This document shows, piece after piece, positions 1 through 58,382 of a stretch of 58,382 bases of DNA (position 1 is its first letter; every line of letters begins with the position of its first letter). The notes beneath the pieces were generated by a model. The model did not search any database and was not told where the DNA came from. It saw nothing but the letters and a program-made list of their open reading frames with translations. A program made the position numbers and the translations under genes. Source of the stretch: an uncultured Elusimicrobia bacterium. GTDB lineage: Bacteria; Elusimicrobiota; Elusimicrobia; Elusimicrobiales; UBA9959. The stretch is from the NCBI GenBank assembly GCA_903873295.1, contig CAIQNV010000073.1, positions 1 through 58,382 on the forward strand, in the 5' to 3' direction.

Positions 1-146
1 AGAAGGCTTACGGTTTTCATGATTGGCAGTATTTTCGACTCAAAATACTTCGTACGTGCGGCAAACTGAAAAATGACTCATTTAAACAGGATTGAAGCAC
101 TGTTTTCTCGACGTTCGTGCACTGTAATTCCAGAAGTTCCAAACAA
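1..146. other. Left-edge intergenic DNA with a small AT-rich hairpin
   Basis: No gene is recognised here. Bases 28-49 form a perfect 8-bp stem, AGTATTTT/AAAATACT, around a 6-base loop. The stretch lies downstream of the minus-strand prepilin-peptidase-like gene, so the hairpin could help end that transcript. It has no GC-rich stem or U-tract, so a terminator call is not supported. Confidence 0.3.
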
Positions 147-1298
147 TTACCTCAGCAGGCCGACGATATTGCGGTCCAGGGCCAGCAGCAGTGCCGCGCC
201 GGCGAAGATCCAGAGCGCGAAGGGCCGGCCGCGCACCACCTCCACCTTAGGGTCCCGCACCGGCAGCTTCTTAAGCCACTCCCTGACGGCGGCGACCTGC
301 TCCTCCGTGAGGCCGTCCTTGAAACAGTCGTCGAACAGGCCCTCGAAAACCGGGTTGGCTTTGAACTCGCGCGCGGCTTTGGAGGAGAGCACCGCTCCTG
401 GCTCGAGCTCAGCGACGGACAAGTAGCGGGTGTCCTTTCTTTCCATCAGGAATTCCAGCATGAACCGGCCGAAGAAAAGCAGCAGGCCGAACCTGAACAG
501 GTTGCTGCCGGCCGTCACGAACAGCAGCCACAGCCGCTCCCGGAACAGAAAGTAGCCCAGAAAAAAATAAAACAGGTAGCAGGCGGCGCTGAGATAAACC
601 CAGCGGCGGCTGCGGAAAACGTCGCCCACCTTGTCCCAGAGGATGAAGAGGAAGAAAAAAAGCAGGTCGGCCCGCGACATGAAGCGGCTTATAAAGCCCC
701 GCGCCTCCATGGAGAGTATCTGCTGAAGAAGGAACAAGAAGCCCAGGTTCAGCGCGGAAACGGCGACGCCTATTTTGTTTTTACCGGCGGAGAGGCCCGC
801 CAGACGCTCTTTAAAATCGGCCCAGATCTCCGAGAAAAAATCGGACGGCGAGGCGGAGGCGAAGCCCGAAGCTATATGGCTGCCCACCGCCCAGAAGGAG
901 GCCGCCACAAAAATATTTATGAGCAGGCTGAGGAAAAGAAAGCCGGGAAAATTCTTTATGTACGGGTTGACCAGCGGCAGGGCGGCGGAGACCAGAATAA
1001 AGAACTTCGCGTCGCCGGCGGGCCAGATCTCCGCGTACCAGAGTATTATTCCGGCCAGGGCCGACCAGAAAAGATGCAGAAAGAACATCCCGTAAAAACC
1101 GTATGTGAGGAAGCTCTGCGAGCGGCCCGCGTACCCGGACCAGGTGTAAAGTCCGAATGCGGCCAGGCCGGCGGCCAGCAGCTTAATACCGGTCCTTATG
1201 CTGGAATTGAGGATCTTCCGCGTGGCCAGGTCCCGGCTTACCACCGAGGCGGCCCAGGCCGTGAACGCGGCGAGGAAAAGCATGGAAATAGTCTTCAT
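147..1298 (-). CDS. Membrane protein with A24 prepilin-peptidase-like motifs
   Basis: Polytopic membrane protein of 383 residues. The N-terminal part has both hallmarks of A24 (CpaA/TadV/PilD-type) aspartic leader peptidases: a D-x-x-x-x-K-I-L-N segment with Asp23 just after the first membrane helix, and a G-D-A-K-F-F segment with Asp96. These enzymes cleave the leader of prepilin-like proteins at the inner membrane. It is longer than typical CpaA proteins (about 150-250 residues) and has several more membrane segments plus a final C-terminal helix. The start is the ATG at 1298, because it overlaps the upstream stop as ATGA, implying translational coupling to the HxsC-like gene. It is the last gene of the Hxs-like operon. 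Peptidase activity is inferred from motifs only, and a non-catalytic membrane role is possible. Confidence 0.6.
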   Translation of the reverse strand: MKTISMLFLAAFTAWAASVVSRDLATRKILNSSIRTGIKLLAAGLAAFGLYTWSGYAGRSQSFLTYGFYGMFFLHLFWSALAGIILWYAEIWPAGDAKFFILVSAALPLVNPYIKNFPGFLFLSLLINIFVAASFWAVGSHIASGFASASPSDFFSEIWADFKERLAGLSAGKNKIGVAVSALNLGFLFLLQQILSMEARGFISRFMSRADLLFFFLFILWDKVGDVFRSRRWVYLSAACYLFYFFLGYFLFRERLWLLFVTAGSNLFRFGLLLFFGRFMLEFLMERKDTRYLSVAELEPGAVLSSKAAREFKANPVFEGLFDDCFKDGLTEEQVAAVREWLKKLPVRDPKVEVVRGRPFALWIFAGAALLLALDRNIVGLLR

Positions 1299-2191
1299 TT
1301 CTTGATAGCTTTCAATTCGGAATCCCCGAACATCCTGTAATACTCGAGCATCAGGCCCAGGCATTTTTTCTTCAGTACGCAGCGCCCGCATTTCTTATCG
1401 GGGTAGATCCTGTCTTCCGGAGGCAGCGTGATCCAGCACAGCTCCCGCAGTTCCTTGCGGACCAGGCAGAGAGGAAAATGATACAGGCGGAAATCCGCGA
1501 AGCGCCGGATGAGCGGCAGGCAGTCGCCCAGCCCGGCGGCGGATTCCGACAGCTTAAGCGCCAGTCTCCGGTGGTTGGCCAGCGACATCCCCTCTATCTC
1601 GTAATGTATGGCCGTAACGCCGTAGGCCGCGGTCTCCGGGAAATTCTCAAGCAGGAACTCCAGGGTTTTGCGCAGCGCCGCCGCGCTTTTCTTATGAAGC
1701 ACAAGGCGTATTTCCAGGCGGGGCGCGCCGGGCGCCGCGAGCAGATTTTTCAGCCCCCTGACCGTCTGCGCGAAACTGCCCTTTACCCCCGCAATGGCGT
1801 CGTGGACCCGGGCCGAGGGCCCGTGCAGCGCTATGGCGACCGAGAAAGGCGGCCTGGCCATGGCGCAGAACTTGCCGGCGAATTTCCCGTCGGCGAAACG
1901 GCGGCCGTTCGAAAGCAGCGTTATAGGCACTCCGGGGAGGCGCGCCCTGAAATATGAAAGCAGTTGAAAAAAATCCGGATGCAGCGTCGGCTCGCCGCCG
2001 GTCAGGCTGACGAATTCCGCGCGGCCCGCGTTCTTGAGATAAACGGGCCCCAGCCCTTTAAGGTAGCGCTCCAGCTTTCCGATCTGGCCCTTAAGCCCGT
2101 AATGCGCGCCGGGCTGCCCCGCGAAAGAGGGCAGGTTGGTGCACATCACGCATTTATTATTGCACTTGTTCCAGAAAGGGATATCGGGCAT
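1295..2191 (-). CDS. HxsC-like radical SAM protein
   Basis: Radical SAM enzyme of 298 residues with the cluster motif CNNKCVMC (Cys10, Cys14, Cys17) and a TGGEPTLHPDF segment for SAM binding. An LSNGRRFAD segment, an EIRLVLHKK segment and a C-terminal half with PLCLVRKELRE followed by a C-x2-C-x5-C auxiliary-type cluster resemble HxsC, the second maturase of His-Xaa-Ser peptide systems. Very little precedes the first cysteine, so the N-terminal extension of canonical HxsC is missing. It starts 10 bases after the preceding radical SAM stop with no clear ribosome-binding site, and its stop overlaps the next start (ATGA). Its likely role is to modify a peptide or protein made by the same operon. 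The family link comes from recalled conserved motifs and should be tested by profile search. Confidence 0.65.
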   Translation of the reverse strand: MPDIPFWNKCNNKCVMCTNLPSFAGQPGAHYGLKGQIGKLERYLKGLGPVYLKNAGRAEFVSLTGGEPTLHPDFFQLLSYFRARLPGVPITLLSNGRRFADGKFAGKFCAMARPPFSVAIALHGPSARVHDAIAGVKGSFAQTVRGLKNLLAAPGAPRLEIRLVLHKKSAAALRKTLEFLLENFPETAAYGVTAIHYEIEGMSLANHRRLALKLSESAAGLGDCLPLIRRFADFRLYHFPLCLVRKELRELCWITLPPEDRIYPDKKCGRCVLKKKCLGLMLEYYRMFGDSELKAIKK

Positions 2192-2201
2192 AAAAAAGCG
2201 G

Positions 2202-3119
2202 CTATCGTTCAGCGGCGGGCGCTTTTCCTTTCACGGGCTTGAATTCGTCCCAGCCGTAGAGCCCGGGGTATTCCCGCCAGGGCCCCTCGCAGAGGCTGAA
2301 CCAGCGGCAGGGCCGGCACTCCGGGCGCTTGGCCTTGCCCTCGTCGCGGCGGTAATCGCCGTAGCTCTCGATATAAAAATCGGCGTCGGAAACCGGGCCC
2401 TCGGGAATGACGCGCTCTGCCACGCAGGCCTCGTAGCCCTTCATCAGGCAGAACGGTATGGCCTCGGTATAGCAGGCCACTCCGCTTTCGCGGCCGGCGT
2501 CAAGCGCCCGTTTGAGATAGGGCATCACCGCGGTTTTTTTAGGCGCCAGCGTTTTGCGGTTTTTCCAGGCCGAGCCGACCAGGTGGACGAAGGCGAACTG
2601 GAACTGATCGACCTTGAGGCGCATCAGGAGCCGGGCCAGTTCCGGCAGATCTTTGTAGTTCACCGAGGTGATGACCGAATTGGTCAGCACGTACATCCCG
2701 AGTTTTTTGCAGTTAAGTATGCCGCTGACGACTTCCTTGAAACTGCCCGGGGCCCGGGTCAGCGCCTCATGGATCTCCGGGGTGGAGCCGTGCAGCGAGG
2801 GCCCCATCTCGGTCACTCCGGCTTTTTTCAGCTCCAGACAATATTCATAATAGGCGAAGCGGCGGCCGTTGGTCTGCACCTGCACGCTTTCATAGCCCAT
2901 GGCCCTGGCGGCCCGCACCGCGGCGGGCAGATCAGGATGCAGCGTAGGCTCCCCGCCGGTAAAGACCGCTCCGGTGACGCCCTCTTTCTTAGCCCGGGCC
3001 AGATCGGCCTTTATCTGTCCGAGACTTTTCCCGCCCGCGCGGGCGCGCTTTCCGCCCTGGGCGCAGAAATCGCACATATTGTTGCAGTTGAAACCTATTT
3101 TTATATCTATGCGTTTCAC
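2202..3119 (-). CDS. Radical SAM protein of the Hxs-like operon
   Basis: Radical SAM enzyme of 305 residues. Cluster cysteines are Cys12, Cys16 and Cys19 (CNNMCDFC), followed by a TGGEPTLHPDL segment. The C-terminus carries several cysteines in an ECRPCRWFSLCEGPW segment that could hold an auxiliary Fe-S cluster, as in SPASM/twitch proteins. The start codon is GTG at 3119, overlapping the stop of an 18-codon ORF as GTGA. It is the third radical SAM gene of this operon. It shares the TGGEPTLHPD and NGRRFA signatures with the HxsC-like neighbour, suggesting the two arose by duplication and divergence. Substrate and reaction are unknown; peptide modification is inferred from context. Confidence 0.75.
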   Translation of the reverse strand: MKRIDIKIGFNCNNMCDFCAQGGKRARAGGKSLGQIKADLARAKKEGVTGAVFTGGEPTLHPDLPAAVRAARAMGYESVQVQTNGRRFAYYEYCLELKKAGVTEMGPSLHGSTPEIHEALTRAPGSFKEVVSGILNCKKLGMYVLTNSVITSVNYKDLPELARLLMRLKVDQFQFAFVHLVGSAWKNRKTLAPKKTAVMPYLKRALDAGRESGVACYTEAIPFCLMKGYEACVAERVIPEGPVSDADFYIESYGDYRRDEGKAKRPECRPCRWFSLCEGPWREYPGLYGWDEFKPVKGKAPAAER

Positions 3120-3172
3120 AAGGTGAATGCGGAGGTAAAGGCGAAGGCGGAGACAGAAGCTGTTTTACTCAT
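3116..3172 (-). CDS. 18-codon ORF coupled to a radical SAM gene
   Basis: ATG at 3172 opens an 18-residue peptide, MSKTASVSAFAFTSAFTL, whose TGA overlaps the GTG start of the radical SAM gene (GTGA). It lies in the 83-base gap after the cysteine-rich exported protein. A GGGGA sequence lies 10-14 bases upstream as a possible weak ribosome-binding site. The peptide is rich in Ser, Ala, Thr and Phe, with alternating small and aromatic residues. It could be a short modified peptide, a coupling ORF that helps start the radical SAM gene, or chance. No family is recognised. Confidence 0.3.
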   Translation of the reverse strand: MSKTASVSAFAFTSAFTL

Positions 3173-3202
3173 ACCTTTGACTATCCCCGCTATCCTGACG
3201 GT

Positions 3203-4309
3203 TTACTTGCCCAGCAGCTTACGGACCCTTTTATTTATATCTTCGGTTATTTTCTTGTTTTCCAGCCGATGCCTTTCTGCTGCTGTTTTTTCTTCGGCGT
3301 CCTTTTTCAGAGCTTCGCTGACCTCTTCAGGGGAGAAGCCGGCATAGCCGCCCGCTCTTTTCTGGGCTTTAGCCAGGTAGCCGCAGTAAGAGGCGCCCAA
3401 CTTAGCCAGCATCGCGGAGCAGGACGCCTCCGTCCTGGAGAGAAAGGCGGAGCAAAGTCCGCGGTAATCCTCCGGACAGGCCCCGGCGTCGCCGGACTTC
3501 ATCGCGCCGTAGATGGCCAGGCGCGAGGAGCAGACCTGGTCGGCGCCGCAGTCGCTCCTGCCGGCCGGCAGGACGCGGCGGCATTTCCCGCTCATCTCTT
3601 TAGGAATAAAGCCGGAAAGAGCGCCGCACATCCCCTCCATGCCGGAGGCGGCCGCGGCGCAGAAATCCTCCCCCGGGATCTGCGGCCCTATGATGCTGTT
3701 GCCGCCGGTCTGAAGAATACGGCAGGAGGCGTCCGCTTTATCCCGCCCCGCGGAAAAGCCGGGGAAAGAGACGTTCATGTAATATTCCCTGCATTTGTAA
3801 TTAGGACTGGAAAAGCGGTCCACTTCGAGTTTTCCGGCGCGGCCTGCGCCGGGCAGATAGTCGCAGAAGGCCGGGTCGCCGCGCGCCAGTCCGACGCAGG
3901 AAAGGTATCTGCCCATAAGGTCGTACACGTCCGCCGTGTCGGCGCTCTGGAAGGACCCGTACGGGGCCATGTCGCCCCAGATGCGCCCGTGCGACGAAAG
4001 AATCTCATTCAGGGAGCCGCCCTTGCAGGGGCCGCTGTTGTAGCTCTCCTGTTTTACGGTGGGAAGCGCGCCGTAATTGGAAGGGGCGCCGGCCCGGGTA
4101 GGCACGGCTGAGAACTCCGCGGGAATATAGTACTGCGTGTTTCCGCCTGGCAGCGGACCGCCCTGCTGCGCCGGCTGCCCCGCAAGGAGCGCGGCTTTAT
4201 CAAGGGCGGCTTTATGCCGCAGGAATTTAAGGGCTCCGGCTGAAGCGAGCAGCAGCGCCGCCGCGAGGATAAGCCACTTTCCGGATGCTTGCGTATATAG
4301 ACTGCGCAT
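3203..4309 (-). CDS. Cysteine-rich membrane-anchored/exported protein
   Basis: Protein of 368 residues with one N-terminal hydrophobic segment (about residues 11-29) that should act as a signal anchor or signal peptide. The rest is probably outside the cytoplasm. It has 14 cysteines, an even number consistent with seven disulfides, spread from about residue 95 to 310 in short contexts such as SCVGL, AFCDYL, DFCAAA, GLCSAF and SYCGYL. The C-terminal 50 residues are charged and helical. It lies between the second HxsD-like gene and two radical SAM genes, so it may be a substrate or a scaffold of the modification system. No family is recognised. AAGG about 10 bases before the ATG is the likely ribosome-binding site. 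Confidence 0.6.
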   Translation of the reverse strand: MRSLYTQASGKWLILAAALLLASAGALKFLRHKAALDKAALLAGQPAQQGGPLPGGNTQYYIPAEFSAVPTRAGAPSNYGALPTVKQESYNSGPCKGGSLNEILSSHGRIWGDMAPYGSFQSADTADVYDLMGRYLSCVGLARGDPAFCDYLPGAGRAGKLEVDRFSSPNYKCREYYMNVSFPGFSAGRDKADASCRILQTGGNSIIGPQIPGEDFCAAAASGMEGMCGALSGFIPKEMSGKCRRVLPAGRSDCGADQVCSSRLAIYGAMKSGDAGACPEDYRGLCSAFLSRTEASCSAMLAKLGASYCGYLAKAQKRAGGYAGFSPEEVSEALKKDAEEKTAAERHRLENKKITEDINKRVRKLLGK

Positions 4310-4370
4310 TTAATAACAACCTTAGGATGAGATCTCAGTTCGGCCCGCCGGCGTTTAGCGGGAACTGTGT

Positions 4371-4664
4371 TTATTTAGCGGTCTTTTCACCGGCCGCGGA
4401 AAGCAGGGCTTTGGTAGCTATAAGGGAGGCGATCTTATAATTTTTGCGGCTGAGATCTATCCGGCACTGCTGGTTCAGGACTTCGCCGCAGAATTCGCGC
4501 GTTATATTTTCGCCGCCTGAAATTTCCGCTTTTACGCCGCCGGCGGCTTTTATGACGCGCACTTTCGCGCGCCCTTCAAAAACCGCGGCCGCCAGCTTCA
4601 CCGCCTCTTCGCAGTAAATTTCGCCGCTGAGAAATACGGGCTCTGTTTTCATTCCAGGCTTCAT
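4371..4664 (-). CDS. HxsD-like protein (second copy)
   Basis: Small protein of 97 residues. The segment FCGEVLNQQCRIDLSRKN and the following helix ending in ATKALLSA match the arrangement of HxsD, whose family signature is a motif of the LLNDYxLRE type. HxsD proteins accompany radical SAM maturases HxsB and HxsC in His-Xaa-Ser systems, and their biochemical role is not settled. The start chosen is the ATG at 4664, which overlaps the HxsB stop (ATGA); a second ATG four codons later is possible. It has cysteines at the EIYC, EFC and QQC positions. Tight coupling to HxsB supports a shared function, for instance substrate delivery or complex assembly. Confidence 0.6.
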   Translation of the reverse strand: MKPGMKTEPVFLSGEIYCEEAVKLAAAVFEGRAKVRVIKAAGGVKAEISGGENITREFCGEVLNQQCRIDLSRKNYKIASLIATKALLSAAGEKTAK

Positions 4665-6124
4665 TTTTGCACCCACTCCTTCAGGATTTTGGCGCTGGCC
4701 GGCTTCTTCAGCAGGCCGAAAAGCGCGTCGAACATGCCCAGGGAAAGCGCGCAGCGCCCGCTGGACGGCATATCGCCCCACAGGGAGCCCTGCGTCTCGT
4801 AGTTATATACCGGGCAGACCCCGCACCAGGGCTTGTAAACGCAGCGGGAGCATTGCGGCTGGGATTCCAGGCTGGAGGCCGCGGCGCAGGCGCGGGACGC
4901 GGGGGCCAGCATCACCTTGCGGTAGGAGTCGCGCAGCACGTTCCCGATCCTGAACAGGTCGTCCCCCTCCCAGCCCACCATGCGGCCCTCGTCGCAGGCG
5001 TAAAGGTCGCCGTTATAATTGTAAGCCACCTGGCCTATGGCGGCGCCGCACGGGCAGCGCATGTCCAGGTAGCCCGGGTCGCCGCCGTTGACTATCTTCT
5101 CCAGCATTATCACGGCGTGGCGCTCGCGTATTTTTTTCCCGGCGGCGTTGAGCTTTATAATATAGTCCAGGCTGTTGCGGTAAAAGCGCGCGAACTCCTC
5201 CGAAGAATAGCCTATCCGCGGCCAGAGTTTTTTGGCGTAGCCTATCGGGGCCAGCGGCCGCACGAAAATATCCGCGAGCCCCTGCCGCAGGTACTCGTCC
5301 ACTATGTCTTTTTCGCGGCCGAGCGAATACCTGGAGACGGTAAGCAGCGCGCTGGGGGTGAAGGTCCTGTACTCCGGCACCTGTTTTGCGGCGCGCCCGA
5401 TGAAATATTTGAGCCAGCGCGCGGTGTGCGCGTGGGAATTCCCGCCGGAGAAGGTCCTGTTCTTATTATGCAGGTCCGCCGGCCCGTCGAGGGAGGTGCA
5501 GACGGAAACCTCGTTCTCCACAAGGAAGCGGGCTTTTTCTTCCGTCATGAGGCTGAAGTTGGAGACCAGGGCCAGCCGCACTTCCCGCCCGAGCTCCCTG
5601 CCGCGGCCGCGGGCGTAAAGCACGGAGTCCTTCAGCGTGTCCCAGTTGAGCAGCGGCTCTCCGCCCTGAAATTCTATGGTGATGCCAGGATTGGTGCTCT
5701 TGAGCGCGAAGTCCACGCTTTTGCGCGCCACCGCGCGGCTCATATCGGTGCCCCGGCCGCCCGCACCCAGGGCCCCGGACTGGCAATAGAGGCATTTGTG
5801 GTTGCAGCGCAGCGTCATCACCAGGATATGCAGGCCCGGCCCGGCCCCCAGAAAGGCGTTCTTTTTAGAGCAGGCGGCGGCATAGCCCTCGAAATCCGTC
5901 ATCTCGCGCACGAAGCCCTTGGCCGCCAGCTCGGCGTAGAGCGGCTCGCCGGAGCCCAGTCGCCCGGCGGAGAAGCGCGCGAAATCCTTGCCGGAGACGG
6001 CGGCGGTGCGGCCGGCGTCGTTCGAAAGCAGCACGGAGCCGTCCGCCATGCGCCGGAAAGTAAAATAGGGAAGGCCCGCGCTGCGGGGCTTAGCGGATCT
6101 TTTTGCGGCCGTTTTTGGGGTCAT
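4661..6124 (-). CDS. hxsB: HxsB-type radical SAM/SPASM maturase
   Basis: Radical SAM/SPASM protein of 487 residues. The N-terminal 100 residues resemble the HxsB lead-in (a VLLSNDAG segment, then a wHTH-like region). The radical SAM motif is CNHKCLYC (Cys107, Cys111, Cys114), followed by IEFQGGEPLLNW, TSLDGPADLHNKNR and a SPASM-type C-terminus containing CDEGRM and an SRCVYKPWCGVCPV cluster region. This order and wording closely match HxsB, the radical SAM maturase of His-Xaa-Ser systems, expected to modify a peptide chain using SAM and Fe-S clusters in the cytoplasm. It overlaps the upstream HxsD-like gene by 35 bases and the downstream one by four. No partner with clear H-x-S repeats is visible in the window. 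Confidence 0.85.
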   Translation of the reverse strand: MTPKTAAKRSAKPRSAGLPYFTFRRMADGSVLLSNDAGRTAAVSGKDFARFSAGRLGSGEPLYAELAAKGFVREMTDFEGYAAACSKKNAFLGAGPGLHILVMTLRCNHKCLYCQSGALGAGGRGTDMSRAVARKSVDFALKSTNPGITIEFQGGEPLLNWDTLKDSVLYARGRGRELGREVRLALVSNFSLMTEEKARFLVENEVSVCTSLDGPADLHNKNRTFSGGNSHAHTARWLKYFIGRAAKQVPEYRTFTPSALLTVSRYSLGREKDIVDEYLRQGLADIFVRPLAPIGYAKKLWPRIGYSSEEFARFYRNSLDYIIKLNAAGKKIRERHAVIMLEKIVNGGDPGYLDMRCPCGAAIGQVAYNYNGDLYACDEGRMVGWEGDDLFRIGNVLRDSYRKVMLAPASRACAAASSLESQPQCSRCVYKPWCGVCPVYNYETQGSLWGDMPSSGRCALSLGMFDALFGLLKKPASAKILKEWVQK

Positions 6125-6569
6125 ATTTATCTTCCCAGGTGCTGGTGATACCCAGGGGATCGGCCGAGGCGCCTTTAGCGGCCTCCGCTTTTATCTCGCC
6201 CTCGATCTGGGCTATAAGGTCGTTAAGCTCTTTTTCCTGCTGCGGGGTAAGGCCGGAATCGTCTTTTTCCGGCGGCTTCGGCTGGTAGTTCATGGCCTTA
6301 AGCAGCAGGAATTCCCGCAGCTCCCTGTTCCCGGACGAAACGCGCTCGCGCAGCTTCTCGTCCTCCAGCTCGCCGCGGAAAAGCCGCGCGCAGCCGGCGG
6401 CTTTGGCGGCGGTGGTCCCCGGCTTAGGGGACAATTCCACCAGCACCTTTCCGCCTGGCAGGGGTTTTATAAAAGCATAAACCAGACCGCCCAGCGAGTG
6501 GGCGGCATAGCGGACAGAATCGAGGCTGTATTTTTTCAGGCTGACCCGGATGGAAATATTTTCAGACAA
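6090..6569 (-). CDS. HxsD-like protein with C-terminal extension (first copy)
   Basis: Protein of 159 residues. Residues 1-95 look like HxsD: ISIRVSLKKYSLDSVRYAAHS, a VLVELSPK strand, then FRGELEDEKLRERVSSGNRELREFLLLKAM in the place of the LLNDYxLRE-type signature. A charged extension of about 60 residues follows, with a glutamate-rich helix and a WEDKYDPKNGRKKIR tail. The start codon is TTG at 6569, supported by AGGAG eight bases upstream. It overlaps hxsB by 35 bases. Two diverged HxsD-like proteins flanking one HxsB is unusual. This longer copy may bind a different substrate or partner from the short one. Confidence 0.6.
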   Translation of the reverse strand: MSENISIRVSLKKYSLDSVRYAAHSLGGLVYAFIKPLPGGKVLVELSPKPGTTAAKAAGCARLFRGELEDEKLRERVSSGNRELREFLLLKAMNYQPKPPEKDDSGLTPQQEKELNDLIAQIEGEIKAEAAKGASADPLGITSTWEDKYDPKNGRKKIR

Positions 6570-6639
6570 ACTGAACTCCTTGGAAACCAGAATTTTTCCG
6601 GCCGCCGGACCGCCGGATAATGCGCGGCCGGGATAATCG

Positions 6640-7413
6640 CTATATCCTGCAGCAGACCATGGTGCCGCCCCAATCCTCGCCCAGCATGATGTAAGTGCCC
6701 CAGGCGCTGGTGGTGCTGCCGCCGGGCAGGAAGCCCCAGACGCGCGGCACGCCGTCGCCCATGAACCCTACCACGTTCCGGCCCGACGGGCAATAGGCGA
6801 CCCCGCCCACACCGTAACCGACGCGGGTGCAGACGTCCATTATCCTGCCGGTCACATAAAGATCGCCGCCCACCCTGAGGTCATGGGTGACGTTAACCTC
6901 GCTGGTGATCTGCATTTCAAGCCCGGCGGGATTGCCGGAGCCGTCATAGTCCGTATAAAACCGATGCCCCCCGTATGCCCGGTAAGCGTCGTAGGAAATA
7001 CCCGTATGATACTGGATCCGCAGGTCGGGATAAGGGTAAGACCAGCCGCCGGCTTCCTGGTATATAGAATAATAATCCCCTGCGACGCCTGAATTTCCGC
7101 CAACGCCGGGGAACTTTATGCGGTTCGCCTGGACATTTCCGTCCACCTGGGCATTTCCTCCCGTCACGTGCAGCTTCTGCTGGGGGACTGGGGTTCCGAT
7201 CCCCACGTTTCCGCCGTCCCTGGCCAGCAGGGTCTGCCCGGTCGTCAGCAGACTGACATAGCCGCCATAGGGGGCGGGATAATAGGTAGTAAGCGTAAGG
7301 CTTTCCGAGCCGATAAATCCCGGATGCCAGAAAAGGAAACCAAGCACGAACAGCGGAAGCACGCTTTTTCGGCTGAAACTTAGCCTTATATTGAGTCCGT
7401 CCATAGTTTCCAT
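6640..7413 (-). CDS. Exported tail-fibre/pilin-tip-like protein
   Basis: Protein of 257 residues with a signal-anchor-like N-terminus (hydrophobic residues about 17-35). A TTYYPAPYG segment (42-50) and a GNVGIGTPVPQQKLHVTGG segment follow, the latter typical of phage tail-fibre and shufflon/PilV-type repeats. The C-terminal third is Gly- and Tyr-rich with four cysteines, two of them adjacent near the end. Such proteins are often surface appendage or adhesin tips. The start chosen is the ATG at 7413, with GGGAGG five bases upstream; a TTG four codons earlier is less likely. It is the first gene of the Hxs-like operon, 70 bases before the first HxsD-like gene, so it is a candidate cargo of the prepilin-peptidase-like and radical SAM proteins. 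That link is inference. Confidence 0.6.
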   Translation of the reverse strand: METMDGLNIRLSFSRKSVLPLFVLGFLFWHPGFIGSESLTLTTYYPAPYGGYVSLLTTGQTLLARDGGNVGIGTPVPQQKLHVTGGNAQVDGNVQANRIKFPGVGGNSGVAGDYYSIYQEAGGWSYPYPDLRIQYHTGISYDAYRAYGGHRFYTDYDGSGNPAGLEMQITSEVNVTHDLRVGGDLYVTGRIMDVCTRVGYGVGGVAYCPSGRNVVGFMGDGVPRVWGFLPGGSTTSAWGTYIMLGEDWGGTMVCCRI

Positions 7414-7508
7414 AAACCCTCCCAATGCCAGCGCCGGGGGTGGCCCGGCTTTGGCCCCGGCAAACGGGCTGCCGCTCCCTAATTATAAATCTGAATATCT
7501 ATTAATAT

Positions 7509-7537
7509 AGCATAGCAGAAAAATCCGGGTATTTCAA
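7509..7537 (-). promoter_or_regulatory. Sigma70-type promoter of the Hxs-like operon
   Basis: On the minus strand, TTGAAA (7537-7532) and TATGCT (7514-7509) are separated by 17 bases, with an extended TG-n just before the -10 box. This predicts a start near 7502 and a leader of about 90 bases before the ATG at 7413. It is one of the best promoter matches in the window. Confidence 0.65.
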
Positions 7538-7601
7538 CCGGGGGGTGAAAAAACTACGTAGCGGCGAAACAGCCGGGAATTTCCTTCCCGACCCCGCTTT
7601 C

Positions 7602-7994
7602 TTAAAGCAGGACCACTACGAAAAGGGCTTTGAATTTATCGCTGAGGAAAGCCCTGGCCTCGCCGGCGGTGTCGGCGAAGGCTTCCAGGTCTTCAGGGGA
7701 GGAGAAGAGAAAGGATCCCGAGTTGCGAACGGCCAGGATATAGCCTTTGGCGGGGAGCTCATCCGGCAGCGAGCGCAGGCAGTCCAGCAGCGCGTCCCAG
7801 TTTTTCCCGAAATAGGCGGGAAACCTGAAAGCGGCCGCCAGGGCGTCCATCAGTCCGGCCTTGTTTTGGATCTTCGCGCCGTCCACGTACGCCACAAAAT
7901 AGGACGGCGGCGGGAATAGTTCTTCTATCCTCTCCGCCGCCGTACCGCGGGCCTTAAGGTCGAGGAAAAGTCCTTCTTCCCCGGGCCGGGCCAT
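7602..7994 (-). CDS. Barstar-family ribonuclease inhibitor
   Basis: Protein of 130 residues without a signal peptide. Residues 58-69 (FPAYFGKNWDAL) followed by DCLRSLP are the hallmark of barstar, the cytoplasmic inhibitor that blocks barnase-type RNases by plugging the active site with an acidic helix. It starts five bases after the stop of the exported RNase gene, so the pair forms the classic toxic-RNase plus immunity arrangement. An N-terminal extension of about 30 residues precedes the usual barstar core. It is co-transcribed with the RNase from the same upstream promoter. Confidence 0.85.
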   Translation of the reverse strand: MARPGEEGLFLDLKARGTAAERIEELFPPPSYFVAYVDGAKIQNKAGLMDALAAAFRFPAYFGKNWDALLDCLRSLPDELPAKGYILAVRNSGSFLFSSPEDLEAFADTAGEARAFLSDKFKALFVVVLL

Positions 7995-7999
7995 CGGTT

Positions 8000-8569
8000 T
8001 CAGTATACCACCGTAAGCAATATAAAATTCGCGTAATGGTTAGGCGTATAGTAAATATTTTCGCCGCCGCCTATTATTATCCGCTCGGAGCCGCGGGCGC
8101 TCAGGTCGGGCGCTACCTCGTAGCTGATCCCGCCGATGACGACCTTATGCGGGGCGTCGCCGGTAAGCAGCGTGTATTCCTTGTAGAACCCGCGCGGCTG
8201 GACCGGCAGGCGGCCTTCCTTGTTGCTGAACACGGCGCCGTCCTGCGCGTAGGGCAGGTGCACGCCGTTATAGATATCCGAGATCAGCTTCATTATGGAC
8301 TTGATGCGGGAAGCGTCCTCTATCTTGGGAGTGAAATCGCGGCCGGGTGCGGGCGAAGCTGCCGAGGGCAGGACCGCTTCAAGACTGACCGCGGGAACGG
8401 CCGCCGCCGCAAGGGCCGGGAGTTCCACAAGATTTTTAAATTGCGCGCCGGAGACAAGTTCGCCGAGGGCGGAGGAGCTGACGTCGGCGGCCGCCTGCGC
8501 GGTGAACGCCGGGAAAGAGAGGGCGATTACGGCAAAAGCTTTGAGCCAAAGACTTTTATTTTTAAGCAT
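8000..8569 (-). CDS. Secreted barnase/RNase Sa-family ribonuclease
   Basis: Precursor of 189 residues. It has a signal peptide (about residues 1-27, ending FTAQAAA), a low-complexity Ala/Pro spacer (to about 80), then a guanyl-specific RNase N1/T1 domain. The expected catalytic triad is present: Glu131 in the YKEYTLL strand, Arg163 in ERIIIGG, and His178 in YYTPNHY. LPYAQDGAVFSNKEGRLP is the usual lead-in. The enzyme should cleave RNA after guanosine outside the cytoplasm, for nutrient use or competition. The start ATG at 8569 has AAGGA eight bases upstream. Barstar follows directly. The long Ala/Pro spacer between signal and domain is unusual and may allow anchoring or processing. Confidence 0.88.
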   Translation of the reverse strand: MLKNKSLWLKAFAVIALSFPAFTAQAAADVSSSALGELVSGAQFKNLVELPALAAAAVPAVSLEAVLPSAASPAPGRDFTPKIEDASRIKSIMKLISDIYNGVHLPYAQDGAVFSNKEGRLPVQPRGFYKEYTLLTGDAPHKVVIGGISYEVAPDLSARGSERIIIGGGENIYYTPNHYANFILLTVVY

Positions 8570-8647
8570 GCTGAGTTTCCTTTTGACCGGTCTTTCTTTC
8601 AGGATAGCATTACGGTTATATCTTAGTATATAGCATTGATACGCCGA

Positions 8648-8685
8648 GGGCCTAAAGGCCCATGAGCGCCTGGGCCAAAAGGCCC
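8648..8685. promoter_or_regulatory. Twin GGGCC-N4-GGCCC dyads between divergent genes
   Basis: Two nearly identical palindromes, GGGCCTAAAGGCCC at 8648-8661 and GGGCCAAAAGGCCC at 8672-8685, have centres 24 bases apart. They lie between the minus-strand RNase gene and the plus-strand radical SAM gene. The left dyad falls near the expected -35 region of a TATACT-type -10 on the RNase side. The right dyad lies just upstream of a TAGAAT -10 candidate (8710-8715) for the radical SAM gene. Spacing and symmetry suit a dimeric repressor binding both promoters. No regulator gene is adjacent. Confidence 0.5.
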
Positions 8686-8721
8686 AATTACCCGTCAAAG
8701 AGGAAATGATAGAATACAAGC

Positions 8722-9642
8722 GTGAAAAAGGACGCCTCGAAAGACGGTTGGATAAGCGAACAGCTCTGCGTGCCGATGGCGCGCACCTGCAACCTTTACT
8801 GCGTCTATTGCCAGAACCCGCCGGCCGGAGCCCCCCCGCCGAAAGAAAAGATCGCGGCGGCGATCAGGAGAAAAGGCGTTAAAGCGGTAAGCCTCGAAGG
8901 CGGCGGCGAACCTACCGCCGGCGGGGATTTCTTCGACTGGGTCAAAACCCTGAAGGCGGCCGGGGTGGCCCATTTCATGCTCTCCACCAACGCCGTGGCC
9001 CTCTCCGACCCCGAATTCTGCCGCAGGGCGGAGAAAGCCGTGGACTATTTCACCGTCAATTTTCCGGCCGCCGATCCGGACACCTACCGGAAGGCCACCC
9101 GCAGCGTAAAATTCGGCATGGCCGTCAAAGGACTTGAGAACCTGAAAGCCCTGGGCGCGGAACGCAAGATCCGCCTCTTCCACATAATCTTCGGCGGGAA
9201 CTACCGCCGGCTCCCGGCCTTCGCGGACTGGGTCATAGAAAAATTCCCGGGGCTGGCTTTCGTCAACTTCACCTTCGTGCGCAACGCCGGGAGGGTAGGG
9301 GACAGCGCGGAGATAGTCCCCCGCTACGGAGAGGCGGAGCCTTTTCTGAAAGTGGCGCTCGCCAAACTAAAGCTTAAAAAGATAAAAGCCGTGGTCCAGA
9401 ACATGCCCCTTTGCCGGCTGCGGAATTTCGAGGGCTTCTCTTTTGAATTCCAGCGCTGGCGCAGGGGCGACCATATCCTGGAAGCCGGGATCGCGAAAAA
9501 AGCGATGTGCCCGGCCTGCGGGAACTGCTCCCTGGAACCGGCCTGCTGCGGCGCAAGAGCGGATTACCTGAAGATACACGGCAGCAAAGAATTGATCTCT
9601 TCCGGCAAAGATCCGGAAAGCATCAGAGCCGAAGCTTTTTAA
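8722..9642 (+). CDS. Radical SAM protein upstream of a UbiU/UbiV-like pair
   Basis: Radical SAM protein of 306 residues with CNLYCVYC (Cys23, Cys27, Cys30), a LEGGGEPTAGGDF segment in the GGEP position, and a C-terminal CPACGNCSLEPACCG cysteine cluster suggesting an extra Fe-S site. The start is GTG at 8722. A TAGAAT box at 8710-8715 would put the transcript start at or near the GTG, so the message may be leaderless; the only GAGGA is about 17 bases away. Its stop overlaps the start of the first U32 gene (TAATG), and a second U32-like gene follows, so all three are likely co-expressed. Substrate is unknown. Confidence 0.8.
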   Translation: MKKDASKDGWISEQLCVPMARTCNLYCVYCQNPPAGAPPPKEKIAAAIRRKGVKAVSLEGGGEPTAGGDFFDWVKTLKAAGVAHFMLSTNAVALSDPEFCRRAEKAVDYFTVNFPAADPDTYRKATRSVKFGMAVKGLENLKALGAERKIRLFHIIFGGNYRRLPAFADWVIEKFPGLAFVNFTFVRNAGRVGDSAEIVPRYGEAEPFLKVALAKLKLKKIKAVVQNMPLCRLRNFEGFSFEFQRWRRGDHILEAGIAKKAMCPACGNCSLEPACCGARADYLKIHGSKELISSGKDPESIRAEAF

Positions 9643-10589
9643 TGAAAATAGTATCCTGTTTTTCGGATCTTAGCGAACTGGAGCCGCTGGCAGAGGCCGG
9701 CGCGGACGAGTTCTATACCGCCGTAGGGGACCTCCCGGCTTTCAGCATCGGGGTCCTGCCCGCCGCGGATCTGCCGAAGGCCGTAAAAAAAGTCCGCGCC
9801 CTCGGGAAGAGGATCTCGCTCGCGGTCAACGCCATCCACGCCCCGGCCACGGACAGACATCTCGGCGCCGTAGAAAAAAGAATACGGCGCCTGGCCGCGC
9901 TCGGCGTAGACGCATTTATTTTCTCCAACCCCTACCTGCTCGGCCTGTTCTCGGGCCGGGAAAAACGCCTCGGCGCGGAACTCCACCTGAGTTCGGTGCA
10001 GCCGGTCTTCAACAGCCTGAGCGCCGCTTTTTTTTCCCGCTTCGGGATAGCCCGCATCATCCTGCCGAACCAGCTCTCTCCGCACGAGGCGCGGAAGATA
10101 CTCCTTTTCTGCCGCGCGCGGAACATCGAAACGGAGATCTTCGATTACCGTTTTTTCGGCTGCGCTTACGTCAACGGCCGCTGCCAGCTGCACCGGCCCG
10201 GCCACTACACCCTGAAATCGGCCATTGTGGAAGGTTCCCTCTGCCGCATTAACGCGAAGCCGGGCGGGCTGGTAAAGCTCCGGAGCCTGGACCTGCCGGG
10301 CCGCGCGGGGGAGCTCCCCGCCCTCATAAAGCGGCTTGAGAACAGGTTTACCGGCGGCGGCTCCCCGAGGCTGTCCGACGCCGCCGCTTTTTTTGATTTC
10401 TTCGCTTCGGGGGTGCAATACCTGAAGTATGGCACGCGCCACGACCTGCCGGAAGTGAAAGTCAAAAAAGTCCGCGAGCTGCGCGCCATGCTCGGCCTGG
10501 CGGAAAGGCTTTCCTCCTCGAACCCGCGGGCGGAAGCCAGGCGCGTTTTTATCCGGGAGCTGTCCGGCTGGAACGGAGGCGGCTTTTAA
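9642..10589 (+). CDS. U32 peptidase-family protein, UbiU-like
   Basis: Protein of 315 residues with a TIM-barrel-type U32 N-terminus (FSDLSELEPLAEAGADEFYTAV, then LHLSSVQPVFNS and RIILPNQLSPHEA). The U32 cysteine signature GCAYVNGRCQLH gives Cys174 and Cys181 six residues apart, with Cys201 following. UbiU has the same C-x6-C plus third cysteine as ligands of a 4Fe-4S cluster, but the fourth cysteine expected downstream is absent here. U32 proteins act in oxygen-independent hydroxylation (UbiU/UbiV) and RNA hydroxylation (RlhA/TrhP). The start is chosen at 9642 because it overlaps the upstream stop as TAATG. A second U32-like protein follows after two bases. Confidence 0.75.
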   Translation: MKIVSCFSDLSELEPLAEAGADEFYTAVGDLPAFSIGVLPAADLPKAVKKVRALGKRISLAVNAIHAPATDRHLGAVEKRIRRLAALGVDAFIFSNPYLLGLFSGREKRLGAELHLSSVQPVFNSLSAAFFSRFGIARIILPNQLSPHEARKILLFCRARNIETEIFDYRFFGCAYVNGRCQLHRPGHYTLKSAIVEGSLCRINAKPGGLVKLRSLDLPGRAGELPALIKRLENRFTGGGSPRLSDAAAFFDFFASGVQYLKYGTRHDLPEVKVKKVRELRAMLGLAERLSSSNPRAEARRVFIRELSGWNGGGF

Positions 10590-10591
10590 CC

Positions 10592-11416
10592 ATGGCCGTT
10601 GAAAAAGGAATAAGGCTCGGGACGATGACGCTGACCGACCTGAAAAAGTCCGGCGGGCTGGAAGCAGCGCTGCGCGGCTTCGCCTGGTTTTACCTGGGCC
10701 CCGAATTCTGCGAGAACCTGCTCGACGCCTCGGTCTGCGACGAAGCCGCCTGGCTGCAGGGGCGGGGCAAGAAAGTCTGCCTGCTGACCCCGATGCTGAG
10801 CGAGAAAGGCGCGGGGCGGCTGGACTCCGTCTTTAAAAAACTTTTACGGCTCGCGAAGAGCGGCGCGCTGGACCCGGCGGGGCTGGAGATAACCGTGAAC
10901 GATTTCGGGGCCTTTGAGCTCGCGCGGCGCAACCGCCTGCCGTTCAGGCTGAACGCCGGCCGGCTGCTCCGTGAAAACGTTTTCGACGATACCGGGAAGG
11001 CGGTCACGGTCCACAACGGCCTGGCCCTGAAATTTTTCCGCGGGCTCGGCGTCTCGCGCTATGAGCTGTCGACCATCGGGACCCCACCCGACGTTAATTT
11101 TGCCAGGGGCGGGCTTTTCGGGTTCGACCGGCGGACCTTCAGGCTGACCCTGTATTACCCTTACCTGAACCTCACCAGCACGCGCACCTGCCTGGTCGGG
11201 ATGCGCGACGCGCCGCCGGAAGGCGCCGCGCGCGGGGTGAGCTGCGCGCGGGAATGCCGCGTCGGCTCTTTTGAACTGGCCCACCCCGCGATAAAGGAAA
11301 AACTGCTGGTCCGCGGCAATACGGTCTTTCTCGAGTTCCCCGAGAAATTCTACGCCGCGGAAAAAGACCTGCTGAGGATGAACGTGGACCGCCTGGTCTA
11401 CGCCCCTTTCCTGTAA
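10592..11416 (+). CDS. U32-family protein, UbiV-like
   Basis: Protein of 274 residues. It has cysteines at 40, 200, 218 and 222, the same layout as the four cluster-binding cysteines of UbiV (one near residue 40, then C-x(n)-C-x3-C). TVNDFGAFELA and the LPFRLNAGRLL segment resemble the U32 fold of UbiV. UbiU and UbiV form a heterodimer that hydroxylates the ubiquinone ring without oxygen. Pairing with a UbiU-like gene two bases upstream supports a heterodimer here. No ubiT-like (SCP2) or quinone genes are nearby, so the substrate may differ. A strong bidirectional terminator follows. Confidence 0.7.
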   Translation: MAVEKGIRLGTMTLTDLKKSGGLEAALRGFAWFYLGPEFCENLLDASVCDEAAWLQGRGKKVCLLTPMLSEKGAGRLDSVFKKLLRLAKSGALDPAGLEITVNDFGAFELARRNRLPFRLNAGRLLRENVFDDTGKAVTVHNGLALKFFRGLGVSRYELSTIGTPPDVNFARGGLFGFDRRTFRLTLYYPYLNLTSTRTCLVGMRDAPPEGAARGVSCARECRVGSFELAHPAIKEKLLVRGNTVFLEFPEKFYAAEKDLLRMNVDRLVYAPFL

Positions 11417-11431
11417 TTCTCCGGACGCAAA

Positions 11432-11462
11432 AAAAGCCCCCCGGAAGTTTCCGGAGGGCTTT
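11432..11462. terminator. Bidirectional intrinsic terminator
   Basis: An AAAGCCCCCCGGAA arm and a TTCCGGAGGGCTTT arm form a strong GC-rich stem with a GT loop and one G-T mismatch. A-rich and T-rich flanks lie on either side. It lies between the convergent UbiV-like and PhoH-like genes and should stop transcripts from both. Confidence 0.85.
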
Positions 11463-11486
11463 GATGTTATTTATCGCGAGGGTTCT

Positions 11487-12788
11487 CTACAGCAGCTCCG
11501 CCACCAGCGCCGCCAGCTGGCTGCGCTCGGTCTTGGTGAAGGTCAGGTGGCCGTAGAGCTTCTGGCCGCGCATGCGGTCGACTATATAAGTGAGGCCGTT
11601 CGAGGCGATGTCCAGGTAGGGATTGTCTATCTGGTACGGGTCCCCGGTCACTACCACCTTGGTCCCCTCTCCGGCGCGCGAGAGGATGGTTTTGATCTCG
11701 TGCGGCGTCAGGTTCTGCGCGTCGTCCACTATCATATATTGCTTGGGCAGCGAGCGGCCGCGGATATGCGTCACCGAGGCTATCTCTATCTTTTCGTTCT
11801 GCAGCAGGTACTCGAATTTTTCCACGGCGCTTTCCTGATGGCGCTTGTCCATGACGAATTCGAGGTTGTCATAGATGGCGCCCATCCAGGTGGACAGCTT
11901 CTCTTCCTTCGTGCCCGGAATGAAGCCGATGTCCTTGCCGACGGGCACTATCGGGCGGCAGATGATGAGCTTGCGGTAAACGTTCTCCTCCACCGACTTC
12001 TGCAGCCCGCAGACCAGCGTCACCAGAGTTTTGCCCGTGCCGGCGGCGCCCAGCAGCGTTACCAGCTTCACGGAATCGTCCAGCAGCAGCTCCATCGCGC
12101 AGCGCTGCTCCTTGTTCAGCGGGCGTATGCCCCAGGGAGAGGGCTCGGGATTGAGCGCCTTTATCTTCGACGTGTCATTCGGGTCGACGCGGCCGATGGC
12201 TGATTTTTTCGGGTCGCCCTTGGCGTGCAGCACCACGAATTCGTTGGGCGACAGCTCCTTGTCGGGGCTCGCTATGACATGCTCTTTATAGAACTTGTCC
12301 ACGTCCGCCCCGGAGACTTCCAGGGAGATCAGGCCGGGATACAGCTCATCCACGTTCACTTTCCCCGCTTCATAGTCCTCGGTGTTCAGGCCGACGGCCT
12401 CGGCTTTGAGGCGCAGATTGATATCCTTCGTGACCAGTATGGTGTTATGTTTTTTCTGCTCGTACCAGTAGGCGGTGTTGAGGATGCGGTTGTCCATCTC
12501 GAGCAGTTTGAATTCCTTGGGCAGCACCTGCACGTGGTCCAGGTCCACTATCAGCGTGCCGCCGGCCTCCGTCTTGACGCCGGCGTTCAGCTTGCCTTTG
12601 GACCGGAACTCGTCCAGCTTGCGGGAAACTATGCGCGCGCTTTTGCCGCGCTCGTCCGCCGCGCGCTTAAAATTATCCAGCTCCTCTATGACGGATATCG
12701 GGATCACTACCGTATTGTCCTCAAATTTAGTGAAGGAAAGCGGGTCGTGTATCAGGACGTTGGTGTCGAGGATATAAACTTTTTTCAT
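11487..12788 (-). CDS. PhoH-family ATPase with N-terminal PIN domain
   Basis: Protein of 433 residues with two domains. Residues 1-130 form a PIN nuclease domain (YILDTNVLIHDP, PISVIEELDNFK, ILVTKDINLR) carrying the acidic residues expected for metal-dependent RNA cleavage. Residues 225-433 are a PhoH ATPase with Walker A GAAGTGKT at 247-254 and a Walker B-like YMIVDDAQNL. This matches PhoH2/YlaK proteins, thought to couple RNA unwinding to cleavage. Length is normal for the family. GGGAGA upstream of the ATG is the ribosome-binding site. It is transcribed divergently from bamA. Confidence 0.92.
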   Translation of the reverse strand: MKKVYILDTNVLIHDPLSFTKFEDNTVVIPISVIEELDNFKRAADERGKSARIVSRKLDEFRSKGKLNAGVKTEAGGTLIVDLDHVQVLPKEFKLLEMDNRILNTAYWYEQKKHNTILVTKDINLRLKAEAVGLNTEDYEAGKVNVDELYPGLISLEVSGADVDKFYKEHVIASPDKELSPNEFVVLHAKGDPKKSAIGRVDPNDTSKIKALNPEPSPWGIRPLNKEQRCAMELLLDDSVKLVTLLGAAGTGKTLVTLVCGLQKSVEENVYRKLIICRPIVPVGKDIGFIPGTKEEKLSTWMGAIYDNLEFVMDKRHQESAVEKFEYLLQNEKIEIASVTHIRGRSLPKQYMIVDDAQNLTPHEIKTILSRAGEGTKVVVTGDPYQIDNPYLDIASNGLTYIVDRMRGQKLYGHLTFTKTERSQLAALVAELL

Positions 12789-12975
12789 TTATCTCTCCCT
12801 TTAAAAAGGCCGTTTTGGAGCGCGTTTTTTTTCGCTCGGCCTATTTTAGCATAAAAAACATCGCCCCAAAGAGGACAGAGCCGGCCTTATCCCCGCGCCC
12901 GAAAAAATAGTAAGATATCTATATAGTAAACCGGGCCGGGCTACGGTTCGGCGGATTTTGCCCTTAAGGACAACG

Positions 12976-15468
12976 ATGAAACTTTTCACCTGCACGTTCC
13001 TGCTCCTGGCAGCCTTCAATTTTACCGCTTCAGCACAGACCGCGCCGGCCCCCCAGGCCCTGCCCGGCACTACGGTGGGGGAAAGCCCCTCTCCCGAGCA
13101 GCTCAAAGAGTGGATGTCAAGCCACGGACTTTCCCAGACGCTGACCGACCCCCTGGCGCTGCCCGGCATGCTGGCAGGTGAAGGGCCCGCGGCCGGAGCT
13201 TTGGGCGGACAGGGGAACGGCCCCTGGGAAGTGGCGGAAACAGCGGCGAAAGGGCAGGTAAATCTCAAAGCCAAGGCGGTCATAAAGGCCGGAAAGGCCA
13301 AAAAAGGCCGCCTGTACCTCAAAGACTTCGTCAATCAGGACATAGAGGCGATCCTGGCGCTGGGCAGCGTGGACAAAGTTTCCGTAGACATAGAGGAGCT
13401 CCCGGGCCGCCCGATGTCGCCGAGGCTGGCCGAGGCCGCGGGCTCCTCGGTCCCGGTGCGCATCACCTATATAATCTCCGAAAAGCCGATGATCAAGACC
13501 ATAACCGTCGCCGGCGCCAAGGGCATGTCAAAATCGGCCGTAAAGGACGAGATGACGCTGAAGGAGAAGGATTTTTTCGACGAGCTTAAGATGCGCGAGG
13601 ACCTGATCAAAATAGCGGACAAGTACCGCGAAAAGGGCTTTATCGACGCCAAGGCCGACTATGCGGTTACTTTCGACACGGCGGCTTCGCTCTGCTTTCT
13701 TACGGTCTCCGTCACCGAGGGGAAAAAAGCGCGGGTGGCCGCCGTGGAGGTGGAGGGTTCGGCGGGCTTCCCGGTCAAAAAGCTGGTCAAGAAAATGAAG
13801 AACCGGCCCAAAAAGATCTACTCCCCGCAGGACCTGGACGAGGACCTTAAGACGCTGGCGGACTTTTACAAGAATAACGGCTACGGCGATTTCAAAATAA
13901 CCTCCTCCTCGGTCTCTTTTAACGAGGAGCGCTCCAGCGTGACCATAAGACTTTCGGTCCTGGAAGGCACCAAACAGAAATTCGGAGCCACCTTCTTCAA
14001 CGGCAACACGGTCTATCTGCCGAGCGAGCTGCTGCCGGCCGTGGAATACCGCCGCGGCAAGCTCTTCAACCAGGAGCGCTTCAATGAAACGGTCCGCGCC
14101 ATCCAGGACAAGTACGCGGACAAGGGCTACCTGAAAGCCGCGCTGCTCCCTGACAGGGTTTACAACGAGAAAACAGGGGAGACCGACGTTACGTTCAACA
14201 TCACTGAGAACAGCCAGATCTTTGTAGACCACGTTGACGTGGAAGGGAATAAGGCTACCAAATCCTACGTGCTGCGCCGCGAAATAACGCAGAAAGAGGG
14301 AGAGGTGTTCAGCTCCTCCAAGATACGCCGCAGCCAGGAAAGGATCTTCAACCTGGGCTTCATTGACGACGTCAGCCCGGTCATAAACCCCACCGCCGAC
14401 CCGGACAAGGTGGACCTGGTGTTCGACGTGACCGAAGGCAAGCCCGGCATGCTGACGGCCGGGGCCGGGATCTCCTCCACCGACGGCCTCGTCGGCACGC
14501 TCTCGCTCTCGCACCTCAATCTTTTCGGCAGGGCCTACAAAACGTCGCTGTCCTGGAACTTCGGCAAGCGGGTGCAGGATTACTACCTCAGCTGGTCCAC
14601 CCCCTGGGTAGCGGGCCACCCCACCTCGCTGGGAGTCGATATCTTCAACTCGCGGCACTACAAGCCCTACCAGAGCACGATTTCGGCTTACACGGAGCGC
14701 CGCACCGGCGGCAAGGTTACGCTCGGGCCGCGCTTCGAGGAAGACAAATATCACCTGACCACCGCCTACACCTACGAGAGAGTGCGCATCACCGAGGTGG
14801 ACCAGCTGTACAAGTCCGAGCTGACGGAGGGTACCAGCGTGACCTCTTCGATATATCTGGAATTCGCCCGGGACACCCGCGATAACGTGTGGGACCCCAC
14901 CCGCGGGACCAAAACCTCCATCGGAGTGGAATATGCCGGCGGCCTGCTGCAGGGCGACGTCAACTATTATAAACCGACTTTCTCCTACAGCTACAACCTT
15001 AAGCTGTTCGCTATCGACGACTATCCGTTCGTCATGGCCTTCGGCAACCGGATGGGCTTTATCGGGCGCTTCGGAAGCACCAAAGAAGTGCCGGTCTACG
15101 AGAAATATTTCCTCGGCGGCGCCGAGACGATACGCGGCTACGCCAACAACGGCCAGATAGGCCCCCCGAACGGCGGCAGGGTCTACGACGTGGCTAACCT
15201 TGAATTTAAATTCCCGCTGGCCCGGGAGCACCGCCGCACTATCGTGCAGTTCGCCTTCTTCTTCGATGCGGGCAATTCGTGGGACAGCTTTGACAAGGTC
15301 AGCGGCCGCTTCGGGACCGGGACTACGAACCTGAAGTGCGGCGCCGGCTTCGGGATACGCTTTACCACTCCTGCCTTCCCGATACGCCTTGACTGGGGCT
15401 ACGGCTTTAACCACAAGCCCGGCGAGCAGCGCTCGGACATATACTTCACGCTGGGAAATCTGTTCTGA
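12976..15468 (+). CDS. bamA: BamA/Omp85 outer membrane assembly factor
   Basis: Protein of 830 residues with a signal peptide (cleavage near FTASA-Q), a Pro/Gly-rich spacer to about residue 110, then consecutive POTRA domains and a C-terminal Omp85 beta-barrel from about residue 470. Barrel features include KYFLGGAETIRGY (the conserved VRGY-type loop motif) and a terminal aromatic strand ending FTLGNLF. BamA inserts barrel proteins into the outer membrane. The start ATG at 12976 has AAGGA eight bases upstream; an ATG 18 bases earlier lacks one. The N-terminal spacer before the first POTRA is longer than usual. An ompH-like gene follows 28 bases later, the usual order before lpxD. Confidence 0.93.
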   Translation: MKLFTCTFLLLAAFNFTASAQTAPAPQALPGTTVGESPSPEQLKEWMSSHGLSQTLTDPLALPGMLAGEGPAAGALGGQGNGPWEVAETAAKGQVNLKAKAVIKAGKAKKGRLYLKDFVNQDIEAILALGSVDKVSVDIEELPGRPMSPRLAEAAGSSVPVRITYIISEKPMIKTITVAGAKGMSKSAVKDEMTLKEKDFFDELKMREDLIKIADKYREKGFIDAKADYAVTFDTAASLCFLTVSVTEGKKARVAAVEVEGSAGFPVKKLVKKMKNRPKKIYSPQDLDEDLKTLADFYKNNGYGDFKITSSSVSFNEERSSVTIRLSVLEGTKQKFGATFFNGNTVYLPSELLPAVEYRRGKLFNQERFNETVRAIQDKYADKGYLKAALLPDRVYNEKTGETDVTFNITENSQIFVDHVDVEGNKATKSYVLRREITQKEGEVFSSSKIRRSQERIFNLGFIDDVSPVINPTADPDKVDLVFDVTEGKPGMLTAGAGISSTDGLVGTLSLSHLNLFGRAYKTSLSWNFGKRVQDYYLSWSTPWVAGHPTSLGVDIFNSRHYKPYQSTISAYTERRTGGKVTLGPRFEEDKYHLTTAYTYERVRITEVDQLYKSELTEGTSVTSSIYLEFARDTRDNVWDPTRGTKTSIGVEYAGGLLQGDVNYYKPTFSYSYNLKLFAIDDYPFVMAFGNRMGFIGRFGSTKEVPVYEKYFLGGAETIRGYANNGQIGPPNGGRVYDVANLEFKFPLAREHRRTIVQFAFFFDAGNSWDSFDKVSGRFGTGTTNLKCGAGFGIRFTTPAFPIRLDWGYGFNHKPGEQRSDIYFTLGNLF

Positions 15469-15496
15469 CAGAAGTTCGCCCGAAGGGTGCTAATTT

Positions 15497-16714
15497 ATGA
15501 AAAAACTTATTTTTCTGCTGCTGCCGGCCCTGATGCCGCTCAACGCCGCGGCGCTGGAGCTGCTGCTGGAGGAGAACCGCGGAGAATCCGGCACCATCGG
15601 CTACGTGGATATCGACCGCGTCTTCAAGGAGTACTCCGGCACCGCCGGCGCCCGCGAGGAATTTATAGCCGAGATCAAGAAAAAAGAGGAAGCTCTTAAC
15701 GCGAAGAAAACCCCGGTCTTCACGCTGAAGGCTGAGATAGCCAAGCTCCGCCAGGAGCGGGAATTCGCGCTGACGCTTCCCTCGCTGCTGGAAACGCAGC
15801 GCAGCGTGGCTGAAGCCGCGGCGGCCTCTGAGGCGGCTGGCGCCGCGCGGGCGGCTCAAGCCGCGGCGGCCGTTGAGGCGGCGGTTGCCGCGCAGGCCGC
15901 AAAGGCCGTACCGGTTTCTACGGGCGCGGTGCAGGTTCCGGCGGAAAGCGTGCAGCTCTCCACCGCGGCCCCGCAGGCCTCAATGGCCGCTCCGCAGACG
16001 CCGCCCCCCGCCGAGACTTTACCGCCCGCAGCGGCCTCAAAACCCGCAGCCGTTTCGGCGCCCGCGGCGGCCCTGCCGCCCGCCCCGACTTCACAGCCCG
16101 CCGCGATCTCACAGCCCTTAACCGCCCCGGCGCCCGCGGCGGCCCTGCCGCCTGCCCCGGCTTCACAGTCCGCAGCCGCCCCGCCTCCCGCAGAGGCCCC
16201 GCAACCCGTCCCGGCTTCACCGCCCGCAGCCGCCCCGTCTTCCGCCGCTGCCCCGAAGCCCGCAGCCGCCTCGGCCCCCGCCGCGGCCTCGCAGCCCTCC
16301 GTAGTCTTGCCGCCCGGCATGGCCTCGCTGCCCGGCATGGCCGGCCTGTCCCAGGGGGCCGCATCTCCGGGCATAGACATGCCCGGGATAACCGGCGTGC
16401 CCGTGACTCATTTTAAATTTTCAGTTTCCACCTCTGTGCCGGAGATAGACGCCGTACTGGCAAAAAAAGAAGCTGAGCTTGCCGATAAAGAAGAGGCTCT
16501 CCGCTTTTTCCAGCGCCAGACCGAGCGCGAACTGTTGGAATATGAAAGCCGCAAAAGCGAGATACTGCTGGGCCGCATCTACGTGGCGCTGAAAGAGCTG
16601 GCCATAAAAGAGGCGGTCAGCGTGATCATCGACAAGCGGAATATCCTATTCGGCCAGAAGGCGGTGGACCTCACCGGCAAACTGATGAAGAAGCTGGAGG
16701 AAAACGAAATATGA
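15497..16714 (+). CDS. OmpH/Skp-like periplasmic chaperone with long Ala/Pro insert
   Basis: Protein of 405 residues with a signal peptide. An OmpH-like start follows (IGYVDIDRVFKEYSG, EEFIAEIKKKEEAL, then a coiled-coil AEIAKLRQEREF), and an OmpH-like end closes the protein (EIDAVLAKKEAELADKEE, then RIYVALKELAIKEAVSVIIDK, a classic Skp C-terminal motif). Between them, residues about 95-305 are almost entirely Ala, Pro and Ser. Skp is normally about 160 residues, so the chaperone is split by roughly 200 residues of low-complexity sequence placed in its tentacle tip. It should bind unfolded outer membrane proteins for BamA. Its stop overlaps lpxD (ATGA). Confidence 0.8.
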   Translation: MKKLIFLLLPALMPLNAAALELLLEENRGESGTIGYVDIDRVFKEYSGTAGAREEFIAEIKKKEEALNAKKTPVFTLKAEIAKLRQEREFALTLPSLLETQRSVAEAAAASEAAGAARAAQAAAAVEAAVAAQAAKAVPVSTGAVQVPAESVQLSTAAPQASMAAPQTPPPAETLPPAAASKPAAVSAPAAALPPAPTSQPAAISQPLTAPAPAAALPPAPASQSAAAPPPAEAPQPVPASPPAAAPSSAAAPKPAAASAPAAASQPSVVLPPGMASLPGMAGLSQGAASPGIDMPGITGVPVTHFKFSVSTSVPEIDAVLAKKEAELADKEEALRFFQRQTERELLEYESRKSEILLGRIYVALKELAIKEAVSVIIDKRNILFGQKAVDLTGKLMKKLEENEI

Positions 16715-17739
16715 ACCTTACAGCCGCCGACATAGCGAAGCTCGCCGAGGGCGGCCTGAGCGGCGACGGCTCCCGCCGGATCACAGGCGCGGCTCCGCTT
16801 GAGAGAGCGGGCCCGGCCGATCTGGCCTTCCTGTCCGACCCCGCCCTGGCGGCCGCGGCTGCGGGGTCAAAAGCCGGCTGCCTGCTGGCCCCGCTCGGCT
16901 CGGAAAACCTTTTCAAGGATTTCACCGGCTCGCTGATTTTCACCAAAAATCCCAAGTACGTTTTCATGCTCGCGCTGCGCCTGGTTGAAAAAGAGTCGCG
17001 CCCCCTGCCGGAGCCCGGAATACACCCCTCTTCCTGCGTGTCCCCTTCCGCCCAACTGGGGAAGGATATTCATATCGGCCCGCTCGCCGTTATCGAGGAC
17101 GGGGCGGTCATCTCGGACGGAGCGGTGATCGGCGCGCAGTGCTACGTGGGCCGGAACGCCAGGATCGGGCGCGGGACAAGGCTTTACCCCGGAGTAAAAA
17201 TCATGGACGCCTGCGAAGCGGGCGCGGAGGTGATAATACACGCCGGCGCCGTCATAGGCGCCGACGGGTACGGCTACATCTCTCCGCGGGGAGCGCATGA
17301 AAAGATCCCGCAGCTGGGCAGGGTGGTTATCGAAGGCAAAGTGGAGATCGGCGCCAACACGACCATAGACCGCGCCGCCCTCGACGTCACGGTGATAGGC
17401 GGCGGCACCAAGATAGACAATCTGGTGCACATCGCCCACAACGTCAAAATAGGCAGGCACTGCCTGATAATGGGCCAGGCCGGCATAGCCGGCTCCACCG
17501 TTATCGGCAACAACGCCATTATCGGGGGCCAGGCGGCCATTTCCGACCATCTTACCATAGGAGAGAACAGCGTGGTGATGGGAAAGACCGGCGTCATGGC
17601 GGATCTGGGCCCGGACCAGATAGTGTTCGGCCACACCGCCAGGCCGCGCCTGCTGGCCATGAAGATAGAGGTCCTCCTCGGCAAGCTCCCCGAGATGAGC
17701 AAGACCCTCAATAAAATAAAAAAGCAGCTGGGGATTTAA
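16711..17739 (+). CDS. lpxD: LpxD, UDP-3-O-acylglucosamine N-acyltransferase
   Basis: Protein of 342 residues that adds the N-linked hydroxyacyl chain in lipid A synthesis, using acyl-ACP. An N-terminal uridine-binding domain (DLAFLSDP, GSLIFTKNPKYVFML) precedes a left-handed beta-helix of hexapeptide repeats. The core GANTTIDRAALDVT and KIDNLVHIAHNVKIGRHC contain the catalytic histidine region. Length matches the family. The ATG overlaps the stop of the OmpH-like gene, so the two are translationally coupled. Confidence 0.95.
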   Translation: MNLTAADIAKLAEGGLSGDGSRRITGAAPLERAGPADLAFLSDPALAAAAAGSKAGCLLAPLGSENLFKDFTGSLIFTKNPKYVFMLALRLVEKESRPLPEPGIHPSSCVSPSAQLGKDIHIGPLAVIEDGAVISDGAVIGAQCYVGRNARIGRGTRLYPGVKIMDACEAGAEVIIHAGAVIGADGYGYISPRGAHEKIPQLGRVVIEGKVEIGANTTIDRAALDVTVIGGGTKIDNLVHIAHNVKIGRHCLIMGQAGIAGSTVIGNNAIIGGQAAISDHLTIGENSVVMGKTGVMADLGPDQIVFGHTARPRLLAMKIEVLLGKLPEMSKTLNKIKKQLGI

Positions 17740-17770
17740 GCCGTTCTTTTTAAATAGTTAGTGCGCATAT

Positions 17771-17908
17771 CGGCGGCATACCGTGCGGGCCGGAACGCAA
17801 AACCGGCGTCGCGCACACCGTGCGCGCGCCTGCCTGCCTCGGCCCTCGCGCTACGCAAGCTCGGGCCTCCGGCGGCTTTTGCTAACCCGGCCCGCACGGT
17901 CTCCGCCG
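17771..17908. repeat. Foldback repeat B upstream of lpxC
   Basis: Long inverted arms: CCGTGCGGGCCGG at 17781-17793 pairs with CCGGCCCGCACGG at 17887-17899, and GGCGG/CCGCC extends the stem outward. Inside is the 20-mer GTCGCGCACACCGTGCGCGC (17808-17827), which occurs again, exactly reversed, at 20361-20380 inside repeat C. The element occupies most of the gap after lpxD. It is noncoding. Confidence 0.75.
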
Positions 17909-17957
17909 GGCAACATCACATTTAAAGTGCGGACCGTTTAAACTATAGTTATAAATG

Positions 17958-18083
17958 GAGGGGTGGCGAAGGGTTGCCCTGAAGCCGCTTTGGGGAAGGG
18001 GGCCCCAGCCTGATTATCCCGGCTGGGGGGAACCGCGCAACGGTTCCTGCGCGGCGGAATGGGCAACCCCTCGCCAGGCCCCC
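17958..18083. repeat. Foldback repeat A upstream of lpxC
   Basis: Outer arms are GGGTGGCGAAGGGTTGCCC (17961-17979) and GGGCAACCCCTCGCCAGGCC (18061-18080). Two inner hairpins lie between them: CCCCAGCC/GGCTGGGG (18003-18028) and GGAACCG/CGGTTCC (18029-18047), so the whole could fold into a branched junction. A partial copy at the window's right edge (58311-58382) keeps the left arm, GCCGCTTTGGGG and the GGGGGGAACCGCGCAA segment, but replaces the first inner hairpin with a shorter one. Conserved stems with changed loops suggest selection on structure or copying as a mobile repeat. Confidence 0.75.
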
Positions 18084-18116
18084 GACTGGGCACCTCGCAA
18101 CTTTTAAATCTTAATA

Positions 18117-18962
18117 ATGAGAACAACGATCAAGTCACCGGCTACGATAGAGGGGATAGGGTTGCATAAGGGCAAGCCTTCCCGCGTCGCCTTTATGCCC
18201 GCCGAAGGGCCCACCGGGTTCCGCTTTGTGGGCCCCGCTTTCGCCAAGCCCCTCCCGGCCCGCCTCGACAAGGTGACCGGCACCGTGCGCGGCACCAATA
18301 TCAGCGACGGGAAGAACACCATTTACACGGTCGAGCACCTCCTCTCGGCCGCGGCGGGCCTCGGCATAGACGACCTCGATATCGAAATAGCCGGCGAGGA
18401 GCCCCCGGCCGCCGACGGCTCGGCGCTGGCCTTCGCCACCGCGCTCCTTAAAGCCGGCCTGCTGGAAAAGCCGGGACAGGAGCGCGAGTGTCTCTCCCTC
18501 GCCGGCCGGCTTGAAATGGCCAAGGGCGACATCCGCTATTGCGCCGCCCCCTCGCGCGGAGTATCCTTCAAACTCACTTATGATTATCCGCATTCGCTGG
18601 TGGGCAGGCAGGTGATAGAATTCGCCCTGACGCCCGAAGAATACCTGGTGCGCGTGTCCCCCGCCCGAACCTTCGGCTTCTCGCACGAAATAGAGGCCCT
18701 CAAGGCCGCCGGCCTCGCGCTGGGCGGCTCGCTGGAGAACGCCATAGTGATCGGAGAAAAAGAGATAATGGCAAAAGGCGGCCTGCGCTTCGCCGACGAA
18801 TTCGCCCGCCACAAACTGCTGGACCTCATAGGAGACCTGGCCCTGGCCGGTCTGCCCCTTAAAGATATCCACATCGAAGCCGAGCGGCCCGGGCACGCCG
18901 CCAATGTCAATTTTGCTAAACTGTTATTGGAGAAAGGAGCCCGGGTCAAAGACAGAAGATAG
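18117..18962 (+). CDS. lpxC: LpxC, UDP-3-O-acyl-GlcNAc deacetylase
   Basis: Zinc enzyme of 281 residues catalysing the committed step of lipid A synthesis. Zinc ligands are His74 in YTVEHLLSA and His232 and Asp236 in RHKLLDLIGD. His260 in ERPGHAANVNF is the catalytic base. It is a little shorter than E. coli LpxC (305) and is not fused to FabZ as in Bacteroidota; fabZ follows as a separate gene four bases later. No Shine-Dalgarno is visible before the ATG, which follows AAATCTTAATA. Foldback repeats A and B lie directly upstream. Confidence 0.95.
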   Translation: MRTTIKSPATIEGIGLHKGKPSRVAFMPAEGPTGFRFVGPAFAKPLPARLDKVTGTVRGTNISDGKNTIYTVEHLLSAAAGLGIDDLDIEIAGEEPPAADGSALAFATALLKAGLLEKPGQERECLSLAGRLEMAKGDIRYCAAPSRGVSFKLTYDYPHSLVGRQVIEFALTPEEYLVRVSPARTFGFSHEIEALKAAGLALGGSLENAIVIGEKEIMAKGGLRFADEFARHKLLDLIGDLALAGLPLKDIHIEAERPGHAANVNFAKLLLEKGARVKDRR

Positions 18963-18966
18963 AAAT

Positions 18967-19428
18967 ATGACTGATACAAAACACCGTTCCTACAAGCCGG
19001 TACGCGTCATCTCCTGCGAGGAGATACTTAAGATAATTCCGCACCGCTACCCCTTTTTGCTGGTGGATAAAGTGGAAATAATAGAGGAGAACAAGACCTG
19101 CGTGGGCACCAAGTGCGTCACAGCCAACGAGCTTTATTTCCACGGGCATTTTCCCACTAAACCCATACTGCCGGGAGTTCTTATCCTTGAGGCCATGGCC
19201 CAGACCGCCGCCTCTATGATGATGTCCCTGCCGGAGATGCAGGGGCACTTCGCCTATATAGCCGGAATAAACAGGGCCCGGTTCCGCCGGCTAGTGGTCC
19301 CGGGCGACGTCCTTAAGCTCTTTGTGGAAATAATCCGTTTCAAAGGCAAAGTAGGAAAGCTGCGCGGCACGGCCTTCGTAGGCAACGAGCCCGCGGCCGA
19401 AGCTGAATTTATAGCGGCGATAGATTAA
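18967..19428 (+). CDS. fabZ: FabZ, 3-hydroxyacyl-ACP dehydratase
   Basis: Protein of 153 residues with the hot-dog fold signature IPHRYPFLLVDKV and the active site HGHFPTKPILPGVLILEAMAQ (His61, Glu75). It dehydrates 3-hydroxyacyl-ACP in fatty acid elongation and so competes with LpxA for hydroxyacyl-ACP. Its place between lpxC and lpxA is the common arrangement balancing both pathways. The start ATG at 18967 is four bases after the lpxC stop; an ATG 63 bases upstream inside lpxC would add a non-family extension. Confidence 0.95.
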   Translation: MTDTKHRSYKPVRVISCEEILKIIPHRYPFLLVDKVEIIEENKTCVGTKCVTANELYFHGHFPTKPILPGVLILEAMAQTAASMMMSLPEMQGHFAYIAGINRARFRRLVVPGDVLKLFVEIIRFKGKVGKLRGTAFVGNEPAAEAEFIAAID

Positions 19429-19442
19429 CTTTTGGAGGAGAC

Positions 19443-20255
19443 ATGGCAACCAAGATACACCCCACCGCGGTAGTGCACGCCGGCGCCCAGCTGGACACGG
19501 ACGTCGAACTCGGCCCCTACGTGGTCATAGGCGAGGATGTCCAGATAGGCTCCGGCACTTACGTCGGGCCGCACTGCATAATAGAATTCTCCACCATCGG
19601 GAAGAACAACCAGTTCACCGGCGCCGCCTACGTGGGCATGCCGCCGCAGGACTTCTCCTACCACGGCGAACACACCCGCTTCACCATGGGCGATTCCAAT
19701 ATCATCCGCGAGGGGGTCTCGCTGCACCGCGGCTCGCACGCCACCAGCCTCACCTCCATGGGCTCCAACTGCATGCTGATGGCCAACACCCATCTGGGCC
19801 ACGACTGCCGCGCCGGCAGCAATATCGTCATGGTCAATTCCTCGGCGGCAGCCGGACACGTGCAGATAGGCGACCGGGCGCTCATTTCGGGCCTGGCCGG
19901 CATCCACCAGTTCACCCGCATCGGCAAATTCGCCATGCTCTCCGGCGGCGGCATGGCCAACCAGGACATCATCCCTTACGTGATAGCGCAGGGCGACCGG
20001 GCCAAGCCCGTCGGGCTGAATCTGGTGGGGATGAAGCGCAACGGCTTCTCCCGCGAGACCATCAAGTCCGTAAAGCATGTCTTCAAAACCCTTTTCTTCC
20101 GCGGCCTGCTGCTGAAGGACGCGATAGCGAAGCTCCGCGCCGAGAACCTGCCGCCGGAAGCCGCGCTGATACTGGACTTCTGCGAGGGCACCAAGCGCGG
20201 CATAGCCCGCCCCCGCAGGAACGCCCGCGAGCTGGAAACCGCCGTAAATGATTAG
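19443..20255 (+). CDS. lpxA: LpxA, UDP-GlcNAc O-acyltransferase
   Basis: Protein of 270 residues, the first enzyme of lipid A synthesis. Left-handed beta-helix hexapeptide repeats (HPTAVVHAGAQLDTDVELGP) are followed by NTHLGHDCRAGSNIVMVNSS with the catalytic histidine, then a C-terminal helical domain with GLNLVGMKRNGFSRE. GGAGG about seven bases before the ATG is a strong ribosome-binding site. It follows fabZ after 14 bases. Whether it acts on UDP-GlcNAc or on the 3-amino analogue cannot be read from sequence alone; the oxidoreductase near lpxB makes that question relevant. Confidence 0.95.
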   Translation: MATKIHPTAVVHAGAQLDTDVELGPYVVIGEDVQIGSGTYVGPHCIIEFSTIGKNNQFTGAAYVGMPPQDFSYHGEHTRFTMGDSNIIREGVSLHRGSHATSLTSMGSNCMLMANTHLGHDCRAGSNIVMVNSSAAAGHVQIGDRALISGLAGIHQFTRIGKFAMLSGGGMANQDIIPYVIAQGDRAKPVGLNLVGMKRNGFSRETIKSVKHVFKTLFFRGLLLKDAIAKLRAENLPPEAALILDFCEGTKRGIARPRRNARELETAVND

Positions 20256-20285
20256 CCGCAACGAACCCGCTAGTTTTGCCCGGAA

Positions 20286-20413
20286 GGGTGGCGAGGGCAT
20301 GGGTTCAGAGTGCCCTCACGGAGGTTGAGGCTTGCGCAGCGCCGAAACCGAGTGAGGAGGGCGCGCACGGTGTGCGCGACCCGGTGCCCGATGGGCCCAT
20401 GCCCTCGCTACCC
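20286..20413. repeat. Foldback repeat C between lpxA and lpxI
   Basis: Perfect-looking outer arms, GGGTGGCGAGGGCATGGG (20286-20303) and CCCATGCCCTCGCTACCC (20396-20413), differ at one position. The left arm resembles that of repeat A. The interior holds GCGCGCACGGTGTGCGCGAC (20361-20380), the exact reverse complement of the 20-mer in repeat B. This shows that repeats A, B and C belong to one modular family. Confidence 0.8.
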
Positions 20414-20452
20414 CTCCAGAGCAAACCCTTGAATAAAAGTATTTAGATTAAC

Positions 20453-21298
20453 ATGGAAAACGGCGAAAAAATAGGACTTATAGCGGGCGGCGGAGTTTTC
20501 CCCCTGCTGTTCGCGGCGGAGGCTAAGAAAGCAGGCCGCGAGCTCTATGTCGTCGGCCTGGAAGGCATTACCCCCCCCGCCATAGAGGCCTGCGCGGTCG
20601 AGACAAAATATTTCAAACTGGGCAATATCGGCGGCCCGCTGGGCTACCTCAGAGAGCGCGGGGTAAAAAAAGCCCTTCTGGTCGGCCAGGTACCGCACAT
20701 AAACATCTTCGGCGGCGTGATCCCCGACCTGCGCGGGGCCAAACTCCTTTTCAAGCTGCGCGACAAGAAAGCCAGCGCCATCTTCAGCGCCGTAGCGGAA
20801 GAATTCGCGCGGGACGGCATCGAGATAGTAAGCTCGGCCACCCTGCTGGAACACCTGCTGGTAAAGCCGGGGCTCGTCGCCGGCAGGAAACCCGATCCCG
20901 ATACTTTAAAAACAGCCGCCTTCGGCTGGAAAGCGGCGAAGGCCCTCTCCGCGTTCGACATCGGCCTCACCGTAGTCCTGCGCGACCAGGCCGTGGTAGC
21001 CGCGGAGGGGATGGAAGGGACCGACGAATGTATAAAGCGCGCCGGCGAGATCTTAAAACGCCTGGGCAAAGGCCCCGCACTTACCGTGGTTAAAGTGGCG
21101 CGCCCGAACCAGGATATGCGCTTCGATCTGCCCGTGGCCGGCGCCCGCACGCTGCACACCATGGCCGCCGCCGGCGCCCGCACCCTGGTCATCGAAGCCC
21201 GCAAAACCCTTATTTTAGGAATGGAAGAGTTCCTCGCCGCCGCCAAAGAAACCGGCATCACCGTCTTCGGCGCCGCCGACGAAAATTCCTTCCAATAA
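20453..21298 (+). CDS. lpxI: LpxI, UDP-2,3-diacylglucosamine pyrophosphatase
   Basis: Protein of 281 residues of the DUF1009/LpxI family. It makes lipid X by hydrolysing UDP-2,3-diacylglucosamine, the role of LpxH in E. coli. Family features are the N-terminal IGLIAGGGVFPLLFA, LLVGQVPHINIFGG, and a C-terminal DMRFDLPVAGARTL and EARKTLILG. Length is typical. No ribosome-binding site is evident; TTTAGATTAAC directly precedes the ATG. No lpxH candidate is seen in the window. Confidence 0.93.
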   Translation: MENGEKIGLIAGGGVFPLLFAAEAKKAGRELYVVGLEGITPPAIEACAVETKYFKLGNIGGPLGYLRERGVKKALLVGQVPHINIFGGVIPDLRGAKLLFKLRDKKASAIFSAVAEEFARDGIEIVSSATLLEHLLVKPGLVAGRKPDPDTLKTAAFGWKAAKALSAFDIGLTVVLRDQAVVAAEGMEGTDECIKRAGEILKRLGKGPALTVVKVARPNQDMRFDLPVAGARTLHTMAAAGARTLVIEARKTLILGMEEFLAAAKETGITVFGAADENSFQ

Positions 21299-21339
21299 GT
21301 GTTTACAAAGCAGTTCGGTTATTATTAAGATCGGAGAAA

Positions 21340-21400
21340 TATTAAAGTTCTTTACGGAGGGGTGTCAGGCCCCCGACTGCGCTAACCTGCGGGTTTAAAT
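21340..21400. repeat. Fragment of repeat A near the DUF374 gene
   Basis: The stretch GGGGTGTCAGGCCCCCGACTG shares CAGGCCCCCGACTG with the right end of repeat A (18075-18088). No matching left arm is present, so this looks like a degraded or solo end of the same repeat family. Confidence 0.4.
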
Positions 21401-21420
21401 TTAAGTTCCGGCATCTATAA

Positions 21421-22068
21421 ATGAACGAACTCCTTTATAAAAAGTCCCTCACTCACTCGCTGCTCTCCGCGCTTGCCTGGCTCTATGTCTATTTCATCGC
21501 CCTCACCTCTAAAATCTCCGTAAAAGGCGAAGGCTTCCCCCCCGGCCCCTGCATCTACACCATCTGGCACAGACAGGAAGTCGCGATGATCTACCTCCAG
21601 CGCAACCGCGGCCTCTGCGGCCTTATCAGCAAAAGCAAGGACGGCGAATACATGGCCCGCATACTCCTGCGCTTCGGCTTTTCCTTCGTGCGCGGCTCCA
21701 CCACCTCGGGAGGATTTCTTTCGCTGCGCGCCCTCATTAAAGCCGCGCGGAGCGGGGTCTCCCTGGCCATCACGCCCGACGGGCCGCGCGGACCCGTCTT
21801 CAAAGTCCAGCCCGGCGCCATCTATCTGGCGCAGAAAGCCGGCATCCCCGTAATTCCCTGCGCCTGCGCTCTTTCAAAGAAAATAATCCTGCGCAGCTGG
21901 GACAAATACCAGTTCCCTCTCCCCTTTGGCCGCATACAGACAGTATACGGCGCTCCGTTCCCTGTGGCCGAGACCGACGACATCCACGCTAAAGCCATAG
22001 AGCTTGAAGGCGTCCTCAATGCCCTCACCGCCGAGGCGGAAGAATTGTTGTTAAAACCGTCCGCATAA
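21421..22068 (+). CDS. DUF374 lysophospholipid acyltransferase-like protein
   Basis: Protein of 215 residues with an N-terminal hydrophobic segment and the DUF374 signatures IWHRQE (the H-x-x-x-x-E/D position of acyltransferases), SKSKDGEYMARIL, FVRGSTTSGG and TPDGPRGP. DUF374 proteins are acyltransferases of the lipid A/phospholipid class and often stand in for LpxL/LpxM late acyltransferases. Its position after lpxI supports lipid A secondary acylation at the inner membrane. No Shine-Dalgarno precedes the ATG; CATCTATAA abuts it. Confidence 0.8.
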   Translation: MNELLYKKSLTHSLLSALAWLYVYFIALTSKISVKGEGFPPGPCIYTIWHRQEVAMIYLQRNRGLCGLISKSKDGEYMARILLRFGFSFVRGSTTSGGFLSLRALIKAARSGVSLAITPDGPRGPVFKVQPGAIYLAQKAGIPVIPCACALSKKIILRSWDKYQFPLPFGRIQTVYGAPFPVAETDDIHAKAIELEGVLNALTAEAEELLLKPSA

Positions 22069-22150
22069 ACAATGGACATGGATAGACAGGACGGGCAGGA
22101 TATTTATCCCCTGTTTTTACCCCGCCTGTCCCGACCATCGACGTGAAGCT

Positions 22151-24151
22151 ATGCCCCCTACAAATCCTAGATCGAAGATCACCGCCGGTATAATTTTCGG
22201 CTTCGCCGCTTTTTTGGGGTCTTTTCTGCTCTTCCAACTGGAGCTCGCCGCCGGACAGACCGTCCTGCCGTACTACGGCGGCAGCTATTATGTCTGGACC
22301 GTCTGCCTGCTCTTCTACCAGCTGGTGCTCGTAGCCGGGTACGCCTACGCCCTGCTCCTCTCGGAGCGCTTCGCGCCCAGGATCCTGCTGCGCGTCCACC
22401 TGGTCCTGCTGGCGGCCGCGCTGGCCTTCATGCCGGCTGCATTTCCCGCTCAGGCCTTCGCAAGCCCGGTGGCGGACCTGCTCTGGAGGCTCACCCGTTT
22501 TATCGCGTTCCCCTTTCTGCTGCTCTCCGCCTCCACCACCCTTTGCCACAAGCTGCTTTCCGACGCCTCGGGGCGCGGCACCTACGGCGTTTTTGCCTGG
22601 TCCAATGCCGGCTCCCTGGCCGGCATGCTCTCCTATTCCCTGCTGCTGGAGCCGGCCCTGCCGCTGGCTTCCGCCGCCCTGCTTTGGCGCGCCCTTTTCA
22701 TAATTTACGCCCTGCTCTTCGCGGCCGCCCTGCTGCTGGGGTTTCACCGCCATTCCGCGCCGGAAGACCCCGCCGGGGCCGCGGAAAAGCCCAGATATCT
22801 CCTCTGGTTCCTTCTGCCGGCCGGCACCGCGGCGCTGCTGGCCGCCGTAACCAGCTACCAGAGCTCGGCCACGGCCTCGATGCCGCTGACCTGGATGATC
22901 CCGCTCTGCGTTTACCTGCTCTCCTACGCCGTGCTTTTCGCCGGCGGGGACCTGCGGGTCAACACGCTGCGCGTAAGCCTGTTTTCATTGCTCGTGATAC
23001 TGGCCGGCCTGCTCTGGCGCCTCGAAAGCCCGCTGACCACGGTGCTGCTGGCGCTGCTCAACTGGGCGCTGTTCTTCGCCTGCATCGTAGCCCACCGCGA
23101 GCTCTACCTCGCGCGGCCGCGCTCGGCGGCGCTGGCGCCGCGCTACTACCTGATGATGGGCCTGGGCGGCGTGGCCGGCACCGCCCTCGTCACTCCCGTC
23201 GGGGCGCTGCGCCTTTCCTTCGGCTTCGCCGACCTTTACATCGCCCTCCTCGCTTTCGTCGGGGCGCTGGCCTACGCCGTAAACCGCGAGAGGGGGCTGG
23301 GCCTGCGCGCCGTAGGATTTTCGACCGCCCTCCTGGCCGGCCTGATAGCGCTGGGCATGAAGCTCTCCGGGGAAACCCGGGTTTACGGGCTCCGCAATTT
23401 CTACGGGATCTACCGCGTTGAGGACGATAAGGCGCAGGGGCTGCGCCGCTTCATCCACGGTTCCACCGTGCACGGCATACAGCATCTGGCCGCCGGCGAG
23501 GAGCTTAAAACCACCGTCTACTACTCCGCCGGCTCGCCCATCAGCGAAGTGCTGGCCTCTTTCCCCGCCGCCCGGGTAGGGGCCGTGGGCCTGGGGATAG
23601 GCGTCTCCTGCGCCGACGCGCGCGAGGGGACGGAATGGGTTTTCTACGAGCTGGACCCCGACGTGGTGCATATAGCGCGCAAATACTTCACTTTCCTGAA
23701 AAAATGCAGGGCCGATGTGCGCGTAGTAACCGGCGACGCGCGGATTAATCTGCAGAAAGAGCCGCCCGGCCGCTTCGACCTCCTGTACCTGGACGCCTTC
23801 ACCGGCGGCTCGGTGCCGTTCCACCTGCTTACGCGGGAAGCCCTCGAGCTCTACCGCTCCCGGCTGAAGCCCGGCGGGCTGATGATCTTCCATGTCTCCG
23901 CGAATTTCCTCGACATCGTGCCCGTTCTGCGCCTGTCCGCGTCAGCCGCGGGCCTGAAGAGCCTGTTCAAGACGGTCTCTTTCGACCCCGACGACCCCGC
24001 CCGGCTCAGCTCGGAGTGGCTGGCCGTCACCGCTAACCCGGCCTATCTCCGCAAGCTCGCAAAAAACGGTTGGAGCGCGCCCCCGGCTCCCCGGGGGTGG
24101 CAGGTCTGGACGGACGAGTACCGGAACGTCCTTAAAGCTATAAAATGGTAG
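22151..24151 (+). CDS. Polytopic membrane/spermidine-synthase-like fusion
   Basis: Protein of 666 residues. Residues 1 to about 410 hold about a dozen membrane helices with no transporter signature. Residues about 420-666 resemble spermidine synthase/methyltransferase folds: VGAVGLGIGVSCADAREGTEWVFYELDP in the nucleotide-binding position, VVTGDARINL, and FDLLYLDAFTGGSVPFHLLTREALELY. Such fusions are common in environmental bacteria and lack a firm function; the soluble part may bind aminopropyl or methyl donors. The ATG at 22151 lacks a strong ribosome-binding site. It is 82 bases after the DUF374 gene and may be co-transcribed. Confidence 0.75.
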   Translation: MPPTNPRSKITAGIIFGFAAFLGSFLLFQLELAAGQTVLPYYGGSYYVWTVCLLFYQLVLVAGYAYALLLSERFAPRILLRVHLVLLAAALAFMPAAFPAQAFASPVADLLWRLTRFIAFPFLLLSASTTLCHKLLSDASGRGTYGVFAWSNAGSLAGMLSYSLLLEPALPLASAALLWRALFIIYALLFAAALLLGFHRHSAPEDPAGAAEKPRYLLWFLLPAGTAALLAAVTSYQSSATASMPLTWMIPLCVYLLSYAVLFAGGDLRVNTLRVSLFSLLVILAGLLWRLESPLTTVLLALLNWALFFACIVAHRELYLARPRSAALAPRYYLMMGLGGVAGTALVTPVGALRLSFGFADLYIALLAFVGALAYAVNRERGLGLRAVGFSTALLAGLIALGMKLSGETRVYGLRNFYGIYRVEDDKAQGLRRFIHGSTVHGIQHLAAGEELKTTVYYSAGSPISEVLASFPAARVGAVGLGIGVSCADAREGTEWVFYELDPDVVHIARKYFTFLKKCRADVRVVTGDARINLQKEPPGRFDLLYLDAFTGGSVPFHLLTREALELYRSRLKPGGLMIFHVSANFLDIVPVLRLSASAAGLKSLFKTVSFDPDDPARLSSEWLAVTANPAYLRKLAKNGWSAPPAPRGWQVWTDEYRNVLKAIKW

Positions 24152-24232
24152 CGGGGGCGGGGAAGCAGAACGGAATCAGGCACTTTACACCTAACCCTCA
24201 ACCTGCGCCTGTACCTGAGCAGTTATTTACCT

Positions 24233-25351
24233 TCAGTTCGCGGCAGCAGGAGCTTCGGTCCCGTAGATCAGGTTCAGATTCTGCGCGAAGTCGCACTTTG
24301 CGCCGCTGACCCCCGCGTCCGGCGGGAACCTGCCGGTCTGTCGGAAGGCGCGCAGCTGGGCCTGGGCCACGCAGGGCTGCGGGCTGCCTTCGGCGCGGTA
24401 CTCCTCAACGCGCGGATCCTCGAAACCGTAGCGCACGGTGTGCACCGCTATGCCCGCGTTCTTCAGGGCCAGAAAGACGTCCCTGGTGTTTTTCACGGTA
24501 TCATCCATGAAGAATACTACGTCGGGCCGGTAGCCGGCGGCCGAGAAGACATACAGCAGCTGCTCGCCTTTGTTCTGGCCGGAAGTCTGCAGCACGCCTT
24601 TGCGGTAAGTGGAAAGGCGGGCTTTTTCATTGATCCTGAAATTAACCATCAAAAACCCGCTGCCGCCCGGCGCCGAGCGGGAAAAGTCCACTCCGACGTC
24701 GACAGCCAGATCCTGCAGCGTGGCGCCCTCCATGTCGGGGCCGCGGGAGGTGACGGCCATCATGGCTACGCCCTCGGCCTGAGCCTGTCTTATAGCGTAA
24801 GGGACAAAAGCCTCTACCGGCTCAAGCGCTATCTGTTCGTGGAGCGTATTGTTCAGTTGTATGAGCTGGGCGTAGCGGGCATCGTAGAGGGACTGCGCCT
24901 CCGCCGTCCAAAGCAGTTTGCCGCCGGCGTCTTTGCGCGGCCCGTAGGCGGTCGTAAATACCTTCACCAGAGCTTCGGTCTGCTCGTTCCACCAGGGATC
25001 GCTGCCCAGGGAGACGCGGCTTCCCGGATGCAGCGGCGTGCCCAGCGTCAGGTCTATATCCCAGGCCACCAGGACTTTGAGGCCCTGCCGTTCAAGCGCC
25101 ATAGCGCGGCTGAAAACATCGCGCCGCAGGCTGAACCCGTTCACATACTCGGGAGCCGCGGTATTTGCCGTATCCACGCATGAAGATTCCGCCCTGGCCG
25201 AAGGCGCCGGCGCGAAGATATCCGCGGCGCTCAGGCGTATCTGCTGGGGGGTTTTATCCCGCAGAGGGCCGGGCCAATCGCGCTGCGCCCGGGAAAGCCC
25301 CGGAAAAAGAAGGAACGCCGCTGCAAGTTTTAAGATAAATTTTGTTTCCAT
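24233..25351 (-). CDS. Secreted HAD-like protein, DUF2608-type
   Basis: Protein of 372 residues with a signal peptide (ending near LSRAQ). HAD phosphatase motifs are in order: motif I AWDIDLTLGTP (DxDxT), motif II-like VTSRG, and motif IV FFMDDTVKN. The overall layout matches the DUF2608 family of exported HAD-like proteins. A periplasmic phosphatase role is possible but the substrate is unknown. GTAAGG about eight bases before the ATG may serve as ribosome-binding site. Its neighbour on the right, the TPR gene, is divergent. Confidence 0.7.
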   Translation of the reverse strand: METKFILKLAAAFLLFPGLSRAQRDWPGPLRDKTPQQIRLSAADIFAPAPSARAESSCVDTANTAAPEYVNGFSLRRDVFSRAMALERQGLKVLVAWDIDLTLGTPLHPGSRVSLGSDPWWNEQTEALVKVFTTAYGPRKDAGGKLLWTAEAQSLYDARYAQLIQLNNTLHEQIALEPVEAFVPYAIRQAQAEGVAMMAVTSRGPDMEGATLQDLAVDVGVDFSRSAPGGSGFLMVNFRINEKARLSTYRKGVLQTSGQNKGEQLLYVFSAAGYRPDVVFFMDDTVKNTRDVFLALKNAGIAVHTVRYGFEDPRVEEYRAEGSPQPCVAQAQLRAFRQTGRFPPDAGVSGAKCDFAQNLNLIYGTEAPAAAN

Positions 25352-25684
25352 TTTTTTGCCTTACGCGGGAGCGACAGGGTTAACTTCTCTTAGAAACGAT
25401 ACCAAACTCCCCGCACGCCGCGCATGAGGCGTTGGACCCTGCAGAGAGCGGGAAATAAGGCCCATGATATCGGTCAATACGCCTTCAGCCATACGGAGAG
25501 GCTGGAGCGGAAGACCGGCCCTGACCGGACCTGGCCCGAACGGATCGAAGACCGCCAGCGGTTTTGAACAGTATATTTGATTTGAGGAAGGCTTGAATCT
25601 GCGCTACATATAATATGGTAAAATTATGCATATATTAAGAGCCGGGAACAGGTTCGTATTTTAGCCATTTACTGAGGTGACCTC
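25352..25684. other. Intergenic region between divergent HAD-like and TPR genes
   Basis: A 333-base gap. It holds a short open frame described separately (25424-25567) and an AT-rich stretch at 25600-25660 with TATAAT at 25609-25614, a candidate -10 box for the TPR gene without a convincing -35. No repeat of the foldback families was seen here. Confidence 0.4.
25424..25567 (+). CDS. Possible 47-residue ORF, unknown
   Basis: An ATG-started frame of 47 residues, highly charged, with AFSHTERLERKTGPDRTWPE near its centre and a C-terminal RQRF. It has no visible ribosome-binding site and no recognised family. Its composition looks coding-like rather than random, so it may be a remnant of a longer gene or a small protein. 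Support is weak. Confidence 0.2.
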   Translation: MRRWTLQRAGNKAHDIGQYAFSHTERLERKTGPDRTWPERIEDRQRF

Positions 25685-28600
25685 TTGAAAAGATTTCTAA
25701 GCTTAGCATTGATGATCCTTTCCGTATCGCCGGCCGGGGCGCAGTTGCAGCTGTCCCAGCTCACCGACGACGAGGCGGCCTTCCGGAATCTGGCCGGCCT
25801 TTACGAAAACGCCACCGACCGCGCCGCGGTCATAGACGCTTTTCAAAAATTTATAAAGCAATACCCCAAGAGCCCGCGCGCCCCCGACGCCCGCTTCATG
25901 CAGGGCGAAGCCTATATGGCCAAAGGCCTGGATCTGCTGCGCCAGGAAAAGTTCTCCAAGATGTCCTCCGACGACAGGATACTGACCGGCATTAACCCGG
26001 CCGCCCTGGCCGAGCTGAACTCGGCGGCCGCCGCCTTCTCCGCCACCGCGAGGGACTACCCGAAGAGCGGCCTGGAGGCCAGCGCCCAGCACCGCATCGG
26101 CGAGGCCTACTACAACATGGGCGACTGGGAGCGCGCCCTGAAGGAATTTACGGATGTGGCGGCGAAGTACCCCAAGACCTACATCGCGCCCGAAAGCATG
26201 CTTGGAGCCGTGTACGCCAACATCGCCCTGGGCCGCTATCAGGAGGCGCAGGGAAACCTTTTCCTCCTGGAGGAGACCTGGCTGCCCTACAACAAAGAGC
26301 CCTCCGTGGTGTTCGCCAAGGCCGTCATAGAGCTGAACCGCAGGAACTACCCGGCGGCGCAGAAACTTTTCCTGCAGCTGTCCACGCCGGAGGCCCGCTT
26401 CTTCCTGGGCAAGTCCTACCTCTACGAGGGCAAGACCTACATGGCCGCCTCGGTGTTCGAAAAACTGCTGAAGGATTTTCCGGACGCGGACTTCAATGAG
26501 GAGGCCCAGTTCCTGGCCGCCGATTCCTTCTTCCACGCCAGCGACTTTGAAAGCGCCATCGCCAAATACCAGAGCTTCATCAAGCGGTATCCCAATTCCA
26601 AGCTGCAAAGCGCCGCCATGTTCCGCATAGGCGCCTCCCAGTTCAACAAGGCGGACTACCCCGGCGCGCGCTCAAATTTCCAGAGCGTGATAGACAAGAC
26701 CCCGAAGGGCTTTTTCAGCCCGTACGCCCAGTTCTTCATAGCCGAATCCTACCTGGAGAATAAACAGACGCGCGACGCTTTGTTCGCCTACACCAAGGTG
26801 ACCACCAACTACGGCAATTCTCCCGTGGCGCCCGCCAGCACTTTTAAGCTGGCCTGGTGCCAGTACCTGCTGGGCGAATACCAGCAGGCCGCGCGCACCC
26901 TGGACAACTTCCTGAAACTCTTCCCGGCGCACACCCTCGCCAAGGACGCTTATTATCTCAAGGGCCTCACCCTGCTGGATATGAAGAAGACCGACGAGGC
27001 GCTGCGCTCCTTCCAGAACGCGGTGGATATGGCCCCGGCGAGCGAGGTGGCCGAGCAGTCGCTGTTCATGATCCTGCGCTCGGAATATGACCGCGGGAAT
27101 TTCAACAGCATCCTCACCTCCTACCAGTTCATCTTCAAGCACCTGCCGCCCGCGGGCTCGAAGTGGCGCGCGCTCAGCCTGCTCTACGTAGCCGAAGCCT
27201 ACATGGCCAGAAATCTGCCCGACGACGCGCTCAATATTTATAACACCATAGCGCGCATCTATCCCGACGACGTGTCGGCGCTCTACGCCCAGGACGGTCT
27301 GGTGTGGTGTCTGGCCCTGTCGGGCGACACGGAGGGCGCGGCCCGCGCGCGGGAGAAGCTCAAAACCCTTAAAGCCGCCTTCCCCGACGCCGAGCAGCTT
27401 ACCGGCGCCGACGCGCTGGCGCTGGCCGACAGCAACTTCAACAAAAAAGACTTCGAGAAGGCCTACCAGATGTACGAGGCCTTCGCCGCCGAGCAGCCGA
27501 AGAACGCCTTCGCGCCGACTGCGCTTTACCGGGCCGGGCTCGCCCTGTACCGTCTGCGCTACTACAGCCAGGCTGTGGAGACCTGGACCCGCCTGTCGCG
27601 CCTCTACCCGACCGCTCCCGAAACCCAGCAGGCCGATTTCCAGATAGCCGACACCTGGTACCGCGCGCAGAAATACACCGATTCGGTGGGCGCCTACGAG
27701 GGGATAATAGCCCGCTACCCCAAAAGCGACCAGCTGCCGCTGGCCTGGCTGCGGCTGGCTCAGGTGCACTACAACCTTAAGCAGGACGCCCTGGCGCTCG
27801 AGAAGGCAAAAACCACCGTCGCGGACTATCCGGACGCGCCCGAGGCCTCCGACGCTTTCGACCTGGCCGAGGCCGTGTTCGACCGCACCCCGGCCCTGGA
27901 CTTTAAACCCTGGTTCGAAGACCTGGCCGGCCGCGACCTCGCCGGCAAAACCTCCGGAGAAGCGCAGTTCCGCCTGGGCCGCCGCCAGTTCGAGAAGAAG
28001 GACTACGCCAGCGCGATCCTCAGCCTTAAAAAATTCAGCGGAACCTTTATAGACCACCCGGCAATCAAGGACGCGCAGTTCTACCTGGGCGAGGCCTATT
28101 TCCAGACCGGCGACATGGAGAACGCCTCCGCCGTGTTCGAGCGGTTCACAAGCAACTACCAGGACACCAAAGAGCATCCCGTGGCGCTGTTCCGCCTGGG
28201 CAACGCCCATTACTCCCTCAAAAATTACGAGGCGGCCTCCCTGGCCTACGCGAAGCTCGCCGAATTGTACCCGGAGAGCGAATACATAAAGCCGGCGCTG
28301 TTCAACCTGGCGCTGTGCTATAAAGCCATAGGCAAGTCCGACAAGGCAGAGGAAGCCTACCGCAGTTATTACGACCTGGCCGGCAAGACCGACGACGCGC
28401 TCGCCGCGCTGTGGGAGATCTTCAACATACAGAAGACCCGCGGCGACCTGGCCGGAGCGCTCAAGACGCTGACGCAGCTCTATGGCGAAGCCGAAGGCAA
28501 GGAAGACGGGCTGGAAGCCATGTACTATATGGGCGAGATAAACTTCGACAATCTTCAGCCCGAAGAAGCCCGCGAATATTGGGAACGCCTGAGCCAGCAG

Positions 28601-29047
28601 CAGCCGGCCTCGAGCGCCTGGCGCCTGCAGGGACTGGTAAAGCTGGGCGAGATCTACGAGGCGGAAAAGAATTACCAGGAAGCCGCGCGTGTGTACGACG
28701 ATATCGCCCGCAACTCCGGCAAGACTGAAGTGGCCCGCGCAGCCGCCGAGCGGGCCGCGTCCCTGTTGAACATGGCCAAGCTCGCCCAGAACGATTCCGA
28801 AGGCGCCAAAGCGCCCCCCGCGCCCGGCACGGCCAGCGGGGAGGAGAAAGCGGCGGCGCCCGCCGCGGAAGAGCCGGCTAAAGCGCCGGCCCAGACTCCG
28901 GCCCAGACTCCGCCCCAGGCGCCGGCCAAAGCGCCGGCCAAAGCTGCGGTCAAGGCGCCGGTCAAAGCCACGGTCAAGGCGCCGGTTAAAAGCAAAGCGC
29001 CCAGCCTCACGAATAAAGCCGCCGCGGCCACGCCCGCGGGCAACTGA
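25685..29047 (+). CDS. Large exported TPR-repeat protein
   Basis: Protein of 1120 residues with a signal peptide (ending near AGAQ) and many tandem TPR units from residue about 30 to 1040, of the YbgF/CpoB and BamD type (for example FYKAGEAYF-like helices, FRIGASQFNKADYPGARSNF). The last 70 residues are Ala/Pro/Lys repeats (KAPAKAPAK, VKAPVK). The start is TTG at 25685, chosen because GAGGTG lies five bases before it. It heads an operon with ExbB, two ExbD and a TonB-like gene, like CpoB with Tol-Pal but several times larger. It is probably a periplasmic scaffold, and the tail may bind peptidoglycan or the outer membrane. Confidence 0.85.
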   Translation: MKRFLSLALMILSVSPAGAQLQLSQLTDDEAAFRNLAGLYENATDRAAVIDAFQKFIKQYPKSPRAPDARFMQGEAYMAKGLDLLRQEKFSKMSSDDRILTGINPAALAELNSAAAAFSATARDYPKSGLEASAQHRIGEAYYNMGDWERALKEFTDVAAKYPKTYIAPESMLGAVYANIALGRYQEAQGNLFLLEETWLPYNKEPSVVFAKAVIELNRRNYPAAQKLFLQLSTPEARFFLGKSYLYEGKTYMAASVFEKLLKDFPDADFNEEAQFLAADSFFHASDFESAIAKYQSFIKRYPNSKLQSAAMFRIGASQFNKADYPGARSNFQSVIDKTPKGFFSPYAQFFIAESYLENKQTRDALFAYTKVTTNYGNSPVAPASTFKLAWCQYLLGEYQQAARTLDNFLKLFPAHTLAKDAYYLKGLTLLDMKKTDEALRSFQNAVDMAPASEVAEQSLFMILRSEYDRGNFNSILTSYQFIFKHLPPAGSKWRALSLLYVAEAYMARNLPDDALNIYNTIARIYPDDVSALYAQDGLVWCLALSGDTEGAARAREKLKTLKAAFPDAEQLTGADALALADSNFNKKDFEKAYQMYEAFAAEQPKNAFAPTALYRAGLALYRLRYYSQAVETWTRLSRLYPTAPETQQADFQIADTWYRAQKYTDSVGAYEGIIARYPKSDQLPLAWLRLAQVHYNLKQDALALEKAKTTVADYPDAPEASDAFDLAEAVFDRTPALDFKPWFEDLAGRDLAGKTSGEAQFRLGRRQFEKKDYASAILSLKKFSGTFIDHPAIKDAQFYLGEAYFQTGDMENASAVFERFTSNYQDTKEHPVALFRLGNAHYSLKNYEAASLAYAKLAELYPESEYIKPALFNLALCYKAIGKSDKAEEAYRSYYDLAGKTDDALAALWEIFNIQKTRGDLAGALKTLTQLYGEAEGKEDGLEAMYYMGEINFDNLQPEEAREYWERLSQQQPASSAWRLQGLVKLGEIYEAEKNYQEAARVYDDIARNSGKTEVARAAAERAASLLNMAKLAQNDSEGAKAPPAPGTASGEEKAAAPAAEEPAKAPAQTPAQTPPQAPAKAPAKAAVKAPVKATVKAPVKSKAPSLTNKAAAATPAGN

Positions 29048-29073
29048 CTTTGCAGTAAATTAAAGGAGTCGAA

Positions 29074-29691
29074 ATGGAAAACATAAACTATCTGGCTATT
29101 TTCAGGGACAGCTTTACGCTGGTCATATTACTGTTCTGCTCGCTTCTGTCGCTGACGTTCGCCTTCGAGCGCTGGTTTTTCTTCCGCAAGGCCCGCCAGA
29201 AAAAGATAGACGGCTTTCTGGCCCACGTAAGCGGCATGATCAACGAGGGCAAAATAGATAAAGCCATCGAGTTCGCAGCCAAAATAGACTCGCCGGTCTC
29301 CCGCCTGTTCCACTACGCTCTGCAGCACCGGGACATGCCCCGCAGGGACATGGAAGAGCTGCTGGCCACCAAACGCCAGGAGGAACGCCTCAGCCTGGAG
29401 CGCAACCTGGGCGTGCTGGGCACCCTTGGCAATATCGCCCCGTTCATCGGCCTGTTCGGCACCGTCATCGGCATCATTAAAGCTTTCCGCGACCTGGCGC
29501 TGTCAGGTTCGGGCGGCCCCGCCGTAGTGGCCAGGGGCATAGCCGAGGCGCTCGTCGCCACCGCCGGGGGCCTCGCCGTGGCCATCCCCGCCGTCATTAT
29601 CTACAACTATTTCATGCGCAAGACCAAGGTGATCTCGAGCGAGCTGGAGATCTTCTCCGCCCGCCTGATAATAATGCTGGGGGCAAAATAG
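29074..29691 (+). CDS. ExbB/TolQ-family proton channel
   Basis: Protein of 205 residues with three membrane helices (about 12-32, 115-140, 160-182). The MotA/TolQ/ExbB core is present: LGVLGTLGNIAPFIGLFGTVIGIIKAF and ARGIAEALVATAGGLAVAIPAVIIYNYF. It forms the inner-membrane proton channel that energises ExbD/TolR. AAAGGAG precedes the ATG by about seven bases. Two exbD genes and a TonB-like gene follow at once. Confidence 0.93.
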   Translation: MENINYLAIFRDSFTLVILLFCSLLSLTFAFERWFFFRKARQKKIDGFLAHVSGMINEGKIDKAIEFAAKIDSPVSRLFHYALQHRDMPRRDMEELLATKRQEERLSLERNLGVLGTLGNIAPFIGLFGTVIGIIKAFRDLALSGSGGPAVVARGIAEALVATAGGLAVAIPAVIIYNYFMRKTKVISSELEIFSARLIIMLGAK

Positions 29692-29696
29692 CGTAA

Positions 29697-30101
29697 ATGG
29701 GCGCCTCCTCCAATAACGCCGACGAGCCGATAACGGACATCAATCTCACGCCGCTGGTGGACGTGTCGCTGGTGCTGGTGATCATTTTTATGGCCGTGGC
29801 GCCCTTCGCGCTGCAGGCCGGCATAAAAGTGCTGCAGTCCAAAGCCAGCGCGCAGGTGGGCAAGGTGTCGCTCTCGGAAAGCGTGCAGGTGCGGCTTTCA
29901 AAAGCGGGGAAGCTGACGCTGAACGGCGCCGAGATCTCCCGGGAAAATTACACCGCCGAGGTGGCCAAGGCCCTGCTCAAGAGCGCCGACAAGTTCGTGA
30001 TCGTGAAGGCGGACACCGACAACCGCGTGGGCCAGGTGGTGGGCCTGCTCGACGAGGCCAAGCAGGCCGGCGCGCTCAAGATGGCGCTGATGAAGAACTG
30101 A
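29697..30101 (+). CDS. ExbD/TolR-family protein (first)
   Basis: Protein of 134 residues with one N-terminal membrane helix containing the essential aspartate (DINLTPLVDVSLVLVIIFM) and a periplasmic domain ending in FVIVKADTDNRVGQVVGLLDEAKQAG. It pairs with the ExbB-like channel. A six-residue spacing to exbB and near-contact with the next exbD show co-translation. Confidence 0.93.
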   Translation: MGASSNNADEPITDINLTPLVDVSLVLVIIFMAVAPFALQAGIKVLQSKASAQVGKVSLSESVQVRLSKAGKLTLNGAEISRENYTAEVAKALLKSADKFVIVKADTDNRVGQVVGLLDEAKQAGALKMALMKN

Positions 30102-30102
30102 T

Positions 30103-30534
30103 ATGGCTTTCAAGACCGAAAATAACGAAGAGCTGATGACCGGCATAAACGTAGCGCCGCTGGTGGACGTCTGCCTGGTGCTGGTGATAATTTTCATGGT
30201 GACGGCCCCGCTGCTCAGCGACCCCGCGCTGAAGGTGACCCTCCCCAAGGCCAAGACGCAGGAGGGCGAAGAAAAGGACAAGGTCACGCTCACCATCTCG
30301 GCCGGCTCCAAATTCGCCGTTAATGAAAAACTTTTTACCGATGAGGCCGCTTTCCTTGCCGGGATAGACAAGATACTTAAGGAAGGCGCGGCCCGCATGG
30401 TGGTGATAAAGGCGGACGCGGAGGCGCCGTACGGCGTGCTTACCGACGCCATGCAGCGCGCCAAGGAAGCCGGCGCGACCGGCATCACTATAGCTACGGA
30501 ACAGAAGAAGGCCGCCGGACAGGCGGGAAAATAA
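30103..30534 (+). CDS. ExbD/TolR-family protein (second)
   Basis: Protein of 143 residues, again with an aspartate in the single helix (GINVAPLVDVCLVLVIIFMV) and a periplasmic domain with MVVIKADAEAPYGVLTDAMQRAKEAG. Only one base separates it from the first exbD. Two non-identical ExbD subunits are known in some Tol/Ton-type motors and may form a mixed dimer. Confidence 0.93.
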   Translation: MAFKTENNEELMTGINVAPLVDVCLVLVIIFMVTAPLLSDPALKVTLPKAKTQEGEEKDKVTLTISAGSKFAVNEKLFTDEAAFLAGIDKILKEGAARMVVIKADAEAPYGVLTDAMQRAKEAGATGITIATEQKKAAGQAGK

Positions 30535-30558
30535 AGCGGGAATTTAATTTCATCCTAA

Positions 30559-31650
30559 ATGTATCAGGGAAACTCAAAAGGCGTAACTTACTCGATAATA
30601 GCTTCGGCGTCCTTTCACGCCCTGCTGTTCTTCCTTTATTTACACTTCGTGCTGCTGCGCCCCGAAACCAGGAACATCATACTCAGCAACGTGGATCTGA
30701 TAATGCAGGAGAAAGAAGCCCGGGCAAAGACTCCCGAAAACAAGACGCTGAGTTTTCTCAAAATGGCCCTGCCGCTGATCCCGAAGATAACAGCGCCGGA
30801 AGTGCCAAAGATGGCCCAGATAGACATCAAGACCCCGGAACGGCTACGCCCGGCCCTTGACATGCCCAAGATCCTTACCGAGCGCGACGGCAGGGTTAGC
30901 GCCGCGCAGAAACTGGAGATGGACGCCGGCAAGCGCGTCGACGTCGGAATGAAAGATACCGCCCTTGAGCTGAAGGCGGACCGCTCCGCGCAGGCGATGG
31001 CCCCGCGCATAGAGCTGGAAGAAGTGGGCTACAAGAAAGCCCCGGCCATGCCTCAAGGCTTAAAATTCGACGACGCCAGCCCCGCCGTGCGCCCGCAAAG
31101 CATGCAGGAGCTTAATCTGGCGGTGGACAACGCCCGGCGCGCCGCCGCGGCTCCGCAGGCCCTCAGCGAGCGCCAGGGCTCGGTGGCTTCCGCCGCCATC
31201 CGCCAGACCCCGGCTATCGCCGCGGCGCCGGCGCGCCTTACCGAAGCTCTCTCCGCCGGAGTGCAGCTGGCGGCGCGGCCCCAGCCCGTAATTTCCGCCG
31301 GCACCCTGTCGCTGCGCCATAACGAGGCCATCCGCGCCGCCGACGCCCCCGCGCCGCAGCGCCTTGAGATCACCGGACCGATTTCGAAGCGCAAGGTGTA
31401 TAAGTATTATATCCCGCCTTTCCCGGACTGGGCGCGCGAGCGCGGCATACTCGAGGCCGCCGTCTCGGTGAAGTTTTTCGTCGACAATGCCGGCAACGTG
31501 CTCGATAACGCCGCGGTGGAGAGGACCTCCAGCTACGGCGCGCTCGACCGCCTGGCAGTGGACACTATAAAGCGCTGGTTATTCGAACCCATCTCCGGCC
31601 CCGTCTCCAAACAGTGGGGAATAATTACGTTCAGATTTTTATCCGAATAA
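30559..31650 (+). CDS. TonB/TolA-family energy transducer
   Basis: Protein of 363 residues. A single N-terminal helix (about 10-30, SIIASASFHALLFFLYLHF, with the Ser-His pair typical of TonB) is followed by an extended Ala/Pro-rich periplasmic region and a C-terminal TonB domain (about 275-363: YYIPPFPDWARERGILEAAVSVKFFVDNAG, then RLAVDTIKRWLFEP). It transmits motor force from ExbB/ExbD to an outer-membrane partner. With the TPR protein upstream and an exported protein downstream, a Tol-Pal-like role in envelope constriction or integrity fits better than TonB-dependent uptake. Confidence 0.88.
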   Translation: MYQGNSKGVTYSIIASASFHALLFFLYLHFVLLRPETRNIILSNVDLIMQEKEARAKTPENKTLSFLKMALPLIPKITAPEVPKMAQIDIKTPERLRPALDMPKILTERDGRVSAAQKLEMDAGKRVDVGMKDTALELKADRSAQAMAPRIELEEVGYKKAPAMPQGLKFDDASPAVRPQSMQELNLAVDNARRAAAAPQALSERQGSVASAAIRQTPAIAAAPARLTEALSAGVQLAARPQPVISAGTLSLRHNEAIRAADAPAPQRLEITGPISKRKVYKYYIPPFPDWARERGILEAAVSVKFFVDNAGNVLDNAAVERTSSYGALDRLAVDTIKRWLFEPISGPVSKQWGIITFRFLSE

Positions 31651-31704
31651 ACTACGTCAGAAGCTCCGGACAGAAAGCCCCCCGGAAGAAGCCGCAAGGA
31701 AACT

Positions 31705-32682
31705 ATGAAAACAAACACTTACAGAACTTTTTTCAAGCTGGCCGCCGTTCCGCTGCTGGCGCAATTCATCTCCTGCGCTCTATGGCCCGCGGCCTCTTTC
31801 GCGTTGGCGGCTTCCACCGCCACCTACACCGAGGCCCCGGAGGAAGTGGTTATCAAATCCGAGTCCTCCGAGGACCTGCGCACCAAAAAGCCGCCGCTCA
31901 AGGTTAAGGCGGACAAGTTCGAGAGCATAGCCCAGTCGCTCGAGGCCGACAAGAGACTTTTCCTCTTCGAGTCCGCGGATTTCGTGAGTTTCTCGCGCAA
32001 CCACCCGGAGAAGCTGCAGAGCGCCCGCGTCATAAAACCCTGGAGCGCCTCTTTCAGCGAACACGCCGTCATCACCTTCTACCCTCTCCGCAAGTTCGAC
32101 GAGGTCTTCGGCAACTCCTATGACGACAAGAAAGCCAAAGACCTGACGTGGACGCTCTCCATCACCGACGAGGAAGGCAAGATCTTCCAAAAGTATTCCG
32201 GCTCCGGCCTGCCTCCGGAGACCATCAGCTGGGAGGGAGAGAACCCCCAGCACGAATGGGTGCGCGCCGGCCACAGCTACGCGCCTATCTACGTCTTCAT
32301 AACCGAAGACGGCACGCCCAAGACCATAATAGGCGAGCTGGTTAAATTCACGGCCATAGTCTACCAGAAGGGCGGGAACCTCACCATCAGCCTCGACTCT
32401 TCCTCCCTCTTCGGGCCCAATAAAAGCGCGCGCGTTCTGGACAAGCAGAAAGGCGAGCCCCTGCTTGTCGCCGCGGCGGACCTGATAAAGAGGCGCTATT
32501 ACAATACGCCGCTGCGGGTGAAGGTCTTCGCGCAGGCCAAGGACCTGGCCGGGCCGCAGGCCGAACTGGTCAGGAATTTCCTGAAAACCTCGCTGATGTC
32601 CTCCGAGAACCTGCTGACCTTCGAAGGCCTGGAAGACACCTACTCCCAGCAGCGCACCGATATAATTTTGCTGAACAAATAA
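31705..32682 (+). CDS. Exported protein of the Tol/TonB-like module
   Basis: Protein of 325 residues with a signal peptide (about 1-36; a Cys at 24 lies within the hydrophobic part, so a lipoprotein is possible but not convincing). The middle has a FlgD/Ig-like piece (LTWTLSITDEEGKIFQKYSG, LPPETISWEGENP). The C-terminal third has an OmpA-like flavour (ADLIKRRYYNTPLRVKVFAQA and a closing TDIILLN), but the peptidoglycan-binding Asp/Arg pair is not clear. It likely replaces TolB/Pal as the envelope partner of the TonB-like gene 54 bases upstream. AAGGA precedes the ATG. Confidence 0.55.
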   Translation: MKTNTYRTFFKLAAVPLLAQFISCALWPAASFALAASTATYTEAPEEVVIKSESSEDLRTKKPPLKVKADKFESIAQSLEADKRLFLFESADFVSFSRNHPEKLQSARVIKPWSASFSEHAVITFYPLRKFDEVFGNSYDDKKAKDLTWTLSITDEEGKIFQKYSGSGLPPETISWEGENPQHEWVRAGHSYAPIYVFITEDGTPKTIIGELVKFTAIVYQKGGNLTISLDSSSLFGPNKSARVLDKQKGEPLLVAAADLIKRRYYNTPLRVKVFAQAKDLAGPQAELVRNFLKTSLMSSENLLTFEGLEDTYSQQRTDIILLNK

Positions 32683-32789
32683 CCTCCGGAGGCGCAACTC
32701 CCGCAGATCCGACTTTGCCGGCCCGGCGGAGGATCGACCCAAATTTAATTGGCGGGCCGACCGCCCCGCCTGATATATAAGGAGACCGC

Positions 32790-34355
32790 ATGACACCTCA
32801 GCGCCGCATGGCTCAATTGAATTCGATACGGAGTTCCTCCGGACCGATCTTTACGCGCGGCCTGGGCGATGAGGTTATACGGCGTTTTCTGGCCGCGGAC
32901 AAGGACCTCGGCAGAGCTATCGGGGCGGCTGCGGCTAACCGCCATAAACTTTCAGCCTCCTGCGGCGAATTGTTCAAGATGGAGGAAAAAGCCCTTTGCC
33001 TTCTGCTCCAGCGGCAGGTGCTGAACTTCTACCCTTCCGCCGGTATCAACCCCTACGCCCCCCTGGCCGCCGCGGGCTCCTGGATCGTCACCTCGCACGG
33101 CGCCGTAATACACGATTCCGGCGGCTACGGCATGCTCGGCATGGGGCATGCGCCGCAAAGCGTTTTGGCGGCCATGAGCGAGCCCTTCGTAATGGCTAAT
33201 GTCATGACGCCCTCCTTCAGCCAGCACCGCCTGACGGAGCGCCTGGCCCGGGAGATCGGCCGCGCGCGCGGCAGCTGCCCCTTCGAGAAATTCGTCTTTC
33301 TGAACAGCGGCTCCGAGTCGGTCACCTTCACCTGCCGGGTCGCGGATATCCACGCCCGCACAATGACCGATCCCGGCGGCCGGCGGGCGGGGAAGAAGGT
33401 CATGCGCCTCGCTATCGTAGAAGGCTTCCACGGGCGCACCGAAGGTCCCGCGCGGACCTCGCACTCCTGCCGCTCTCTCTACGCCAAGCACCTGGCCTCC
33501 TACAGGGAGACCGATAATCTCCTGTTCGTGCCCATCAACGATCTGGCGGCCCTGCGCAGTGCTTTCGCCGAGGCCGAAAAGAACGGCGTCTTTTTCGAAG
33601 CTTTTTATGTAGAGCCGGTAATGGGGGAAGGCATCCCCGGGCTCGCCCTCACCCGCGAATATTATGATGAGGCCAGGGCTTTAACCCTGAAAATGGGCAG
33701 CCTGCTGATAGTGGATTCCATCCAGGCCGCGCTGCGCGCCCAGGGCTGCCTCAGCATCGTGGACTACCAGGGCTTCGAAACCTGCGTCCCCCCCGATATG
33801 GAAACCTTCTCCAAGGCCCTGAACGCGGGACAGTACCCGCTTTCCGTCATCGCTTTAAGCGGCGCGGTGGCCGCCCGGTACGTTACGGGCCTCTACGGGA
33901 ACACCATGACCGGTAATCCCCGGGCCATGGAAGTGGGCTGCACCGTCCTCGACGCGGTGACCGACAAGGTCCGCAAAAACATCCGCGAACGGGGTCTTGA
34001 ATTCCTCGCCAAGTTCCGGGCGCTGGCCGGAGAATTCCCGGGCGCCGTCGAGCAGGTGGTGGGCACGGGCCTGATGGTGAGCGCCATGCTCAACCCCAAG
34101 CGCTACCGCGTGCAGGGCGAGGGCGGATTCGAGGAGTTCATGCGCCGCCACGGCATCGAGATGATCCACGGCGGCGAATGCGGCCTCCGCTTCACTCCTT
34201 CTTTCAGCATCACCAGCTCCGAGATAGACCTGATCGTCTCAGTCATCCGCCAGGGACTGAAGGAGCTGGCCTCCCCTTCAAAAAAGGCTCTTTCAACGAA
34301 GGCAGCGCGCCCCGGCAAACGCCGCCTGGCGCAGGGCCGCAGAAGCGGGAAGTAA
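32790..34355 (+). CDS. Class III PLP aminotransferase
   Basis: Protein of 521 residues with the class III (ornithine/lysine/GABA-type) fold: SGGYGMLGMGHAP, NSGSESVTFTCRVAD, VEGFHGRTEG, EPVMGEGIPG, LLIVDSIQAALRAQG, and the PLP-binding lysine in METFSKALNAGQYP. The final about 30 residues are basic and probably flexible. The enzyme transfers an amino group to a carbonyl; the substrate is not predictable. AAGGAG nine bases before the ATG is a strong ribosome-binding site. The next gene is a Gfo/Idh/MocA dehydrogenase beside lpxB, so amino-sugar formation is one option. Amino acid catabolism or lysine/ornithine metabolism is equally possible. Confidence 0.85.
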   Translation: MTPQRRMAQLNSIRSSSGPIFTRGLGDEVIRRFLAADKDLGRAIGAAAANRHKLSASCGELFKMEEKALCLLLQRQVLNFYPSAGINPYAPLAAAGSWIVTSHGAVIHDSGGYGMLGMGHAPQSVLAAMSEPFVMANVMTPSFSQHRLTERLAREIGRARGSCPFEKFVFLNSGSESVTFTCRVADIHARTMTDPGGRRAGKKVMRLAIVEGFHGRTEGPARTSHSCRSLYAKHLASYRETDNLLFVPINDLAALRSAFAEAEKNGVFFEAFYVEPVMGEGIPGLALTREYYDEARALTLKMGSLLIVDSIQAALRAQGCLSIVDYQGFETCVPPDMETFSKALNAGQYPLSVIALSGAVAARYVTGLYGNTMTGNPRAMEVGCTVLDAVTDKVRKNIRERGLEFLAKFRALAGEFPGAVEQVVGTGLMVSAMLNPKRYRVQGEGGFEEFMRRHGIEMIHGGECGLRFTPSFSITSSEIDLIVSVIRQGLKELASPSKKALSTKAARPGKRRLAQGRRSGK

Positions 34356-34526
34356 ATACCCGGAAAGGCCCGGCTTTGCGGGCGCCCGCGGATCCGTGAA
34401 GACCGGCCCGGAGCAACTGCCCCGGGCCGTATCCAAAGCTCATTAAACGTCCATATTTAGTAGAATAATAAGATTAGCGGCTCAGGAAAGCCGGCTTTTA
34501 TCGTTTTATCTGTTTTAGAGGACACT

Positions 34527-35597
34527 ATGGCTGAAAATGAAAAAAAACTGCGCTTCGGCGTGATAGGCGCCGGCAAACTCGGCGGCTTTCATACCAACAC
34601 CCTTTCCAAAATGCCCGAGGTCGAACTGGTAGGCATCTCCGACCCCAACCTGCTGCGGGCGCAGGTGCTGGCCTGGCGGCACAATTGCGTGGCCTACAAG
34701 ACGGAGGAAGAGCTGCTGAACCAGGTGGACGCCCTTGTAGTGGCCGCCCCCACCGAATACCACGCCGAGATAGGCATAAAGGCGCTGGAGGCCGGCGTGC
34801 ACGTGCTGATGGAAAAACCCATAGCCAATTCCGAAGAGGGCGCGCGCAGACTGCTGGAAATTTCAGAAAAAAATAAAATAGTCCTCCAGGTGGGCCACTC
34901 CGAGCGTTTCAACTCCGCCGTGGTGGAGACGATGAAGCACGTAAAGAACCCGCGCTATATCACCATAGAGCGCCTGGGCCCCTACGACCCCCGCGTGGCC
35001 GCCACCGGGGTCACGCTGGACCTGATGATACACGACCTGGACATCCTTCTGACGATGATGGATTCCGAGATCGAGAAGTTCGAGGCGATAGGCGCCAGCC
35101 TGCTCTCGAACCACGAGGACATCTGCAACGTCCGCATCAAGTTCAGGAACGGCTGCGTGGCCGACGTCACCGCCAGCCGCGCCACCATGGAGGCCTCGCG
35201 CCGCATGCGCATCTACCAGCAGGATTCCTACCTCTCGGTGGATTATGTGAGCGCCCGCCTGAAGATCTACACCAAGAAAAACCCCGTGATCAAATCGCTC
35301 AAAGATATAGATATCGCGTACCCGAAACTGGAGCCGAAGCAGCCGATAAAAGAGGAGCTTTACCACTTCATTGACTGCATAAAGACCTCCAAAACGCCCA
35401 CCCCCAGCGGAGAGAAAGGGCTGAAGGCGCTCCGCCTGGCCCTGGAGATCACCGACCAGATGCGGCGCTTTGAGGTTTCCGGCTCCAAGGCGGAGGAATC
35501 GGAGGAGTCCCTGTCCCGCTCCCTGTCCGACATCGGCAAGGCGACCAAGATGCTGGTAGAAGAAGGCCTCAAGAACGCGGGGATAGATAAACACTAA
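34527..35597 (+). CDS. Gfo/Idh/MocA-family oxidoreductase next to lpxB
   Basis: Protein of 356 residues with a Rossmann fold (GVIGAGKLGGFHTNTL), the family motif VLMEKPIANSEEGA with the conserved EKP, and LGPYDPRVAATGVTLDLMIHDLDIL with the catalytic His/Asp region. It is an NAD(P)-dependent sugar dehydrogenase. A Gfo/Idh gene beside lpxB recurs in several diderm phyla. GnnA, which oxidises the 3-OH of UDP-GlcNAc on the way to 3-amino lipid A, belongs to this family. A GAGGA sequence precedes the ATG. It may thus alter the lipid A sugar, but sequence alone does not prove GnnA activity. Confidence 0.85.
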   Translation: MAENEKKLRFGVIGAGKLGGFHTNTLSKMPEVELVGISDPNLLRAQVLAWRHNCVAYKTEEELLNQVDALVVAAPTEYHAEIGIKALEAGVHVLMEKPIANSEEGARRLLEISEKNKIVLQVGHSERFNSAVVETMKHVKNPRYITIERLGPYDPRVAATGVTLDLMIHDLDILLTMMDSEIEKFEAIGASLLSNHEDICNVRIKFRNGCVADVTASRATMEASRRMRIYQQDSYLSVDYVSARLKIYTKKNPVIKSLKDIDIAYPKLEPKQPIKEELYHFIDCIKTSKTPTPSGEKGLKALRLALEITDQMRRFEVSGSKAEESEESLSRSLSDIGKATKMLVEEGLKNAGIDKH

Positions 35598-35611
35598 AAA
35601 AAGAGTCGAGG

Positions 35612-35680
35612 GTCGGGAGTCGGGAGTCTTGAGAGAAGATGTTTTACTCCTTCGCCGACCCCAGACTCCCGACTCCCGAC
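35612..35680. repeat. Foldback repeat D between the oxidoreductase and lpxB
   Basis: GTCGGGAGTCGGGAGTCT at 35612-35629 pairs perfectly with AGACTCCCGACTCCCGAC at 35663-35680, an 18-bp stem with a 33-base loop. A run of T follows (35688-35696), so on the plus strand it could end transcription or reduce read-through into lpxB. The arms themselves contain a direct GGGAGTC repeat. Confidence 0.75.
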
Positions 35681-35696
35681 TTTTGATTATTTTTTT

Positions 35697-36845
35697 ATGG
35701 CTAAAATCGCACCCACGAACAAGAACATACTGGTGGTGGCCGGCGACCCCTCGGGCGACCTGCACGCGGCTAACCTTATAAAAGAACTGCGCGCCCGGGA
35801 CCCGGAAATTTCCGTCACCTCCATGGGCGGGGTGCGCATGCAGGAAGTCTCCACCCACTTCATCTACAATCTGGTCTCCGTGGGGGCCGTCGGCTTCGCG
35901 GAACCCTTCAAGCATTTTTTTCTCTGGCTCAAGCTGATAAAGCTGGTGCGCCGCTACCTGGAGGAGAAGCAGCCGGCCTGCGTCATAGCCGTGGATTTTT
36001 ACGGCTTCAACCACCAGGTGCTGGGCCTGGCCGCGCACCGCAAGATCCCGGCGTTCTATTACATCAGCCCGCAGGTCTGGGCCTCCCGCCCCGGCCGCGC
36101 CGCCAAGATCGCCAAGCTCACGAAAGAGATCTTCGTTATCTTCCCGTTCGAGGAAGCGCTTTACAAGAAGGTGAACGGCAGCGCCACCTTCGTCGGCCAC
36201 CCGCTGCTGGACCTTATGCCGGAGCCGGTCGCCAAGGACTTCCCCCCCGCCAACGGCGAGTGGAAGATAGGCATACTGCCCGGCTCGCGCAAAGCGGAGA
36301 TCTCCCGCCACCTGCCGCTTTTCGTAAAAGCTTTTTACCGCATAAAGGAGCAGCACCCCAAAGCCAGGGCTTATCTTTTCGCGGTGCCGGAATTTCCGGA
36401 CGAACACATAGTGCCGGCGCTGGAGAGCGTTGAAAAATACTGGTCGAAGGACATTGAGATAGTGCGCGAGAAAGATTATAAAGTGCGCGCCCGGATGGAT
36501 TTCGCCTTCACCTGCTCAGGCACGGCCACGCTGGAAAACGCGCTGCTGGGCGTACCCATGGCGGTGGCCTACAAAATGTCCAAGTTCACCTACGAAGTGG
36601 CCAAGCTGGTAGTGAAGACTCCCTATATTTCCCTTGTCAACATCCTCCTCAAGAAGCCCGCGGTAAAAGAGCTGATACAGGAAAAAGCCACGGAAGAGAA
36701 CCTGGCGCAGGAAGCCTTCTCCTTCATCAACAACCCGCCGCGCATCCAGGCCGCCCGCAAGGAACTTATCGGCCTGCGCGACATGCTGGGCTCGCATGGG
36801 GCCGCCGAGCGCGCCGCGCAGAAGATACTGGCCCACCTGAGCTAG
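35697..36845 (+). CDS. lpxB: LpxB, lipid A disaccharide synthase
   Basis: Protein of 382 residues. It is a GT19 glycosyltransferase joining UDP-2,3-diacylglucosamine and lipid X. Family signatures: ILVVAGDPSGDLHAANLI, VDFYGFNHQVLGLA, YYISPQVWASRPGRA, VFPFEEALY-type region, VGHPLLD, LPGSRKAEI, and FTCSGTATLENALLGVPMAVAYK. Length is typical. The ATG is preceded only by T-rich DNA from the end of repeat D, so no ribosome-binding site is visible. Its TAG stop is the first three bases of repeat E. Confidence 0.95.
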   Translation: MAKIAPTNKNILVVAGDPSGDLHAANLIKELRARDPEISVTSMGGVRMQEVSTHFIYNLVSVGAVGFAEPFKHFFLWLKLIKLVRRYLEEKQPACVIAVDFYGFNHQVLGLAAHRKIPAFYYISPQVWASRPGRAAKIAKLTKEIFVIFPFEEALYKKVNGSATFVGHPLLDLMPEPVAKDFPPANGEWKIGILPGSRKAEISRHLPLFVKAFYRIKEQHPKARAYLFAVPEFPDEHIVPALESVEKYWSKDIEIVREKDYKVRARMDFAFTCSGTATLENALLGVPMAVAYKMSKFTYEVAKLVVKTPYISLVNILLKKPAVKELIQEKATEENLAQEAFSFINNPPRIQAARKELIGLRDMLGSHGAAERAAQKILAHLS

Positions 36846-37112
36846 TGTTGTCTCCCAGCCATATCTTTACAATGAAAAACCCAGATTTGAGGACAGTTCA
36901 AGGCGCGACGAGGGAGCAATGCTTCAGCATTGTGACCGAGGAGCAACGATGAAATGTCCCAAAGACGGGTTTTCCCCTTGGGCTGCGGCTCTTCTGGCCG
37001 GCTTCCGCGTTGCTCGTCACTCACAGACCTCCGGGTATGCTCGCTCCTCGCGCCTTGAATCCGGCCAGAATAGCCGCAGTCATTGCAAAGATATGGCTGG
37101 GAGACCACACTA
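36843..37112. repeat. Foldback repeat E filling the lpxB-msbA gap
   Basis: A 270-base element with 32-base terminal inverted repeats (36843-36874 and 37081-37112) that differ at two positions. The left end supplies the lpxB TAG stop; the right end stops exactly before the msbA ATG and contains GGGAG nine bases before it. Inside are two inverted copies (36901-36949 and 37008-37057) of a core beginning AAGGCGCGA and ending GAGCAACG, also present in repeat F. No transposase is encoded. Confidence 0.85.
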
Positions 37113-38876
37113 ATGACCGAACCCGACGCGCGCGCCGTACCGGATAAAGCCAGATTCAAGGTACTGATCAGGGCGCTGGTACAATATCTTAAACCCTATA
37201 AAGTCCGCCTGCTCCAGGCCGCCGTTTCGATGATAATACTGGCGGCGATAAAGAACGCCGTAATTTATATCTCCGGGCCCGTCATACAGGGCATATTCGT
37301 GAACAAGGATATGCACATGCTGCGCCTGATAGTCATCGCCCTGCCGGGACTGTTCGTGCTGCGCATGGCGGTCGAGTACACCAACGCCTACCTTATGAGC
37401 TGGGTCGGGCAGAAGGCCGTGCAGAGCATCCGCGAGGACCTGTTCACCCACATCCACCGCCTCTCCATCGAATTCTACTGGCGCAAGCGCTCCTCCGACG
37501 TGATGAGCCGCGTGATAAACGACCTGAACAACGTGCAGAACACCGTGCAGTTCATCCCGCTTTACGGCATACGCGACGTGCTGACCGTCGTCGCCTGCGT
37601 CGGGCTGCTCTTCTATATCAACTGGAAACTGGCGCTGATCTCGCTTATCGTGCTGCCGCTGATCGCCGCTATCCTGGGCGTGCTCGGAAAAAAGATGAGA
37701 AAGGCCTCCGCCGAGAGCAACGTGATAGTGGGCGAGATCTCGCACAAGTTCCAGGAGAGCCTGCAGGGCATCACCGTAGTGAAAGCCTTCAACTACGAAG
37801 ACCAGGCGATAGCCAAGTTCAAAGTATCCAACGACGCCTACTTCTCGAAGATGATGCGCTACCTGCGCGCCACCGCCATGAGCGGCCCCATCATGGAATT
37901 CATCAGCGGCCTGGTGCTGATAGGCATCATCTATATGAGCGGCAAAGCCATCTTCAACGGCACAATGACCACCGCCCAGTTCTTCTCCTTCCTGGCGGCC
38001 TACGTGACAGCCTATGTGCCCCTGAAGAACATAGCCAACCTGAACTCCAAACTGCAGCAGGGTATGGCGGCCTGGGAGCGCATTTACCAGATACTCGAGG
38101 AAAAGCCCGCCGTGATAGTGAAGGCCACTACCGGGAACATAGCGCACCTGGACGGGAAGATCGAGTTCCAGGACGTCAGCTACAAGTACCCTTCGCGCGA
38201 CACCCAGGTGCTCCAGAACCTTTCGTTCAGGATAAACCCCGGCGAAGTGGCCGCTTTCGTGGGACCGTCCGGCTCCGGTAAAACCACCATCATCCACCTG
38301 CTGCTGCGCTTCTTCGACCCGATCTCGGGCCGCGTGGAGGTCGACGGGCACGATATGCTGGACCTGGCCACCACCGATCTGCGCGCCCACATGGGCCTGG
38401 TCACGCAGGACACCATCCTCTTCGACGACACCGTCCACGGGAACATCACTATAGGGTGCCCCGGCGCCTCCATGGACGAGGTGATAGACGCGGCCAGGGC
38501 CGCCGACGCGCACGCCTTCATAACGGCCATGCCGCAGGGCTACGAAACAAGGCTGGGCGAGCGCGGCGTCAAGCTCTCCGGCGGCCAGCGCCAGCGCCTG
38601 GCCATAGCCAGAGCCATAATAAAGAAACCCAAGATATTGCTGCTCGACGAGGCGACCTCCAACCTGGACACCGCCAGCGAGCAGGCCGTGCAGTCGGCCA
38701 TAGAGCGCATACTCGGCGGCAGGACCGTCATCATGGTGGCGCACAGACTTTCCACGGTAAAGAACGCGGACAAGATCTTCGTGCTGAAGAAAGGCGAGCT
38801 GGCCGAAACCGGCACCCATAAGGAACTGCTGGCCCTGGGCGGGGTCTACAAGGGTCTTTACGAGGCGCAGTCCTAA
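37113..38876 (+). CDS. msbA: MsbA-type lipid A ABC exporter
   Basis: Protein of 587 residues with an ABC exporter membrane domain (six helices, about 25-310) followed by the ATPase domain: Walker A GPSGSGKTT, signature LSGGQRQRL, Walker B ILLLDEATSNLD and the H-loop VAHRLST. MsbA flips lipid A-core across the inner membrane. Position after lpxB supports this role over a drug pump. The start chosen is the ATG at 37113, directly after repeat E; its GGGAG ribosome-binding site lies inside the repeat arm. An upstream ATG within the repeat would add ten repeat-coded residues. Confidence 0.92.
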   Translation: MTEPDARAVPDKARFKVLIRALVQYLKPYKVRLLQAAVSMIILAAIKNAVIYISGPVIQGIFVNKDMHMLRLIVIALPGLFVLRMAVEYTNAYLMSWVGQKAVQSIREDLFTHIHRLSIEFYWRKRSSDVMSRVINDLNNVQNTVQFIPLYGIRDVLTVVACVGLLFYINWKLALISLIVLPLIAAILGVLGKKMRKASAESNVIVGEISHKFQESLQGITVVKAFNYEDQAIAKFKVSNDAYFSKMMRYLRATAMSGPIMEFISGLVLIGIIYMSGKAIFNGTMTTAQFFSFLAAYVTAYVPLKNIANLNSKLQQGMAAWERIYQILEEKPAVIVKATTGNIAHLDGKIEFQDVSYKYPSRDTQVLQNLSFRINPGEVAAFVGPSGSGKTTIIHLLLRFFDPISGRVEVDGHDMLDLATTDLRAHMGLVTQDTILFDDTVHGNITIGCPGASMDEVIDAARAADAHAFITAMPQGYETRLGERGVKLSGGQRQRLAIARAIIKKPKILLLDEATSNLDTASEQAVQSAIERILGGRTVIMVAHRLSTVKNADKIFVLKKGELAETGTHKELLALGGVYKGLYEAQS

Positions 38877-38918
38877 AAGAGAACAACAGTACGGAAAGAA
38901 GTTCACTACAGTTTTAAT

Positions 38919-39641
38919 ATGCTAATAATTTTCAGTCTTGTAGCGCTTGTTTTTACCCTGGCCGGCTCCATGCTGGTCATAAAGTACGGCGGCCTTAACA
39001 GGAAATTCCTGGCCTGGTCCCTGGCCTTCTCCTCCGGCGTCCTCGTTTCCGTGGCTTTCCTGGATATCATGCCGGCAGGGACCGGCATAGACCCCGACCG
39101 GGCGTACATGGGCTGCCTGGCCGCGCTGCTCGTTCTTTTCCTGGTGGAGAGCTTCACCGTGGTGCATTCCTGCAATGAAGTAATGGAAGACTGCCATTTC
39201 CACTCCCTGGGCACGGTGGCTTTCATCGCCCTTTCCCTGCACGCCGTCACCGACGGCATAAATATCGCCGTTGGCGTGAAAACCGGCGGCACGCTGGGCC
39301 TCGACATCGCCCTCGGCGTCATCCTGCACAAGTTTTCCGGAGGCGTAGCCCTGGCCTCCCTGCTGCTTAAAAGCGGGCGCGACGCCCGCAAGACCTTCCT
39401 GATGTGCGTCTTCTTCGCCCTTATGACCCCGGCGGGAGCGTTCGTCACCGCCCCGCTCCTTACCGGCATAACCCCGCTTTCCATGGCCCTGCTGCTGGGG
39501 TTAAGCGGCGGCTCGTTCATTTACATCGCCATGGCGGACATACTCCCCGAGCTGCACAAGAGCCACGACAAGATGTCGCGCCTCATCTACCCTTTCGGAT
39601 ACCTGACCGTGTACGTCATAAAAAAGCTGGGAGCCGCATAA
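38919..39641 (+). CDS. ZIP-family metal transporter
   Basis: Membrane protein of 240 residues with about eight helices. ZIP signatures HAVTDGINIAVGV (helix IV) and ALGVILHKFSGGVALASLL (helix V) carry the metal-binding His, Asp and Gly residues. It probably imports zinc, iron or manganese. The loop with VVHSCNEVMEDCHFH before helix IV may bind metal. No Shine-Dalgarno is seen before the ATG. The stop lies three bases before the rel/spoT gene, so the two overlap in transcription. Confidence 0.9.
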   Translation: MLIIFSLVALVFTLAGSMLVIKYGGLNRKFLAWSLAFSSGVLVSVAFLDIMPAGTGIDPDRAYMGCLAALLVLFLVESFTVVHSCNEVMEDCHFHSLGTVAFIALSLHAVTDGINIAVGVKTGGTLGLDIALGVILHKFSGGVALASLLLKSGRDARKTFLMCVFFALMTPAGAFVTAPLLTGITPLSMALLLGLSGGSFIYIAMADILPELHKSHDKMSRLIYPFGYLTVYVIKKLGAA

Positions 39642-39644
39642 GCG

Positions 39645-41087
39645 ATGGAACTGGACGAACTGCTTAAAAAATTCCGCGAATACTCCGCGCAGGACACCAC
39701 GGTGCTGGAATACGCCTGGAACTATTCCAGCGAGGCCCACCACGAGCAGAAGCGCGCCTCGGGCGAGATGTACTTCGTGCACTGCGCGGCGGTGGCCGAG
39801 CTGCTGGTGGACTATAAGATGGACCTGGAAACCGTGGCGGCCGGCCTCCTGCACGACGTGCTCGAGGACACCAAGATCCCGCACGAGACCTTCAGGAAAG
39901 AATTCGGCGAGGAGATCTACGCCCTGGTGTCCGGAGTCACGAAGATCGAGACCCTTAAGTTCTCCTCGCGCGACGAGGCCCAGGCGGAGAACTGGCGCAA
40001 GATGATCCTGGCCACGGCCAAGGACATCCGCGTCATAGTCATAAAGCTCGCCGACCGCCTGCATAACATGAACACGCTGAACTTCCTCACCCGGGAGAAA
40101 CAGCTGGAGATAAGCCACGAGACCATTTCGCTCTACGCCCCGCTGGCCCAGCGCCTGGGCATTTTCCAGCTCAAGTCGCAGCTGGAGGACCTCTCTTTCA
40201 AGTACCTGCACCCCGACGAGTACCAGAGCCTCCTGGCCAAAGTGCAGCTGCGCTACGCCATGCGCGAGAAGCTGCTGGAGGATTTCAAGCTGGGGGTGGA
40301 ACAGCACCTGGGCACTACCCAGATACCGCACCGCGTGCTGTCCCGCGCCAAGAACATCTACTCGATCTACCGCAAGATGCTCCGCCAGGAAAAGCCCTTT
40401 GAGGAAATACAGGACGCGCTGGGCGTGCGCATCATCACGGACAGCGTCATAAACTGCTACGCCCTGCTGGGGACGGTCCATTCCGTGTTCAAGCCGGTGG
40501 CGGGGTCGTTCACCGACTATATCGCCGTGCCCAAGATGAACCTTTACCAGAGCCTGCATACCAGCGTGATGGCGTCCTCCGGCGAAATAATAGAGATACA
40601 GATCCGCACCGAGGAGATGCACCGCACCTCGGAGTACGGCATAGCCGCGCACTGGCGCTACAAGATGGGCGAGAAGGGAGCCGACCGCCACCTGGACGAG
40701 AAGCTGAACTGGCTGCGGCAGTGGATGGAATGGCTGCAGGACCTCTCCAGCCCGCGCGAATTTATCGAGAGTTTCAAGACCGACCTGGAGCTGGACCAGA
40801 TCTTCATCTTCACGCCGAAGGGGGACGTGAAGCCGCTGCCGGTGGACGCCACCCCCCTCGACTTCGCTTACGCCATCCACACGGACATAGGCAACACCTG
40901 CATAGGCGCCAAGGTCAACAACAGGATGGTGCGCCTGGACGAGTCGCTGAAGAGCGGCGACATCTGCGAGATAGTGACCCGCAGGAACTCCGCGCCGAAG
41001 AAGGATTGGCTCATCTCGGTAAAGACGGCCGGCGCCCGCAGCCACATAAGGAAATACCTGCGCGAGCACGGACAATTGGAAGACTGA
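39645..41087 (+). CDS. Short RelA/SpoT homologue, bifunctional (p)ppGpp enzyme
   Basis: Protein of 480 residues. An HD hydrolase domain (YFVHCAAVAELLVDY, LLHDVLEDTKIP) is followed by a synthetase domain (RAKNIYSIYRKM, ALGVRIITDSV, FTDYIAVPKMNLYQSLHT, EIQIRTEEMHRTSEYGIAAHWRYK) and a TGS domain (about 385-445, IFIFTPKGDVKPLPVDATPLDFAYAIHT). Long RSH proteins are about 700-750 residues with a ZFD/conserved-Cys region and ACT. Here the protein ends just past TGS with HIRKYLREHG, so ribosome-sensing parts are absent. HD residues look intact, so it probably both makes and degrades (p)ppGpp. The truncated end is natural-looking (clean stop), not a frameshift. Confidence 0.9.
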   Translation: MELDELLKKFREYSAQDTTVLEYAWNYSSEAHHEQKRASGEMYFVHCAAVAELLVDYKMDLETVAAGLLHDVLEDTKIPHETFRKEFGEEIYALVSGVTKIETLKFSSRDEAQAENWRKMILATAKDIRVIVIKLADRLHNMNTLNFLTREKQLEISHETISLYAPLAQRLGIFQLKSQLEDLSFKYLHPDEYQSLLAKVQLRYAMREKLLEDFKLGVEQHLGTTQIPHRVLSRAKNIYSIYRKMLRQEKPFEEIQDALGVRIITDSVINCYALLGTVHSVFKPVAGSFTDYIAVPKMNLYQSLHTSVMASSGEIIEIQIRTEEMHRTSEYGIAAHWRYKMGEKGADRHLDEKLNWLRQWMEWLQDLSSPREFIESFKTDLELDQIFIFTPKGDVKPLPVDATPLDFAYAIHTDIGNTCIGAKVNNRMVRLDESLKSGDICEIVTRRNSAPKKDWLISVKTAGARSHIRKYLREHGQLED

Positions 41088-41147
41088 AGACCGGGGGCGG
41101 GGCTCAGGAGCAGAAATAGCGGAGCGGCCCTGTTCCGCTTCTTACTG

Positions 41148-41531
41148 ATGCGCGATTCCTGTTTTTATATGAATTTCCACGAATTTTCCGAAATTACCCC
41201 GGCTAAAGTCGGGGCGCTTAAAGCGCGCATAACCGGGCTGGCCATAGACCTGCGGCTGATCGAGGAGCAATTTATCAGAGGCTCCGGCAACGGCGGCCAG
41301 AAGATAAACAAGACCTCCAACGCCGTCCTGCTTAAATATCCGCCGCTGGGCCTGATAGTGCGCTGCCAGCGCGAGCGCAAGCGATCGCTGAACCGCTTTA
41401 TAGCCCTGCGCGAAATGGTCGACGAAATAGAGCTGAAAATTTCCCCGGAGACCTCGGAGCGCCTCAAAGAGATAGAAAAGATACGCAGGCGCAAAGCGAG
41501 AAGCCGGAGCAGAAAGCGCCTGAAGCCGTAG
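41148..41531 (+). CDS. RF-like GGQ-domain protein (ribosome rescue type)
   Basis: Protein of 127 residues with a class I release-factor GGQ loop (IRGSGNGGQKINKTSNAVLLK) and a basic C-terminal tail (RRRKARSRSRKRLKP), like ArfB/YaeJ and related short RF-like proteins. These hydrolyse peptidyl-tRNA on stalled ribosomes, with the basic tail reaching into the mRNA channel. It lacks codon-recognition domains. A second ATG at 41169, just after GTTTTTAT, may be the true start (120 residues); neither start has a Shine-Dalgarno. Confidence 0.85.
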   Translation: MRDSCFYMNFHEFSEITPAKVGALKARITGLAIDLRLIEEQFIRGSGNGGQKINKTSNAVLLKYPPLGLIVRCQRERKRSLNRFIALREMVDEIELKISPETSERLKEIEKIRRRKARSRSRKRLKP

Positions 41532-41553
41532 CAGGCTTTTTTCGCCCTTAAAG

Positions 41554-41583
41554 TTGCCAGAGCGCGCCTTATACCGCTATAAT
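41554..41583 (+). promoter_or_regulatory. Sigma70-type promoter of the response regulator
   Basis: TTGCCA (41554-41559) and TATAAT (41578-41583) are 18 bases apart. The predicted start near 41590 leaves a leader of only about nine bases before the ATG at 41599, with no room for a Shine-Dalgarno. The RF-like gene upstream ends in GTTTTTATATG-like context too. Confidence 0.65.
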
Positions 41584-41598
41584 ATACGCTGTTTTTAT

Positions 41599-41976
41599 AT
41601 GAAAATACTTCTTGCCGACGACGACCCCATGGTGCGCGAACTGCTGACGGATTTTCTTTCCGACCTGGGGCATGAGGTGGCGGCGGCCGAGAACGGACAG
41701 GAGCTGATAAAGCTGGCTCTGGCCGCGCGCCCTGACCTGGTGATAGCCGACATGCGCATGCCGGAGATGATGGGGAATTCCATGATAGCTATGATCGACC
41801 TGTATCCGCCCCTGGCGGGCATGCCGGTCATTATGGTGACCGGCGTCTCAAAAATGGAGATCGACGACGCCGGCATCCCCCCGGAGATACCGGTGCTCTT
41901 TAAACCCGTTGATTTTGAAAAGCTGGCCGCCGAAATAAATAAGATCGTGAACAGAAAAGGCGGCGCCGGGGTATAA
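41599..41976 (+). CDS. Single-domain response regulator (CheY-like)
   Basis: Protein of 125 residues consisting of one receiver domain. Acidic pocket DDD follows the first strand (ILLADDDP), the phospho-acceptor Asp sits in PDLVIADMRMPEMMG, the Thr is in MVTGVS, and the Lys is in LFKPVDFEKL. There is no output domain, so it works by protein contact like CheY or SpoF. The start ATG at 41599 is set by the promoter at 41554-41583; an upstream ATG lies at that promoter. The periplasmic sensor-like gene converges on it from the other side. Confidence 0.9.
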   Translation: MKILLADDDPMVRELLTDFLSDLGHEVAAAENGQELIKLALAARPDLVIADMRMPEMMGNSMIAMIDLYPPLAGMPVIMVTGVSKMEIDDAGIPPEIPVLFKPVDFEKLAAEINKIVNRKGGAGV

Positions 41977-41986
41977 CCCCGGCCTT
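41965..41986. terminator. Possible terminator hairpin overlapping the response regulator stop
   Basis: GCCGGGG (41965-41971) and CCCCGGC (41977-41983) form a 7-bp stem whose loop is TATAA, so the gene's stop codon sits in the loop. Only CTTT follows, a weak U-tract. It lies between convergent genes. Confidence 0.45.
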
Positions 41987-41997
41987 TCAGAGTTATC

Positions 41998-44424
41998 TTA
42001 TTCCGCCTGTTTTGTCACCACCAGCCGCCACTGCGTTCCGTGAATGCCCACGCTCGTCCAGAAAGTTTCTTTCTTCACCTGCTTCTCCAGCCGCCTGTTA
42101 AGGAACTCGTAGCTGCCTTTTCCGGCTTCATCGGAAGCGATCTTTCTGCCGATCTCCAGCAGGCTGGGGAAAGGCCTGTACAGCGGGTTCTCGAACAGCA
42201 TCCTCCCGATCTCTTCGTGGTCCTGGTCGTATAGAATGCGCCCGTCTTTCTGCATCAGCCAGGCCTCCACCGCGAGATCCTCCAGGGCCGGATTTATTAC
42301 GGAGGCCAGGATGAATTCCGGCCTGAGCAGAACGCTCACCGCTCCGGCGAACTGTCCGTCGGACGAAAATACCGGGTATTCCATGTCGGCCGCATCGAAG
42401 CCCTCCACGGAGCGGAACACTTCGCTCAAGACCGGCTGTTTAGTCCGCTGGATTTCTATTACCTGCTCCTGGGAGCTGATATCCTCCCCTTCGACGCTCT
42501 TGTATTCGCCCGGTTCGACCGTGACCATTATCCCTTTCGCATCGACGGCGGCGCAATCGATGACTTCCGGATTAGCGGCGCACAGGCCTCTCAGGATTTT
42601 TCCCGCGTCCGGACCTGTCAAACCGGTTTTATTAAGTTCCCCCGCGGCTGCCGCCAGCGCTGAATCGATTTTATTCAACGCCGCCCCGATCCGCGCCTTC
42701 AGCCCGGCGAGCACCGCTTCGGGATCCCCCGCGTCTTTTTTCCCTGCTCTCAAAACGGGCTCCTGAAAGCCCAGCGCGAAATGCCAGTTCGTCAAAGCCG
42801 ATCTTTTATAGAAAACGGTTTTTGACATTCCCTTAAGCTCATAGACTACGGCTCCTTCGGCCTTGGAGAGCATCTCCTCCGCCGCTTTTGTCAGCGTTCC
42901 GCTGCCCTGGGCGGCAGGAAGTTCGAACAACAGGCCGGGGTCCTTGTGCAGGGCGGACCGGCCAAGATCGTCCAGCGCGTAAAAGACCATGTTTTCCGGA
43001 AGGTTCAGCGTGTCATTGACCAGGGCTGACATTTTATCCAGCGAGAGCGACGCGCCCACGGCGCCCGTCACCCGCCCGTCCTTCTGCACCGGCACCGCTA
43101 TAACGGCGGATTTTTTGCCGGTGGACCGGCTTATCACAAGTTCGCCCAGGATGACCCGGCCGCTCATAAGCGGTTCAAAATACGCGCGGTCGTTCAGTTT
43201 CTGCTCCATCAGCCCTTTCTCCGCCGTGAAGTAAGTTCCGTCCGGGCGGACGAACCAGACAACCCCCTGAACATTTTCCGCGAATTTCAAGAGCAGCGGT
43301 TTCATTGTTTCCCAATCTCCGCCCTTTACCGGCTCGGTCACGGACAGGAGCCGCAGCCCGTTCAGCGCCCCGGCGATATGCTCGTCCACAAGGCCCATAA
43401 CGGCCGCAAGCGTAGTGCGCGGATCGGTTTTATAGTCGGAAACGACCCTGTCGGCGGAGTTCACTATCCGGCCCGGGAGGCTTATTCCCAGGCTCACGGC
43501 CGCCGAGGTGTTCAGCATCCTGATCCCTTTCACGGGTGTCGTGACAGGAAAGTCTTTTGCCGTTTTCCCCGCGGTTATCATTTGCCGCGCGATCTCGCCC
43601 GCCTCCCGGCCGTATTCTTCTCCGGATTCCGTTACGCCGCACAGTACGCCGTCCTCGACGTTGAATTCGAGCAGGCCGGCCGCGGGTTTTTTATTGTTCG
43701 CCAAAGTCCATTTAATGACTTCCCCCGGGGCCATGCTCAGCGTCTCTTCTCCCCTCCGGACAGTGTGATAGGTGTTGAAAATGATCGCGTCCGCGGTAAG
43801 CTGGGCTTTATTTACGGCTTCCTGCCAGTCCTTAAAGGTTTCCGGCTGCGCGATCGTGACTATCCGCAGCGGCAGGTCTTTGAGGGATTTGACGTATTCT
43901 ATCACCCCGTCGGAGGTTTCGCTCTTATCGGTAATAAGGGCGGCGGTCTTTGCCTGCGGGACTATTTCTTTAAGCAGGCGCATCGTTTCGGCCACGAAAG
44001 GCCTTTCCAGCAGCCCGGTGATATTTCCCGCCGGGTAGCCGTATTTGGCGGGGTCGGCGTTGACGCCGAGAAAAACGACGCGGGGGTTTCCCGGCCCGGC
44101 CAGCTTCCTGGCGAAGAATTCCTGCGCGTTGTCGTCCGCCGCTATCACGACGTCGGGCTGCCAGGCTTTTACCCGCTCCAGCGCCATTTCGCCCGATTTG
44201 ATCTTCCACTCCAGGCCGGGGTTGCGCTTTGTGTCCATATAGAAGAGCTCAAGCTGTATCCCGCTGCCGGCCAGCTCCTGCTTCACCCCCTTGGTAATAC
44301 TGTCTACCCAGGGGTAGCCGGTATTGTAGCTGTGCACCAGCAGCACTCTGCCTCCGGCCGCCGAAGCGGCCGCGGCCGAGCAGACCAGGAGCAGCGCCGA
44401 AATAAACCCGGTTATCTTTTTCAT
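41998..44424 (-). CDS. Periplasmic sensor-like protein: ABC-type binding domain plus Cache domains
   Basis: Protein of 808 residues with a signal peptide (ending near AASA). Residues about 25-325 match ABC-type substrate-binding proteins of the sensor class (RVLLVHSYNTGYPWVDSITKGV, VVIAADDNAQEFF, VVFLGVNADPAKYGYPAGNITGL). Two Cache-like regions follow (about 345-600 and 610-808, with GVVWFVRPDGTYFTAEK and VWLMQKDGRILYDQD-type PAS-fold cores). In known proteins such parts sit before a membrane helix and a kinase, GGDEF or chemoreceptor output; here none follows, and the gene stops at WRLVVTKQAE. GGAGGA precedes the ATG. It is probably a periplasmic binder needing a partner for signalling. Confidence 0.7.
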   Translation of the reverse strand: MKKITGFISALLLVCSAAAASAAGGRVLLVHSYNTGYPWVDSITKGVKQELAGSGIQLELFYMDTKRNPGLEWKIKSGEMALERVKAWQPDVVIAADDNAQEFFARKLAGPGNPRVVFLGVNADPAKYGYPAGNITGLLERPFVAETMRLLKEIVPQAKTAALITDKSETSDGVIEYVKSLKDLPLRIVTIAQPETFKDWQEAVNKAQLTADAIIFNTYHTVRRGEETLSMAPGEVIKWTLANNKKPAAGLLEFNVEDGVLCGVTESGEEYGREAGEIARQMITAGKTAKDFPVTTPVKGIRMLNTSAAVSLGISLPGRIVNSADRVVSDYKTDPRTTLAAVMGLVDEHIAGALNGLRLLSVTEPVKGGDWETMKPLLLKFAENVQGVVWFVRPDGTYFTAEKGLMEQKLNDRAYFEPLMSGRVILGELVISRSTGKKSAVIAVPVQKDGRVTGAVGASLSLDKMSALVNDTLNLPENMVFYALDDLGRSALHKDPGLLFELPAAQGSGTLTKAAEEMLSKAEGAVVYELKGMSKTVFYKRSALTNWHFALGFQEPVLRAGKKDAGDPEAVLAGLKARIGAALNKIDSALAAAAGELNKTGLTGPDAGKILRGLCAANPEVIDCAAVDAKGIMVTVEPGEYKSVEGEDISSQEQVIEIQRTKQPVLSEVFRSVEGFDAADMEYPVFSSDGQFAGAVSVLLRPEFILASVINPALEDLAVEAWLMQKDGRILYDQDHEEIGRMLFENPLYRPFPSLLEIGRKIASDEAGKGSYEFLNRRLEKQVKKETFWTSVGIHGTQWRLVVTKQAE

Positions 44425-44500
44425 TTTTCCTCCGTCAGATTTAATTCCCCGGTTTTGTTTCTGCCCTAAGGTTTTAAGGAACCCGCCGCGGAAACAGCTT

Positions 44501-45661
44501 TCAGGACAGGCTTTTCCTGATCCTATCCATAGCTTCTTTGATCGTTTCCACGGAAGCGGCGTAAGAAAACCGCAGATATCCCTCGCCGCTGGGACCGAAG
44601 GCGGAGCCCGGCAGACAGCAGACGCCGGCCTTGAAGAGGAGGTGATCCGCCATTTCGCGCGAGGTTTTTCCGGTCTTTTTGATATTGGGGAAGGCGTAGA
44701 ACGCTCCCTTCGGTGCCAGGCAGGAAAAACCCGGAATTTCATTCAGGCCTTTAACGATAGCGTCCCGCCTTTCCCGGAAAGCGGCCATCATTTTATGCAG
44801 GTCGTCCTGGCCGCCCTCCAGCGCCGCTATTCCCGCTTTCTGGACGAAGGAGGCCGTGCAGGAGAGCGCGTTGATCATAAGGATCTCCATCTTTTTAATG
44901 AGGGCCGCGGGGCCGACCAGGTATCCCAGACGCCAGCCGGTCATTGAATATGATTTTGAAAAGCCGTCCAGGATGAGCACCCTTTCCCTTGCCTCGTCGA
45001 GCGCCGCCGGAGAATAAAAAGAGACGTCATACAGCATTTTTGAATAGATCTCATCGGACAGTATATAAACCCCGTGTTTCTGGGCGAGCTCCGCCGTTCT
45101 TGTAAGCTCCTCTCTGGTCATGACCGAGCCGGTGGGGTTTTGCGGGCTGTTCAGGATAATGAGCTTGGTTTTCGCGGTTATCCGTTTTTTAATATCGTCG
45201 GGATCCAGCCGGAACTCGTTCTCTTCTCTTACGGGAATAGCCCCGTCAGCGGCTTTCAGGTATTTTACCAGCGAGCCGTAGGTGGGGAAGGCGGGATCGG
45301 GATAAAGCACCTCGTCTCCCGCGTCGACCAGCGCCAGCATGGAGAAAAAGATGCCGGGCTTGGCCCCGGGAAGCACAAGGATCTGGTCCGCGCCGGGCTT
45401 GAAGCCCCTCGTCCGCTTGATCTCTTCGCGTATCGAATCCTTCAGGTCCGCTATCCCGCCGGCCGCGACATATCCGGTGTAATTCCCGTCTATGGCCCTG
45501 AACGCGGCTTCCTTTATGTGCCGCGGCGTAGGGAAATCGGGCTGGCCTATCTCAAAATGCAGGACTTTCCCGCCCTCGCGCTCCACCGCCTGCGCTTTGG
45601 CGAGGTATTCAAAGGCGCCCTCGCCGCGTATCCTATCCATCCCCGGGGCTATATTTTTCAT
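44501..45661 (-). CDS. Class I/II PLP aminotransferase (aspartate-type)
   Basis: Protein of 386 residues of fold-type I. Signatures: HFEIGQPDFPTPRHI, NSPQNPTGSVMTREEL, HGVYILSDEIYSKM, and the PLP lysine in LDGFSKSYSMTGWRLGYLVGP. It resembles aspartate/aromatic aminotransferases of subgroup I-gamma. It starts one base after the stop of the unknown 432-residue gene and is the fourth gene of the threonine operon. Aspartate formation for the threonine branch is a natural role; alanine or other amino acids are possible. Confidence 0.9.
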   Translation of the reverse strand: MKNIAPGMDRIRGEGAFEYLAKAQAVEREGGKVLHFEIGQPDFPTPRHIKEAAFRAIDGNYTGYVAAGGIADLKDSIREEIKRTRGFKPGADQILVLPGAKPGIFFSMLALVDAGDEVLYPDPAFPTYGSLVKYLKAADGAIPVREENEFRLDPDDIKKRITAKTKLIILNSPQNPTGSVMTREELTRTAELAQKHGVYILSDEIYSKMLYDVSFYSPAALDEARERVLILDGFSKSYSMTGWRLGYLVGPAALIKKMEILMINALSCTASFVQKAGIAALEGGQDDLHKMMAAFRERRDAIVKGLNEIPGFSCLAPKGAFYAFPNIKKTGKTSREMADHLLFKAGVCCLPGSAFGPSGEGYLRFSYAASVETIKEAMDRIRKSLS

Positions 45662-45662
45662 T

Positions 45663-46961
45663 TTATTCGCACTGTTTCCTCGCTAGCGTACCCTCATGTA
45701 AAGCCGTAGCCGCCGTCACGGCTATGCCGCTTTTTGTAAGGGCGGACGCGGTCGCGTTGACGGCCTCGTGCTTGTCGAGATAATTCTGCTCGAGCGCGGG
45801 CATCAGGCCGCCGCTTATGACATCGGCTTTGGGGATAAAGTAATCGAGTATATTCGACGGGTGCTCCCGCTTCTCCTCCAGCTTAACGGGGCCGCCTTCG
45901 TGCTTGGCGCTTATGTTCCTGACCGTCTTCCCTATTTCCAGCAGCTCCGCGGTCCTGTCATACGGCTGGCGTACTATGGATTTCCAGGTTTCCGTGATGT
46001 GGTGCTCGAAGCGGACGCAGGACTCAAAGCTGAGCCCGCTTCTTACCTGCGCCGAAAGCTCTATGGTCTGGTTGTTCACGGAATTGGAGAAGTTGAAGCC
46101 TATAAGCGGCGTAGTGCCGTCGTCTCTTGAGAACAGCCTGGCGGTCAGCAGCGTCCAGAGGATGGAATACGGGTTGTCGTTACCCATAAAGACGGATATC
46201 TTGAACTCGTTGTTTACGCCGAGCTTGTGCAGCATATAGCTGAGAAGAATGGTTCCGGGATTCAGGTTCAAAACCTGCTTGACGCCGTAATTAGTGTAGT
46301 AATACAGGAACTCGTCCACCCACTTCAAAGCATAATCGTTCGGCTGGCCGACTCCTCCGAAGTAGCCGGTTATCGTGTCGGGCCCGCCCAGGTGGACGTT
46401 GGAGCCGTCGGTGCCCTTAGTGTCGAGAGTTTCCACATATGTGGCCCCGATAATATTCATGCCCGCCGCTATAGCCGTCAGCTCGCCGTCCTTCTGGGCT
46501 TCCTGCTCTTTCATGAACCTGACGCGGATGTATCTCCCGGGCATGAGTTCTTTCTTTTCAATAGCCCTTTTCGCCTGCGTAATGAGCCAGGGGAAATACT
46601 GAAGCGCGCTTATTTCAAGCGTAACGGCAAAATCGGCGTCAAAGCGCGTAGTCTGATATTTCGCGCCCAGCTCCCGCTTCTGGTATTCTTCCATGCCGAT
46701 GAACGCTTTTTCCGCTTTCGCCTTCATCAGCCATTCCAGGTCCTTGAGGTAGGGCGAATTCAGCTTGCGCAGGTTCGCCAGCTGGTTGTCGAGGTTTTGC
46801 GCCGCTTCGGCCTTCGCGTTAATTTCCTCGATGGTCCCGTATTTCGCGATAATCTTCAGCAGGTTCCCGGTCAGCGCGTTGGAGGGGGCCGTCAGGAAAT
46901 TATTTATCTCCTGAAGCTTTTTTTCCGAAATTTCCAGTTTTCCAAGGGTAGTAGTTGTCAT
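45663..46961 (-). CDS. Unrecognised 432-residue protein in a threonine operon
   Basis: Soluble protein of 432 residues without signal peptide or membrane helices. The N-terminal 100 residues are helical and charged. The middle (about 110-300) alternates strands and helices in a way suggestive of a TIM-barrel-type enzyme, with motifs YFPWLITQAKRAI, VHLGGPDTITGYFGGVGQPNDYALKW, LNLNPGTILLSYML and GFNFSNSVNNQTIELSAQVR. The His pair in RFEHHITETW and the KHEG segments could be catalytic. One base separates it from both neighbours (ApgM-type gene before, aminotransferase after), so it is co-translated with amino acid enzymes. I do not recognise the family. Confidence 0.6.
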   Translation of the reverse strand: MTTTTLGKLEISEKKLQEINNFLTAPSNALTGNLLKIIAKYGTIEEINAKAEAAQNLDNQLANLRKLNSPYLKDLEWLMKAKAEKAFIGMEEYQKRELGAKYQTTRFDADFAVTLEISALQYFPWLITQAKRAIEKKELMPGRYIRVRFMKEQEAQKDGELTAIAAGMNIIGATYVETLDTKGTDGSNVHLGGPDTITGYFGGVGQPNDYALKWVDEFLYYYTNYGVKQVLNLNPGTILLSYMLHKLGVNNEFKISVFMGNDNPYSILWTLLTARLFSRDDGTTPLIGFNFSNSVNNQTIELSAQVRSGLSFESCVRFEHHITETWKSIVRQPYDRTAELLEIGKTVRNISAKHEGGPVKLEEKREHPSNILDYFIPKADVISGGLMPALEQNYLDKHEAVNATASALTKSGIAVTAATALHEGTLARKQCE

Positions 46962-46962
46962 T

Positions 46963-48177
46963 TTAGCTCCTGTTTTTTCCGAAGAAGTTATTAAAAAAGG
47001 CCTTTTGATCCATCAGGCCCAGGCCGCCTTTCCCGGCTTCCGCTTCGTTATATTCCAGCACCGCGTCCGCAGTCACCCCGCTGCCCCACAAAACAACGGG
47101 GACCGGGTCCTTAACATGTATCCTGGTCTCGACCGGGGTGGGGTGGTCAGGGAGAAGGGCGATCCTGATATCGGTTTTCGCTTCCTCTACCCCTTTCAAT
47201 ATGGCCGCCACCAGCCTGCTGTCCAGATCCTCGATAACCTTTATCTTTAAGGCCAGGTCCCCGTCATGAGAGGCCTCGTCCGCCGCTTCCACATGAAGAT
47301 ACACGTAATCGTATTTTTTAAGGGCCTCAAGAGCGGCCGCGGCCTTGCCCTCGTAATTCGTATGGGAATTTCCGGTCGCGCCCTCGACTTCTATGACCTT
47401 CATGCCGGCATAGATGCCCAGCCCTTTTATCAGGTCGACGGCGGTTATCACCGCGCCGTCCAGGCCGGTGAGCTCTTTTATGGTTTTCATCCGGGGCTTT
47501 TCGCCGGCGGCCCACGGCCAGATAAGGGTCGGGCGCTTTTCCCCCGGCGCGGCCTTCTCCCGGTTCAGCGGCAGCGCGGCCAGGACCGCGGCTGAATCCG
47601 CGATAAGCTTGTTTATTATCCCCGCGGTTTTCTCGCCGCGTTCCCCGCGCGCGGTCACCTTCAGCGCCGCTATTTCTTTCCCGATATAGTCATGCGGAGG
47701 CCGGCATTCGATATGCGAATCGCCGCCGTCGATGACCAGCAGGTGACGGTAGTGGACGCCCTGATAAAACCGTATCCCGTTCCCGCCTAATTTATCGTTC
47801 AAAAGCCTGATTATCTCCGCGCCCGCTTCGTGGGAAAGATCGCCGCCGGAATGGCTGGCTATTTTACTATCCTTTGCCCAGATCAGGTTGCAGCGCAGCG
47901 CCAGCTGCGAATCGGACAGCTCCACGCCCAGACTGGCCGCCTCAAGCACCCCGCGCTGGCAGAAATTTTCGCGCGGGTCATAGCCCATGACCGAGAGGTT
48001 GGCCACTTCCGACCCGGCGGGGAGGTCGGCGGGGATAGTGTTAAAAAGACCTGAGGCGCCTTCCCTGGCGAGCCGGTCCATGTTCGGGGTCCTGGCCGCC
48101 ATCAGCGGAGTTCTCCCCCCCAGGGACTTAACCGGGTAATCGGCCATGCCGTCGCATAAAATAATAAGGCGCTTCAT
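46963..48177 (-). CDS. ApgM-type proposed homoserine kinase
   Basis: Protein of 404 residues of the alkaline-phosphatase superfamily, archaeal-type phosphoglycerate mutase (ApgM) branch. Motifs are ILCDGMADYPVKSLGGRTPL, the nucleophile-type Ser segment GSEVANLSVMGYDP, YLHVEAADEASHDGD and LLPDHPTPVETRIH. A subgroup of this family is proposed to replace ThrB as homoserine kinase and is found beside thrC. Its ATG overlaps the thrC stop (ATGA), supporting that role strongly over glycolysis. The product would be O-phosphohomoserine for ThrC. Confidence 0.8.
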   Translation of the reverse strand: MKRLIILCDGMADYPVKSLGGRTPLMAARTPNMDRLAREGASGLFNTIPADLPAGSEVANLSVMGYDPRENFCQRGVLEAASLGVELSDSQLALRCNLIWAKDSKIASHSGGDLSHEAGAEIIRLLNDKLGGNGIRFYQGVHYRHLLVIDGGDSHIECRPPHDYIGKEIAALKVTARGERGEKTAGIINKLIADSAAVLAALPLNREKAAPGEKRPTLIWPWAAGEKPRMKTIKELTGLDGAVITAVDLIKGLGIYAGMKVIEVEGATGNSHTNYEGKAAAALEALKKYDYVYLHVEAADEASHDGDLALKIKVIEDLDSRLVAAILKGVEEAKTDIRIALLPDHPTPVETRIHVKDPVPVVLWGSGVTADAVLEYNEAEAGKGGLGLMDQKAFFNNFFGKNRS

Positions 48178-49523
48178 GTTAATTTTGCGAGGTATTGATA
48201 AAAGCCGTCATAGTCCGCTTCCATCTTTATATAGTTCTCTTTAAGCTTATCAAGTTTGGCCAGGCTTTCGGGAACTGCCGGAGAAATACCCAGGATCTTG
48301 TTGATCTCTTCCGGGAACTTCGCGGGATTGGCGGTCTCCAGACTTATGCAAAGGGTTTTGTTCTCTTCTTTGTTCTCTTTAAGGAATTCACCGAGCGCGT
48401 ACCAGGCCACCGCCCCGTGAGGCTCCAGGACTATCGCCTCTTCCTTATAAGTATCCGCGATGCACTTGCGGGTATTCTCGTCGCTTACCGAAACAGCGTG
48501 CATGAGCCCGCGCATTTTCTCCATATCGGGGACTTTGAGAATATTGCCTTTTTCGTCCATCTGCCCGCCGAAAATGTCGATCAGGCGGGTAAGGTTGCTG
48601 GGGTGCCCCACGTTCATCGCGTTCGAGATGCACATCCGGGAGGGCTCGATTTTGCCGTACTTCCCGCTTTTAAGGAACGCGGGGAATTCGTCGTTGGCGT
48701 TCGTGGCGATAATGAGCTTTTTGACCGGAAGCCCCATTTTCCAGGCGAGTATAGCCCCCATCATGTCGCCGAAATTCCCCGAAGGTATCGAAAAGATAAC
48801 TTCCTCTCCCATATCTTTTACAAGCCGCGTATAGGCCCAGATAAAATAAACTGACTGGGGAATAAGCCGCGCGATGTTGATAGAATTGGCGGAGCTCAGT
48901 TTCAGTTCTTTCAGACGTTCATCGGCGAAGGCTTCCTTTACCATCGCCTGGCAGTCGTCAAATTTGCCGTTCACGGCTATCGTCCTCACGTTCCCGCCCA
49001 GCGTGGTCATTTGCTTTCTCTGGTTCGGAGTAACTTCGTTTATCGGGAAGAGTATGATAATTTCGATGTTCGGGATGTTGTGAAAGGCGTTCGCGATGGC
49101 CGAGCCCGTGTCTCCGGAGGTCGCGGTGAGAATGAAGAGTTTTTCGCCCGGCTTAAGTTTATGCCCCATCAGCGGGGACATCATCTGGGCGGCAAAGTCC
49201 TTGAAGGAAGCGGTGGGCCCGGTGTCCAGCCAGAGAATGTGTTTTTCCCCGCGCGCCTTCTCAAGGCGGGGCATGAAGCCGTACGCCTTTCTGCATTTAG
49301 CCAGCAGGTCTTCGTCGGCGATGTCGTCGAGGAACAATCTTAAAATGTAGTTGGCCACTTCAAAATACTGCGCGCCCGATAATTTTTTAAAACCGGCCTT
49401 GTCGATCACGGGGATCCGTTCAGGCATGTAGAGGCCGCGGTCGGGCGCCTGGCCGGTTAGAACGGCCGTGAAGAAATCGGTTTTAGGCGCGCGGTAATTG
49501 GTGCTGTGGAATTGTATGCTCAT
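48174..49523 (-). CDS. thrC: Threonine synthase
   Basis: PLP enzyme of 449 residues converting O-phosphohomoserine to threonine. Signatures: TNYRAPKTDFFTAVLTGQAPDRGLYMP at the N-terminus, the PLP lysine in GPTASFKDFAAQM, ATSGDTGSAIANAFH, and IPSGNFGDMMGAILA. Length and N-terminal domain match the longer E. coli/yeast-type class. GGGGAGAG before the ATG is the ribosome-binding site. It heads the operon thrC, homoserine kinase, unknown gene, aminotransferase, sensor. Confidence 0.95.
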   Translation of the reverse strand: MSIQFHSTNYRAPKTDFFTAVLTGQAPDRGLYMPERIPVIDKAGFKKLSGAQYFEVANYILRLFLDDIADEDLLAKCRKAYGFMPRLEKARGEKHILWLDTGPTASFKDFAAQMMSPLMGHKLKPGEKLFILTATSGDTGSAIANAFHNIPNIEIIILFPINEVTPNQRKQMTTLGGNVRTIAVNGKFDDCQAMVKEAFADERLKELKLSSANSINIARLIPQSVYFIWAYTRLVKDMGEEVIFSIPSGNFGDMMGAILAWKMGLPVKKLIIATNANDEFPAFLKSGKYGKIEPSRMCISNAMNVGHPSNLTRLIDIFGGQMDEKGNILKVPDMEKMRGLMHAVSVSDENTRKCIADTYKEEAIVLEPHGAVAWYALGEFLKENKEENKTLCISLETANPAKFPEEINKILGISPAVPESLAKLDKLKENYIKMEADYDGFYQYLAKLT

Positions 49524-49581
49524 CTGCTCTCCCCTTTATCCCGGCTCGTTTATGTCGGCCTCAGCCAAAACACAGCATCTG

Positions 49582-49590
49582 CCCCCCCCC
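49582..49590. repeat. Nine-C homopolymer in the thrC leader
   Basis: A run of nine C (nine G on the transcribed strand) lies about 60 bases upstream of the thrC ATG. It falls inside a 28-codon GTG-started frame on the minus strand that ends at 49550 (its product starts MKEALKVKAPNIRS). Such tracts slip easily during replication. No effect on thrC expression is proven. Confidence 0.5.
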
Positions 49591-49687
49591 GGCGGATCTT
49601 ATATTCGGGGCCTTTACCTTCAAAGCCTCTTTCACTTCAGCGGCAAGATCCTCCCGCCCCCGTCATGAAAGCCGGAGCTCTTTTATA

Positions 49688-50539
49688 TCAACCCAGCTCG
49701 AAAGTCGTAACGCCGAACAGCCGGCTCAGGGGCAGGACGGGGGCTGTTCCCGAATACATCCGGGCCGTTTCGAACACGGCGCTCATCTTGCACCGCTTCG
49801 CCAGCCCGACCGCCTCCGGGTTCACCGCCGGAGTATCCAGAAAAACAGGGGCGCCTTCCGGAGCCCGCGCCTTCAAAGCCAGGAACAGCTTTTCCGCGAG
49901 CCCGGGACTGTCAGCGAACAGCGGACCTATCTTGTAGCCGGAGCGGCAGACGCGCAGAACGCCGTAGCCCGCCAGTTTGCCGTCCCGTAATATCCCCAAA
50001 GCCTCACTTTGCGGCTGAGCTATCCAGCATTTCAGGAATTGCTCCCGCTCGTCCGGGAAAAACGGCTTATCGTACGCGCACAGCTCCGCAAAAGGAACCG
50101 CGGAGAGCCGGACGATATCCGGGTCGGCCGGAGGCTGTCCGCCGCCGGTTCCCTGGTACCGGACACTTTTGTAAGCCAAGGCGAACCCGGACTTTTTGTA
50201 GTTGTCCTGCTGGGAGACTACCCCGTCGAGACCGATAACGCGGCCGCTGAGGCTCGCAAGTCCCGCCTTCCAGATCCGGAGGCCGTAGCCCTTGCCGCGA
50301 TGCCCCGGCTTAACGATGTAAAGCCCCAGAAAGGCGAAGGAGGCGCCGTATTTAACCACTGAAATAGTAGCGATAGGCTCGTCCCCGAGGGATCCGACAA
50401 GGAATCCGTCCGGGTCGGCGGCGTAGAAACACTCCGCGTCATACAAGCCCGGGTTCCAGCCTTCCGCCGCGGCCCAGTCGATGGCGAGCCCCGCTTCCCT
50501 CCGGGTCATAGTTCTGATCGTGTAGTTTCCTGTCTGCAT
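49688..50539 (-). CDS. GNAT-family acetyltransferase with two GNAT-like domains
   Basis: Protein of 283 residues. The N-terminal GNAT domain (about 1-140) has a GLYIVKPGHRGKGYGLRIW acetyl-CoA loop (R-G-x-G-Y-G). The C-terminal part (about 150-283: ALGILRDGKLAGYGVLRVCRSGYKIGPLFAD) matches the YitH/DUF1248-type C-terminal acetyltransferase-like domain. Substrate is unknown. It is on the same strand as thrC but ends about 165 bases upstream of it. Confidence 0.85.
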   Translation of the reverse strand: MQTGNYTIRTMTRREAGLAIDWAAAEGWNPGLYDAECFYAADPDGFLVGSLGDEPIATISVVKYGASFAFLGLYIVKPGHRGKGYGLRIWKAGLASLSGRVIGLDGVVSQQDNYKKSGFALAYKSVRYQGTGGGQPPADPDIVRLSAVPFAELCAYDKPFFPDEREQFLKCWIAQPQSEALGILRDGKLAGYGVLRVCRSGYKIGPLFADSPGLAEKLFLALKARAPEGAPVFLDTPAVNPEAVGLAKRCKMSAVFETARMYSGTAPVLPLSRLFGVTTFELG

Positions 50540-50616
50540 GTCGTTTCGGCCCTTCCCCTTTGTCCGGCCCTAAACCCGGCAGCCGCGGGCCAGGGGTTCA
50601 GGAACATTTAAACATA

Positions 50617-52443
50617 TTATTTACTGAATCTTCTCGCCTCTTTCTGGAACTGCAGGATAAGCGGCGAGAATTCCGCGGCGGCTTGTTTTCCGGGCACCGG
50701 GCGGTATTCGCCGTCATAAACTTTAAGCCCGCCCTTGTAAGCCTCAAGAGGCATCTCAAGTATCCTGCCTTCCTTGATCAGCCCGGCGCTGTCCCAGGAG
50801 GCCGAAACCACAAAGGGCCGCGGGGCCGCGTCGAAGAGGCTGCGGCCGCCGGAATAATCCCCGGCCGGATTTTTCACCCCCGCCAGAGCCAGGAGGGTCG
50901 GAACTATGTCCAGGTGGCTGGTGACGGTCTTTATCCTTTCCGGCCGTCGGCCCGGAGCGTAAAAGACAAGGGGCACCCGCACCTCTTCGGGGCTGTAGCC
51001 CTGGTTATGGCCGTAGCGGCCGCGCTCCAGAAATGCCTCTCCGTGGTCGCCCAGCACCAGCACCGCGGTATCTTTAAGGCCGCCGGTCTCGCGCAGCGCC
51101 TTCAAAATCCCGCCCACCAGGTGGTCGTCGGAATAGATGGAATTTTTATATTTATTGAACAGCCCGCCCACATTGCCGCGGTTCAGCGCCAGCTGGCTGA
51201 CGCCCGCCGCAGGCCTGAATTTTTCAAAGCCCGGAAGGGAATCATAATTCCCGTGCGAGGCGTCATAGAAGAGAAAGGCGAAATAAGGCTTTTTTGCGTC
51301 CCGCTTTTTCAGGTAGTCCGTGAACCTGCCGGAAATATCCCTGTCTTTTTCGGCCCCGTCCGCCCCCTGCGGCTCGTCATAGATGTTTTCGCGCGGCACA
51401 TCTACGAAACAGGTCTTGTTGAATTCCGGAAAACTCAGCTTGGCGCTGGCGAACAGCCGCAGGTCGTAGCCCTGCCGTTTTAAAACGTCTATAAGCACCG
51501 GCCCCCGCCGCTCTCCCAGCATGGGGAACCAGTAGTTGCCGTAGAGCCCGTAAAGTATGGAGAAGATCCCGAAGCGCGTGCAGTTGCCGCCGCTGTAATG
51601 GTTTTCAAAAACCGCGGCTCTTTCCCCCAGCGCCCAGGTCTCAGGCATGATCTCGGGGGTCAGCATGTCCGACCGCAGCGAGTCCACTACTATAATAAGG
51701 AAATTCAGGGGCCTGGCAGGAGGTTTTATCTCCAGGGGCCGCTTAGGATAATCCAGCCCGGAATATCTCAGCTCGATGCCGCCTTTGACCTCGCTGTCCA
51801 GCTTGACGCCCAGATATTTTACGGCGAAGCTGCGTATCCTGAGCGGCTGGTAAAGCGGGAACAGCTGCGCGTTGCGGGTGATATAGACAGAGTCGTAAAG
51901 AGTGCCCCAGGCAAAAAGCCCCTTGTCGGCCAGCACGAACAGCATAAGCCCGCAGGCCAGCGCCAGAGCGCGCCGCCCGCGCAGCAGGGGCCGGCGGGCC
52001 AGGCGCTCCGACAGCCGCCAGAAATACCACTGCGCCGCGCCCAGCGCCGCGGCGATAAGGACGAAAAGCGCCTTGGTCCCCCAGCCCTGGTCCAGCGACT
52101 CAAGGCCTCCCGGGGTGAGCACCAGATTCAGCACCATGGAGTTAAGGTGGAACTTGAAAATTTTATAGACAGCCGCGTCCGTAACCAGCGCCAGCTGGAA
52201 ACAGGCGGTCAGCGCCGCCAGTACCGCCCGCCCGGGAGCAAAAAGGAAAAGCGGCGCCGCCAGTAGCGCCAGGGCGGCGTAAAGCATTACGGTATTCGAA
52301 ACCAGCGCGGCGGCCGCGTAGGCCAGCTCCAGCGGGTGTCCGCCGGTAAAAAAAAGGAAGAAAGCGCAGATCGCCAGCGAAAGGCAGAAATTCAGGCCCA
52401 GGAAAACCGCCAGCTGTTTAAAATTTATTTTTCTAAAAATCAT
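50617..52443 (-). CDS. YejM-like membrane protein with periplasmic sulfatase-fold domain
   Basis: Protein of 608 residues. About five N-terminal membrane helices (to residue 200) precede an alkaline-phosphatase-superfamily domain: LIIVVDSLRSDML, HYSGGNCTRFGIFSILYGLYGNYW, LGDHGEAFLERGRYGHNQGY and TSHLDIVPTLL. Layout and the GGN-x-TR-x-GIFS segment match YejM (PbgA), which in E. coli controls LpxC turnover and lipid A amounts, rather than true sulfatases. Phosphoethanolamine transferases have a different motif order. The ATG at 52443 is preferred; a TTG eight codons earlier lies on a TTGACA dyad. It may tie to the lipid A genes in this window. Confidence 0.75.
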   Translation of the reverse strand: MIFRKINFKQLAVFLGLNFCLSLAICAFFLFFTGGHPLELAYAAAALVSNTVMLYAALALLAAPLFLFAPGRAVLAALTACFQLALVTDAAVYKIFKFHLNSMVLNLVLTPGGLESLDQGWGTKALFVLIAAALGAAQWYFWRLSERLARRPLLRGRRALALACGLMLFVLADKGLFAWGTLYDSVYITRNAQLFPLYQPLRIRSFAVKYLGVKLDSEVKGGIELRYSGLDYPKRPLEIKPPARPLNFLIIVVDSLRSDMLTPEIMPETWALGERAAVFENHYSGGNCTRFGIFSILYGLYGNYWFPMLGERRGPVLIDVLKRQGYDLRLFASAKLSFPEFNKTCFVDVPRENIYDEPQGADGAEKDRDISGRFTDYLKKRDAKKPYFAFLFYDASHGNYDSLPGFEKFRPAAGVSQLALNRGNVGGLFNKYKNSIYSDDHLVGGILKALRETGGLKDTAVLVLGDHGEAFLERGRYGHNQGYSPEEVRVPLVFYAPGRRPERIKTVTSHLDIVPTLLALAGVKNPAGDYSGGRSLFDAAPRPFVVSASWDSAGLIKEGRILEMPLEAYKGGLKVYDGEYRPVPGKQAAAEFSPLILQFQKEARRFSK

Positions 52444-52460
52444 GGTCTTGATAATAGTCG

Positions 52461-52490
52461 TTGACAAGTGTCAAACGCAAGTGCTAGATT
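52461..52490 (+). promoter_or_regulatory. Promoter and dyad between YejM-like and hydrolase genes
   Basis: TTGACAAGTGTCAA (52461-52474) is an inverted repeat with a two-base centre. Its left half gives a -35 TTGACA, with TAGATT at 52485-52490 as -10 (spacer 18) for the plus-strand hydrolase. The right half offers TTGACA to the minus strand, but no good -10 follows there. A repressor dimer site is possible. Confidence 0.5.
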
Positions 52491-52548
52491 TATTTAGGTA
52501 TTCTACTATTTATAGTTGCCTGATACGATGCTGACGCAGGTCTTGAAA

Positions 52549-53658
52549 ATGATAAAAACCGCCTTTACCGCCGTTTTTGTAGTTTTCGCACTTACCGCCG
52601 CCACCAATGCGGTCGAACTTAATACCGTCAAGAAGAAAGATGTCCAGCAGCTGACCGCCGACCTCCAGCTGCCGGCCCCCGAACTGGCCGTTTCGGAAGC
52701 TTTGCTCCCCAAGGATGGGCTGGACCCTGTCGTAATAACCGTCCCGGGCCTCAAATTCGGCGAGATCGGCTGGGGACCGTTCGAACTCAAGAATTTCATC
52801 AGAATATTCCGCAAGCTTTTCCCCGACAATGATCTGGACGAGGCGGATATAGTCAACGGCTTCGTGGCTTTCGACAAATCTTACTTTTTCACGGACGACG
52901 AAGAGACCGTTGCGGACCTGGCCGCGCAGACTCCGCAGCGCGCCATGCCTGATAATTATCTGGAGCTTAAACTCAAGGAAATACCCGGCTACGAGAATCA
53001 CGATATTAAAATAGCCCCGTTTACCTGGTCCCGCGACCCGGGCGAGACCGAGCAGGCCGTTCCGGAGCTGGCCAAGACGATAGCTGCCACTTATGACGCC
53101 TATAAGAACACCGGGCGCCCCCTTTACATACTGGCGCACAGCTGGGGCTCGATATTGACGCACGAAGCCCTTCACCGCCTTGAAACCTCCCGCCCGGACA
53201 TCAAGATAGATAAACTCATTACCGCAGGCTCGCCCCTGGTGCCGGCCAACTTCGTGGTAAAAATTTTTCTGAAGGTAGAAACGGACAAAGAGCACCTGCT
53301 GAAAGCCGTGACCAAACCGGCCAGCGTGAAGGACTGGCACAATATCTGGGCCAAACGCGACGCCTATTCCAACGCCATCCCCGCGGCCGACACCAACTAT
53401 CAGACGGACGCCGCCGTAGAGAACGTTGAGCCGACGCTGATCGACCTTATTTTGCACAACAAGCTGCTCAAGAAGGAGGCCCGCCACGACCTGTTCAAGA
53501 TCCGCGACATCAAAGCCTGGCACGCCTCTTACTTCTACGACTTCAAGGCCAGCCTGCTCTCCATACATAAGGAGATCTTCATCCCTATCTTCAGGCCCAT
53601 ACTCGCGCCACAGGTAATGGACTGCGCAAAAACGCCCGTGCCGATGTGCAAGCCCTGA
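52549..53658 (+). CDS. Secreted alpha/beta-hydrolase, lipase-like
   Basis: Protein of 369 residues with a signal peptide (ending near TNAVE). The nucleophile elbow is AHSWGS (G-x-S-x-G variant AHSWG), preceded by a strand, and a DxxH-type pair is possible near the C-terminus (RHDLFKIRDIKAWHASYF). The fold resembles lipases or esterases. Substrate is unknown; lipid or ester in the envelope is likely given export. The ATG at 52549 is chosen for its standard signal peptide; an ATG at 52528 adds seven residues. A terminator follows. Confidence 0.7.
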   Translation: MIKTAFTAVFVVFALTAATNAVELNTVKKKDVQQLTADLQLPAPELAVSEALLPKDGLDPVVITVPGLKFGEIGWGPFELKNFIRIFRKLFPDNDLDEADIVNGFVAFDKSYFFTDDEETVADLAAQTPQRAMPDNYLELKLKEIPGYENHDIKIAPFTWSRDPGETEQAVPELAKTIAATYDAYKNTGRPLYILAHSWGSILTHEALHRLETSRPDIKIDKLITAGSPLVPANFVVKIFLKVETDKEHLLKAVTKPASVKDWHNIWAKRDAYSNAIPAADTNYQTDAAVENVEPTLIDLILHNKLLKKEARHDLFKIRDIKAWHASYFYDFKASLLSIHKEIFIPIFRPILAPQVMDCAKTPVPMCKP

Positions 53659-53682
53659 AAAAGCCCCTAACGGAGCAAAAAG

Positions 53683-53706
53683 GCCCGCTTCACAGCGGGC
53701 TTTTTA
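53683..53706 (+). terminator. Intrinsic terminator
   Basis: GCCCGC and GCGGGC arms around a TTCACA loop are followed by TTTTT, with AAAAAGG before. It lies 25 bases after the hydrolase stop. Confidence 0.85.
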
Positions 53707-53708
53707 TT

Positions 53709-53870
53709 TAGAAGCCATCCGAAAACCCTTTTGATACGCGAAAACGCGGATTTTGAACCGGATGCGAGGCGCGACGAATGAGCATACCGGTCGTATGCGA
53801 TTGAGGAGCAACGAAACAGACGGCCAAAAGCCGCGTTTGCAGGCGCAGAAAGGTTTTCGGATGGCTTCTA
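53709..53870. repeat. Foldback repeat F upstream of rlmN
   Basis: Terminal inverted repeats TAGAAGCCATCCGAAAACC (53709-53727) and GGTTTTCGGATGGCTTCTA (53852-53870) are perfect over 19 bases. Inside, 53766-53813 carries one copy of the GGCGCGACGA...GAGGAGCAACG core found twice in repeat E, with a palindromic CATACCGGTCGTATG centre. No transposase. Confidence 0.85.
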
Positions 53871-53899
53871 GCCCCCCCAGATATGGGATAATGTATCTT

Positions 53900-54922
53900 A
53901 TGGACCTGAAAAAACTTTCAATTTTCCTTAAAGAGAACGGCGTCCCCGCCTTCCGCCTTAACCAGGTGCGCGACGCCGTCTATAAGAATTTCGCCGCCAC
54001 CTGGGACGAGATCCCTGTGCTTCCGGCCGCCCTGCGCGACCGCCTCAGGCACGGCATCCACATTCACTCCGTGGAGATCCTGGAAGCGCAGACCGCCAAG
54101 AAAGGCGACGCGATAAAGTTCTGCTTCGCGCTGAAGGACGGCCTGAAGATCGAAGCCGTGCTGCTGAAGCTCCTGGCGGATAAATGGAGCCTCTGCGTCT
54201 CCACGCAGGTCGGCTGTCCCGTGCGCTGCCCTTTCTGCGCCACCGGCAAGAAAGGCCTGAAGCGCAACCTGTCGCCGGACGAGATCTCGGACCAGTTCCT
54301 GGCCGCCGCGCATTATCTCAAGACCAGGGGCTCGCATAAGATAGGCAGCGTCATTTTCATGGGGATGGGCGAGCCCTTTCTTAATTACGATTCGGTGGCC
54401 GAAGCCATTCATACCATGGCCGATCCGGAGCTCATCGGCCTGGGCCAGCGGCACATCTCCATCTCGACCGCGGGCCATGTGCCCGGCATACGCCGCTTCG
54501 CCAAGGAGTTCCCGCAGTGCAACCTGGCTATCTCGCTGCACGCCGCCGAGGACGCGCTGAGGACGGACCTGGTGCCGCTCAACCGCACCTACCCGCTCGG
54601 CCAGCTGGCCAAAGCGCTCAAGGACTATATTTTCTCCACCAAGAGGCGCGTCTTCGTGGAATACGTGCTGATGGAGGGCGTCAACAACAGCCGCACCCAG
54701 GTCGCGCGGCTCAACGCCTGGCTGCGCACGGTGGCGGCGCCCAAATATTTCGTCGTGAACATCATCCCCTACAACCGCACCGGCGGCCCCTACAAAGCAC
54801 CGACGCGCGAGCGCGTCAAGCTCTTCTCGGAGCTGCTGGAGGCCACCGGCATCGAAGTGACCATACGCAAGAGCATGGGCGAAGACATCGCCGGCGCCTG
54901 CGGCCAGCTCGCCGGCCAGTAA
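53900..54922 (+). CDS. rlmN: RlmN-type radical SAM rRNA/tRNA methyltransferase
   Basis: Protein of 340 residues. It methylates C2 of adenosine in 23S rRNA and tRNA. Radical SAM cysteines are Cys106, Cys110 and Cys113 (GCPVRCPFCATGKKG); the methyl-transfer Cys334 is in MGEDIAGACGQL. GMGEPFLNYD and NLAISLHAAED are family marks. The start ATG at 53900 has no Shine-Dalgarno; GATAAT at 53887-53892 would place the transcript start at the ATG, so it may be leaderless. An upstream frame in repeat F is not part of the protein. Confidence 0.9.
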   Translation: MDLKKLSIFLKENGVPAFRLNQVRDAVYKNFAATWDEIPVLPAALRDRLRHGIHIHSVEILEAQTAKKGDAIKFCFALKDGLKIEAVLLKLLADKWSLCVSTQVGCPVRCPFCATGKKGLKRNLSPDEISDQFLAAAHYLKTRGSHKIGSVIFMGMGEPFLNYDSVAEAIHTMADPELIGLGQRHISISTAGHVPGIRRFAKEFPQCNLAISLHAAEDALRTDLVPLNRTYPLGQLAKALKDYIFSTKRRVFVEYVLMEGVNNSRTQVARLNAWLRTVAAPKYFVVNIIPYNRTGGPYKAPTRERVKLFSELLEATGIEVTIRKSMGEDIAGACGQLAGQ

Positions 54923-54941
54923 GCCGTCGGCAGTGAACGGC

Positions 54942-54972
54942 AAAAGAGCCCCGGGCTGCCGGGGCTCTTTTT
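54942..54972. terminator. Bidirectional terminator between rlmN and thiolase
   Basis: AAAGAGCCCCGG and CCGGGGCTCTTT arms around GCTG, with T-rich sequence after, give a strong hairpin usable from both strands between these convergent genes. Confidence 0.85.
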
Positions 54973-54993
54973 TGTCTTGTGCCAGCTTAACGT

Positions 54994-56172
54994 TTACCGC
55001 TCTACGCAGATGGCTATGCCCATGCCGCCGCCTATGCAGAGGGTGGCCAGGCCTTTCTTCACGTTGCGTTTCTTCATCTCGTGCAGCAGCGTCACCAGGA
55101 TGCGCGCGCCCGAGGCGCCCACGGGGTGGCCCAGCGCTATCGCGCCGCCGTTCACATTGACGATGTCCTTGTTGAAGCCGAGCTCCTTGGCTACCGAGAG
55201 GCTCTGGGCCGCAAAGGCTTCGTTGGCCTCTATCAGCTCAACGTCCTTCAGCTCCCAATTGGCCTTCTTCAGGGCCTTACGCACGGCTTCGGCCGGGCCT
55301 ATGCCCATGATGGAGGGGTCCACGCCGGCCCAGGCGTAGGAGACGATCTTTGCCATGGGTTTCAGGTTGTGCTTCTTCACCGCGTCGGCGGAAGCCACAA
55401 GCACGCAGGCGGCGCCGTCGTTGATGCCGGAGGCATTGGCGGCCGTAACCGTGCCGTCTTTCTTGAACGCGGGACGAAGCTTCGCCAGGCCCTCGGCGGT
55501 CACGCCGGCCTTGGGGTATTCGTCCTTCGCGAACATCACCGGGTCGCCCTTGCGCTGCGGTATGGCCACCGGAGCTATCTCGTCGGCGAAGCGGTTCTCT
55601 TTCAGGGACTTCTCGGCTTTATTCTGGGACTCGGCCGCGAATTTATCCTGCTCTTCGCGGGTCAGGCCGTACTTTGTCGCCAGGTTCTCGGCGGTAACGC
55701 CCATGTGGTAATTATTGAAGACATCCGTCAGGCCGTCGTGAAGCAGGGAATCGACCAGTTCGCCGTTGCCCATCTTGTAGCCGCCGCGCGCTTTTTTCAG
55801 CAAATACGGGGCATTGGTCATGCTCTCCGAACCGCCGGCTATCACCATCTCGGCGTCGCCGCACATGATCTGCTGGGCCGCCATCGCCACTGTGCGCATG
55901 CCGGAGCCGCAAAGCATGTTCAGCGTCACGGCGGTCTTCTCCACCGGGATGCCGGCGCCCACGGCCATCTGCCTGGCCGCGCCCTGGCCCACGCCGGCCT
56001 GGTAGATGCTGCCCATCAGCACCTCGTCGATGTCGGCGGGGTTCACCTTGGCCCGCTCCATCACCGCTTTCACTACCACCTTCCCGAGTTCCACAGAGCT
56101 GAAATCAGCCAGGCTTCCCCCGAAGCTGCCTATCGCCGTCCTAACACCTTCAACTATGAACACTTCTTTCAT
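54994..56172 (-). CDS. Acetyl-CoA acetyltransferase (thiolase)
   Basis: Protein of 392 residues with the three thiolase sites: Cys88 in NMLCGSGMRT, His349 in ALGHPVGASGAR, and Cys379 in CIGGGMG. It joins two acetyl-CoA to acetoacetyl-CoA or works in reverse. Its cluster with a CoA-transferase and a TetR regulator suggests short-chain acid or butyrate/hydroxybutyrate metabolism. It is the third gene of that operon; CTCC-rich DNA upstream of the start (GGAG on the coding strand) is the ribosome-binding site. Confidence 0.95.
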   Translation of the reverse strand: MKEVFIVEGVRTAIGSFGGSLADFSSVELGKVVVKAVMERAKVNPADIDEVLMGSIYQAGVGQGAARQMAVGAGIPVEKTAVTLNMLCGSGMRTVAMAAQQIMCGDAEMVIAGGSESMTNAPYLLKKARGGYKMGNGELVDSLLHDGLTDVFNNYHMGVTAENLATKYGLTREEQDKFAAESQNKAEKSLKENRFADEIAPVAIPQRKGDPVMFAKDEYPKAGVTAEGLAKLRPAFKKDGTVTAANASGINDGAACVLVASADAVKKHNLKPMAKIVSYAWAGVDPSIMGIGPAEAVRKALKKANWELKDVELIEANEAFAAQSLSVAKELGFNKDIVNVNGGAIALGHPVGASGARILVTLLHEMKKRNVKKGLATLCIGGGMGIAICVER

Positions 56173-56209
56173 TTTATTCTCCTCCGTTAAGTTAATTATA
56201 AAAACTAAA

Positions 56210-57541
56210 TCACAAATAACCGAGTTTCGCGGCCTGTTCCGTCAGCCGCGCCCGGAAATCAGGATGCGCCACAGCAATCAGCGCTCCGGCCCTCTCGCGC
56301 ACGGTGCGGCCGCGCAGGCGGGCTATGCCGAACTCGGTCACGATGAGGTCCGTGTTTGCCCGGTGCAGAGTAACCGCGGTGCCTTCGGCCAGCGTCGGCA
56401 CTATAGCCGAGACCGTCCCTTTTTTGGCCGTGGAGCGGCAGGCTATTATGGATTTGCCCAGCCCGTCATAGGCCTCTTTGGCGCCGACAGCGGTATCGGT
56501 CTGGCCGCCGGTGCCGGAATACTGCGAGGGGCCTATAGATTCGCTGGCCACCTGGCCGGTCAGGTCTACGGTAAGACAGGTGTTGATAGAGACCATGCGG
56601 GAATTCTGCCGTATCACAGCGGGATCGTTCACCCAGGCGCCGCGGCGGAATTCCACGGCCGGATTGTCGTCCAGCCAGTCGTAAAGCCTGCGCGAGCCCA
56701 TGGCGAAGGTGCAGACGAGTTTGTCTTTCACTAAAGTCTTCCGCTTATTGGTGATGACGCCGGCTTCGTAAAGCTCCATCATGGAATCCACCATCATCTC
56801 GGTGTGGACGCCCAGATCTTTCTTGCCTTTAAGCGCCAGGGCCGCGGCGTTAGGAATGCCGCCGATGCCCAGCTGTATAGTGGCGCCGTCGTCCACTAAT
56901 TCGGCTATGTAGTTGCCTATGGTCTTCTCGGTCTCGTCCGGGTCGGGCGAAGGCAGCGCGGGCACTTCCTGGTCGTTCTCCACGAACCAGTCCACGTCGC
57001 TCACGTGCAGGTGGGTGTCGCCCAGGGTCCGCGGCAGATTCCTGTTAACTTCCAGTATCACCGTGCCGGCGGCTTCAAGAATGTCCTTTTCATAGGTTAT
57101 GCCCAGCGAGAGCGATACAAAACCTCTCGCGTCGGGCGGCGTGCAGGTTCCGAAGAAGATGTCGGGCCGGCGGACCTGCAGGCGGTCCAGCGCGGCGCGG
57201 TGCAGCATATTGGGCACATAAGTGACGGTTCCCGCGCCGGCGGTCAGCGCCTGCCTCGAGCCCGGCGCGTGAAACCAGCTGGCCAGCTCGAAATGGCCCT
57301 TCATCTCCGGCTTCATATAAAAGTCATAGGGCTTAAGTGTAAGCACCGAGAACACCCGGGCGTCTTTCACGCGGGGCGCCGCCGTATGGAAGCGGCTCAT
57401 GCAGCCCTGCGGCTCCGAGGCGCACTGCGCCACTATCACGTCGTCGCCGCTCTTTATCTTCGCCGCGGCTTCGTCCGCGGTGATCAATTTATCAGAATAA
57501 GCGCTTTTGCGGGTTATCCCCGCCCTTTCAGCTGTTATCAT
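56210..57541 (-). CDS. Acetyl-CoA hydrolase/CoA-transferase (4-hydroxybutyrate type)
   Basis: Protein of 443 residues of the family that swaps CoA between acids or cleaves acyl-CoA. Features: a first-domain FFGTCTPPDARGFVSLSLG, a LGIGGIPNAAAL segment, the catalytic-type Glu in HTEMMVDSMMELYEAGV, and a C-terminal TEFGIARLRGRT segment. It resembles 4-hydroxybutyrate/butyrate CoA-transferases. Its ATG overlaps the tetR stop (TAATG). With the thiolase it would process short-chain acyl-CoA. Confidence 0.88.
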   Translation of the reverse strand: MITAERAGITRKSAYSDKLITADEAAAKIKSGDDVIVAQCASEPQGCMSRFHTAAPRVKDARVFSVLTLKPYDFYMKPEMKGHFELASWFHAPGSRQALTAGAGTVTYVPNMLHRAALDRLQVRRPDIFFGTCTPPDARGFVSLSLGITYEKDILEAAGTVILEVNRNLPRTLGDTHLHVSDVDWFVENDQEVPALPSPDPDETEKTIGNYIAELVDDGATIQLGIGGIPNAAALALKGKKDLGVHTEMMVDSMMELYEAGVITNKRKTLVKDKLVCTFAMGSRRLYDWLDDNPAVEFRRGAWVNDPAVIRQNSRMVSINTCLTVDLTGQVASESIGPSQYSGTGGQTDTAVGAKEAYDGLGKSIIACRSTAKKGTVSAIVPTLAEGTAVTLHRANTDLIVTEFGIARLRGRTVRERAGALIAVAHPDFRARLTEQAAKLGYL

Positions 57542-58170
57542 TATTTCCCCCCCGCCAGAATGCCTCTTTTAAACACGCGCGCGAAGAGCTTTACCGCCTC
57601 GGCGTCGGCCAGGCCGTAATGCCCCTTGACCTTGAAAAGCTTTTCCATTATAAAATAGTTGAAATAGTTCCAGGTCACCATCATCAGGGCGGCCACGGGG
57701 TCGATGTCGGGCGCGATCCGGCCCAGCGCCCGCCCGCCGCCCGCCTTAAGCGCGGCGGCATAGCCCTGCCGCATGCGCGCGAACATCTTATTCACGTGCT
57801 TCGCCTCGAACTCCACCACGTCGACATATATAAGGAGTATATAGGCCGAGAATTTCTCCACCATTTCCCTGGAGGCGAAGCCCAGTTCCTCGATATTGTC
57901 GGGGAAGGCCGTTGTGGACAGGGCCTTTATGAGCGGCTGGCCCGGACTGAAGTACTCTTTCTCGTACTTCGCGAGCAGCGAGACGAAGACCTCTTCCTTG
58001 GTGCCGAAATAATTATAGATATTGCCCAGCGACACGCCGGCCTGCGCCGCGATGTCCCGGGTGGAGGTGCCGTGGAACCCCTTGCGGATGAACAGGTCCG
58101 AAGCCGCGGCCAGTATCCTGTCCAGGTTGGCCGCCGGAGCCGCCTTTTTTGTCTTAAGTGTTTTTATCAT
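57541..58170 (-). CDS. TetR-family transcriptional regulator
   Basis: Protein of 209 residues. The TetR helix-turn-helix is at about 17-62 (LDRILAAASDLFIRKGFHGTSTRDIAAQAGVSLGNIYNYFGTKEEV). The rest is a helical ligand-binding domain with many aromatic residues, fitting acyl-CoA sensing. It leads the operon with CoA-transferase and thiolase and likely represses itself from the dyad just upstream. No Shine-Dalgarno is present because the operator fills the leader. Confidence 0.93.
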   Translation of the reverse strand: MIKTLKTKKAAPAANLDRILAAASDLFIRKGFHGTSTRDIAAQAGVSLGNIYNYFGTKEEVFVSLLAKYEKEYFSPGQPLIKALSTTAFPDNIEELGFASREMVEKFSAYILLIYVDVVEFEAKHVNKMFARMRQGYAAALKAGGGRALGRIAPDIDPVAALMMVTWNYFNYFIMEKLFKVKGHYGLADAEAVKLFARVFKRGILAGGK

Positions 58171-58225
58171 ATATGAACGAGCGTTCGTTCATATTAATTC
58201 TACCAAACCTTCCGTCGCGCGTCAA
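58171..58225 (-). promoter_or_regulatory. Promoter and operator of the tetR operon
   Basis: On the minus strand, TTGACG (58225-58220) and TAGAAT (58202-58197) are 17 bases apart. A dyad, ATATGAACGA-GCGT-TCGTTCATAT on the plus strand (58171-58194), lies between the -10 box and the start codon. This is a typical TetR/FadR-like operator placed at the transcript start, so it should give negative autoregulation. Confidence 0.75.
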
Positions 58226-58310
58226 CACTAAAATTTAGAGGCTCCGGGTTTCTCGTGACTAACTGTCTGCTAATTCAACAGAAGACTGCGCTTGCCGGAT
58301 GTTAAACAGC

Positions 58311-58382
58311 CGAGGGCCGGGCATGGGGTTGCTCTGGAGCCGCTTTGGGGCGGGGGGCCCCGCTTCGGGGGGAACCGCGCAA
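58311..58382. repeat. Partial copy of repeat A at the right edge
   Basis: Bases 58326-58360 match 17971-18006 of repeat A (GGGTTGC, GCCGCTTTGGGG, GGGGGCCCC), and the last 16 bases match GGGGGGAACCGCGCAA. The element runs off the window edge. The inner hairpin is CCCCGCTTCGGGG instead of the longer one in repeat A. Confidence 0.75.

What the first reader, a model, noticed from the sequence alone, without database searches (positions are those of the whole stretch)
8722..11416. Radical SAM protein with a UbiU-UbiV-like U32 pair
The second U32 protein keeps the four-Cys layout of UbiV (40, 200, 218, 222). The first keeps UbiU's C-x6-C plus a third Cys but lacks the fourth. The preceding radical SAM gene is coupled to the first U32 gene (TAATG). 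No ubiT or quinone genes are nearby. This may be a new oxygen-independent hydroxylation or modification system with a radical SAM partner.
Basis: partly seen in the sequence, partly recalled or inferred. Interest (0 to 1): 0.68.

Follow-up and report, generated by a model that had tools for sequence, protein, structure and literature searches.

The report
Paired U32 hydroxylase-like proteins with radical-SAM partner
Two partner iron-sulfur proteins, related to enzymes that add oxygen to molecules without using oxygen gas, are encoded with a radical enzyme inside a large protein-modifying gene cluster, and relatives sit beside the genes that make prephenate, the oxygen-donor candidate of this enzyme family; this points to an oxygen-free way of hydroxylating proteins.

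Summary
At 8722-11416 a radical-SAM gene (TAATG-coupled) precedes a U32 pair. "V" has UbiV's four-Cys layout. "U" keeps UbiU's first three Cys and lacks the fourth in all 13 members of its clade. Neither protein is UbiU, UbiV, TrhP or RlhA; they belong to a separate, broader U-V family whose partners co-evolve (Mantel r 0.93). The radical-SAM gene lies immediately upstream in 12 of 13 clade members.

(1) The operon flanks a His-Xaa-Ser-type locus (HxsB 477 bits, cut-off 370). Across Elusimicrobiota, 26 of 40 V genes lie within 15 kb of HxsB against 1.0 expected, in superclusters rich in radical-SAM genes. (2) Prephenate link: in one genome U-V heads a complete shikimate-to-prephenate operon; in another U-V is divergent from the same eight genes. 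Eight genomes have chorismate mutase but no prephenate dehydratase. (3) In Pseudomonadota, V-U sits inside quinohemoprotein amine dehydrogenase loci, where no QhpG (the O2-dependent peptidyl-Trp dihydroxylase) was seen.

Best reading: an O2-independent, prephenate-dependent hydroxylase acting with radical-SAM maturases on a ribosomally made polypeptide. Activity and substrate are inferred. New variant of a known kind.

The parts
8722..9642 (+). Radical SAM protein P0001 (HxsC-like; C-terminal CxxCxxCxxxxxCC auxiliary Cys motif)
   Evidence: Pfam PF04055 61.2 bits; best NCBIfam TIGR03977 HxsC 57.5 bits, far below cut-off 267.9; rSAM immediately upstream of U in 12 of 13 clade loci
9642..10589 (+). 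U32 protein 'U' (UbiU-like partner; E165, C174, C181 conserved, third Cys C201, fourth Cys lost)
   Evidence: Pfam PF01136 49.3 bits; alignment of U proteins with UbiU, TrhP, RlhA; fold match to 5d88
10592..11416 (+). U32-related protein 'V' (UbiV-like partner; C40, C200, C218, C222)
   Evidence: Cys in 56-58 of the aligned V proteins, aligning with UbiV cysteines; V family one group in the tree, 99 SH-aLRT
4661..6124 (-). HxsB: His-Xaa-Ser system radical SAM/SPASM maturase
   Evidence: TIGR03978 477.4 bits, cut-off 370
6090..6569 (-). HxsD-like protein
   Evidence: TIGR03976 26 bits, cut-off 50; conserved beside HxsB in 12 genomes
4371..4781 (-). second HxsD-like protein; the ORF listed from GTG overlaps hxsB, true start probably downstream
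   Evidence: NF038315 22.9 bits (cut-off 41) and TIGR03976 20.9 bits (cut-off 50)
1295..2191 (-). HxsC-like radical SAM protein
   Evidence: TIGR03977 149.8 bits, cut-off 267.9
2202..3119 (-). HxsC4-like radical SAM protein
   Evidence: NF038332 157.4 bits, cut-off 500
3203..4309 (-). Secreted Cys-rich protein next to HxsB in 10 genomes; candidate substrate
   Evidence: cluster 6 and its alignment
6640..7425 (-). Fast-evolving secreted protein with conserved LTLTTYYPAPYGGY and C-terminal CC; candidate substrate
   Evidence: cluster 13 alignment, 7 genomes; in this genome the motif is found only here

Best explanation
P0002 and P0003 form an obligate UbiU/UbiV-like heterodimer, each subunit carrying an Fe-S cluster, that hydroxylates its target without O2, using prephenate as oxygen donor or co-substrate. 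The target is a ribosomally made polypeptide handled by radical-SAM maturases: the co-transcribed rSAM P0001 and the adjacent HxsB/HxsC/HxsD-type machinery. Proposed order, by analogy with QhpD then QhpG: the rSAM enzymes cross-link or activate the polypeptide, then U-V adds oxygen, perhaps to an aromatic side chain. In U the loss of the fourth Cys would leave a three-Cys [4Fe-4S] cluster with an open iron site for binding substrate or prephenate. Shown: gene layout, conservation, family separation, U-V co-evolution, co-localisation with HxsB, adjacency of relatives to the prephenate operon and to QHNDH genes. Inferred: cluster binding, heterodimer, reaction, oxygen source, substrate.
For: Residues E162, C170, C177, essential in the prephenate-dependent TrhP (PMC6599085), are matched by E165, C174, C181 of U. 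All four V cysteines align with UbiV's. U and V trees mirror each other: Mantel r 0.93 over 30 pairs, 0 of 2000 permutations as high. HxsB link: 26 of 40 V genes within 15 kb, 1.0 expected. Prephenate link: in G030 the order is U-V-chorismate mutase-DAHP synthase-AroE-AroC-AroK-AroB-AroQ-AroA on one strand with overlapping or adjacent ends. In G123 the U-V pair is divergent from the same eight genes, which abut an HxsB-type rSAM. All 8 genomes tested have chorismate mutase and none has prephenate dehydratase; the own genome also lacks prephenate dehydrogenase. Protein-substrate link: in L020 the order is QHNDH alpha, QhpD-like, gamma-like, beta, V, U, ABC exporter, QhpE-like; L019 and L024 share the part seen. 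QhpG, the O2-dependent peptidyl-Trp dihydroxylase acting after QhpD (PMC7876137), was not seen there.
Against: No biochemical evidence. Prephenate has other uses (CmoA, the RlhA-like protein of this genome), so a missing dehydratase does not by itself assign it to U-V. The operon linkage is seen in only 2 genomes, plus a chorismate synthase near V-U in an Undinarchaeon. No HxsA precursor was found. Several V-U pairs are not near HxsB (e.g. G000:C82, G155:C76). The supercluster also holds sugar- and lipid-type genes (deacetylases, a glycosyltransferase, SDR), so a non-peptide substrate is possible. The QHNDH V-U pairs are distant from the window pair and their U keeps the CGxC region that the window U lacks.
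Confidence: 0.5

Rival explanations
1. The rSAM-U-V operon works in a small-molecule or envelope pathway (glycan, lipid or tetrapyrrole) together with the nitrogenase paralogues and the many rSAM proteins of the supercluster, and U-V hydroxylates that metabolite.
For: rSAM-U-V lies next to NifH-like and NifDK-like genes in G087 and G045. Deacetylase, glycosyltransferase, SDR, methyltransferase and Asn-synthase-type genes lie in the same superclusters. UbiU-UbiV itself hydroxylates a lipid quinone (PMC6747719).
Against: Nitrogenase paralogues were seen at only some of the Hxs/U-V loci, whereas HxsB is within 15 kb of 26 of 40 V genes. In Pseudomonadota related V-U pairs sit among genes of a protein-derived cofactor.
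Confidence: 0.25
2. The pair modifies RNA, as TrhP and RlhA do, or another housekeeping target, and its place beside Hxs genes is incidental.
For: U shares the catalytic E/C/C residues with TrhP and RlhA.
Against: U and V fall outside the RNA-modifying group, while the own genome has a separate RlhA-like protein inside it. Multiple divergent copies per genome (up to 9 V in G155) and clustering with maturases do not suit a housekeeping RNA enzyme.
Confidence: 0.07
3. U-V is not a hydroxylase but an Fe-S electron-transfer or scaffold module that supports the radical SAM enzymes.
For: U of this clade has lost the fourth cluster ligand, so its chemistry may have changed; U-V accompanies an rSAM gene in 12 of 13 loci of this clade.
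Against: The residues essential in TrhP and RlhA are kept. Relatives are next to prephenate-pathway genes, which an electron-transfer role does not explain.
Confidence: 0.15

Closest known systems
UbiU-UbiV (O2-independent ubiquinone hydroxylases)
   Same: Adjacent pair of U32 proteins; V has four Cys at positions aligning with UbiV's; U keeps C-x6-C and a third Cys.
   Different: NCBIfam UbiU 48.3 bits against cut-off 440; V does not hit the UbiV model; separate clade; fourth U Cys lost; rSAM partner; no quinone genes seen beside it.
TrhP and RlhA (prephenate-dependent RNA hydroxylases, U32)
   Same: Essential E, C, C residues conserved in U; association with prephenate.
   Different: Two-gene pair, no long C-terminal extension as in TrhP/RlhA, different clade, clusters with peptide-maturation genes.
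His-Xaa-Ser system (HxsABCD)
   Same: HxsB above curated cut-off, HxsC-like and HxsD-like neighbours.
   Different: HxsC and HxsD below cut-off, no HxsA precursor found, extra rSAM genes and U32 pairs that I know of no description for in Hxs.
QHNDH maturation (QhpD rSAM, then QhpG flavin dihydroxylase)
   Same: Related V-U pairs lie in QHNDH loci of three Pseudomonadota where no QhpG is seen; same logic of rSAM step followed by hydroxylation on one polypeptide.
   Different: No QHNDH genes were seen at the Elusimicrobiota loci; QhpG needs O2 and flavin.
Nitrogenase-paralogue / radical-SAM clusters of groundwater Elusimicrobia (Meheust et al. 2020, ISME J; recalled, paper not held)
   Same: NifH-like and NifDK-like genes and many rSAM genes in some of these superclusters.
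   Different: To my memory the paper proposed a tetrapyrrole reduction and did not describe Hxs or U32 pairs; I could not check this.

Membership tests
UbiU-UbiV | UbiU equivalog score above curated cut-off | tested here: not met
   48.3 bits against 440
UbiU-UbiV | UbiV equivalog score above curated cut-off for V | tested here: not met
   no hit for P0003; a V profile from the window's family gives E. coli UbiV only 15 bits
UbiU-UbiV | Four cluster cysteines in UbiV | tested here: met
   C40, C200, C218, C222 align with UbiV's four
UbiU-UbiV | Four cluster cysteines in UbiU | tested here: not met
   three of four; fourth absent in 13 of 13 clade members
UbiU-UbiV | Phylogenetic grouping with UbiU and UbiV | tested here: inconclusive
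   U: 60 rows apart from UbiU/TrhP/RlhA (93); V: 58 rows one group (99) without UbiV, but E. coli UbiV is a very long branch and the only UbiV reference
UbiU-UbiV | Heterodimer, each subunit with a [4Fe-4S] cluster | not testable with these tools
   only indirect: adjacency and mirrored distances
TrhP/RlhA | Essential E, C, C residues | tested here: met
   E165, C174, C181; literature
TrhP/RlhA | TrhP equivalog score or membership of the clade | tested here: not met
   42.5 bits against 534; outside the TrhP/RlhA group
TrhP/RlhA and UbiUV | Dependence on prephenate | not testable with these tools
   genomic support only:
His-Xaa-Ser (Hxs) system | HxsB above cut-off | tested here: met
   477.4 bits against 370
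His-Xaa-Ser (Hxs) system | HxsC above cut-off | tested here: not met
   149.8 bits against 267.9
His-Xaa-Ser (Hxs) system | HxsD above cut-off | tested here: not met
   26.0 and 20.9 bits against 50
His-Xaa-Ser (Hxs) system | HxsA His-Xaa-Ser repeat precursor | tested here: not met
   no significant match in the genome, which is about 90% complete
QHNDH maturation (for the V-U pairs of L019, L020, L024 only) | QHNDH alpha subunit | tested here: met
   285.6 and 287.0 bits against 274.35 in L019 and L024; 271.7 in L020
QHNDH maturation (for the V-U pairs of L019, L020, L024 only) | QhpD rSAM above cut-off | tested here: not met
   best NCBIfam hit but 316-355 bits against 453
QHNDH maturation (for the V-U pairs of L019, L020, L024 only) | QhpG absent, replaced by V-U | tested here: inconclusive
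   no QhpG-like ORF seen in L020; L024 ends at U, L019 downstream ORFs are unclear, and the rest of the genomes was not searched

The most novel reading that the evidence does not exclude
A distinct, widely spread U-V family of U32 heterodimers acts as O2-independent, prephenate-driven hydroxylases of ribosomally made polypeptides, working with SPASM and HxsC-type radical SAM maturases: an anaerobic counterpart of QhpG in QHNDH loci and of an unknown tailoring step in Elusimicrobiota Hxs superclusters.
Probability: 0.45. Interest if true: 0.88.

Novelty: new variant of a known kind. Interest (0 to 1): 0.77.

Why it matters
If right, it extends prephenate-dependent, O2-free hydroxylation from RNA and quinones to proteins, gives independent genomic support for prephenate as the co-substrate of U32 hydroxylases (an open question in the literature read here), and offers a tractable test: V-U pairs in QHNDH loci should produce the tryptophylquinone without oxygen.

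Tried and rejected
Orthology with UbiU/UbiV or TrhP/RlhA: rejected on scores and tree. HxsA precursor: none found. Other uses of chorismate in this genome: chorismate-binding enzymes not found. The YYPAPYGGY protein as member of a large genome-wide target family: rejected; the motif occurs once in this genome and the other hits are generic repeats. RNA structure in the window: no Rfam hit. V-U relatives on plasmids: none. Solved relatives of V: none convincing by sequence. Papers: none found that joins U32 with radical SAM in Elusimicrobia or U32 with QhpG; the Elusimicrobia nitrogenase-paralogue paper is not held.

Full report
WHAT IS THERE. The window lies in an Elusimicrobiota genome bin (relatives are titled Elusimicrobia/Elusimicrobiales; own bin 3.49 Mb, about 90% complete). 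The three genes at 8722-11416 are real and as described. P0001 is a radical SAM protein. Its stop overlaps the U start by one base (TAATG). U has Cys 6, 157, 174, 181, 201; V has Cys 40, 49, 63, 200, 218, 222.

FAMILY. In a tree of 123 proteins (quick search, midpoint root) the window U sits in a 13-row clade and the window V in a matching 13-row clade, both with full support. 60 U proteins stand apart from E. coli UbiU, TrhP, RlhA and the genome's own RlhA-like protein (support 93). 58 V proteins form one group (99) without E. coli UbiV, whose branch is very long, so its exclusion is not firm. A V profile built only from the window's family of Elusimicrobiota finds V proteins of Actinobacteria, Undinarchaeota, Myxococcota, Pseudomonadota and Bacillota (40-157 bits) but E. 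coli UbiV at only 15 bits. U and V distances are correlated over 30 pairs (Mantel r 0.928, 0 of 2000 permutations); shared ancestry contributes to this, so it shows that the pair is inherited together rather than proving contact.

CYSTEINES. All four V cysteines are conserved (56-58 of 57-58) and align with UbiV's C39, C180, C193, C197 (literature). U keeps E165, C174, C181, matching TrhP E162, C170, C177, which are essential there (PMC6599085), with one extra residue between E and the first C. The third Cys (C201) is kept and the fourth is missing in 13 of 13 members of the clade, where most relatives outside the phylum have CGxC. A three-Cys cluster with an open iron site is my inference.

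THE RADICAL SAM PARTNER. A P0001-type gene is immediately upstream of U (-22 to +138 bases) in 12 of 13 clade loci. It has an invariant CNxxCxYC motif, a conserved GFSFE segment followed by RGD, and a C-terminal Cys motif. Its nearest curated family is HxsC, far below cut-off.

THE HXS NEIGHBOURHOOD. Divergent from the operon lies a His-Xaa-Ser-type locus: HxsB above cut-off, two weak HxsD-like proteins, two HxsC-like rSAM proteins, a secreted Cys-rich protein, a fast-evolving secreted protein with a conserved LTLTTYYPAPYGGY, barstar and a barnase-type ribonuclease. Among 199 genomes of the phylum, HxsB above cut-off occurs in 30 and V in 23, with 14 in common (hypergeometric p 5e-8). In genomes with both, 26 of 40 V genes lie within 15 kb of HxsB; 1.0 is expected at random positions. 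Related genomes are not independent samples, so the p-value overstates, but the linkage is seen in many rearranged loci.

THE SUPERCLUSTER. In G111 one contig carries, from 44 to 90 kb: SDR, methyltransferase, Asn-synthase-type, rSAM, U, V, a second rSAM, deacetylase, more rSAM genes, glycosyltransferase, Cys-rich protein, HxsB, an OTC-like gene, NifH-like, M20 peptidase, aminotransferase V, three rSAM, HxsC, another rSAM, HxsB, HxsD-like, barstar, barnase, and rSAM-U-V. In this genome homologous genes are found on C73 (the window) and C133. In G087 and G045 rSAM-U-V is next to NifH-like and NifDK-like genes. The supercluster resembles nitrogenase-paralogue/rSAM loci that I recall from Meheust et al. 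2020; that paper was not available.

THE PREPHENATE LINK. In G030 the U and V genes are followed without gap by chorismate mutase, DAHP synthase, AroE, AroC, AroK, AroB, AroQ and AroA, i.e. the whole route to prephenate (L156). In G123 U-V is divergent from the same eight genes, and these abut an HxsB-type rSAM gene (L138). In an Undinarchaeon a chorismate-synthase-like ORF lies 0.7 kb from V-U (L023; identified by eye). The window's own genome has the same eight-gene operon elsewhere (C135), without U-V. All eight genomes tested have chorismate mutase and none prephenate dehydratase; the own genome lacks prephenate dehydrogenase and chorismate-binding enzymes. So prephenate seems to be made with no known outlet to Phe or Tyr. 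CmoA and the RlhA-like protein are possible other consumers, and unrelated dehydratases cannot be excluded. TrhP and RlhA need prephenate and a review reports the same for UbiUV.

THE QHNDH LINK. V-U pairs of three Pseudomonadota (L019, L020, L024) lie in loci for quinohemoprotein amine dehydrogenase. In L020 the order is alpha subunit, QhpD-like rSAM, gamma-like ORF, beta subunit, V, U, ABC exporter, QhpE-like protease. In the known system QhpD cross-links the gamma subunit and QhpG, an O2-dependent flavoprotein, then dihydroxylates one of its Trp residues (PMC7876137). No QhpG-like gene was seen in L020; the other two loci are shorter or unclear. This is the strongest hint that V-U hydroxylates a polypeptide already handled by a radical SAM enzyme. 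It is positional evidence only.

CONCLUSION. The most economical reading is an O2-independent, prephenate-dependent hydroxylase pair working with radical SAM maturases on a ribosomally made product. Confidence about 0.5 for the whole chain; higher for the Fe-S U32 heterodimer, lower for the peptide substrate. It is not a member of UbiUV, TrhP or RlhA, and the locus is Hxs-like rather than a complete Hxs system.

LIMITS. The tree is a quick one with a single reference for each known family. Gene calls in neighbouring loci used a simple codon model. Fold models rest on 12-13 sequences.

Noticed in passing
window 7602-8719 (-): Barstar (82 bits) beside a secreted barnase-type ribonuclease (44 bits), conserved next to the Hxs locus in 9 genomes.
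   Followed up: partly
window 6640-7425 (-): Secreted, fast-evolving protein with a conserved LTLTTYYPAPYGGY segment and a conserved C-terminal CC; the motif was found nowhere else in this genome.
   Followed up: partly
window about 8640-8700: Two short GGGCC/GGCCC-type inverted repeats in the region between the barnase-type gene and the rSAM gene, alignable in two relatives; no Rfam match.
   Followed up: partly
L007 (G000:C133:5000-20000) and L008 (G000:C82:1000-16000): The same genome carries two more double U-V sets, one with an HxsB and rSAM genes, one with a single rSAM and a methyltransferase-like gene; some U copies there lack the first cluster Cys.
   Followed up: partly
L055 11222-15008, L054 8935-13604: NifH-like domain fused to a nitrogenase component-1-like domain, plus a NifDK-like gene, directly beside rSAM-U-V.
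   Followed up: partly
L157 9660-16143 (G000:C135): Eight-gene operon from DAHP synthase to chorismate mutase in a genome with no prephenate dehydratase or dehydrogenase found.
   Followed up: partly
L022 6249-8915: In a Ruminococcus bin a radical SAM gene directly precedes a distant V-U pair.
   Followed up: no
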